From Bacillota bacterium (GTDB lineage Bacteria > Bacillota > Sulfobacillia > Symbiobacteriales > ZC4RG38), in assembly GCA_021890795.1 (NCBI GenBank), contig JAKKUO010000024.1, forward strand, positions 1 to 32,666: a DNA stretch of 32,666 nucleotides, in the 5' to 3' direction. Positions 1 through 32,666 of this stretch are shown piece after piece. Every line of letters starts with the position of its first letter. The stretch's first letter is position 1. A program made the position numbers and the translations under genes. The notes beneath the pieces are model-generated. The model ran no database searches. It was not told where the DNA came from and saw only the letters and a list, made by a program, of their open reading frames with translations.

Positions 1-33
1 TTGCAGCGCCCTGGGGCGCTGCGGCAAGTCTTA

Positions 34-62
34 AGTTTATCGCCCCGCCCCGCCGGTGTCAA
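34..62 (-). promoter_or_regulatory. sigma-A promoter firing out of the left edge (proximal)
   Basis: On the minus strand TTGACA (57-62) is followed after exactly 17 bases by TAAACT (34-39), a near-consensus sigma-A promoter. Transcription would leave the window at base 1. A 9-bp hairpin (3-11 with 14-22) would lie in the 5' leader. The driven gene is not visible. In many Bacillota the gene after the DUF512 protein is der (engA), so that is the likely target. Confidence 0.65.
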
Positions 63-141
63 CCGGGAACTTTTCGGTTCCCTTACCACCGGCGTGGCAC
101 CCGTGCCGGCGGCTGCCGGCAGGGGCTTCAGGCAGTATTGT

Positions 142-170
142 ACTTTACCACGCCGCCGGCCAGATGTCAA
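142..170 (-). promoter_or_regulatory. sigma-A promoter firing leftward (distal, tandem)
   Basis: On the minus strand TTGACA (165-170), a 17-base spacer and TAAAGT (142-147) form a second good sigma-A promoter about 108 bases upstream of the first. It starts just after the stop codon of the DUF512 gene. Between the two promoters the transcript contains GC-rich inverted repeats (around 100-120). Confidence 0.6.
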
Positions 171-189
171 TCAGGGGCCCCCGGCGCCT

Positions 190-1635
190 TTACCGGGTTT
201 TCTTGTCCCCAAAAGGCGAGGTAAAGCCGTAGTAACCCGGCTCCGCCGCACCCAGGGTAAAGCGCAGCTCCCGGCGCAGCTTGAACCGCCGCCGGCCCCC
301 GGACTTCAACCGGCCGCCGGTGGCCAGTTCCGCCAGCTCCAGGGGCGAGCCTGCGGTGGCGACCGCCACCCCGCCGAGCTTCTCCTGGATCATCGGCAGG
401 GTGTAGTTATCCAGGGTCCGGCCGTCCCCATCCCGGAAGGCCACCGCGGGGAGGATGACCAGGTCCCCCAGGTCCTCCTTCTCCGCCAATGCCATGAGCA
501 TGTCCCGGCCGGTGAGAAGCCCCGCCACCGTCACCGTCGGCCCGTAGAACTCGTTTTCCACGGGCAGGAGGTCCACCTGAAGCCCTTCCACCTGGTTCAG
601 CCGGTCCACCGCCCGCTGCAGCACCCCCCGGGCCAGCATCCCGGTCACCACCGTCACCCGCCGGGGCTCCGGCAGCCGGTCGGGGAGCCGGGGCCCCACC
701 TGCTTCAGCTCGTCGAGGAAGAGCCGGACCATCCCCACCCCGTTCTCCAGCTGGTCGAAGCTGCCGTAGAACGAGGCCGGCGGGACCTCCCGGCCGGCGA
801 GGATGTAAAACTCGTCGGAGGGGTAGACCACCGGGAAGCCCCACTCGGGGATCAGCCGCTTGTGCCAGGCCTCCAGCTGCGCCAGCATCTGCCGGGCCTC
901 TTCCGGGGTGTAGGTCCGAAGGGGGTACAGCTTATCCCGGTACCGGGTGAGGCCCACCGGCACCACAGCGATGGAGAGGAGCGCCTCCGGCCCCAGGGTC
1001 AGGAGGTCGGCAATGGACCGGTCCAATACCTCGCCGTCGTTGAGCCCCGGCATCACCACCATCTGGGTGTGGAAGCGGATGCCGCTCTCGGCGAGCCGCC
1101 GGAGCTTAGCCATGATACCCCGGGCCGCCTCGGTGCCCATGATAAAGGCCCGGAGGTCGTCGTCGGTGGTGTGGACCGAGATGTACAGGGGCGAGAGCCG
1201 CTGCTCGATAATCCGCTGCCAGTGCTCCTCCGGTAGGTCGGTCAAGGTGATGAAGTTGCCGTGGAGGAAGGAGAGCCGGTAGTCGTCGTCCATCAGGTTG
1301 AGGGTCGGGCGGAGCCCCCGGGGCTGCTGATGGACGAAGCAGAAGATGCACCGGTTGTGGCAGGTGTACACCCCGTCGAAGGTGGCCTTGCCGCCGAAGT
1401 CTACCCCCAGGTCCTCGTCGGGGTCCTTGACCACCCGAAGGGTGAACTGTCCCTGGCCGGGGCGCTCGACGGTCAGCTCCAGCTCCTCCTCCGCCTGGAG
1501 GAACTGGTAGTCCAGGATATCCCGGACGGGCCGGCCGTTGATCGCCATCAGCTTGTCCCCCGGGCGGATTCCAACCTCCCAGGCCGGGGTGCCCGGAATC
1601 ACGGCCTGAACCACCGGACGGGGGATGCGGGCCAC
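190..1635 (-). CDS. PDZ / radical SAM / DUF512 family protein
   Basis: The protein is 481 residues from a GTG start at 1635. An N-terminal PDZ-like domain (about residues 1-65, with GIRPGDKLMAINGRPV) is followed by a radical SAM core with the cluster motif CHNRCIFC near residue 90, and then the C-terminal DUF512 region. The family is conserved in Bacillota and related thermophiles beside the GTPase gene der. Its reaction is not established, but the three cysteines predict a 4Fe-4S cluster and SAM cleavage in the cytoplasm. The start was chosen because an AGGAGGAGG ribosome binding site lies about nine bases before GTG 1635. An in-frame GTG at 1698 would add 21 poorly conserved residues. No terminator is seen at the 3' end, and two promoters for the next gene follow directly. 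Confidence 0.85.
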   Translation of the reverse strand: MARIPRPVVQAVIPGTPAWEVGIRPGDKLMAINGRPVRDILDYQFLQAEEELELTVERPGQGQFTLRVVKDPDEDLGVDFGGKATFDGVYTCHNRCIFCFVHQQPRGLRPTLNLMDDDYRLSFLHGNFITLTDLPEEHWQRIIEQRLSPLYISVHTTDDDLRAFIMGTEAARGIMAKLRRLAESGIRFHTQMVVMPGLNDGEVLDRSIADLLTLGPEALLSIAVVPVGLTRYRDKLYPLRTYTPEEARQMLAQLEAWHKRLIPEWGFPVVYPSDEFYILAGREVPPASFYGSFDQLENGVGMVRLFLDELKQVGPRLPDRLPEPRRVTVVTGMLARGVLQRAVDRLNQVEGLQVDLLPVENEFYGPTVTVAGLLTGRDMLMALAEKEDLGDLVILPAVAFRDGDGRTLDNYTLPMIQEKLGGVAVATAGSPLELAELATGGRLKSGGRRRFKLRRELRFTLGAAEPGYYGFTSPFGDKKTR

Positions 1636-1773
1636 GGTGACCACCCTCCTCCTGCCGCCGCTGCCAGCCAGCATGGCCACGCCATCCGCACCTTCCACAA
1701 TGTGGGCAAGGCCGTCCCGCGGTCAAGGGAGGCGGGGCCGCGGCGGGCAGAGGGGCCAGGAAGGCTTCGGCGG

Positions 1774-2433
1774 TCAGGCCCCCATGGAGGGACCGGCCCC
1801 TCCGGCCGGCGCCGACGGCCCTCCGGATCCCGGCGATGCCGCTTCGGAGGCCTCCGACCTCGCCTCGATACCCCGGAAGAGGACGTCGACGAAGAAGTCG
1901 GCCATCTCTTCCAGGGAGAGGGGGCCGTCGGGCCGGTACCAGCGGTAGAACCAGTTGCAGGCGCCCAGGACGGTGCGGCAGACCAGCTTGGGGTTGAGGG
2001 GGCGGAAGACCCCTTCGGCCACCCCCTCCTGGTAAATCCCCTCCACCAACTCGTTGTACCGCCGGGTCTCCCGGTCCACGATGGCCCGCTGCTCCGGCGT
2101 GAGGGCATGGGCCTCCCGCAGGAAGACCGTCAGCATCCCCAGGTTGGTGGCGATCCCCTTCAGGTGATGCCGGACCGCCTCGGCAAACTTCTCCCGGGGG
2201 GGCAGGTCGCTCCGGGCGATCTCCTCCAGGTTGCTGATGTACTGGGCCAGAGCCTCCCGGATGATCAGGATGAGGAGGTCCTCTTTGCTGGAGATGTAGT
2301 GGTACAGGCTCCCCTTCTGCAGTCCCACGGCATCGGCGATGTCCTGCATGGAGGTGGCATGGTACCCCTTGTCCTTGAACAGTTGAATGGCAGCAGCCAT
2401 GATCTCCGCCATCTTGTTGCTACCGGACACCAT
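1774..2433 (-). CDS. TetR/AcrR family transcriptional regulator
   Basis: The protein is 219 residues. Its N-terminal TetR helix-turn-helix is clear: MQDIADAVGLQKGSLYHYIS (about residues 25-44), followed by SKEDLL. The rest is the helical ligand-binding and dimerisation domain. The C-terminal 30 residues are Ala/Gly/Ser/Pro-rich and probably disordered. ATG 2433 has GGAGG six bases upstream. Upstream in-frame codons back to 2652 look like non-coding sequence. The helix-turn-helix resembles regulators of fatty-acid degradation (the FadR/YsiA type), which fits the divergently placed ACP-like gene at 2706, but the ligand is unknown. Its own operator probably lies in the 272-bp divergent gap, where no clear palindrome could be assigned. 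Confidence 0.88.
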   Translation of the reverse strand: MVSGSNKMAEIMAAAIQLFKDKGYHATSMQDIADAVGLQKGSLYHYISSKEDLLILIIREALAQYISNLEEIARSDLPPREKFAEAVRHHLKGIATNLGMLTVFLREAHALTPEQRAIVDRETRRYNELVEGIYQEGVAEGVFRPLNPKLVCRTVLGACNWFYRWYRPDGPLSLEEMADFFVDVLFRGIEARSEASEAASPGSGGPSAPAGGAGPSMGA

Positions 2434-2705
2434 CGGTTCCTCCCTCAGTCTCCCAGTGCTCGGGGCAACCGCCGCCGGGCCGCCCCTGGCCCGGCGCGGC
2501 CATGCCACCACGGTCGGGATAGCCCCCCTCGGCCAATCGGCCAGAACTGCCGCTGAACTGCAACACCCTCTTTTCCAGGTACGTTTCGAGGAGGTCCCAC
2601 ACATTCCTGCTCCAAGCCTTGCTTTCCCCTTGTCCCCCTCCTTGGGCACCAACCCCGCATGGCCGGAGCCGGAGCGGACAGACTACCCGCCGGAGGTGAG
2701 CCCCC
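2434..2705. promoter_or_regulatory. divergent intergenic region between the TetR and ACP-like genes
   Basis: This 272-bp GC-rich gap separates two divergent starts, so both promoters and any TetR operator must lie here. The GGAGG site for the TetR gene and a GGAGGTGA site for the ACP-like gene (about 2692-2700) are clear. No -35/-10 pair or palindrome stands out enough to be named. Confidence 0.4.
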
Positions 2706-2990
2706 GTGCTGACCAAGCAGGAAGTGCTCCGGTGCATCCGGGAGATCGCCGCCCCCCGGAAGGTGACGATGGACACCGACCTGGCAGAACTCCTGGAGGA
2801 CCTGGACGATGGCCTGGAGGGGCTGATCGAAAGCCTGGAGGACGAGTTCAACATCGAACTCCCTCAGGAGAGCATTCTGGAGGCCGAAACCGTCGGGGAC
2901 CTCTGCTACCTGGTGATTCAGGCTTCGGCACCACCGTACCCGTCAGGACCCACCCCCGAAGCCCATCCTTCGCCTCCCATGAACCCCTGA
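2706..2990 (+). CDS. acyl-carrier-protein-like small protein lacking the phosphopantetheine serine
   Basis: This is a 94-residue acidic protein starting at GTG 2706, with GGAGGTGA six bases upstream. Residues 40-65 read like helices II-III of an acyl carrier protein: LIESLEDEFNIELP, then a TVGDL block at 62-66. Aligning back from that block, the DSL motif that carries phosphopantetheine falls at L33-D34-D35, so aspartate replaces the modified serine. It therefore looks like an ACP fold that cannot carry a 4'-phosphopantetheine arm. It could be a regulatory or scaffold homologue, or an unrelated small helical protein. The C-terminal 20 residues are proline-rich. It is transcribed away from the TetR gene and ends before a strong hairpin at 3020. 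Confidence 0.6.
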   Translation: MLTKQEVLRCIREIAAPRKVTMDTDLAELLEDLDDGLEGLIESLEDEFNIELPQESILEAETVGDLCYLVIQASAPPYPSGPTPEAHPSPPMNP

Positions 2991-3019
2991 CCGCGGAGGG
3001 CGGCTCCGGGACAGCAGAA

Positions 3020-3050
3020 GGGCGGCCCGCCGGCCGGGCCGCCCTCCCGT
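3020..3050 (+). terminator. GC-rich hairpin, probable terminator (possibly bidirectional)
   Basis: A perfect 10-bp stem (3020-3029 with 3035-3044) and a 5-base loop are followed by a pyrimidine-rich run, tcccgttcttcccc. It lies 30 bp after the ACP-like gene. It also lies downstream of the convergent aminotransferase, so it could end both transcripts. Confidence 0.6.
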
Positions 3051-3117
3051 TCTTCCCCTGGCTCCTCGCCCCTGGCTCTTTGCCCCTCTCTGGCGCTGCC
3101 CCCCCGGCAGCCGATCC

Positions 3118-4449
3118 TCAGCTGAGGGCCAGCAGCTCTTCCTCCATCACCGTCAGGGCCTCGTCCAGCTGGTCGTCGGTGATCACCAGGGGCGCCAGGA
3201 TCCGCACCACGTTGCCGTAGATCCCCGCCCGGAGGGCGATCACCCCCCGGCGGATGCACCGCCGGAGAAGCTCCGCCGTCTCCTCGGTGGCCGGCTCCCG
3301 GGTCTCCCGGTCCCGGACCAGCTCCATGGCCATCATCGCCCCCAGCCCCCGGACCTCGCCGACCAGGGGGCTCCGGGCCGCCATCGCCTCAAACCGCTGC
3401 CGGATCCGGTCGCCGATGACCCGGGCCCGCTCCACCAGCCCCAGGCGGTCCATCTCCCGGAGGACCGCCAGGGCCGCCGCGCAGGCCACCGGGTTGCCGG
3501 GGTAAGTACCGCCGATGGTGGAATCCTCGGGGCTGTCCATGATCTCCGCCCGGCCGATCACCCCGGAGAGGGGCATCCCCGCCGCGATGGACTTGCCGAC
3601 GGTGATAAGGTCCGGCTCGATACCGAAGTGCTCGCTGGCGAAGAACCGCCCGGTGCGGCCGTAGCCGGTCTGGATCTCGTCGACGATCAGAAGCACCCCG
3701 TACCGGCGGCAGATGGCCTGGACCATGGGCAGGTACTCGGCCGGCGGCACCACGAAGCCGCCCTCCCCCTGGATGGGCTCGAGGATGACCGCCGCGGTCT
3801 CCTGGGGGGAGACCACGGTCAGGAACGCCCGCTCCAGGGCCTCGGCGGCCTGCCGGGCCACCTCCGCCGGCGACGGCCGGCCGGGCCAGCGGTAGACGTA
3901 GGGGAAGGGCACCCGGTAGATCTCCGGAGCGAAGGGGCCGAAGCCTTCCTTGTACGGCCTCACCTTGCTCGTCAGGGCCATGGTCAGGTTGGTTCGGCCG
4001 TGGAAGGCCCCCTCCATGGCGATGATCGCCTTGCGGCCGGTGTACTTCCGGGCGATCTTGACCGCGTTCTCCACCGCCTCCGCCCCGGAGTTGAAGAAGG
4101 CCACCTTCTTGGGGAAGGAGCCGGGGGCCCGGCGGCTGAGTTCCTCCGCCAGCTGGATGTAGCTCTCGTACGGGACGACGCTGAAGTCCGTGTGGGTGAA
4201 CCGGGCGGCCGCCTCCTGGATCGCCCGGACCACCTCGGGGTTGCTGTGGCCCACGTTGAGACAGCCGACGCCGCCGGCCAAGTCGATGAAGGTGTTGCCG
4301 TCCACGTCGGTGATCAGGGCGCCTTCCGCCCGGTCGATGACCACCGGCACGTGGACCGACAGGGCCCGGGGAACCACCCGCTCCTTCCGTTCCAGCAGGG
4401 CCCGGGAGCGCGGACCGGGGATCTCGGTGACGAGGCGGATGTTCGCCAT
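3118..4449 (-). CDS. gabT: class III aminotransferase, GabT-like (4-aminobutyrate aminotransferase family)
   Basis: This 443-residue PLP enzyme transfers an amino group, probably from 4-aminobutyrate or another omega-amino acid to 2-oxoglutarate. Visible family motifs in order are NSGAEAVENAVKIAR (PLP phosphate), FHGRT, VILEPIQGEGG, VDEIQTGYGRTG (the PLP-contacting Asp), the Schiff-base lysine in TVGKSIAAGMPLSG, and GGTYPGNPVACAAA, which is typical of GabT-like members. Length is normal for the family. ATG 4449 has GGGAGG about ten bases upstream. The open frame extends to 4530 but the extra residues are not family-like. Substrate cannot be fixed from sequence, and related ornithine or beta-alanine transaminases are alternatives. 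An inverted repeat lies in the upstream gap. Confidence 0.87.
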   Translation of the reverse strand: MANIRLVTEIPGPRSRALLERKERVVPRALSVHVPVVIDRAEGALITDVDGNTFIDLAGGVGCLNVGHSNPEVVRAIQEAAARFTHTDFSVVPYESYIQLAEELSRRAPGSFPKKVAFFNSGAEAVENAVKIARKYTGRKAIIAMEGAFHGRTNLTMALTSKVRPYKEGFGPFAPEIYRVPFPYVYRWPGRPSPAEVARQAAEALERAFLTVVSPQETAAVILEPIQGEGGFVVPPAEYLPMVQAICRRYGVLLIVDEIQTGYGRTGRFFASEHFGIEPDLITVGKSIAAGMPLSGVIGRAEIMDSPEDSTIGGTYPGNPVACAAALAVLREMDRLGLVERARVIGDRIRQRFEAMAARSPLVGEVRGLGAMMAMELVRDRETREPATEETAELLRRCIRRGVIALRAGIYGNVVRILAPLVITDDQLDEALTVMEEELLALS

Positions 4450-4515
4450 GGCGTCGAACCCTCCCAAGCGTCCCCGCGGCTGGACAGCCCCGGTGGGACG
4501 AGGATTATGCAGCAA

Positions 4516-4563
4516 TGAATAAGGTTCCACCGGGGAGCGGGCGGTTCCTGCCGGCCTTATTCA
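4516..4563. promoter_or_regulatory. 9-bp inverted repeat upstream of the aminotransferase
   Basis: TGAATAAGG (4516-4524) and its exact complement CCTTATTCA (4555-4563) are separated by 30 bases, in an AT-richer patch of the 142-bp gap between the HD and aminotransferase genes. It could be a long-stem terminator for the HD gene or a two-site operator for the aminotransferase. No T-tract follows, which slightly favours an operator. Confidence 0.4.
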
Positions 4564-4591
4564 CCCTTGCATAGGCCCTGCATCCCCCGGG

Positions 4592-5197
4592 TTAGCCGCC
4601 GGCACCGGCCGCCCCCAGTTCCTGGGTGCCGGCGATACCCAGCTCCTCGGCCACGGGCTTGAGGGCCTCGATGACAAAGGCGATGTGCTCGTCCAGGGGG
4701 ATGCCCAGGGCCTCCGCCCCTGCGTAGACATCCTCCCGGCTGACGCCGGCGGCGAACCGCTTGTCCTTCAGCTTCTTTTTCACCGCGGCGACATCCACCT
4801 CATGGATCGACTTGCTGGGCCGCACCAGGGCGACGGCGATGACAAAGTTGGAGAGCTCATCGCAGGCGAAGAGCGCGCGGTCGAGGAGGCTCTTCCGGGG
4901 GGCGATGTGCTGGAGATAGTTGGCATGGGAGAGAATGGCGTAGATCATCTCCTCCGGGTACCCCTTGGACCGGAGGATCTCCGCGGCCTTCAGGGGATGG
5001 GTCTCCGGAGAGGGCCACTTCTCGTAGTCCATGTCGTGGAGCAGCCCTGTCAGCCCCCAGAGGTCCTCGTCCTCCCCGAACTTCCGGGCATAGGCCCGCA
5101 TGCAGGCCTCCACGGCCAGCATGTGCTTCAGCAGCCGGGGATCCTGGGTATATTCCTTGAGAAGCGCCAGGGCTTCCTCGCGCGTCGGCAGAGGCAT
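4592..5197 (-). CDS. HD-domain protein (HDIG family hydrolase)
   Basis: The protein is 201 residues with an HD metal-dependent phosphohydrolase domain covering most of its length. The ligand pattern is H in LLKHMLAVEACMRAYA (about residue 20-25), HD in GLLHDMDYEKW (about residue 54), and further His residues in THPLKAAEIL and ILSHANYLQH. This small single-domain type is widespread and mostly uncharacterised, and a nucleotide or phosphoester substrate is likely. ATG 5197 has GGGAGGT seven bases upstream. The last 15 residues are Gly/Ala-rich. It is divergent from the cobalamin adenosyltransferase and points toward the aminotransferase, but the 142-bp gap argues against tight coupling. Confidence 0.8.
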   Translation of the reverse strand: MPLPTREEALALLKEYTQDPRLLKHMLAVEACMRAYARKFGEDEDLWGLTGLLHDMDYEKWPSPETHPLKAAEILRSKGYPEEMIYAILSHANYLQHIAPRKSLLDRALFACDELSNFVIAVALVRPSKSIHEVDVAAVKKKLKDKRFAAGVSREDVYAGAEALGIPLDEHIAFVIEALKPVAEELGIAGTQELGAAGAGG

Positions 5198-5364
5198 CGC
5201 ACGACCTCCCGAATCTGGTGGCTTCCGTTAAGGTATTGGTGCGCGTGTTGGCATTATTTTACCACAATGGTCTCACAGGATCGAAAGGGCTGCCGCCCCT
5301 GGCAGGAGGGGCGGCGCGCCGGGTGGAACTACCGGAAGAACCACCGGAAGCGGAGGGATGCCGG

Positions 5365-5943
5365 GTGAAGATCTATACCCGCACCGGGGACCAGGGCGAG
5401 ACCAGCCTGCGGTGGGGCCAGCGGGTCCCGAAGGATGCCCTGCGGGTGGAGGCGTACGGCGCGGTGGATGAGGCCAACTGCCTCATCGGGCTGGCCCTGG
5501 CCCATCTCCAGGCCCCGGGGGACGGACCGGAACCGGAGGTGCTGGGCCGGGTCCGGGAGATCCTCCTCCGGGTGCAGCGGGAGCTCTTCGACGTGGGCGC
5601 GGACCTGGCGGTGCCGCCGGAGCGGAGCAAGGGCGAAGCCCCCCGGATCACCGCTGCCCACGTCTCCGGGCTAGAGGCATCTATCGACGAGCTGGACGGG
5701 GGCCTACCGCCCCTCCGGCACTTCATCCTCCCCGGCGGCAGCCTGGCCGCGGCCGCCCTCCAGACCGCCCGGGCGGTGACCCGGCGGGCCGAGCGCCGGC
5801 TGGTGACCCTCGCCCGGCAGGAGCCGGTGGACCCGGAGCTGCTGCGGTACCTGAACCGGCTCTCGGACCTGCTTTTTGTCTGCGCCCGGGCCGTCAACCA
5901 CGCCCTGGGGATACCGGAGCCGCAGGTCACCTGGAACCGGTGA
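5365..5943 (+). CDS. PduO-type ATP:cob(I)alamin adenosyltransferase
   Basis: This 192-residue enzyme transfers the adenosyl group of ATP to cob(I)alamin to form coenzyme B12. The N-terminal signature YTRTGDQGETSL, the VEAYGAVDEANCLIG helix, LPGGS in the middle and RYLNRLSDLLFVCARAVN at the end are those of the PduO/MMAB trimeric fold, and the length is typical. The start is GTG 5365 with GGAGGG about eight bases upstream. The in-frame upstream stretch back to 5218 is not family-like, and ATG 5358 is out of frame. In the usual family motif the residues after TSLxxG are FGGERV-like; here the sequence is RWGQRV, a mild deviation. No B12 riboswitch is recognisable upstream. Confidence 0.92.
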   Translation: MKIYTRTGDQGETSLRWGQRVPKDALRVEAYGAVDEANCLIGLALAHLQAPGDGPEPEVLGRVREILLRVQRELFDVGADLAVPPERSKGEAPRITAAHVSGLEASIDELDGGLPPLRHFILPGGSLAAAALQTARAVTRRAERRLVTLARQEPVDPELLRYLNRLSDLLFVCARAVNHALGIPEPQVTWNR

Positions 5944-6075
5944 GCCGCCTCGCCGGCCAGGATCCCGCCGCCAGCCGTGGGGCCGGAGGCGAAGATTGGC
6001 GGCGGCCCGGGGCTTATCCCGGGCGGGGCGCCGGGCCACCCTGATCCCACGCGCTCCCGCAAAGGAGGGCGTCCG

Positions 6076-6324
6076 ATGACCGAGGTCGTCATCGAGATCC
6101 GGGGCCTGGACAGCCTGACCTGTTGCGCTCATCTCCACGCGCTGGGCGGCCGGCAGGCTACTCCCCGACGGATGGCCGGCCGGGGGTGGACGGCGGTGAT
6201 CCGGGACGACCCCATCCGAGCGGGCCCGTACACCCTGGAGCGAGTGCTGCTCCACATCCTGGGCGCACCGGGGCCGGTGAACCGGCTGGTCCGGAGCCTG
6301 GAAGAACTGGCCGGTGCCCTCTGA
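6076..6324 (+). CDS. small protein of unknown function
   Basis: The protein is 82 residues, starting at ATG 6076 with an excellent aaaGGAGG site seven bases upstream, which is the main evidence that it is real. It has a pair of adjacent cysteines near residue 15 (SLTCCAHLHALGG) and a predicted helical C-terminal half (YTLERVLLHILG and VNRLVRSLEELAG). No family is recognised. It follows the cobalamin adenosyltransferase by 132 bp and is co-directional. A 7-bp hairpin (6005-6024) in the gap may attenuate or end the first transcript. It converges with the nif3 operon. Confidence 0.6.
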   Translation: MTEVVIEIRGLDSLTCCAHLHALGGRQATPRRMAGRGWTAVIRDDPIRAGPYTLERVLLHILGAPGPVNRLVRSLEELAGAL

Positions 6325-6386
6325 GAGGGGCGGCCGGAACCCCGGACACCGGACAGCCCGGCCGGAGAATTCCGGGCAGTGGGAAA

Positions 6387-6417
6387 CGAGCGGGGGAGCC
6401 GAAGGCTCCCCCGCTCG
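6387..6417 (-). terminator. UUCG-capped terminator of the trmK-nif3 operon
   Basis: A 14-bp perfect stem (6387-6400 with 6404-6417) on the minus strand carries a C(UUCG)G tetraloop and is followed by CGTTTCCC. The UUCG cap forms only in the minus-strand RNA, so it is assigned to the nif3 operon. It may also block read-through from the convergent small gene ending at 6324. Confidence 0.65.
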
Positions 6418-6440
6418 GGTACCCCGGCGGTGCCACCGCC

Positions 6441-6546
6441 CGGTCCCGTCAGCAGAACACTCCCCGCTCCTGGCACACAGCCCGGTCCTGTTCGCAGAAC
6501 AGAGCCCGAGCCCGTCAGCAGAGCACAGCCCGAGCCCGTCAGCAGA
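6441..6546 (-). repeat. 24-bp tandem repeat spanning the nif3 stop codon
   Basis: Four imperfect 24-bp units begin at about 6441, 6483, 6507 and 6531, with an 18-bp partial unit between the first two. The core reads cccgagcccgtcagcaga. The unit nearest nif3 contains its last codons and stop (TTC-TGC-TGA on the minus strand), and the other copies lie directly downstream and repeat the same stop. The unit is a multiple of three, so the array keeps frame. Confidence 0.75.
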
Positions 6547-7660
6547 AAGTGAAGGGCCCGGTGCCGGACTCGGCGACCCGCACCTCCCCGGCGAGCCCCC
6601 GGGCCTGGAGGCCCTCCCGGAGCCGCCGGGCCACCTCGGGCAGCACCAGCACCTCGGTGGCAAAGTGGCCGGGGTCGAGGACTGCCAGCCCCGCATCCAG
6701 GGCATCCCAGGCGTCGTGGTGGTCGATGTCCCCCCCGATGAGCACCTCCGCCCCGGCCGCCGCGGCAGCCTGGATGAGGGAAGCGCCGCTCCCCGGCGCC
6801 GTGGCGGCGACGGAGACCACCCGCTCGGGGTCGCCCACCATCCGCAGGGCCGGGACCCGGAGGACCTCCTTCAGCCGCTCCGCCAGCTCGCCAAGGCGCA
6901 TCGGCTGGGGGAGCCGGCCCACCCGGCCGTGCCCCCGGCGGACACCAGGGTTCTGCAGGGGATAGAGGTCGTAGGCCACCTCCTCGTAGGGATGGGCCTC
7001 CAACAAGGCGGAGACTGCCGCCTGGGCCCGGGACGCGGGCAGGATCATCTCGAGCCGGACCTCTTCGGCCCGCTCCAACTCCCCCACGGTGCCCAGGTAG
7101 GGGTTGGCCCCGGGCAGAGGTCGGAAGGTGCCGGTCCCCGGGGTCTCAAAGCTGCACTCGGCGTAAAGGCCGATCACCCCGGCCCCGGCGTCGGATAGAG
7201 CCTTGCGAACCCGGTCCACATGGTCCCGGGGGACAAAGGTGACCAGCTTCAGGGGCCGGTCCTCCCCGGTGGGCTTCAGCACCCGGGGCTCCTGAAGCCC
7301 TACCGCCGCGGCCAGCTGATCGTTGACACCGCCGGGGGCCACGTCCAGGTTGGTGTGGGCTGCATAGACGCCGATGCCCGCCCGGACCAGCCGCTCGAGC
7401 CGCGGCCCGGCGCCCCGGTCGAAGCGGAGGGCCGGCAGGGGCTTGAAGATGGGCGGATGGTGAAGCACCAGGAGCTGCGCGCCCCAGGCCTCGGCCTCGG
7501 CCAGCACCGGGTCCGTCAGTTCCAGGGCGACGAGGATCCGCTCCGCCGGCCGGTCCATCCCACCCACCAGGAGACCCACGTTGTCCCAGGAGTCGGCCCA
7601 CTCCCGGGGCGCCCAGGACTCGAGGATGGACACCACATCCGCCACTTTGGCCACGGTCAT
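6539..7660 (-). CDS. Nif3-like dinuclear metal centre protein (GTP cyclohydrolase I type 2 family)
   Basis: The protein is 373 residues, the long form found in Bacillota (YqfO type). It has an N-terminal Nif3 half (WDNVGLLVG and LVLHHPPIFKPL, the HH metal ligands; AAHTNLDVAPGGVND), an inserted PII-like middle domain (about residues 125-230, ending HPYEEVAYDLYPL), and a C-terminal half with IGGDIDHHDAWDA and the metal-binding DPGHFATE. It folds as a toroidal hexamer with two metals per subunit, but the physiological reaction is unsettled. ATG 7660 overlaps the trmK stop by four bases, so it is translationally coupled. Its last codons lie inside a 24-bp tandem repeat. Confidence 0.9.
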   Translation of the reverse strand: MTVAKVADVVSILESWAPREWADSWDNVGLLVGGMDRPAERILVALELTDPVLAEAEAWGAQLLVLHHPPIFKPLPALRFDRGAGPRLERLVRAGIGVYAAHTNLDVAPGGVNDQLAAAVGLQEPRVLKPTGEDRPLKLVTFVPRDHVDRVRKALSDAGAGVIGLYAECSFETPGTGTFRPLPGANPYLGTVGELERAEEVRLEMILPASRAQAAVSALLEAHPYEEVAYDLYPLQNPGVRRGHGRVGRLPQPMRLGELAERLKEVLRVPALRMVGDPERVVSVAATAPGSGASLIQAAAAAGAEVLIGGDIDHHDAWDALDAGLAVLDPGHFATEVLVLPEVARRLREGLQARGLAGEVRVAESGTGPFTFC

Positions 7661-8526
7661 CGCGCCTCTTCCCCCTCCCCAATGCCCGGCTCACCGTCCA
7701 GCCGGGCCAGTTCTGCTTCCAGGATCTGCAGCCGGCGGGCCAGGGCCGCCTCCAATTCCGCATCCGGCTGCCGGGCCTGCCGGACCCCCGCCAGGGCCCG
7801 GCGCACCCGATCCCGTTCCCGCTCCACGTACCGCCGGAAGAGGGGCCCGCCCCGCCGCCGAAGGCAGGGACCGAGGACCCAATCGGCCTCGGTGAAGGCA
7901 TCGGCGGGTCCGCCGGCCGCACCCGGGCCGGACGCCTCCGAGTCGGACGGTTCCGGGCCGGATGCCTCCGGGCCGGTCGCCCCCGGCCTGGCCTGACCGG
8001 GAGCGCCGGCAGGCTCGGCCACCAGGATCACGTAGAACCGGCCCCCGTCTTCGGCCAGGTCCTCGGCCACCAGCCGCCACCCGTGGGCATGGAGCCACCG
8101 CCGAACCTCTTCCACGTCGGTGTTGGGCTGCAAGACCAGCCGGCGGACCCCCTGGAGGGCCTCGGGCCGGCCGGCCAGGATCTTCAGCATCAGCAGGCCG
8201 CCCATCCCGGCTAGGACCACCGTCGCCACCTCGCCCGGGGCGATGGCTGCCAGCCCGTCGGCCAGCCGCAGGTCGACCCGGTCAGCCACCCCGGCCGCCG
8301 CGACGGTGCGCCGGGCCGCGTCCAGGGGGCCCGGCAGCCGATCCGAGGCGATGGCCCGGGGTACCTGGCCCCGCTGCACCAGGTAGACCGGCAGGCGGCC
8401 GTGGTCGGTGCCGATGTCCGCCACCGGTGCCCCGGGGAGGACCCACCGGGCCACCGCCCGCAGCCGGGGCGGCAGGCTCACCGTGAGCACGTGGGCCCGC
8501 TCCCCCGGTCTGATTCCGGAACTCAT
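7657..8526 (-). CDS. trmK: TrmK, tRNA adenine-22 N1-methyltransferase
   Basis: This 289-residue SAM-dependent enzyme methylates A22 in the tRNA D-loop. The N-terminal Rossmann domain shows PVADIGTDHGRLPVYL (SAM motif I), IASDRLPGPLDAARRTV, VVLAGMGG and LVLQPNTDVEEVRRWL. The C-terminal coiled-coil helix ends with LQILEAELARLDGE. ATG 8526 has a GGGGGAGAGG site and overlaps the upstream gene by four bases. The protein is longer than usual (about 230) because a low-complexity linker rich in Gly, Ala, Ser, Pro and Glu (about residues 180-205) separates the two domains. That linker is encoded by a 30-bp tandem duplication. trmK followed by nif3 is a standard Bacillota arrangement, normally just after rpoD. 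Confidence 0.92.
   Translation of the reverse strand: MSSGIRPGERAHVLTVSLPPRLRAVARWVLPGAPVADIGTDHGRLPVYLVQRGQVPRAIASDRLPGPLDAARRTVAAAGVADRVDLRLADGLAAIAPGEVATVVLAGMGGLLMLKILAGRPEALQGVRRLVLQPNTDVEEVRRWLHAHGWRLVAEDLAEDGGRFYVILVAEPAGAPGQARPGATGPEASGPEPSDSEASGPGAAGGPADAFTEADWVLGPCLRRRGGPLFRRYVERERDRVRRALAGVRQARQPDAELEAALARRLQILEAELARLDGEPGIGEGEEAR
7923..7982. repeat. 30-bp tandem duplication inside trmK
   Basis: Two imperfect 30-bp copies (7923-7952 and 7953-7982) share ccgggccgga-gcctccg and differ at about seven positions. They encode ten-residue repeats of the Gly/Ser/Pro/Glu linker in TrmK, so reading frame is kept. Confidence 0.55.
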
Positions 8527-9254
8527 CCTCTCCCCCCCGCATCCGGCAGCAGCCGGTCCCGGACCGCCGCCAGGTCCCCGGTGGCGAGGGTCTCCACCTG
8601 GGGCGCCGGGTAGCCGCTCCAGCGGCTGAGGACCGCCGGCAGGGAGAGGAGGTCCAGGTCGGTTTCCACCTGCCCGGCCAGGGCCATGGCGTCCTGGATC
8701 CCCAGGTTCACCCCCCGGGCCGTCGCCGCCTCGGCCAGGGCCAGGAACACCTCCACGGCCCGCCGGGGCTGGTCCTCCCCCGCCAGTAGGTAGGCGACGG
8801 CCTCCGCCCCGGTGAGGCTCCGGTTCCCCAGGGCGATGCCGCCGGAGGCATCGATGAGGCGGGCGATCACCCCTGCGGGCAGGAAGATCGCATGGTGGAC
8901 CCGCCGCCCGAGGGAGCGCTCCAGCTCCTCCCACGCCCGCCGGGCCCCGGCCCCGGCATGGACCTGGACCAGGTCAGGGGGCACGGGGAAGGCCACCACC
9001 CGCAAGGTGCCCCGGTCCCGGGACTCCTCCACCACCGCCGCCACCGCTCCGGCATCGGGCCGCTCGGCATCGTAGATCCAGATGAGCGTGCGCTCGGGTC
9101 CCGCGATCGGGGTACGGTCGGAATCCCGGGGCTGCAGCGCCAGGGCGATCAGGGCCGCGACCCCCGCCGCGAGGAGCGCCAGCAGCCCGCCCAGCCAGTA
9201 CAGGATCCGGTTCCGATTGCCGGGCGCGTCCGCTCTGCGCAAGGGTTCCCCCAC
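8523..9254 (-). CDS. LCP-like (LytR-CpsA-Psr-like) membrane-anchored protein, divergent
   Basis: The protein is 243 residues with a short basic N-terminus, one membrane segment (about residues 18-40, LYWLGGLLALLAAGVAALIALAL) and an outside domain. The segment HHAIFLPAGVIARLIDASGGI (about 139-159) resembles the LCP core that carries the conserved DASGG turn, but the usual arginine-rich catalytic residues of LCP ligases are not obvious, so activity is doubtful. It overlaps trmK by four bases and is the first gene of the operon. The start is uncertain: GTG 9254 has no well-spaced site, while TTG 9242 lies nine bases after GGAGGTG and is the better-supported start. Confidence 0.55.
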   Translation of the reverse strand: MGEPLRRADAPGNRNRILYWLGGLLALLAAGVAALIALALQPRDSDRTPIAGPERTLIWIYDAERPDAGAVAAVVEESRDRGTLRVVAFPVPPDLVQVHAGAGARRAWEELERSLGRRVHHAIFLPAGVIARLIDASGGIALGNRSLTGAEAVAYLLAGEDQPRRAVEVFLALAEAATARGVNLGIQDAMALAGQVETDLDLLSLPAVLSRWSGYPAPQVETLATGDLAAVRDRLLPDAGGRG

Positions 9255-9423
9255 CTCCCGTGTCTCAACAACTTCGGCCCGGCCAGGGCCATCTCCTACT
9301 GGGGTGTCCTGCGGCAGGTACTGAGGTACCCTTCGGTAGACTACCGCCGCCGTCCGGTGGAGCAGGACTTTCGATTCCCTCTACATAATGAAATTTCGAA
9401 GACCGTTCTTACCGAGGTGGCCC

Positions 9424-9918
9424 ATGCGTTCCCAGCCAGACCGCAGTGCGATCGCCGAGAAGGTGGCGGCCCTCCCTCCTGAGCAATGGCCGCTCCTCTC
9501 CCTCTACCTTCTCTACCTGCAGACCGGGGACCCGGTCCTGGGCGCCCTGGCAACGGCACCGGAGGCCCGGACGGCCTTCACAGATCCCGCCCGGGAGGAG
9601 GCAGCCGGAGAGGCCTTCCCCCACCCCCGGCGGGTCCTCCTGGACTGGACCATCGCGGCCTGGGCAGACCTGGAACTGCTGGAGCCGGAGGTCAAGGAGC
9701 GGATCCTCAGGGGGCTCCGGCGGTTCGTCGCCACCGGCCAGGGGCACCTCGCTCGGGTCGCGAGCGGCTGGCAGCTGGAACTCGCCGGCCACCGGCTGCT
9801 CCTCCAGTACGACGCCGGGCACCACCGGCTCCAGGTTGTGGCCGTCACCCCGGTCCCCGCAGCCCGGGACGACCGCAGCCGGCAGGAGGCAGAGGCCGCA
9901 CCGGAAGCATCGCCATGA
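9424..9918 (+). CDS. unknown protein with a RelE/ParE-like C-terminal segment
   Basis: The protein is 164 residues, from ATG 9424 with GAGGTGG four bases upstream. An earlier in-frame ATG at 9388 has no ribosome binding site. The N-terminal two-thirds is helical (EQWPLLSLYLLYLQTGDPVLG; LLDWTIAAWADLELLEPEVKER). The end reads LRRFVATGQGHLARV, WQLELAGHRLLLQYD and LQVVAVTPV, a pattern resembling the three-stranded end of RelE/ParE toxins, where a helix is followed by a basic strand, a strand with Y, and a hydrophobic last strand. No antitoxin gene lies beside it. Family assignment is tentative, and it may be a plain hypothetical protein. It is monocistronic and divergent from the LCP-like operon. 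Confidence 0.6.
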   Translation: MRSQPDRSAIAEKVAALPPEQWPLLSLYLLYLQTGDPVLGALATAPEARTAFTDPAREEAAGEAFPHPRRVLLDWTIAAWADLELLEPEVKERILRGLRRFVATGQGHLARVASGWQLELAGHRLLLQYDAGHHRLQVVAVTPVPAARDDRSRQEAEAAPEASP

Positions 9919-9932
9919 GCGCCGCGGCGAAA

Positions 9933-9956
9933 CCCCCGGGGCTCGTTCCCCGGGGG
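9933..9956. terminator. bidirectional GC hairpin between convergent genes
   Basis: CCCCCGGGG (9933-9941) pairs with CCCCGGGGG (9948-9956) over a six-base loop, in the 63-bp gap between the convergent genes ending at 9918 and 9982. No clear U-run is present on either strand. Confidence 0.5.
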
Positions 9957-9981
9957 CCGCTGTGTTCGGCATTTGCGTATC

Positions 9982-10962
9982 CTATTGGCCGCACGGCGGT
10001 TCCAGCTCCGGACAGGGGGGCGCCGGCTGCGTAACCACCAGGGCCTTTTCCCGGACGGGCCCCAACCGCTGTTCTAACTGGCCGAGGATCTCCAGGAACT
10101 TCTCCGCTTCCCGGGCGACGTGGTCGGCCAGCAGGGGATTGATGACGCTCAGCGCCCGGCAGTCGGCCAGGAGCCGGGCCGCTGTCCGCTTGAAGTCCCG
10201 AATCTCCTGTGTAGCCCCGATGACCTCCTCGTTGAACCGGGCCAGCGCCGGCGGGGTCTCCTCGACCAGCAAGCGCTCTTCCTTGTCGCGCTCCTCTTCC
10301 TCCTGCAGCCGGATGAGCGTGGGCTGGTCCAGGAGGTGGCCCCCCACAATCACCAGCACCGGGGAAAATCCCTGGATCATCGAGTCCAGGTCCCGGGCCT
10401 GGGCGAGGAGTTGGTCAAACTGGTCTGCAAACTGGTCCGCGGTCTCTACCAGCCGGCGCTCGGATGGATCCAGCAGGTCGCGGATAAACCGGGAGTGGTC
10501 GGCCATGATCCGGAGCCAGAAGACGTTCTCCCGCGCGATGGCCGCCTCAACTGGTTCGTCGATCCCCTCGTTCAACCGGGTGAGGACGGTGATGAAGTAC
10601 TCGGCTTCCCGGCGGATATGGTCCACCAGCAGGGGCAGGTTGAACCCGGCGATGCGGCAGGTGATGATCCGGAAGAGGACCTCCTGCTTGAAGTTGCGCA
10701 GGTCCCGGACAGCGCGAATCACTTCCTGATTGAATCGCCGGACCGCTCCGGCGCCGGCGAGGGGACTTAACTCCCTGGCCCGGCGCAGCAGCCGGTCAAA
10801 CTCCTCGAAGAATCGGTTGGCCGTCCGAATCAGGTCGGCGTCCCGGCGGTTAAAGCCCTCGCTCAAGAAGAGCGAGTGCTCTTTCATGATGCGGAGCCAA
10901 AAGCGGTTCTCTTCCAGGGACCGGCGCACGAAATCTCGGTCGGTGACGCCGTGGGTCTGCAT
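9982..10962 (-). CDS. DUF2935 family protein with two tandem helical domains
   Basis: The protein is 326 residues, all helical, made of two homologous halves. Each half carries an E-N-x-F-W-L-R-I-M-x-x-H motif (E18/H29 and E145/H156) and later a D-H-x3-E-x-E motif (PLLVDHIRREAEYF near 110-123; PLLADHVAREAEKF near 285). This spacing of Glu and His on paired helices looks like a ferritin-like metal site, repeated twice. The family is known only as DUF2935. ATG 10962 follows a GGAGGG site by about eight bases. The gene lies 109 bp downstream of the truncated haemoglobin on the same strand and may share its transcript. A proline-rich tail with two cysteines ends the protein. Confidence 0.85.
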   Translation of the reverse strand: MQTHGVTDRDFVRRSLEENRFWLRIMKEHSLFLSEGFNRRDADLIRTANRFFEEFDRLLRRARELSPLAGAGAVRRFNQEVIRAVRDLRNFKQEVLFRIITCRIAGFNLPLLVDHIRREAEYFITVLTRLNEGIDEPVEAAIARENVFWLRIMADHSRFIRDLLDPSERRLVETADQFADQFDQLLAQARDLDSMIQGFSPVLVIVGGHLLDQPTLIRLQEEEERDKEERLLVEETPPALARFNEEVIGATQEIRDFKRTAARLLADCRALSVINPLLADHVAREAEKFLEILGQLEQRLGPVREKALVVTQPAPPCPELEPPCGQ

Positions 10963-11071
10963 CCCCCATCCCTCCGTTTCCATTCGTACGGGGATGGGGG
11001 GTGTTATGTGCCGCGATCCACCCGAGCCGCCGGGTCCTCGCCACCCCCTTCGGGATGGCGCCGTCTGTTTC

Positions 11072-11440
11072 TTATTCGACGATCTCCGGACGCATCGTCA
11101 TCAGCCGCGCCTCTACCTCTTGAATGTCGGCTTCCGAGACACCGTACTGCCTGAGGGTGCGGCCGAGCAGCTCCACGATGGCATCGAAGTGCTCCGGGCG
11201 AATGCCCAGCCCCTGGTGTGCCGCACGCATGCTCCGCCCTGTGTACCTGTTCGGTCCACCCGTAGCGAAGCTGAGGAACAGGGTCTGGTGCCGGCGTTGT
11301 CTGGCCATGTCGGTGTTGGCAAAGAAGTGGGCCACCCGCGGATCGGCCAGGACCATGTCGTAGAAGGTGTCGACCACCCGCGCGATGCCCTCTTCGCCGC
11401 CAAGCCGTTCATAAAGCGAACGTGGCTCCACAGCGAACAT
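11072..11440 (-). CDS. truncated haemoglobin, group 1 type
   Basis: This is a 122-residue 2-over-2 globin. The visible signature is SLYERLGGEEGIARVVDTFY, then HFFANTDMARQRRHQTLFLSFATGG, RYTGRSMRAAHQGLGI (proximal His in AHQGL) and the C-terminal helix. Such proteins bind O2 and NO and often act in NO dioxygenation or O2 handling. The start is ambiguous: ATG 11440 abuts the AGGAGG site with no spacer, while GTG 11431 lies nine bases after it and may be the true start. A longer frame to 11491 has no site. It is followed on the same strand by the DUF2935 gene and has a plausible own promoter at 11509-11536. Confidence 0.92.
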   Translation of the reverse strand: MFAVEPRSLYERLGGEEGIARVVDTFYDMVLADPRVAHFFANTDMARQRRHQTLFLSFATGGPNRYTGRSMRAAHQGLGIRPEHFDAIVELLGRTLRQYGVSEADIQEVEARLMTMRPEIVE

Positions 11441-11508
11441 CCTCCTCTCGGCCCTGAGAGAAGCGGGGGAGACCCGCAAGTGAATCAGCATTGAAGAGGG
11501 ATACCACC

Positions 11509-11536
11509 ATTATAAATAAGGGCGCAGAACTGAAAA
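11509..11536 (-). promoter_or_regulatory. sigma-A promoter for the truncated haemoglobin
   Basis: On the minus strand TATAAT (11509-11514) is a perfect -10, with TTTTCA (11531-11536) 16 bases upstream as a weak -35. The promoter is about 65 bases before the gene, in an AT-richer patch that also holds a 6-bp inverted repeat, AAAAAG-ccca-CTTTTT. Confidence 0.55.
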
Positions 11537-11701
11537 AGCCCACTTTTTGGAGTTCCGCACCCGCATTCTCGGCACTGGTTGGCGGGGAAATCGAGAGGAA
11601 CGCCGAAGAGTCCATCCGCCCGGTCGAGCGCCGGCGACCGGGCAGGCCCGGCGGTGGGCAGCCTCTTGACAAGGACCGCGCCGCTAGCTTTCCCTACCGA
11701 T

Positions 11702-11732
11702 GAGAGCCCACGCAACGGAGAGCCCACGCAAC
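11702..11732. repeat. 16-bp direct repeat upstream of GH3
   Basis: GAGAGCCCACGCAAC occurs twice in tandem (11702-11716 and 11718-11732; unit 16 bp), 54 bases before the GH3 start. It may be a regulatory site or another short duplication. The rest of the gap holds the haemoglobin promoter and a TTGACA at 11666 with no good -10. Confidence 0.5.
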
Positions 11733-11785
11733 CGCCTGCGATACATATGCCGGCAAGGGCCGGTCCGTCCCAGAGGTGACCCGAC

Positions 11786-13567
11786 GTGCAAACGCTCTTC
11801 CTCCGCCTCGCTTACCCCGTCCTCGCCCGCACCCTCGGACTCCGGGCCGAGCGCACCCTCCGGGAGGCGGCCTCGGCCCGGGCCGTCGCCGAACGTACCC
11901 TCCAGCGGATCCTGGCCCTGAACGGCAACACCGAGTGGGGGCGCCGCTGGGGGCTCCATCGCCCCGGGGCCCGGGACGCCTTTGCAGCGATCCCCGTCAC
12001 CACCTACGAGGATTACCTCCCGTATATTGAACGGGTGGCCGCCGGGGAAAAGGGCGTCCTCACCCGGGAGCCCGTCACCTACTTTGCCGTCACCTCCGGC
12101 ACCACCGGGCCCCAGAAGCTGATCCCGGTCACCGAGCGCCAGGCCCGGATCCTGGTCAGCAGCCTGGTGACGCCCATCGTGCTGGCCTGGCGGGCAGGGT
12201 ACCTGGGCCCCCTGCGGGGGCGGATCCTCCTGATCCTCACCGAGCAGGTGAGCGGCACCACCCCCGGTGGAATTCCCAAGGGCGCCATCACCTCCGGCGG
12301 GCTAAGAAAGGCGCTGCGGCTTCAGAGGCTCACCTGCACCTCCCCCCTGCCGGTGCTCCGGGTCCAGGACCAGGACGCCGCGCGGTACCTCCACCTCCTC
12401 TTCGCCCTGGGGGAGGAGCAGCTCTGGGCGATCATCTCCTACTTCCCCGCCACCCTGCTCTTCACCCTCCGGGACCTCCACGCCCGGGCGCCGGAACTCC
12501 TCCGGGACCTGGCGGACGGCACCCTCACCCGCAGCCTCGATCTCCCCCGGCAGACCCGGGACGAAATCCAGTCGCTCCTGCGGCCCAACCCGGAGCGGGC
12601 CCGGACCCTCAGCCGGCTGTACGAACAGGGCCGGTTCACCGTCCGGGACATCTGGCCCGAGGTGGGCATGGTCTTCACCGCCGGCAGCGGCCCCTTTGCT
12701 TTTTACGTCGAGCAATTGCGGCCCTACCTGGGGGGCGTGCCGGTCTTCTCCCCCACCTATGCGGCCTCCGAGGGCGCCATCGGCATCGGCCTCGCCCCGG
12801 ACCGGCCGGGGTACGTCCTCCTGCCCTCCGCCGCCTATCACGAGTTCCTGCCTCTGGAAGAGGCGGACTCCCCGAACCCCCGACCGCTGCCTTTGTGGCA
12901 GGTGGAACCGGGGAAGGCCTACGAGGTGGTGCTGACCACCTACGCCGGCCTCACCCGGTACCGGCTGGGGGACGTGGTGCGGGTGCTGGGCTGGCACGGG
13001 GAGGCGCCGGTGGTGGACTTTGTCGAGCGCCGGGGGCAGGTGCTCAACGTGGTGGGGGAAAAGACCAGCGAGGCCCACGTCACCGCCGCTTTCCAGGCGG
13101 CGTGCCAGGAGGTCGGAGCCCCTGTGGTGGACTACCTGGTCACCATCGACCCGGAGCACACCCCGGCCCGGTACCTGCTTCTCTTCGAGGAACTGGCCCC
13201 TGGCCGATGGGCGGACCCCCAGGTCCGGGGAGCGGACCCCCAGGCCCGGGGGGCGGGCCCCCACCCCCGGCGGGTCGATCCCGCCCGGCTCCTGGCGGCT
13301 TTCGACGCCCATCTCCAGCGGATGGCCCCGGACTACGGCGCCTCGGTCCGGATGGGTGAACTGGCGCCCATGGCCGCCCGGGTGCTCCGGCCGGGGGCCT
13401 TCGAGCGATACCGGGCACGCCGGGTGGCCGCCGGAGCCCCGATGGACCAGGTGAAGGTGCCCCACGTGGCCCCCGACCCGGAGTTTGCCCGGCGGCACTT
13501 CGGGCAAGAGATCGTGATGGAAGTGGAAGGACAGAAGGTGAGTTCCGCAGGTGATGGAGCGAACTGA
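11786..13567 (+). CDS. GH3 family acyl-adenylating enzyme (acyl-acid amido synthetase-like)
   Basis: The protein is 593 residues. GH3 enzymes, first described in plants, adenylate a carboxylic acid and join it to an amine such as an amino acid. Motifs in order are the ATP loop YFAVTSGTTGPQKLIPVT (about residue 99-116), SPTYAASEGAIGIGL near 327, LTRYRLGDVVRVLG near 387 and VVGEKTSEAHVTAAF near 424. These match the family in order and spacing, and length is typical. The substrate is not predictable. GTG 11786 has GAGGTGA six bases upstream. A linker near residue 475-495 is made of three 21-bp repeats. The 3' end overlaps the start of the MFS gene by 17 bp, so the two are coupled. Confidence 0.88.
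   Translation: MQTLFLRLAYPVLARTLGLRAERTLREAASARAVAERTLQRILALNGNTEWGRRWGLHRPGARDAFAAIPVTTYEDYLPYIERVAAGEKGVLTREPVTYFAVTSGTTGPQKLIPVTERQARILVSSLVTPIVLAWRAGYLGPLRGRILLILTEQVSGTTPGGIPKGAITSGGLRKALRLQRLTCTSPLPVLRVQDQDAARYLHLLFALGEEQLWAIISYFPATLLFTLRDLHARAPELLRDLADGTLTRSLDLPRQTRDEIQSLLRPNPERARTLSRLYEQGRFTVRDIWPEVGMVFTAGSGPFAFYVEQLRPYLGGVPVFSPTYAASEGAIGIGLAPDRPGYVLLPSAAYHEFLPLEEADSPNPRPLPLWQVEPGKAYEVVLTTYAGLTRYRLGDVVRVLGWHGEAPVVDFVERRGQVLNVVGEKTSEAHVTAAFQAACQEVGAPVVDYLVTIDPEHTPARYLLLFEELAPGRWADPQVRGADPQARGAGPHPRRVDPARLLAAFDAHLQRMAPDYGASVRMGELAPMAARVLRPGAFERYRARRVAAGAPMDQVKVPHVAPDPEFARRHFGQEIVMEVEGQKVSSAGDGAN
13211..13273. repeat. three 21-bp tandem repeats inside the GH3 gene
   Basis: Units begin at 13211, 13232 and 13253. 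The first two are nearly identical (gcggacccccagg-ccgggg) and the third is degenerate. They encode ADPQVRG, ADPQARG and AGPHPRR, a linker insertion that keeps frame. Confidence 0.7.
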
Positions 13568-14789
13568 CGTGACGGCCTTGTTCACCCCGGGGCAGCGCCG
13601 GCGGGCCATGGCCCTCCTCTTCGGGGTGCTGCTCCTCATCATGGTGGGCTTTTCGGTGCTCTTTCCCATCGAGCCCTACTACGTCCGCCGGTTCGGCGTC
13701 GACGCCGGCACCATGGGCATCATCGCCGGCACCTACTCCGCCATGCAGTTCCTCTTCTCGCCCCTCTGGGGCCGGCTCTCCGACCGGGTGGGGCGGCGGC
13801 CGGTGCTGATAGTGGGCCTGCTGGGTTACGTGGTAGGCCAGACCCTCTTCGGCCTGGCCACCCACGTCTGGATGCTCTTCGCCGCCCGGACCCTGGCCGG
13901 CATCCTCTCCGCGGCGGCGCTGCCCACGGCCATGGCGTACATCGCCGACATCACGCCGCCCGAGGACCGGGCCAAAGGGATGGGCCTCGTGGGCGCGGCC
14001 TTCGGCCTCGGGGTGGTCATCGGGCCGGCGATGGGCGGGGCCCTGGGGGAGGTTTCCCTCTCGCTGCCCTTCTTCGTGAGTGCCGGCCTCGCGGGCGCCG
14101 CCCTTGTTGCCGTGGCCGCGGTGCTGCCCGAATCCCTGCCGGCCGGAGCCCGCACCCACCGGGAGGCCCACCGGCCCTCCCGGTGGTCGGCCTTCGCCTG
14201 GGAAGTCGCAGCCCTGTACGGCGTCACCCTCGCCCTCTCCATGGGGATGGCGGGTATCGAACTCACCTTCGGCTTTTTCGCCGCCGACCGGCTGGGACTC
14301 ACCCCTCGGCAGACCAGTTGGGTGTTCACCGTGATGGGGCTGGTCCTCGCGGCGGTGCAGGGCGGGCTGGTCGGCCGGATGCAGCGGCGGTGGGGCGAGA
14401 TCCGGATGGAACTGGTCGGCCTCGCCCTAGCGGCCCTGGCCATGGTCTGGGTGGCCCTCACCCGCAGCCCGGTGGCGGCCACCTGTGCGATCGCCCTGCT
14501 GGCCGCCGGTATGGGCATCGCCCGGCCGGCCAACTCCGCCCTCATCTCCCGCCGGGCCACGACCGGCCAGGGCACGGCCATCGGCCTCATGGACTCCTTC
14601 GACTCCCTGGGCCGGATCATCGGACCGATCCTCGGGGGCTCCCTGTACCGGCACGGCCCCACCCTCCCGTTTCTCAGCGGCGCCGGACTTTTCTGCGTGG
14701 CCCTCGCCCTGGCGGCGGCCTGGGCCGCCGGGGCCGGGCCGGACCCGGCCGGGCCGGAGCCGGATCCCACCGGGCAGGGACAGGCGTGA
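13551..14789 (+). CDS. MFS transporter, multidrug/metabolite efflux type
   Basis: This is a 412-residue membrane protein with about 12 predicted membrane segments. Motif A of the drug:proton antiporter group is present (GRLSDRVGRRPVLIVG, about residues 74-89), and a Gly/Pro-rich segment around AAFGLGVVIGPAMGGAL resembles motif C, which marks exporters. It starts at GTG 13551 or ATG 13554 and overlaps the GH3 gene by 17 bp. An AAGGTGAG site lies about 12 bases upstream within GH3. Coupling to GH3 suggests it exports the GH3 product or takes up its substrate. The C-terminal tail is rich in Gly, Pro, Glu and Asp and cytoplasmic. Confidence 0.9.
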   Translation: MMERTDVTALFTPGQRRRAMALLFGVLLLIMVGFSVLFPIEPYYVRRFGVDAGTMGIIAGTYSAMQFLFSPLWGRLSDRVGRRPVLIVGLLGYVVGQTLFGLATHVWMLFAARTLAGILSAAALPTAMAYIADITPPEDRAKGMGLVGAAFGLGVVIGPAMGGALGEVSLSLPFFVSAGLAGAALVAVAAVLPESLPAGARTHREAHRPSRWSAFAWEVAALYGVTLALSMGMAGIELTFGFFAADRLGLTPRQTSWVFTVMGLVLAAVQGGLVGRMQRRWGEIRMELVGLALAALAMVWVALTRSPVAATCAIALLAAGMGIARPANSALISRRATTGQGTAIGLMDSFDSLGRIIGPILGGSLYRHGPTLPFLSGAGLFCVALALAAAWAAGAGPDPAGPEPDPTGQGQA

Positions 14790-14801
14790 CCAGGAACCAT
14801 G

Positions 14802-14842
14802 AAGGCCGCAGCCGCCCCCTCAGGGGCGCGGTTGCGGCCTTG
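14802..14842 (+). terminator. long hairpin after the MFS gene
   Basis: AAGGCCGCAGCCGC at 14802-14815 pairs with GCGGTTGCGGCCTT at 14828-14841 (one G-U pair), and the inner CCCC/GGGG extends the stem. It sits 12 bp after the MFS stop and is followed by tgtgttc. It overlaps the first 44-bp repeat unit. Confidence 0.5.
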
Positions 14843-14902
14843 TGTTCAGGGCCAGAGGCCCCCTCAGGGGCGCGGCTGCGGCCTTGTGTTCAGGGCCAGA
14901 GG
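14815..14902. repeat. two 44-bp tandem direct repeats
   Basis: Copies at 14815-14858 and 14859-14902 differ at one base (gttgcgg against gctgcgg). Each can form CCCCTCAGGGG and GGCC-type hairpins, so the pair acts as a duplicated hairpin element behind the MFS gene. Confidence 0.85.
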
Positions 14903-14945
14903 CCAGCGCTTCCGTTACGGCCGGCGGGCTGGCTCCGACGCAGGG

Positions 14946-15367
14946 GAACCAGGTGAAGGAGTCAAACTCGAGAAGGAGCCACACCGACGGATTCGGGCCG
15001 TCACCGGGCTGTCCGGGGTCAGGGAAGTCCGCGCTGCTCTTCGATACCCTGCACCGGGAGGGGCAGCGCCAGTTCCTCGAGTCCCTCGGCATGGTCCCTT
15101 TCGGCCTGGCCCGGGCGCCCGTGGACGGATCGAGGGCCTGTCGCCGACCATCGCCGTGAGCCAGCACCGCACCAACCGCAGCCCCCGTTCCACCGTGGGC
15201 ACCGAGACGGGCATCTACACCTATCTGCGGCTCCTCTTGGCTACCATTGTCCACCGCCCGTGCCCGGAGTGTGAAAGTGCGGTCTCCGCAGCACCCGACC
15301 CTGGGCCGCTATCTCACCGGCCTGCAGGCGGCCGCGCTGTGCCCGCAGGGAGGTACCTCGGCTTGAG
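14946..15367 (+). pseudogene. uvrA remnant (frameshifted and internally deleted)
   Basis: Pieces of an excinuclease UvrA-type ABC ATPase are readable across three frames. The first holds VTGLSG (frame of 14799). One extra base then moves to [20 protein letters not shown], the Walker A region, in frame +1. One missing base near 15127 returns to [17 protein letters not shown], then [20 protein letters not shown] and the zinc-finger start HRPCPECE. A third frame then gives GRYLTGLQ, which in UvrA lies much later, at the end of the first ATPase half, so several hundred residues are missing. The second ATPase half is absent. It is clearly non-functional as UvrA, and sequence identity suggests fairly recent decay. 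Confidence 0.75.
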
Positions 15368-15656
15368 TGAGCAGAAGCCAAAGAACACCGGAGCCCCGGG
15401 GCCCGAGCAATCTGACCGCCGGTGCCCCGAGTGCGGCGCACCGGCGGTCAACGGCATGGACTGGCCAGTGCTGCGCCACTGGCCGATGACCATCGCCGAT
15501 GTGTACCTGCCCGATCGGCCCGAAAGTGCGGCTGACCGGGTCCGAGCGTGGGCAGCGTCCATCCGGGCGGAACTGGATCGCGAGCAGCGCCGCCCGGGAC
15601 CGTCCATCTGCACTCACCCCGCCAGTACATCCCGGCGGGGGAAGAGTCCCGCCTGA
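15363..15656 (+). CDS. small possible gene with a CPEC motif, origin unclear
   Basis: This is an open frame of 97 residues from TTG 15363, which has GGGAGGT eight bases upstream, an unusually good site for a spurious frame. It has one zinc-knuckle half ([13 protein letters not shown] near residue 20-32), a [20 protein letters not shown] stretch and a helical basic end. It begins in the last codons of the uvrA remnant, and the same region may be part of that decayed locus. No family is recognised. A lone C-x2-C is not enough for a zinc site. It is kept as a low-confidence gene. Confidence 0.3.
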
Positions 15657-15688
15657 CGGTTGTGCACCCATACTGAACGGCGTGCTCG

Positions 15689-16090
15689 TCAAGATGCCCC
15701 AGCACCTTCGCCGATGCCGTTGCGAACCAGCGGAGCGATGCCGACCATCCGCTCGCCGGCGAAGCAGTAGCGGGGCAGGCTGACGCTCACCGCCACGCCG
15801 GCGAAGGGAGCCCGGACCGGCTCTCCCTCGAAGTGACCCAGCACCGCACCCTCGTCGACCACGGTTCCGGGCTTGACGCTGGGCAGGAAGAGGCCGGGAC
15901 CGGGGGCTTCCAGAACCTGAATCCGCCCGTAGAAGACCACTTCCGACCGGGTGGGTTCGCCCTCCAGCACACCGATCGACCGCAGCAAGTTCTGAACCGC
16001 CTCGCAGGCCATCTGCGCGGCGGTGACATCAATGCAGCCGCCTGGCTGGCCCCCCGGCAGTTCCTCCGCTTGAGGGGGCAATTGCAAGAA
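15689..16090 (-). pseudogene. C-terminal fragment of a succinylglutamate desuccinylase/aspartoacylase-family deacylase
   Basis: The readable part (frame ending at 15689) matches the C-terminal beta-domain of this M14-like zinc deacylase family: ACEAVQNLLRSIGVLEG, then EVVFYGRIQVLEAPGPGLF, PGTVVDEGAVLGHF, VRAPFAGVAV and CFAGERMVGIAPLV. The family is normally over 300 residues with the metal-binding catalytic half first. That half is absent, and the frame runs upstream only to 16138 through unrelated sequence. The fragment is therefore probably dead, or a stand-alone beta-domain. It lies between the uvrA remnant and the tRNA genes in a patch of decay. Confidence 0.6.
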
Positions 16091-16252
16091 CAAGAAAGCC
16101 CCCACCTCCGGAGAAGAGAGAAGGGGGTTGTTTTTCAATCATCTTCTTCCAACTGTAGCACCAGTCAAGGACGCCACCGCGGAAGTTGTCCCGTTACTTG
16201 CCCTCCTCGCGGTGCCAGAAAACGCGCTGAGTTGGATGGCTGTAAAATGGCA

Positions 16253-16274
16253 GTACTACAGGCCGTGGTAGTAC
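16253..16274. repeat. 7-bp inverted repeat in the gap before the tRNA genes
   Basis: GTACTAC (16253-16259) and GTAGTAC (16268-16274) flank eight bases. Nearby, gccagaaaac occurs twice (16214-16223 and 16281-16290). No gene is seen between 16139 and 16284. Confidence 0.45.
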
Positions 16275-16284
16275 ACAGACGCCA

Positions 16285-16328
16285 GAAAACAAAAAAGCCG
16301 GAAACCCGCCATGGAGGCGGGTTTCCGC
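16285..16328 (-). terminator. intrinsic terminator of the CAU tRNA
   Basis: On the minus strand an 11-bp stem (16316-16326 with 16300-16310, loop of five) is followed by GGC and a U-rich tail (UUUUUUGUUUU). This is a textbook intrinsic terminator directly after the tRNA gene. Confidence 0.9.
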
Positions 16329-16329
16329 T

Positions 16330-16404
16330 TGGTGGGCCCAGAGGGATTCGAACCCCCAACCAAGTGATTATGAGTCACCTGCTCTACCGTTGAGCTATGG
16401 GCCC
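16330..16404 (-). tRNA. tRNA with CAU anticodon (elongator Met, or Ile2)
   Basis: This is a 75-nt cloverleaf including encoded CCA. The acceptor stem pairs GGGCCCA with TGGGCCC and A is the discriminator. The D-arm is GCTC-AACGGTA-GAGC, the anticodon loop is CTCATAA, and the T-arm is GGGGG-TTCGAAT-CCCTC. Anticodon CAU is read as Met, or as Ile if the C is lysidinylated by TilS. The sequence does not begin like initiator tRNA. The C4-G69 and C5-G68 pairs also occur in Ile2 tRNAs, so the amino acid cannot be settled by eye. Confidence 0.93.
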
Positions 16405-16428
16405 GTGACGAATCACATCCTTCTCTTT

Positions 16429-16457
16429 ATTTTACGCCGCCGGAGGGTGCCGGACAA
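16429..16457 (-). promoter_or_regulatory. sigma-A promoter of the CAU tRNA
   Basis: On the minus strand TTGTCC (16452-16457), a 17-base spacer and TAAAAT (16429-16434) lie 25 bases before the mature tRNA 5' end. Confidence 0.75.
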
Positions 16458-16531
16458 GACAGGGCCGTGCCAGCGGCCCCGGGGTGCGGCTGTACAGAGG
16501 CTACGGGACCCGCACCCTGGTGCGTCGGGTG

Positions 16532-16569
16532 CAGGAAAGGCGAAGCCCGCCGCACAGGCGGCGGGCTTC
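16532..16569 (-). terminator. terminator of tRNA-Asn
   Basis: A 12-bp perfect stem (16558-16569 with 16542-16553, loop of four) on the minus strand is followed by GCCTTTCC. The tail is short for an intrinsic terminator, but position and stem strength fit. Confidence 0.7.
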
Positions 16570-16575
16570 CCGTTC

Positions 16576-16651
16576 TGGCTCCGGCAGCAGGACTCGAACC
16601 TGCAACCCTCCGGTTAACAGCCGGATGCTCTACCCATTGAGCTATGCCGGA
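16576..16651 (-). tRNA. tRNA-Asn (GUU)
   Basis: This is a 76-nt cloverleaf including encoded CCA. The acceptor stem pairs TCCGGCA with TGCCGGA and G is the discriminator. The anticodon loop is CTGTTAA, giving GUU (Asn), and the T-arm is GCAGG-TTCGAGT-CCTGC. It lies 171 bp upstream of the CAU tRNA with its own promoter and terminator. Confidence 0.97.
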
Positions 16652-16671
16652 ATCCGCTGCTGCCGTCAGTG

Positions 16672-16701
16672 ATAATACAACATCTTCTGCGGTGAAGTCA
16701 A
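16672..16701 (-). promoter_or_regulatory. sigma-A promoter of tRNA-Asn
   Basis: On the minus strand TTGACT (16696-16701), an 18-base spacer and TATTAT (16672-16677) lie about 20 bases before the mature 5' end. Confidence 0.8.
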
Positions 16702-16838
16702 GAGGGTATTGTTGGATATGCGGCGAAAACCCCGGCCGCCCCCCGGCCGGTGCCGGCCCCGGCTACCGGGGGTTGGAATGGCCCCGGTGGCTCGAGGTGC
16801 CGGCACCGCCCAGGGGCTCGGAAAGGCCTCCGGGTGCC

Positions 16839-17048
16839 TTAACCGGCGCTGACCACCCGGTAGCCCTCTTCCTCCACCGCGGCCTTGATCCGGTCCAGGC
16901 TCACCTGGCCGGGGTCAAAGGTCACCGTCGCCGAGCCGATGGAGACCTCCGCATCGGTCACGCCGGCAAGCCCCTTCAGGGCCTCCGTCACGGCCTTGAC
17001 GCAGTGGCCACAAGACATGCCCTCGATCTTCAGGGTTACCTTGGTCAT
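16839..17048 (-). CDS. copZ: copper chaperone CopZ
   Basis: This is a 69-residue single HMA domain with the Cu(I)-binding motif MSCGHC (residues 11-16) and the usual beta-alpha-beta-beta-alpha-beta pattern. It carries Cu(I) in the cytoplasm to CopA. ATG 17048 has GGGAG five bases upstream. It follows copA by 68 bp on the same strand and is probably co-transcribed from the CopA promoter. The 187-bp gap to the tRNA-Asn promoter region holds GC-rich inverted repeats (for example 16757-16762 with 16766-16771) that may end the transcript. Confidence 0.95.
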   Translation of the reverse strand: MTKVTLKIEGMSCGHCVKAVTEALKGLAGVTDAEVSIGSATVTFDPGQVSLDRIKAAVEEEGYRVVSAG

Positions 17049-17116
17049 GTTCTCCCACCTCTCACAGGATTGCCACCCCGGGCGGCCAGGAGGCGAAGCT
17101 CAGGGCAACGCCCCGG

Positions 17117-19333
17117 CTACGCCCGGGGATCATACCGCTTGAGGAGCAGCGAATTGGTCACCACAGAGACGGAGCTGAGGGCCATCGCGGCACCGGCGAC
17201 CATCGGGGTGAGCATCCCCAGGGCCGCCAGAGGGATCCCCAGGGTGTTGTAGATGAAGGCCCAGAAGAGGTTCTGCCGGATCTTCCGCATGGTCTTCTGG
17301 CTGAGCCGGATCGCCGCCGGGATTCCCCGCAGGTCGCCGGACATCAGGGTGATGTCCGCGGTCTCGATGGCGATATCGGTCCCGGTGCCGATGGCGATGC
17401 CCACGTCCGCGGTGGCCAGGGCCGGGGCGTCGTTGATGCCGTCCCCCACCATGGCCACCACCCGGCCGCCCGCCTTCAGCTTCTCCACCTCCGCGGCCTT
17501 CTCTTCCGGCAGCACCTCCGCCACCACCCGGTCGATCCCCACCTCCCGGGCGATGGCCGCTGCGGTTCGCCGGTTGTCGCCGGTGAGCATCACCACCTCA
17601 ATGCCCATCCGCTTCAGTTCGGCGATGGCCGCCGCGGCGGAGGGCTTCACCGTGTCCGCCACCGCCAGCACCCCTGCGGGCCGGCCGTCCACCGCCACCA
17701 GCATGGCGGTCTTCCCCTCGGCCTCCAGCCGCTCCAGCTCCGGCGCCAGGGCCGCAAAGTCCACCCCAGCCCCGGCCATCAGCTTCCGGCTCCCGACCAG
17801 CACCCGGCGGCCCTCCACCGTTGCGGTGACCCCCTGGCCGGGGGTGGCGGCGAACTCGCCAGGCTCCGGCAGGGTGATCCCCCGCTCCTGGGCGGCCCGG
17901 ACGACGGCCGCGGCCAGGGGATGCTCAGACCGCTGCTCCGCCCCGGCGGCGAGCCGCAGGAGCTCCTCGGCCGTAAACCCCGGGGCGGGGACCAGGTCCG
18001 TCAGCGCCGGCTCCCCCCGGGTGATGGTGCCGGTCTTGTCCAGCACCACCACCTTGACCTTGTGGGCCTTCTCCAGGTGCTCGCCGCCCCGGAAGAGGAT
18101 CCCCGTCTCCGCCCCCTTGCCGGTGCCCACCATGATCGCCGTGGGGGTCGCCAGGCCAAGGGCGCAGGGGCAGGCGATGACCAGCACCGCGGTGGCGGCC
18201 TTCAGGCCCCCGGCCCAGTCGCCGCCGACGATGCCCCAGGCCAGGAGGGTAAGCGCGGCGATCCCCAGCACCGTGGGGACGAAGATGCCGGAAATGGTAT
18301 CCGCCAGCCGCTGGATCGGCGCCCGGGAACCCTGGGCCTCCTCCACTCGCCGGATGATCTGGGCCAGAACGGTCTCCGCGCCCACCGCGGTGGCCCGGAA
18401 AACAAAGCTCCCGTGCCGGTTGAGGGTGGCGCCCACCACTTTGTCCCCGGGCTGCTTGTCCACCGGCATGCTCTCGCCGGTGAGCATCGACTCGTCCACA
18501 CTGGAGGTGCCCTCGACGATCACCCCGTCCACCGGTATCTTCTCCCCCGGCCGCACCACCACCAGGTCACCGACCCGGACCTCCTCCACTGGCACCTCCA
18601 CCTCCCGGCCCTCCCGGATCACCCGGGCGGTCCGGGCCTGCAGGCTGAGGAGCTTACGGATCGCCTCCGAGGTCCGACCCTTGGCGATGGCCTCCAGGAG
18701 CTTGCCCAGGATGATCAGGGTGAGCACCGTTGCCCCGGCCTCGTAGTAGAGGTGGCCGTGGGCGAAGAAGGTGTTGGCCACGCTGTACAGGTAGGCGGCG
18801 CTGGTGCCCAGGGCCACCAGCACGTCCATGTTCGCGGTCCCGTGGCGTAGGTTCGCCCAAGCCCGGCGGTAGAACTGCCACCCGGGGCCGAACTGGACCA
18901 CCGTGGCCAGGGCAAACTGGAGGTATGGGTTCCCCAGCACCGTGTGAATGCCCAGGGGCATCAGGACCATGGCCTCGACGAAAATGGGCAGGGTGAAGGC
19001 CGCGGCCACTGCAAAGTTGAGCCACTGCCGGCGGATCTCCGCCTCCCGGGCCGCCTTCTCCCGGTCCGCCGCCTCCTCCCCTTCCCTCAGCTCCCGGGCA
19101 CCGTAGCCCAGTTCCTGGACCGCGGCCACCAGGTCCTCCACGGAGACCGCGGCCGGGTCGAAGACCACCGTCGCCTTCTCGGTGGCCAGGTTGACGCTCG
19201 CCTCTGCCACGCCTTCTATCCTGGACAGCCGCCGCTGGATCCGGGTCGAACAGGCGGCACAGGTCATCCCCGTCACCTGCAGGGTGACCCGCTGCCGGGC
19301 CCGGGCCTCGTGCATGGCGGCCATTTCACTCAT
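17117..19333 (-). CDS. copA: copper-exporting P1B-type ATPase CopA
   Basis: This 738-residue inner-membrane pump exports Cu(I). One N-terminal HMA domain has GMTCAAC (Cys25, Cys28). It is followed by membrane helices, the actuator motif LTGESMPV, the intramembrane copper site ACPCALG, the phosphorylated Asp in DKTGT, the HP pair in SEHPLAAAV, and GDGINDAP. All catalytic residues are intact. ATG 19333 has GGGGGGAG four bases upstream, and later in-frame Met codons at residues 4 and 7 are less well placed. A CsoR-type operator lies 81 bp upstream (19414-19433), so copper induction is likely. copZ follows. Confidence 0.96.
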
Positions 19334-19413
19334 TGGGCTCCCCCCTTGTCGGGATGGCCAGTCGGGAGGCCCATGTTCTTCCGGCCACCCGTGTACTTCG
19401 AGCGCTGCCTCGT

Positions 19414-19433
19414 TACCCTACCCCCGTAGGGTA
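19414..19433 (-). promoter_or_regulatory. CsoR-type copper operator upstream of copA
   Basis: The palindrome TACCCTA-N6-TAGGGTA closely resembles the Bacillus subtilis copZA operator of the copper-sensing repressor CsoR (TACCCTACGGGGGTA type). On the minus strand TTGATA directly precedes and overlaps it, so CsoR binding would cover the copA promoter. No csoR gene is in the window. Confidence 0.8.
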
Positions 19434-19497
19434 TCAAGGTCTCTGCCATTGTTGTAGCAGATCCTTGGGCCGGCGTCAACGGGAACGGGCCCCGGGC

Positions 19498-19920
19498 TTA
19501 CGGGCCCGGGGCCCCCTCATCCCGAGGCACTGCGGCCGCCTCCTGCCCGTGGGCCGGGGCCGTGGCAGGCTGAAGGCCAGAGGACGCCTCCTCCTGGCAG
19601 GCCGGAGGCGGATCCACCCACCGCTCGGCCCAGGCCTCGATGGCCTTCACCACCGTCTCCAGGGCCCGGCCCTTCTCTGTCAGGATGTACTCAATCCGCA
19701 CGGGCTTTGTGTCGTAGACCACCCGGCGGAGGATGCCTTCCTCTTCCAATTCCTTCAGCCGTTCCGACAGAATCCGCTCGCTCAGCGCCGGCACCTGCAG
19801 CCGGAAATCGCTGAACCGCCGGGGACCGCCCATCAGGATCCGGAGGATCAGGCCGGTCCACCGCTTGCCCAGGATCGCGACGGCCCGCTCGTAGCGAGGG
19901 CACATCCGCTCGTAGCCCAC
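19498..19920 (-). CDS. HxlR family transcriptional regulator
   Basis: This is a 140-residue winged-helix regulator. The family Cys in MCPRYERAVAILGKRW (about residues 6-21) is followed by LILRILMGGPRRFSDFR, LSERILSERLKELEEEGILRR and the wing EYILTEKGRAL. HxlR members respond to formaldehyde, quinones or other electrophiles, often through that cysteine. The start was set at GTG 19920, because AGGAGGTGA lies five bases before it, whereas GTG 19929 overlaps the site. The C-terminal 30 residues are low complexity. Its target is unknown. The downstream copA has a CsoR operator and is probably not controlled by it. An extended -10 (TGCTAGAAT) at about 19943-19951 may be its promoter. Confidence 0.88.
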   Translation of the reverse strand: MGYERMCPRYERAVAILGKRWTGLILRILMGGPRRFSDFRLQVPALSERILSERLKELEEEGILRRVVYDTKPVRIEYILTEKGRALETVVKAIEAWAERWVDPPPACQEEASSGLQPATAPAHGQEAAAVPRDEGAPGP

Positions 19921-20080
19921 AGCCCTCACCTCCTGTCCCTATTCTAGCACAAGGGCCCGCCCGAAGTGACAGAAGCTTCAGGGCAAGCAGGGGCTCACTT
20001 TTTGTATGTTTCTTCCTCCGCCGGGGCCCCCCTTTCCTGCCCACCGCCGTGCCCGCGCTTCGGCCTCCGCTTCCAGGGCC

Positions 20081-20121
20081 TCACAACAAAGAAGGCGCCG
20101 GTCCCGGGCGGGACGGCGCCT
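20081..20121 (-). terminator. terminator of dnaG-rpoD
   Basis: On the minus strand AGGCGCC...GGCGCCT (20093-20121, stem of about 12 bp with one bulge) is followed by TTCTTTGTTGTG. It is placed nine bases after the rpoD stop. Confidence 0.75.
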
Positions 20122-20129
20122 AGTAGCCA

Positions 20130-21266
20130 TTACTCCAGGAAGTCCTTCAGCTTCTTGCTCCGGCTCGGATGGCGGAGCTTCCGCAGGGCCTTGGCCTCGA
20201 TCTGCCGGATCCGCTCCCGGGTGACGCCAAAGACCTGGCCCACCTCTTCCAGGGTACGGGCCCGACCGTCGTCGAGGCCAAACCGGAGCCGGAGCACCTT
20301 CTCCTCCCGGGGCGTGAGGGTCTCCAGCACCTCTTCCAGCTGCTCCCGGAGGAGCTGATAGGAGGCCGCCTCCGCGGGTGCCGGCGCGTCCTGGTCCTCG
20401 ATGAAGTCGCCCAGATGGCTGTCCTCTTCCTCGCCAATCGGCGTCTCGAGGGAGACGGGCTCCTGGGCGATCTTCATGATCTCCCGGACCCGCTCCACCG
20501 GGATATCCATATGCGCCGCGATCTCCTCCGGAGTGGGCTCCCGGCCCAGCTCCTGGACCAGTTGCCGCTGCACCCGGATCAGCTTGTTGATGGTCTCCAC
20601 CATGTGTACCGGGATCCGGATGGTCCGGGCCTGGTCAGCGATGGCCCGGGTGATGGCCTGCCGGATCCACCAGGTGGCGTAGGTGGAGAACTTGTACCCC
20701 TTCCGGTAGTCGAACTTCTCCACTGCCTTGATCAGGCCCAGGTTCCCTTCCTGGATCAGGTCCAGGAAGAGCATCCCCCGGCCGACGTAGCGCTTGGCGA
20801 TGCTCACCACCAGGCGGAGGTTGGCCTCTGCCAGCCGGCGCTTGGCCTCCTCATCCCCGGCCTCGATCCGCTTGGCCAGTTCGATCTCCTCTTCCGGGGT
20901 GAGCAGGGGAACCCGGCCGATCTCCTTGAGGTACATCCGCACCGGGTCGTCGATGGCCACCCCGTCCGGGACCGAGAGATCGTCGTCGTCTACGTCGACG
21001 TCGTCCACGCCATCGTCAAGGCGCGGCTCGTCATCGCCGCCGTCCGCGCGGGCGTCGTCCGCGAGGGGGTCCTGGCCCTGGTCGGGCACCACTTCAATAT
21101 TCTCTGCGGCCAGAGCGTCGTAGATCTCCTCGATCTGCTCTGGCGTCAGCTCTTGCCCCTGGAAGTGCTCGCTGACCTCCGATTCGGTCAGGGAACCACG
21201 CTTCTTACCCTTCTCAATGAGTTCCGACAAGCCTTCAATCTTGGGCTCCTTCTCGGGTGCATCCAT
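20130..21266 (-). CDS. rpoD: principal RNA polymerase sigma factor RpoD (SigA)
   Basis: The protein is 378 residues. An N-terminal region 1.1 and an unusually acidic linker (about residues 48-90, many Asp) are followed by region 1.2 ([17 protein letters not shown]), region 2 with [20 protein letters not shown] and [20 protein letters not shown], region 3 with RIPVHM, and region 4 ending in a helix-turn-helix ([20 protein letters not shown]). These match the group 1 sigma of Bacillota. ATG 21266 is preceded by GGGGAAGAGG. dnaG ends 27 bp upstream on the same strand, the classical macromolecular-synthesis arrangement. The usual downstream trmK-nif3 pair is not adjacent but about 11 kb away. Confidence 0.97.
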
Positions 21267-21293
21267 GGCCTCTTCCCCCCTCTCTGCCCGGGG

Positions 21294-23177
21294 CTACGAA
21301 CGGGTACGGCGGACAAGCTCCTGGAACTCACGGACGAGCTCTTGATATTCAAGCAGGAGGGCTGGTTCCACCGGCTGACCGGCAGCCTCCCGCTCCCGGA
21401 AAATCGCCTGCAATTCACGGATTCTCCTCTGCTTCGCATCTTGCCGGAGCCGGTCCAGGGCATCCTGGAGCTCTCGCTCCGGCTGCACGATGAACCGGCC
21501 CTCTTCCTCCAGTTCGGCCACCAGGGTCCGGGCCTCAGCCGGCTCCACCGTGGCCAGGAGGTGGGCGGCCAGTCCCGCCGGGGGAACCGTCCCAGCGGCT
21601 GCTGCCAGGGAGTCGTAAATCGCCTGGTGCTCCGGTGTCTGCCACCGGTACCCGGCCAGGGCTTCCGCCCGCCCGATCAGATCCGGCCGGTGGAGCAACA
21701 CCCGCAGCACCGTGCGCTCCGCCTCCCGGATCGGATTGGTGCCAGGACCGCCCCGGGCCATGGCACCGCCCATGACCTTTCTATTATTCCAGTTCTTAGT
21801 GGTTGTATACGTGTCGGAGGCTCTTTTCCTACTTTTCTCGAGATAGGCCCGTACCATGTGGCGCAGGGACTCCTCGCTGACCTCTTCGCCCCAGCGGACG
21901 ACGAAGTCTTCCGCCAACCACATGGCGGCCCGCCTCGTGTACAGCTCCCGGAGCACCGGGTCCTGGATACCCGCCAGGATGGGCACCACCTCGCGCATGA
22001 CCGCTGCCCGTTCCTCGGCGGGGTTACCGGCGTGCCGGTGCTTCTCCAGGGCCGAGCAGATCTTGTACTCGATCAGGGGAAGGGCATCGGCCAGCGCTCG
22101 GGCAAAGGCCTCTGCCCCCTGGCTCCGGATCAGCTCATCCGGGTCCTTGCCCGCCGGCAACCGGAGCACCTTGAGGTCCAGCCCGGCCGCCGCCAGGACC
22201 TCGAACCCGCGGAGGGTCGCGGCCTGCCCGGCCAGGTCCGCGTCGTACGCGATGACCACCCGGCTGCATTGACGACGGAGGAGTTCCGCCTGTTCCCGGG
22301 TGAGCGCGGTGCCCAGGGAGGCCACCGCGTGGGTGAACCCGGCCTGGTGCAGCGCGATCACATCCATGTACCCCTCAACGATAATCCCTTCGTCCCGGGC
22401 CCGCATGGCCTCCTTGGCCAGGTGCAGGCCGTAGAGATGCAGCCGCTTGCTGAAAAAGGGACCCTCCGGCGAGTTGTAATACTTCGGGACCTGGTCCTCT
22501 GTCAAGGCCCGACCCCCGAAACCGATCACCCGCCCCCGGAGGTCGGCGATGGGGAAGATCACCCGGTTCCGGAACCGGTCGTAGTAACCGCCCTCCTGTT
22601 CCCGGGGCTGGATGAGACCGGCCTGGACCAGGATCTCCGGGGCGAACCGCTGCCGGGCGGCCCGGAAGAGGCCGTCCCACCGGTTCGGGGCGTACCCGAG
22701 ACGGAACCGGGTGATGGTCTCGTCCTTGAGCCCCCGGTCCCGGAGGTACGCCAGGGCCTTCTGCCCCTCGGGGGTGTGCCAGAGGTGGTACTCGAAGAAC
22801 CGGGTGGCAAACTCCAGGGCCCCGTAGACCTGCTGCCGGATCCGGGCCTGCCGCTCCTGGGCCGGCGTCAGGGGCTCCCGGGGCAGGGGTATCCCGGCCC
22901 GCCGGGCCAGGGCCGCCACCGCCTCGACGAAGGTCATCCGTTCCTTCTCCATCAGGAACCGGAAGACATCGCCGGTGGCCTTGCAGCCAAAGCAGTGGTA
23001 GAAGCCCTTCTCCGGCACCACGTGAAACGACGGGGTCTTCTCGGGGTGGAAAGGGCAGAGGCCCCAGTAGTCCTTTCCCCGCCGGGTGAGGTGCACATAT
23101 TCGCCGATGACCGCGACGATGTCCGTCTTGTCCCGGACCTCCTGGAGGAACGCCTCGTCAAACCAGACCACCGTCAC
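21294..23177 (-). CDS. dnaG: DNA primase DnaG
   Basis: The protein is 627 residues. The N-terminal zinc finger is CPFH...CFGC (about residues 39-64). The RNA polymerase basic domain and Toprim domain follow, with EGYMDVIALHQAG near 268 and the metal-binding AYDADLAGQAA near 311. The C-terminal helicase-binding domain closes the protein. It synthesises RNA primers at the replication fork. The start was chosen as GTG 23177 (then Thr-Val-Val-Trp-Phe-Asp) by fit to the family N-terminus. GTG 23180 or TTG 23237 are possible and the site is weak. Residues near 443-468 come from an AT-rich patch and form a polar linker (SDTYTTTKNWNNRK) unlike the rest. Confidence 0.94.
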   Translation of the reverse strand: MTVVWFDEAFLQEVRDKTDIVAVIGEYVHLTRRGKDYWGLCPFHPEKTPSFHVVPEKGFYHCFGCKATGDVFRFLMEKERMTFVEAVAALARRAGIPLPREPLTPAQERQARIRQQVYGALEFATRFFEYHLWHTPEGQKALAYLRDRGLKDETITRFRLGYAPNRWDGLFRAARQRFAPEILVQAGLIQPREQEGGYYDRFRNRVIFPIADLRGRVIGFGGRALTEDQVPKYYNSPEGPFFSKRLHLYGLHLAKEAMRARDEGIIVEGYMDVIALHQAGFTHAVASLGTALTREQAELLRRQCSRVVIAYDADLAGQAATLRGFEVLAAAGLDLKVLRLPAGKDPDELIRSQGAEAFARALADALPLIEYKICSALEKHRHAGNPAEERAAVMREVVPILAGIQDPVLRELYTRRAAMWLAEDFVVRWGEEVSEESLRHMVRAYLEKSRKRASDTYTTTKNWNNRKVMGGAMARGGPGTNPIREAERTVLRVLLHRPDLIGRAEALAGYRWQTPEHQAIYDSLAAAAGTVPPAGLAAHLLATVEPAEARTLVAELEEEGRFIVQPERELQDALDRLRQDAKQRRIRELQAIFREREAAGQPVEPALLLEYQELVREFQELVRRTRS

Positions 23178-23329
23178 CACCCCGGTGGGACCTGAGGGGA
23201 ACACCGGCTGCCGGACCGGCCAGGTGGAAGACGCCAAGGCCTAAGTTGATTCGCCAGACCTGGCCGCTTTTCCTTCCGGCATGTTCGCCCCCTCACGAAC
23301 CCGCAGGTCTGCGGGGTGGGCCCGCGGCG

Positions 23330-23389
23330 TCCGAACCAGGCAGGGGCCGCCCTCTGGCTTCCAAACCGGGCAAGGGCCGACCTCCGGCT
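23330..23389. repeat. 30-bp tandem duplication upstream of dnaG
   Basis: Two imperfect copies (23330-23359 and 23360-23389), starting tccgaacc and tccaaacc, differ at five positions. They lie in the 382-bp stretch between dnaG and ppdK, which holds no recognised gene. Confidence 0.6.
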
Positions 23390-23395
23390 CCCGCA

Positions 23396-23418
23396 GACTA
23401 AGTTCGACACCCTTAGTC
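23396..23418. promoter_or_regulatory. 7-bp inverted repeat with a TTGACT box, possible dnaG control site
   Basis: GACTAAG (23396-23402) and CTTAGTC (23412-23418) flank nine bases. The minus strand reads TTGACT here (23415-23420), a good -35, but the best -10 (TAGTCT) is only 14 bases away, so promoter function is uncertain. The arrangement suggests an operator in the dnaG upstream region. Confidence 0.4.
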
Positions 23419-23469
23419 AACTTACCTTCTGTTGGAAAGGAGCCCCCAGGGGGAGGGTCAGAGACGGAG

Positions 23470-23497
23470 AGGGGCCGCTGCCTACGGCACGCGGCCC
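23470..23497 (-). terminator. hairpin after ppdK
   Basis: GGGGCCGC at 23470-23477 pairs with GCGGCCCC at 23490-23497, extended by TGCC/GGCA inside. On the minus strand it is followed by TCTCCGTCTCTG. It lies 63 bp after the ppdK stop. Confidence 0.6.
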
Positions 23498-23559
23498 CTC
23501 CGGCCTCAGCCGTTCCGGCGATCTACCATTGTACATCGACCCGTGGACATTGTAGCCAC

Positions 23560-26235
23560 TTACCTGTCCGCCATCTCCCGGACCTGGCTCCGCTGCCGGA
23601 CGGCGGCCTGGGCAGCGGCCAGCCGGGCCACAGGCACCCGGAACGGGGAACAGGAGACGTAGTCCAGCCCGACCCGGTGGAAGAAGTCGATGGACTGGGG
23701 GTCGCCCCCGTGCTCGCCGCAGATGCCGAGCTTCAGGTCCGGGCGGACGCTGCGACCCAGCCGCACCGCCATCTCCACCAGCTTGCCGACCCCGGCCTGG
23801 TCGATGCTGACAAAGGGGTTCTCCGGCAAGATCTTCTGCTGGACGTACTGGGCCAGGAACTTCCCCTCGGCGTCGTCCCGGCTGAACCCGAAGGTGGTCT
23901 GGGTGAGGTCGTTGGTGCCGAAGGAGAAGAAGGCGGCTTCCTGGGCGATCTCGTCGGCAGTGAGGGCAGCCCGGGGCACCTCGATCATGGTGCCGACGGA
24001 GTAGGGGACCTCCACGCCGGCCGCCGCAAAGACAGCCTGTGCGGTCCGGTCCACCAGCTCCCGGAGCTTCCGGAGCTCGTTCACGTGGCCGATGAGGGGG
24101 AGCATGATCTCCGGCCGGACCTCCACCCCTTCCCGGGCAAGCTGCACCGCCGCCTCGAAGATGGCCCGGACCTGCATCTCGTAGATCTCGGGGTAGAGGA
24201 CCCCCAGCCGGCACCCCCGGAACCCGAGCATCGGGTTGGCTTCGGCCAAGCCCCGGACCTTGCGGAGGAGCCGCTCCTTCTCCGCCAGGGCAGCGGGAGC
24301 CCCGCCGGTGGCCCGAAGCACCGCCACCTCCACCGCCAGGGCCTCCGCCGAGGGCAGGAACTCGTGGAGGGGCGGGTCCAGGAGCCGGATGGTGACCGGC
24401 AGGCCGGCCATCGCCTTGAGGATGCCGTAGAAGTCTTCCCGCTGCATGGGCAGGAGCTTTTCCAGGGCGGCCTTCCGCTCCTCGGGGGTCTCGGCCAGGA
24501 CCATCTCCATCACCACCGGCATCCGCTCCGGGTGGTAGCCGCCCTGGCCGAACATGTGCTCCGTCCGGCAGAGGCCGATGCCCTCGGCGCCCAGCTCCCG
24601 GGCCTTGGCAGCGTCCGCCGGGGTGTCGGCGTTGGCCCGCACCCGGAGGGTCCGGACCTCGTCCGCCCAGGCCAGGAGCTGCCGGAACTCCGGCGAGAGC
24701 TCGGGGTCGACCAGGGGCACCTCGCCGTAAATCACCTGGCCGGTGGAGCCGTCGACGGAGATCACCTCGCCCTTCTTCACCGTCCGATCGCCCACGGTGA
24801 AGCTCTGCCCGTCCGGGGCAATGCGGATCGCCTCACAGCCCACCACCGCGGGCTTGCCCATCCCCCGGGCGACGATGGCCGCGTGGCTGGTCATGCCGCC
24901 CCGGCAGGTGACGATGGCCTCGGCCACCACCATGCCGTGGATGTCATCGGGGGTGGTCTCGGGCCGGACCAGGATCACCCGGTGGCCTTCCTTCGCCAGC
25001 TTCTCCGCCTCGTCGGCATCGAAGACCGCGATCCCCACCGCTGCCCCGGGGGAGGCCGGCAGCCCGGTGGCCAGGACGTCCAGCCGGGCCTTCGGGTCGA
25101 CGGAGCGGTAGAGGATCTTCTCCACCTGGGCCGGGTCCACCCGCAGGAGGGCCTCTTCCCGGGTCAGGAGCCCCTCCGCCACCATGTCCACCGCGATCTT
25201 GATCGCCGCCTGGGCGGTGCGCTTCCCGGAGCGGCACTGGAGCATGTAGAGCTTTCCTTTTTCAATGGTAAATTCGATATCCTGCATGTCCCGGTAGTGC
25301 CGCTCCAGAAGCTCGCAGACCCGGAGAAGCTGTTCGTAGGCCTCGGGCAGCTCCTCCCGGAGCACCCGGATCGGGTGGGGCGTCCGGATCCCGGCGACCA
25401 CATCCTCCCCCTGGGCGTTGAGGAGGTACTCGCCGTACAGCTCCTTGGCGCCGGTGTTGGGGTTCCGGGTGAAGACGACCCCGGTCCCGGAGTCCATGCC
25501 CATGTTGCCGAAGACCATCGCCTGGACGTTGACCGCGGTGCCGAGGTCGTCCGGGATCCGGTTCACCCGCCGGTAGACCACGGCCCGGGGGTTGTTCCAG
25601 GACTCAAAGACCGCCCGGATGGCCAGGGTGAGCTGCTCCCGGGGGTCCTGGGGGAACTCCCGGCCGGTCTCCTGCCGCACCAGCTCCCGGTACCGGGCCA
25701 CCACCCGCCGGAGATGCTCCGGCGGCAGCTGGTAGTCCTCCTGCACCCCGGCGGCCTGTTTCTCGGCCAGGAAGATCTCGTCGAACCGGTGGTGGGGAAT
25801 GCCCATGACCACGTTGCCGAACATCTGGATGAACCGCCGGTACGAGTCCCAGGCGAACCGGGGATCCGCAGCGGCCGCCAGGGCCTCGACAGTGGCGTCG
25901 CTCAGGCCCAGGTTGAGGATGGTGTCCATCATCCCCGGCATGGAAAAGGGGGCGCCGGATCGGACCGAGACCAGAAGCGGCGGCTCGCCGCCAAAGCGCT
26001 TCCCCGTCCGGGCCTCCAGGGCCGCCAGGTGCTCCTCCACCTGGTCCATCAGCCCCGGGGGGAAGACCTTCCCCCCGGCCAGGTACTCCCGGCACGCCTC
26101 CGTGGTGATGGTGAACCCCGGGGGCACGGGCAGGCCGATGTTGGTCATCTCCGCCAGGTTGGCGCCCTTGCCCCCCAAAAGGTCCCGCATCGCCGCGTTC
26201 CCTTCGTGGAAGGCGTAGACGTACTTCTTAGTCAC
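23560..26235 (-). CDS. ppdK: pyruvate, phosphate dikinase
   Basis: This 891-residue enzyme interconverts pyruvate, ATP and phosphate with phosphoenolpyruvate, AMP and pyrophosphate. An N-terminal ATP-grasp domain ([21 protein letters not shown]) is followed by the swivelling phospho-histidine domain ([19 protein letters not shown], His near residue 450), and the TIM-barrel PEP domain with [19 protein letters not shown] and the catalytic Cys in LGICGEHGG near 836. The length is typical of the bacterial enzyme. It starts at GTG 26233-26235, eight bases inside the regulator gene, so the two are coupled. The control threonine preceding the histidine (GGMTSH) is present and is the target of the upstream regulator. 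Confidence 0.97.
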
Positions 26236-27052
26236 CGACGGTGCCCCCTCTGGCTTTGATGATCTCCAGCACCCGGAGCGCGGTCTCCTCGACGGCCTTG
26301 TTGGTCACGTCGATGACCGGGCAGCCGAGCTTGCGGTAGACGCTCTCCGCGTACTCCAGCTCCTTCAGGATGCGCTCGAGGTTGGCGTAGCTGGCATCGG
26401 CCCGGAGACCGATGGCCCGGAGCCGCTCCTCCCGGATCGAGAGCAGCTTGTGGGGATCGACCCAGAGCCCCACCACCTTGTCCGCCACCTTGTAGACCTC
26501 CGGCGGCAGGGGGATCTCCGGAACCAGCGGGATGTTTGCAACCTTGACCTTCCGGTGAGCGAGATACATGCTCACCGGGGTCTTGGAGCTCCGGGAGACC
26601 CCGAGGATCACCACGTCGGCCTTGAGGCACCCCCGGGGGTCCTTGCCGTCGTCGTATTTGACTGCAAACTCCACCGCCTCGACCCGCTGGAAGTAATCCT
26701 CGTCCAGCCGGTGGATCAGGCCCGGCTGCAGCCGGGGCGGCTTCTGCAGCACTTTCTGGAGGCCCGCAAGCATCGGCCCCATGATGTCCACCGCCACGAT
26801 GCCCCTGGCCTCGGCCTGGCGCCGGAGTTCCTCCCGCATCTCCGGCAGGATCAGGGTGTAGACGATCAGGGTCGGCTGCCGCTGGGCCTGCTCCACGATC
26901 TCGGCGATCTCCCGGAGGCTGTCCACCATGGGAAACCGCCGGATCTCCACCTGGCCGCCGTCAAACTGGGAGATGGCCGCCCGGGCCACCAGCTCCGCCG
27001 TTTCGCCGACTGAGTCCGAGACCACGAAGACCACAGGGCGATGGGATTCCAA
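26228..27052 (-). CDS. pyruvate, phosphate dikinase regulatory protein (kinase/phosphotransferase, DUF299 family)
   Basis: This 274-residue bifunctional enzyme inactivates dikinase by ADP-dependent phosphorylation of the threonine next to its catalytic histidine, and reactivates it by phosphate-dependent dephosphorylation. The N-terminal [20 protein letters not shown] and the P-loop-like [17 protein letters not shown] in the middle are family signatures, as is [14 protein letters not shown] near the end. TTG 27052 has AGGAGG seven bases upstream. The open frame to 27124 is not family-like. The ppdK start overlaps its stop by eight bases, making an operon of regulator and target. Confidence 0.95.
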
Positions 27053-27246
27053 GTCGTCTCCTCCTTGTCGTGCACCCGCCTCGTCCCTGGCCCGCGGCGC
27101 CCACCCGGGCACCGGCCCTGACACCAGCCGCGGCGCCTTTTCCGCTCACAGTCTATACTCGTTCCGCCCTTGCCCTTCCTGCCCCGGAGGCGGCTCCGGG
27201 GTGCTACTCTTCAAATGAATCTTTCTATGGGTCTTGAAGGTTCGGT

Positions 27247-27271
27247 CTATCGCCAGCCGAACTGGCAATAG
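27247..27271. promoter_or_regulatory. 10-bp inverted repeat, candidate operator of the TRAP operon
   Basis: CTATCGCCAG (27247-27256) and CTGGCAATAG (27262-27271) form an inverted repeat with one mismatch and a five-base spacer. It sits 89 bp before the TRAP binding-protein gene. A shorter repeat (CTTCAA...TTGAAG) surrounds the stretch just before it. The rest of the gap 27125-27359 holds no recognised RNA or gene. Confidence 0.5.
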
Positions 27272-27359
27272 AACACATTGCTGGGCGGTGGGCGACAGGA
27301 TTCGTTCAACTTGAGCAGAAATACGCTACTAAGCAAATCGGATCAACGGAGGGAATCGT

Positions 27360-28400
27360 ATGGCCAATCCCGCCCGCGCCTGGCTGACACCGGTGGTGGC
27401 CCTGGCACTCCTCGTCTCCGGCTGCAGCAGCGGCTCGGGCAGCCCCTCCCAGCCCGCCGGCAGCCTGGGCCCCGGCGAGGCTGTGTCGCCGGGCTCGAGC
27501 GCCCGCGCCCCGTCGCAGCGGATCTCCATCGCCACCGGCGGCACCAGCGGCGTCTACTACATTTACGGCGGCGGCCTCGCCCAGGTCCTCAGCAAGCACG
27601 TGCCCGATGTGGAGGCCACCGCCGAGGTGACCGCCGCCTCGGTGGAAAACCTGAACTTCATCCACCAAAAGTCGGCGGACATCGCCTTCACCCTGGCGGA
27701 CACCGCCTACGACGCGGTCCGGGGCGAAGGGGCCTTCAAGGAGCCCCTCCCCCTCCGGGCCCTGGCGGTCCTCTACACCAACATCACCCACATCGTGACG
27801 CTGGCCGACAGCGGCATCGAGACGGTGGCCGACCTCAAGGGGAAGCGGGTCTCCACCGGCGCACCCAACAGCGGCACCGACGTGATCGCCGAGCGGATTC
27901 TCCAGGTAAGCGGCATCGACCCGAACAAGGACATCACCCGGGAGCGGCTGAGCGTCAAGGAGTCGGCTGAGGCCCTCCAGGACCGGAAGATCGACGCCTT
28001 CTTCTGGTCCGGCGGGCTCCCCACCGCCGGGGTCGAAGAGCTGGCCGCCACCCCGGGGATCCGGATCCGGCTCATCTCCCACGGCGACCTGGTCCCCACC
28101 CTGGTGGAGAAGTACGGCCCCCTCTACGTCACCCGGACCGTCCCCGCCGGGACCTACCTGAACACCCCCGAGGCGACGGTCTCCGCGGTGCCCAACCTGC
28201 TGGTGGTCCACCAGGAGATGCCTGAGGACCTGGCCTACGCGATCACCAAGGCCCTCTTCGAGCACAAGGATGAGCTGGTCGCGGTCCACCCCGCCGCCCA
28301 GGAACTGGACCCGAAGGAGGCCGCGGTGGGTGCCCCGATGGAGTACCACCCCGGTGCGATCCGGTACTACAAGGAGGTCGGCGCCTGGCCCGGCGACTGA
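27360..28400 (+). CDS. TAXI family TRAP transporter solute-binding lipoprotein
   Basis: This 346-residue secreted lipoprotein has the signal VVALALLVSGCSS, with the lipobox Cys near residue 22, and then a Ser/Gly/Pro linker. The binding domain shows the TAXI family start ISIATGGTSGVYYIYGGGLA and the ENLNFIHQKSADIAFTLADT block. It captures a substrate outside the membrane, probably a carboxylate or amino acid, and delivers it to the fused permease. ATG 27360 has GGAGGG six bases upstream. It is the first gene of a three-gene operon with a DUF1850 protein and the permease. Confidence 0.95.
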   Translation: MANPARAWLTPVVALALLVSGCSSGSGSPSQPAGSLGPGEAVSPGSSARAPSQRISIATGGTSGVYYIYGGGLAQVLSKHVPDVEATAEVTAASVENLNFIHQKSADIAFTLADTAYDAVRGEGAFKEPLPLRALAVLYTNITHIVTLADSGIETVADLKGKRVSTGAPNSGTDVIAERILQVSGIDPNKDITRERLSVKESAEALQDRKIDAFFWSGGLPTAGVEELAATPGIRIRLISHGDLVPTLVEKYGPLYVTRTVPAGTYLNTPEATVSAVPNLLVVHQEMPEDLAYAITKALFEHKDELVAVHPAAQELDPKEAAVGAPMEYHPGAIRYYKEVGAWPGD

Positions 28401-28923
28401 CGGGCACGGGCCGGGTGGGGCCGGCGGCCGGCTCACCGCCCTCCTGCTCCTGGCCGGAGCCCTCTGCCTCCCGGTCCCCGTGCTGGAGATCCGGGGGGAG
28501 GGCGGCCAGGTGCTGCTGGAGCAGCCGGCGCCTCCCGGCTACCGGTTTGAACTGCGGTACGTCCACTCCGCCTTCCGGATCCCGGTCCGGGAGATCTTCA
28601 CCGTGGACGGGGCGGGGCGGCTCGTCCTCCGGGAGATCCGCAGCACCCGGGCGGACATCGTGGACTACTACCACATCCCGGGGGCCCGGGTGGTGGACCG
28701 GCCCGGGGACGTCCGGATCGTGGGTCTCGCCCTCCCCCACCGGCGGCTCCTGGTCCGGGCGGGGCCGATCGGCAACCGGACCTTCCACGACGGCCGCTGC
28801 GAACTGCCCCTCGCCGAGCTGGCCGGGGCCGGCGGCCGGCTCACCCTGGCCGTCGCCTACCGCCCCTGGCTGCCGATTCTGCTCCACAGGAGGGGAATCC
28901 CTTGTCCGAAGCCGACCATCTGA
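28330..28923 (+). CDS. DUF1850 protein of the TRAP-TAXI operon
   Basis: The protein is up to 197 residues. A hydrophobic signal or membrane segment (LTALLLLAGALCLPVPVL) is followed by the DUF1850 domain with YVHSAFRIPVREIF, RSTRADIVDYYHIPGA and the ending YRPWLPILL. DUF1850 proteins are nearly always between the TAXI binding protein and the fused permease, as here. The start is uncertain: GTG 28330 has AAGGAGG nine bases upstream, and GTG 28354 is an alternative. Both lie inside the binding-protein gene, so the genes overlap by 50-70 bp, and the last 22 bp overlap the permease. Its role is unknown but probably accessory to transport. Confidence 0.82.
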   Translation: MPRWSTTPVRSGTTRRSAPGPATDGHGPGGAGGRLTALLLLAGALCLPVPVLEIRGEGGQVLLEQPAPPGYRFELRYVHSAFRIPVREIFTVDGAGRLVLREIRSTRADIVDYYHIPGARVVDRPGDVRIVGLALPHRRLLVRAGPIGNRTFHDGRCELPLAELAGAGGRLTLAVAYRPWLPILLHRRGIPCPKPTI

Positions 28924-30857
28924 AGCCCGCCCAGCCGCTCCTCGCCGAGGAGAAGGTGCAAGAGATCATCGAGGAATACGAGGGAGCGACCCGGCCGCTC
29001 AGCGGCGGGTGGAAGCGGCTGGTGACCCTGCTGGCCCTGGCCCTCAGCCTCTGGGGGCTCTACGGGGCCGTGGGCACTGTGGTGGCCCAGAAGCTCCGGG
29101 TGGTCCACCTGGGGCTGGTGCTGGTCCTGGCCTTCCTCCTCTACCCCCCGCACCCCCGCTGGAAGCGGCTGACCCTCCTGGACGTCCTCCTCGCCCTCCT
29201 CGGCGCCGCCGCAGCGGGGTACGTGATCTGGGACTTCGAGGGGTTTATCTACCGCTCCAGCAACCCCACGAACCTGGACCTCTTCTTCGGCATCGTCACC
29301 ATCCTCCTGGTGCTGGAGGCCGGCCGCCGGACCGCCGGGTGGATCCTCCCCGCCCTGGCGGCCCTGGCCCTGGCCTACGCCTACTGGGGCAACCACCTGC
29401 CTGCTCCCTGGACCCACCGGGGCTACCCCCTGGAGCGGATCGTGGGGCTCCAGTACATGACCCTGGAGGGGATCTTCGGAACGCCCCTGGCGGTCTCGGC
29501 CACGTTTATCATTCTCTTCACCCTCTACGGGGCCATCCTGGACCAGTCCGGGGCCGGCAAGTTCTTCGTCGACTTCTCCTTCGCGGCCATGGGCCGCCGC
29601 CGGTCCGGCGCGGGCCGGACCGTCACCCTGGCCTCCTTCCTCCTGGGGGGACCCTCCGGCAGCGGCGTGGCCACCACCGTCACCCTGGGTGCCGTCTCCT
29701 ACCCGATGCTCCGCCGGGCGGGCTACAGCCCCGAGCAGGCCGGGGCCATCCTCTCCGCCGGCGGCATCGGCGCCGTCCTCTCGCCCCCGGTGATGGGCGC
29801 CGCCTCCTTTCTCATCGCGGAGCTGACCCGGGTCTCCTATCTGGAAGTGATCCGGTGGGCCCTGGTGCCCACCCTGCTCTACTACGTCTCCATCCTCCTC
29901 ATGATCGAACTCGACGCGGTGAAGCTGGGGACCCGGGAGGTGCCGATTCAAACCGAACCGGCGGGGGTGCTGGCCCGCCGGTACTGGTTCCACTTCATCA
30001 GCCTCTTCGCGATCGTCGTCTTCCTGGCCCTGGGGTATACCGCCCAGTACGCGGTGGTCTGGTGCATGGCCATCGCGGTGCTGGTCAGCTACCTGCGCCG
30101 GGAGACCGCGGTCACCCCCGCCCGGCTCCTCCGGGCCCTGGAGCAGGGGGCCCTCGCGGTGGTCTCCATCGCCACCACTGCGGCCACCGCGGGGATCCTG
30201 GTGGGGGTGGTGAACCTCACCGGCCTGGGGCTGAAGTTCTCCAGCATCGTTATCGACCTGGCCGGCGGGAACCTCTTCCTCACCCTCCTGTACACCGCAG
30301 CGGTGCTGCTGGTCCTGGGTCTGGCCCTGCCCATCACCGCCTCCTACATCGTTGCCGCGGTCATCACCGCCCCGGCCCTGATCCAGCTCGGGGTGCCGGA
30401 GCCGGCCGCGCACATGTTCATCTTCTACTACGCGCTCCTCTCGGAGGTCTCCCCGCCCACGGCCCTCTCCTGCATGGCCGCGAGCGCCATCACCGGCGGC
30501 AACCCCTACCGGACCATGTGGATCACGTGGAAGTACGCCCTGCCCGCGTTCATCGTCCCCTTCATGTTCGCCGCGCCGGGGGGCACCCGTCTCCTTCTCC
30601 TCGGCCCCTGGCAGCAGGTGCTCCTGGCGACGGTGACCAGCCTGGTGGGAATCACCGCCCTGGTGACCGGGGTGGGGGGCTGGCTCCTGGGCCGGGCCAC
30701 CTGGCCCCAGCGGGGGCTCCTGGTCCTGGCGGGGCTCCTCCTCATCGCCCCGGCCCCCCTGGGGGACGCCGCAGGCCTCGGCCTCTTCGCCCTGGTGCTC
30801 CTCTGGCAGTACCTCGCCCGCCAGGGCCGGACACCGGACGTACAGGCGGCGGGGTGA
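28902..30857 (+). CDS. TRAP transporter fused permease (small and large membrane subunits)
   Basis: This is a 651-residue membrane protein in which the small DctQ-like and large DctM-like subunits are joined. About 16 or more hydrophobic segments are visible. The family block GGPSGSGVATTVTLGAVSYPMLRRAGYSPEQAGAI (about residues 250-284) and the later SPPTALSCMAASAITGGNPY are typical of the TAXI-linked 4TM/12TM type. It drives substrate uptake with an ion gradient. TTG 28902 has AGGAGG about eight bases upstream. It overlaps the DUF1850 gene by 22 bp. A strong hairpin follows at 30908. Confidence 0.95.
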   Translation: MSEADHLKPAQPLLAEEKVQEIIEEYEGATRPLSGGWKRLVTLLALALSLWGLYGAVGTVVAQKLRVVHLGLVLVLAFLLYPPHPRWKRLTLLDVLLALLGAAAAGYVIWDFEGFIYRSSNPTNLDLFFGIVTILLVLEAGRRTAGWILPALAALALAYAYWGNHLPAPWTHRGYPLERIVGLQYMTLEGIFGTPLAVSATFIILFTLYGAILDQSGAGKFFVDFSFAAMGRRRSGAGRTVTLASFLLGGPSGSGVATTVTLGAVSYPMLRRAGYSPEQAGAILSAGGIGAVLSPPVMGAASFLIAELTRVSYLEVIRWALVPTLLYYVSILLMIELDAVKLGTREVPIQTEPAGVLARRYWFHFISLFAIVVFLALGYTAQYAVVWCMAIAVLVSYLRRETAVTPARLLRALEQGALAVVSIATTAATAGILVGVVNLTGLGLKFSSIVIDLAGGNLFLTLLYTAAVLLVLGLALPITASYIVAAVITAPALIQLGVPEPAAHMFIFYYALLSEVSPPTALSCMAASAITGGNPYRTMWITWKYALPAFIVPFMFAAPGGTRLLLLGPWQQVLLATVTSLVGITALVTGVGGWLLGRATWPQRGLLVLAGLLLIAPAPLGDAAGLGLFALVLLWQYLARQGRTPDVQAAG

Positions 30858-30907
30858 GGGGCCACGGCCGAATTCCCCGTGCTCTGGCCGTGCCGCCGGT
30901 CAGCACC

Positions 30908-30938
30908 ACCGGCCCCGGGGTGACACCCCGGGGCCGGT
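30908..30938. terminator. bidirectional hairpin between convergent operons
   Basis: A 14-bp perfect stem (30908-30921 with 30925-30938) and three-base loop lie 50 bp after the TRAP permease and 5 bp after the convergent zinc-ribbon gene stop. No U-run follows on either strand, but it is the only strong stem in the gap. Confidence 0.65.
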
Positions 30939-30942
30939 TGCC

Positions 30943-31767
30943 TCAGTCCCCGGTGAGGGGCGTGCCGCAGGCCCGGCAGTAGTTCCACGTGTGGGCCACC
31001 GGCTGCCGGCACCCCGGGCAGGCCGGCCTGAGGGCGTGGCCGCAGAAGGGGCAGAAGGCGCCGCCGGGGTCGAGCACCTCGCCGCAGCCCGGGCAGGGCT
31101 CCGGCACCGGCCGGACGATGAGGTAGGTGCCCAGCCCCACCGGCCCGCTCAGCAGCCCCAGGAGCCCCCAGGCCGGCGCCGCCGGGATCCGGCGCTCCGC
31201 CGCGTCCAGGGCGATCCAGACCGCCAGGGCCACCCAGGCGAGCAGGAAGGCCGCAATGCCGAGCCGGATGGTCCAGGAGTAGAGCTTCTGGTAGATAGGC
31301 GACAGAGGCCGGTAGAGGGCCACGAGATAGTAGGTGGTCCCGTCGGGACCCTCCACGGGACGGGCATGGGCCAGGACCTCATCCGGCGGCTGCTGCACGT
31401 AATAGCTGAACCCGCTCTTGTCTTCCCTCGGGACCTCCCAGGAAGGCGGCGCGAACCGCTCCCGGGTCCCGGGGCTGTCCGCGGCCAGCACCTCCCGGAG
31501 TTCCCCGTCGGTCAGCACATACCCGAGGACGCCCCAGCGCTTCGGCAGCGCAGCCAGGGCCGCCTGTAGGTCCCCGGCCCCGCCCTGGCTCCGGAGCCGC
31601 TCCTCGACGAAGCCGTTGTAAACCGGGTGGTCCGGATGGAGCATGCGGACGAAGAGCACGTGCTCCCCGATCGCGTACCGGGTCCAGGCCCAGGTAGCCA
31701 CCGAGAGAAGCCAGGCGATCCCCGCGGCCACGGCCACCAGCCCCACCGACCGCTTCCACTTGATCAT
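30943..31767 (-). CDS. membrane protein with an outside domain and two C-terminal zinc ribbons
   Basis: The protein is 274 residues. An N-terminal membrane segment (about 9-28) and an outside region of about 130 residues are followed by two closely spaced membrane segments (about 165-190 and 197-218). The cytoplasmic end has two C-x2-C pairs of pairs (CPGC...CPFC and CPGC...CRAC), two predicted zinc ribbons. ATG 31767 has GGGGTGA eight bases upstream and lies three bases after the stop of the small gene at 31771, so it is the third gene of the sigma operon. Such a topology suits a sensor that passes a signal to the regulator, but no known sensor family is recognised. Confidence 0.75.
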   Translation of the reverse strand: MIKWKRSVGLVAVAAGIAWLLSVATWAWTRYAIGEHVLFVRMLHPDHPVYNGFVEERLRSQGGAGDLQAALAALPKRWGVLGYVLTDGELREVLAADSPGTRERFAPPSWEVPREDKSGFSYYVQQPPDEVLAHARPVEGPDGTTYYLVALYRPLSPIYQKLYSWTIRLGIAAFLLAWVALAVWIALDAAERRIPAAPAWGLLGLLSGPVGLGTYLIVRPVPEPCPGCGEVLDPGGAFCPFCGHALRPACPGCRQPVAHTWNYCRACGTPLTGD

Positions 31768-31770
31768 CGT

Positions 31771-32052
31771 CTAGCTCACCCCTTTCCGCAGTACCGGTAC
31801 CAGGGGGATCAGGAGCACCCCCGGCGCCGCCAGCCAGTAAGGCGACCCCCCGACCAGGGCGGCCACGGCCGCTACCCCCACCCCCACCGCCGCCCCGGCG
31901 GCCAGGGAAAGCCAGTCAGAGGGTCGCCGGGAGGCACGGGCCACGGGCCGTCCCAGGCGCCTGGCCACCACTGCCGCCGTGTAAGATGGGTCCGGCGGCT
32001 CCGGGATCGGGGCGCTGCGATCCAGCCGCAGGAGCTGCTCGACATCCCTCAC
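31771..32052 (-). CDS. small membrane protein, putative anti-sigma factor
   Basis: The protein is 93 residues from GTG 32052, sharing four bases (GTGA) with the sigma factor stop. The N-terminal half is soluble and acidic-basic mixed (VRDVEQLLRLDRSAP and TAAVVARRLGRP). The C-terminal half has two hydrophobic segments (about residues 50-66 and 70-86) joined by a short loop. It lacks the H-x3-C-x2-C zinc motif of ZAS anti-sigma proteins. Its position directly after an ECF sigma gene and its cytoplasm-plus-membrane layout argue for an anti-sigma role. No family is recognised, and it could be only a small membrane partner. Confidence 0.55.
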   Translation of the reverse strand: MRDVEQLLRLDRSAPIPEPPDPSYTAAVVARRLGRPVARASRRPSDWLSLAAGAAVGVGVAAVAALVGGSPYWLAAPGVLLIPLVPVLRKGVS

Positions 32053-32558
32053 CTCTTCACCACCTCTGCCGCCTCCGGGGCCAGGAGCCGCCGCAGCCGC
32101 TCCAGACCGTTGTGGATCCGGGACCGCACCGTGCCGATGGGGCAGGCCAGCACCTCGGCGATCTCCTCGTAACGGAGGTCGTGGTAGTACCGGAGGATCA
32201 GGGCTGACCGCTGCTCCAGGGGCAGGGAGAGGAGCGCCCGGCGCACCTCCCGGGCCGCGATCCCCGCCAGGGCCCGTTCCTCGGTGACCTCCGGGGCCAC
32301 CAGCGGCAGGTCTTCCAGGCCCACCGCCTCCCCCTGCCGGGCCCGGCGGCGCCACCGGTCCCGGACCAGGTTGGCGGCGATCCGGAAGAGCCAGTTCCGC
32401 ACCGGTCCCTCCGGCCGGTACCGGGCCCCGGCCCGGAGGGCCCGGACAAAGGTCTCCTGCATCAACTCCTCCGCCAGGTCCCGGTCCCCGCACATCCGGA
32501 AGAGGAAGGCAAAGAGGGAGTCCTGGTGCCGGGCGATAAACTCCGCCAGGTTCTCCAC
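32049..32558 (-). CDS. ECF-type RNA polymerase sigma factor
   Basis: The protein is 169 residues. Region 2 is visible as FIARHQDSLFAFLFRMCGDRDLAEELMQETFVRAL and RNWLFRIAANLVRDRWRRRAR. Region 4 is LPLEQRSALILRYYHDLRYEEIAEVL and CPIGTVRSRIHNGLERLRRLL, the DNA-binding helix-turn-helix. There is no region 1 or 3, as in ECF sigmas. GTG 32558 has GGGAGGTG about five to ten bases upstream. The frame is open to the window end, but the upstream part carries an ECF promoter rather than protein-like sequence. It is the first gene of a sigma, small membrane protein and zinc-ribbon operon. Confidence 0.92.
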   Translation of the reverse strand: MENLAEFIARHQDSLFAFLFRMCGDRDLAEELMQETFVRALRAGARYRPEGPVRNWLFRIAANLVRDRWRRRARQGEAVGLEDLPLVAPEVTEERALAGIAAREVRRALLSLPLEQRSALILRYYHDLRYEEIAEVLACPIGTVRSRIHNGLERLRRLLAPEAAEVVKR

Positions 32559-32580
32559 CTCCCCACCTCCCGTAAGAAAA

Positions 32581-32605
32581 AACGCCGGGGGCCGGGAAAA
32601 GTTCA
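32581..32605 (-). promoter_or_regulatory. ECF-type promoter of the sigma operon
   Basis: On the minus strand TGAAC (32601-32605) is followed after 16 bases by CGTT (32581-32584), close to the sigma-W type TGAAAC-N16-CGTA. The run of T after CGT and the 23-base distance to the GTG start suggest that the sigma factor transcribes its own gene. Confidence 0.6.
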
Positions 32606-32666
32606 TGGCAATCCGAATCGAGTAGGAGGGGGTGGCTAACCCCCGTCCTCTCACACCACCGGACAT

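Follow-up and report, generated by a model that had tools for sequence, protein, structure and literature searches.

The window analysed here, a stretch of 32,666 nucleotides, holds a short gene for a protein resembling acyl carrier proteins (ACPs), which lies between a divergent TetR-family regulator gene and a convergent aminotransferase gene (Table 1). The protein consists of an ACP-like domain (residues 1-73) followed by a proline-rich tail (residues 74-94). A preliminary description of this DNA had placed it in the interval 2434-2990; the gene itself takes up only 2706-2990, and the remainder is the divergent intergenic region. Its start is well fixed because only two codons separate the preceding in-frame stop from the GTG, and wherever upstream DNA of a relative was read, the same Shine-Dalgarno motif precedes its copy. 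The tail is found only in the window's genus; one relative (G002) has a tail of other sequence, and the remaining ones stop soon after the domain.

Table 1 Features of the window around the gene for the ACP-like protein, with other elements mentioned in the text.
Feature	Position	Strand	Remarks
TetR-family regulator gene (TetR_C_24, FadR-like), divergent	1774..2433	-	adjoining in 3/8 genomes
Divergent intergenic region	2434..2705		holds a block common with the sister species
Block CGGCCAATCGGCCAGAACTGCCGCTGA	around 2529..2547		possible operator or promoter candidate
Shine-Dalgarno GGAGGTG	2692..2698	+	sequence; seven bases 5' of the GTG
Serine-less ACP-like protein gene	2706..2990	+	94 aa ORF; GTG start, TGA end
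Asp34 codon	2805..2807	+	ungapped equivalent of the phosphopantetheine serine
Cys67 codon	2904..2906	+	helix IV
Proline-rich tail, codons 74-94	2925..2987	+	
Class-III aminotransferase gene, 4-aminobutyrate transaminase type, convergent	3118..4449	-	TIGR00700, 560 bits, cut-off 506.65
tRNA gene	16333..16404	-	Rfam
tRNA gene	16579..16651	-	Rfam

Surroundings of the gene

One homolog of the ACP-like protein was found in each of eight genomes (G000-G007), all placed in the same order, the order-level Symbiobacterium group. The constant neighbour in these genomes is the aminotransferase (gabT-like) gene, which is convergent with the ACP-like gene in all eight and 60.7-98% identical to the window's copy; in G006 the two genes are about 2 kb apart. 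Beyond it, genes for an HD-domain protein and a cobalamin adenosyltransferase were observed in G000-G005 (window 3118-5943; loci L018-L024), and these were not found in 16 kb of G006 or in 6 kb of G007. A DUF3825 protein adjoins the gabT-like gene in G003 (L020, 5050-6153), and DUF3825-like ORFs were recognised by eye at the same place in G004 and G005 (L021, L022).

The TetR gene is immediately divergent in all three genomes of the window's family (G000, G001 and G002). An ortholog (60% or more) is present in four of the eight genomes, including a copy in G006 that lies 5.5 kb away, while three genomes carry weaker relatives (36-44%) elsewhere and G004 has no TetR relative at E<=1e-20. The pairing of the two genes noticed in the preliminary description is therefore real and divergent, but confined to one family: asked for elsewhere, as had been suggested there, it recurs in 3/3 genomes of that family and not in the other genomes, four of which hold only weaker relatives or none. 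The regulator, to which that description ascribed a fatty-acid type, has a FadR-like profile match, but against the model for FadR of Bacillus (NF053878) it reaches 81.8 of 200 bits, far below the equivalog cut-off.

Outside the window's family, the DNA divergent from the ACP-like gene begins with an acyl-CoA ligase (AMP-binding) gene followed by one for an SCP2 protein in G003, with an acyl-CoA ligase gene in G004, and with an acyl-CoA dehydrogenase gene in G006, where ligase, CoA-transferase and TetR genes follow together with a gene that is SCP2-like by resemblance. In G007 the upstream ORF encodes an RCC1-repeat protein on the same strand, and the sequence of G005 ends at the ACP-like gene. 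In six of the seven genomes whose upstream DNA is visible, that DNA thus carries either a FadR-like regulator or a gene of fatty-acid degradation. Five sequences related to the G003 ligase lie elsewhere in the window's genome, the best at 56%.

Within the intergenic region, the block CGGCCAATCGGCCAGAACTGCCGCTGA has hardly changed between the window's genome and the sister species (L018), while much of the region drifts. A candidate TetR operator pattern, made from the block common to the three intergenic regions of the family, had 57 matches in the genome compared with 46 for a backward control, and the operator was not supported. Searches near the ACP-like gene gave no match to a sigma-70 promoter, a terminator or an RNA family, and the two tRNA genes are the window's only Rfam matches.

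Homology to acyl carrier proteins and the serine column

The window protein matches the Pfam PP-binding profile (PF00550) with 19.6 bits, compared with a cut-off of 20.8 (E 0.0011, profile positions 37-64 of 67). All eight members match this profile weakly at E<=1 (best 1.4e-5), and the relative from G002 exceeds the cut-off (24.8 bits, positions 37-67). With TIGR00517 the window protein scores 19.7 bits, under the curated threshold of 70.45. A profile built from ten canonical ACPs gives the eight members 14.5-28.4 bits, and none of the 7,753 shuffles scored (8,000 were made) equalled the score of its own member. A comparison of the family with the ACP family by hhalign returned 96.2% (E 2.2e-9), and carrier proteins, by name, make up nearly all of the 60 PDB sequence matches listed. 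DUF1493 (PF07377) was matched weakly and below its cut-off (E 0.16) by one of the eight members, the window protein.

AlphaFold2 was given the alignment of the eight sequences, with no canonical ACP included; its model of the window protein has pLDDT 81.0 and pTM 0.64, and that of the relative from G006 has pLDDT 88.9 and pTM 0.74. Helices of the window protein are modelled at 4-15, 26-32, 36-48, 54-59 and 63-74. With both models, the 50 Foldseek matches listed for each were carrier proteins or short chains from carrier-containing complexes, as classed by title and length rather than chain by chain; they include ACP chains of the Isd11-Nfs1, complex I, MukBEF and FtsHi complexes. TM-scores were 0.5-0.76 and the best E values 6.9e-3 (window protein) and 2.0e-3 (G006 relative), with nothing at E<=0.001 for either model. 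VIA-align gave Z up to 10.7, and since Z below about 13 may reflect a common helical-bundle arrangement, ACP homology rests on sequence and structure together. The four-helix ACP bundle is predicted to be retained. Based on these profile comparisons, the window protein is a strongly diverged second ACP homolog of its genome, which bears out the description of it as ACP-like, with a predicted ACP fold and homology beyond chance. It is filed here as a serine-less ACP homolog and not as an ACP.

None of the eight members has the Asp-Ser-Leu site to which phosphopantetheine is attached, and the family has no invariant serine. In the ungapped alignment the columns of Asp35-Ser36-Leu37 hold L, I, Y or F, then D in four members, E in three and P in one, then D, G or T; in the order G000 to G007 the serine column reads D/D/P/E/D/E/D/E. 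This column, that of Asp34 in the window protein, corresponds in the same alignment to Ser36 of E. coli, whose numbering is used for Asp35 and Leu37 as well. Nearby, the Val40 column has become E in six members and L in two, and the Met44 column E in seven and D in one. The exact equivalence of Asp34 and Ser36 is not certain because profile alignments (hhalign, and HMMER for the best PDB match) alternatively place Asp-Ser-Leu in a three-residue deletion. In G003, G004 and G005 a serine stands two columns on, in a TSM triplet, where the other five members have D or G. Each of the eight genomes also has a separate ACP gene above the PP-binding cut-off; Asp-Ser-Leu was read in seven of these ACPs, and that of G002 is a PF00550 match of 63.6 bits at positions 2-67.

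The loss of the modified serine that had been proposed for the window protein is therefore common to all eight relatives. The placing of Asp34 at the serine position agrees with the ungapped alignment of the window protein, but the column as a whole is D4/E3/P1 and the deletion is an alternative to it. The suggestion that this Asp mimics a phospho or acyl state was rejected as a claim on account of the mixed column, the ambiguous alignment and the acidity of the whole domain (net charge -9 to -14); such mimicry is possible for the window protein alone. Two motifs that had been assigned to helices II-III, EDEFNIELP (45-53) and TVGDL (62-66), fall instead at the end of helix II with its loop and at the start of helix IV. 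Neither of the refuting conditions set in the preliminary description was borne out: the two predicted models match ACP structures, and no homolog keeps the serine at another aligned position, with the reservation of the TSM serine in three members.

The alignment of the eight members has 16 invariant columns, and ten of these residues lie within 47-67 (E47, F48, E51, L52, E55, T62, V63, G64, L66 and C67). Invariance is also seen at Thr24, as at Thr62. Cys67, which adjoins the invariant Leu in helix IV, takes the position of Ile69 in E. coli. Four pairs were compared for dN/dS (Nei-Gojobori): G000/G001 gave 0.26 within the domain, and the pairs among G003, G004 and G005 gave 0.22, 0.15 and 0.22. 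Judged by these comparisons, the 94-codon ORF is a real gene under selection.

Searches of the class, a draw from the phylum, a genome-contig collection and plasmids turned up no member of the family beyond the Symbiobacterium group. Within the class (154 genomes, 1e-4) 21 genomes matched, eight with the members and 13 with ACPs that have Asp-Ser-Leu, and the phylum draw (398 genomes, 1e-6) gave 13 matching genomes, two from the family and 11 that keep Asp-Ser followed by L, I or V; the 13 and the 11, which are those reaching 1e-4 and 1e-6 respectively, are the sequences read outside the order. A pattern scan of the genome-contig collection (84,980 species), whose recall is incomplete as G002, G003 and G004 have no matching record among its hits, found five loci, of which four belong to the Symbiobacterium group and the fifth, from Eubacterium ruminantium, is a canonical ACP that has Asp-Ser-Leu. 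The plasmid search gave no match to the ACP-like protein.

Candidate functions

The most probable explanation, to which we give a probability of about 0.6, is that of a non-carrier docking protein with the ACP fold that is independent of phosphopantetheine. With its attachment site lost the protein would carry no acyl group, and without carrier chemistry its function would therefore lie in contacts with other proteins. The surface for a partner would be the conserved stretch from the acidic end of helix II through helix III into the start of helix IV, the acidic side by which canonical ACPs dock. The invariant Leu66 holds the position of Ala68 of E. coli in the acyl pocket and would fit a closed pocket. 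On the weaker ground of the neighbourhood, the partner may belong to fatty-acid degradation or its control, possibly the acyl-CoA ligase, the acyl-CoA dehydrogenase or the TetR regulator, and the ACP-like protein would act as a non-acylatable adaptor or decoy. This link to fatty acids, drawn only from the neighbourhood, is plausible; as a part of the reading judged by itself, fatty-acid degradation is held tentatively and falls well short of an even chance. Convergence or divergence of two adjacent genes does not imply a common function, and the fatty-acid neighbour varies by family, with the RCC1-repeat ORF in its place in G007. Rather doubtful is the full version, an order-wide ACP paralogue without carrier chemistry that is now a dedicated regulator or adaptor of fatty-acid degradation through pseudo-ACP docking alone. 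Against the docking reading as a whole stand also the Foldseek E values and the low Z, by which the fold may be no more specific than a common helical bundle, and the two invariant threonines, at which a modification could be made instead.

If modified elsewhere, at Thr24, at Thr62 or, in the three members with this residue, at Ser36, the protein would still be a carrier. The TSM triplet two columns from the expected site speaks for such a role, but five members have D or G there, no serine is invariant, the residues round the site are altered in all eight and, in one test described in a study of Ralstonia (PMC9542644), neither AcpS nor Sfp modified ACPs with Thr in place of Ser; a carrier is therefore very improbable. 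Perhaps the least credible alternative is a functionless duplicate in decay, which would account for the loss of the active site but hardly for a syntenic gene in 8/8 genomes with 16 invariant residues and dN/dS of 0.15-0.26. The divergent gene pair in the window's family and the FadR-like profile match of the TetR protein would also suit a regulatory ACP that acts directly on the adjacent TetR as co-repressor or anti-repressor, no acyl group being needed, and acyl-AcpB is a ligand of FabT in enterococci and streptococci according to PMC13046290. FabT, however, is a MarR protein whose ligand is acylated, the ACP-like gene occurs in 8/8 genomes whereas the TetR ortholog occurs in 4/8, and the site is lost just as completely where TetR is absent, all of which makes direct action on TetR improbable. 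As likely as the dedicated fatty-acid adaptor, and hence likewise doubtful, is a structural subunit of a non-lipid complex, comparable to ACP with Isd11-Nfs1 or MukB. This is exactly the kind of role that a serine-less ACP has in Plasmodium according to PMC8547962, and chains from such complexes are among the fold matches; yet no recurrent partner gene points to one, and the gabT-like neighbour is convergent and not co-transcribed. Returning to the docking protein, the window protein is probably a binding partner or regulator and not a carrier.

Relation to known carrier proteins

Besides its part as a carrier, ACP is known to bind non-lipid proteins, and since cells cannot do without the carrier the two roles are hard to separate. 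A bacterial ACP homolog that naturally lacks the carrier site, in cells with another ACP gene, sets carrier and binding roles apart. Literature searches, several of them with narrow queries and thus weak as evidence of absence, returned no free-standing bacterial serine-less ACP. The five ACPs of Ralstonia described in PMC9542644 all keep Asp-Ser-Leu.

Canonical AcpP (PF00550/TIGR00517) resembles the window protein in predicted fold, in the segment from the end of helix II through helix III to the start of helix IV, and, in the ungapped alignment, in total spacing from Val20-Thr21 onward. The window family differs from it in having no Asp-Ser-Leu and in the invariant Leu66 and Cys67. AcpB, the second ACP of streptococci and enterococci, is similarly linked to a fatty-acid regulator, and in E. 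faecalis acyl-AcpB is a stronger ligand of FabT than acyl-AcpA (PMC13046290). AcpB, however, acts through its acyl chain on the MarR-type FabT, whereas the window protein lacks the usual attachment site, and the regulator gene near it, directly adjoining in only 3/8 genomes, is of the TetR family. The nearest precedent is the mitochondrial ACP of Plasmodium falciparum (PF3D7_1208300), which has Phe for Ser, is essential, carries no phosphopantetheine and binds Isd11-Nfs1; in the BLAST query of its authors (PMC8547962), other serine-less homologs came only from apicomplexans and one chromerid, Vitrella. Both this protein and the window protein are serine-less ACP homologs of organisms that have a canonical ACP as well, and the window protein would likewise work without phosphopantetheine. 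The Plasmodium protein has a Ser to Phe change in a eukaryotic organelle and a known partner, while the window protein is bacterial and has the whole surround of Asp-Ser-Leu changed.
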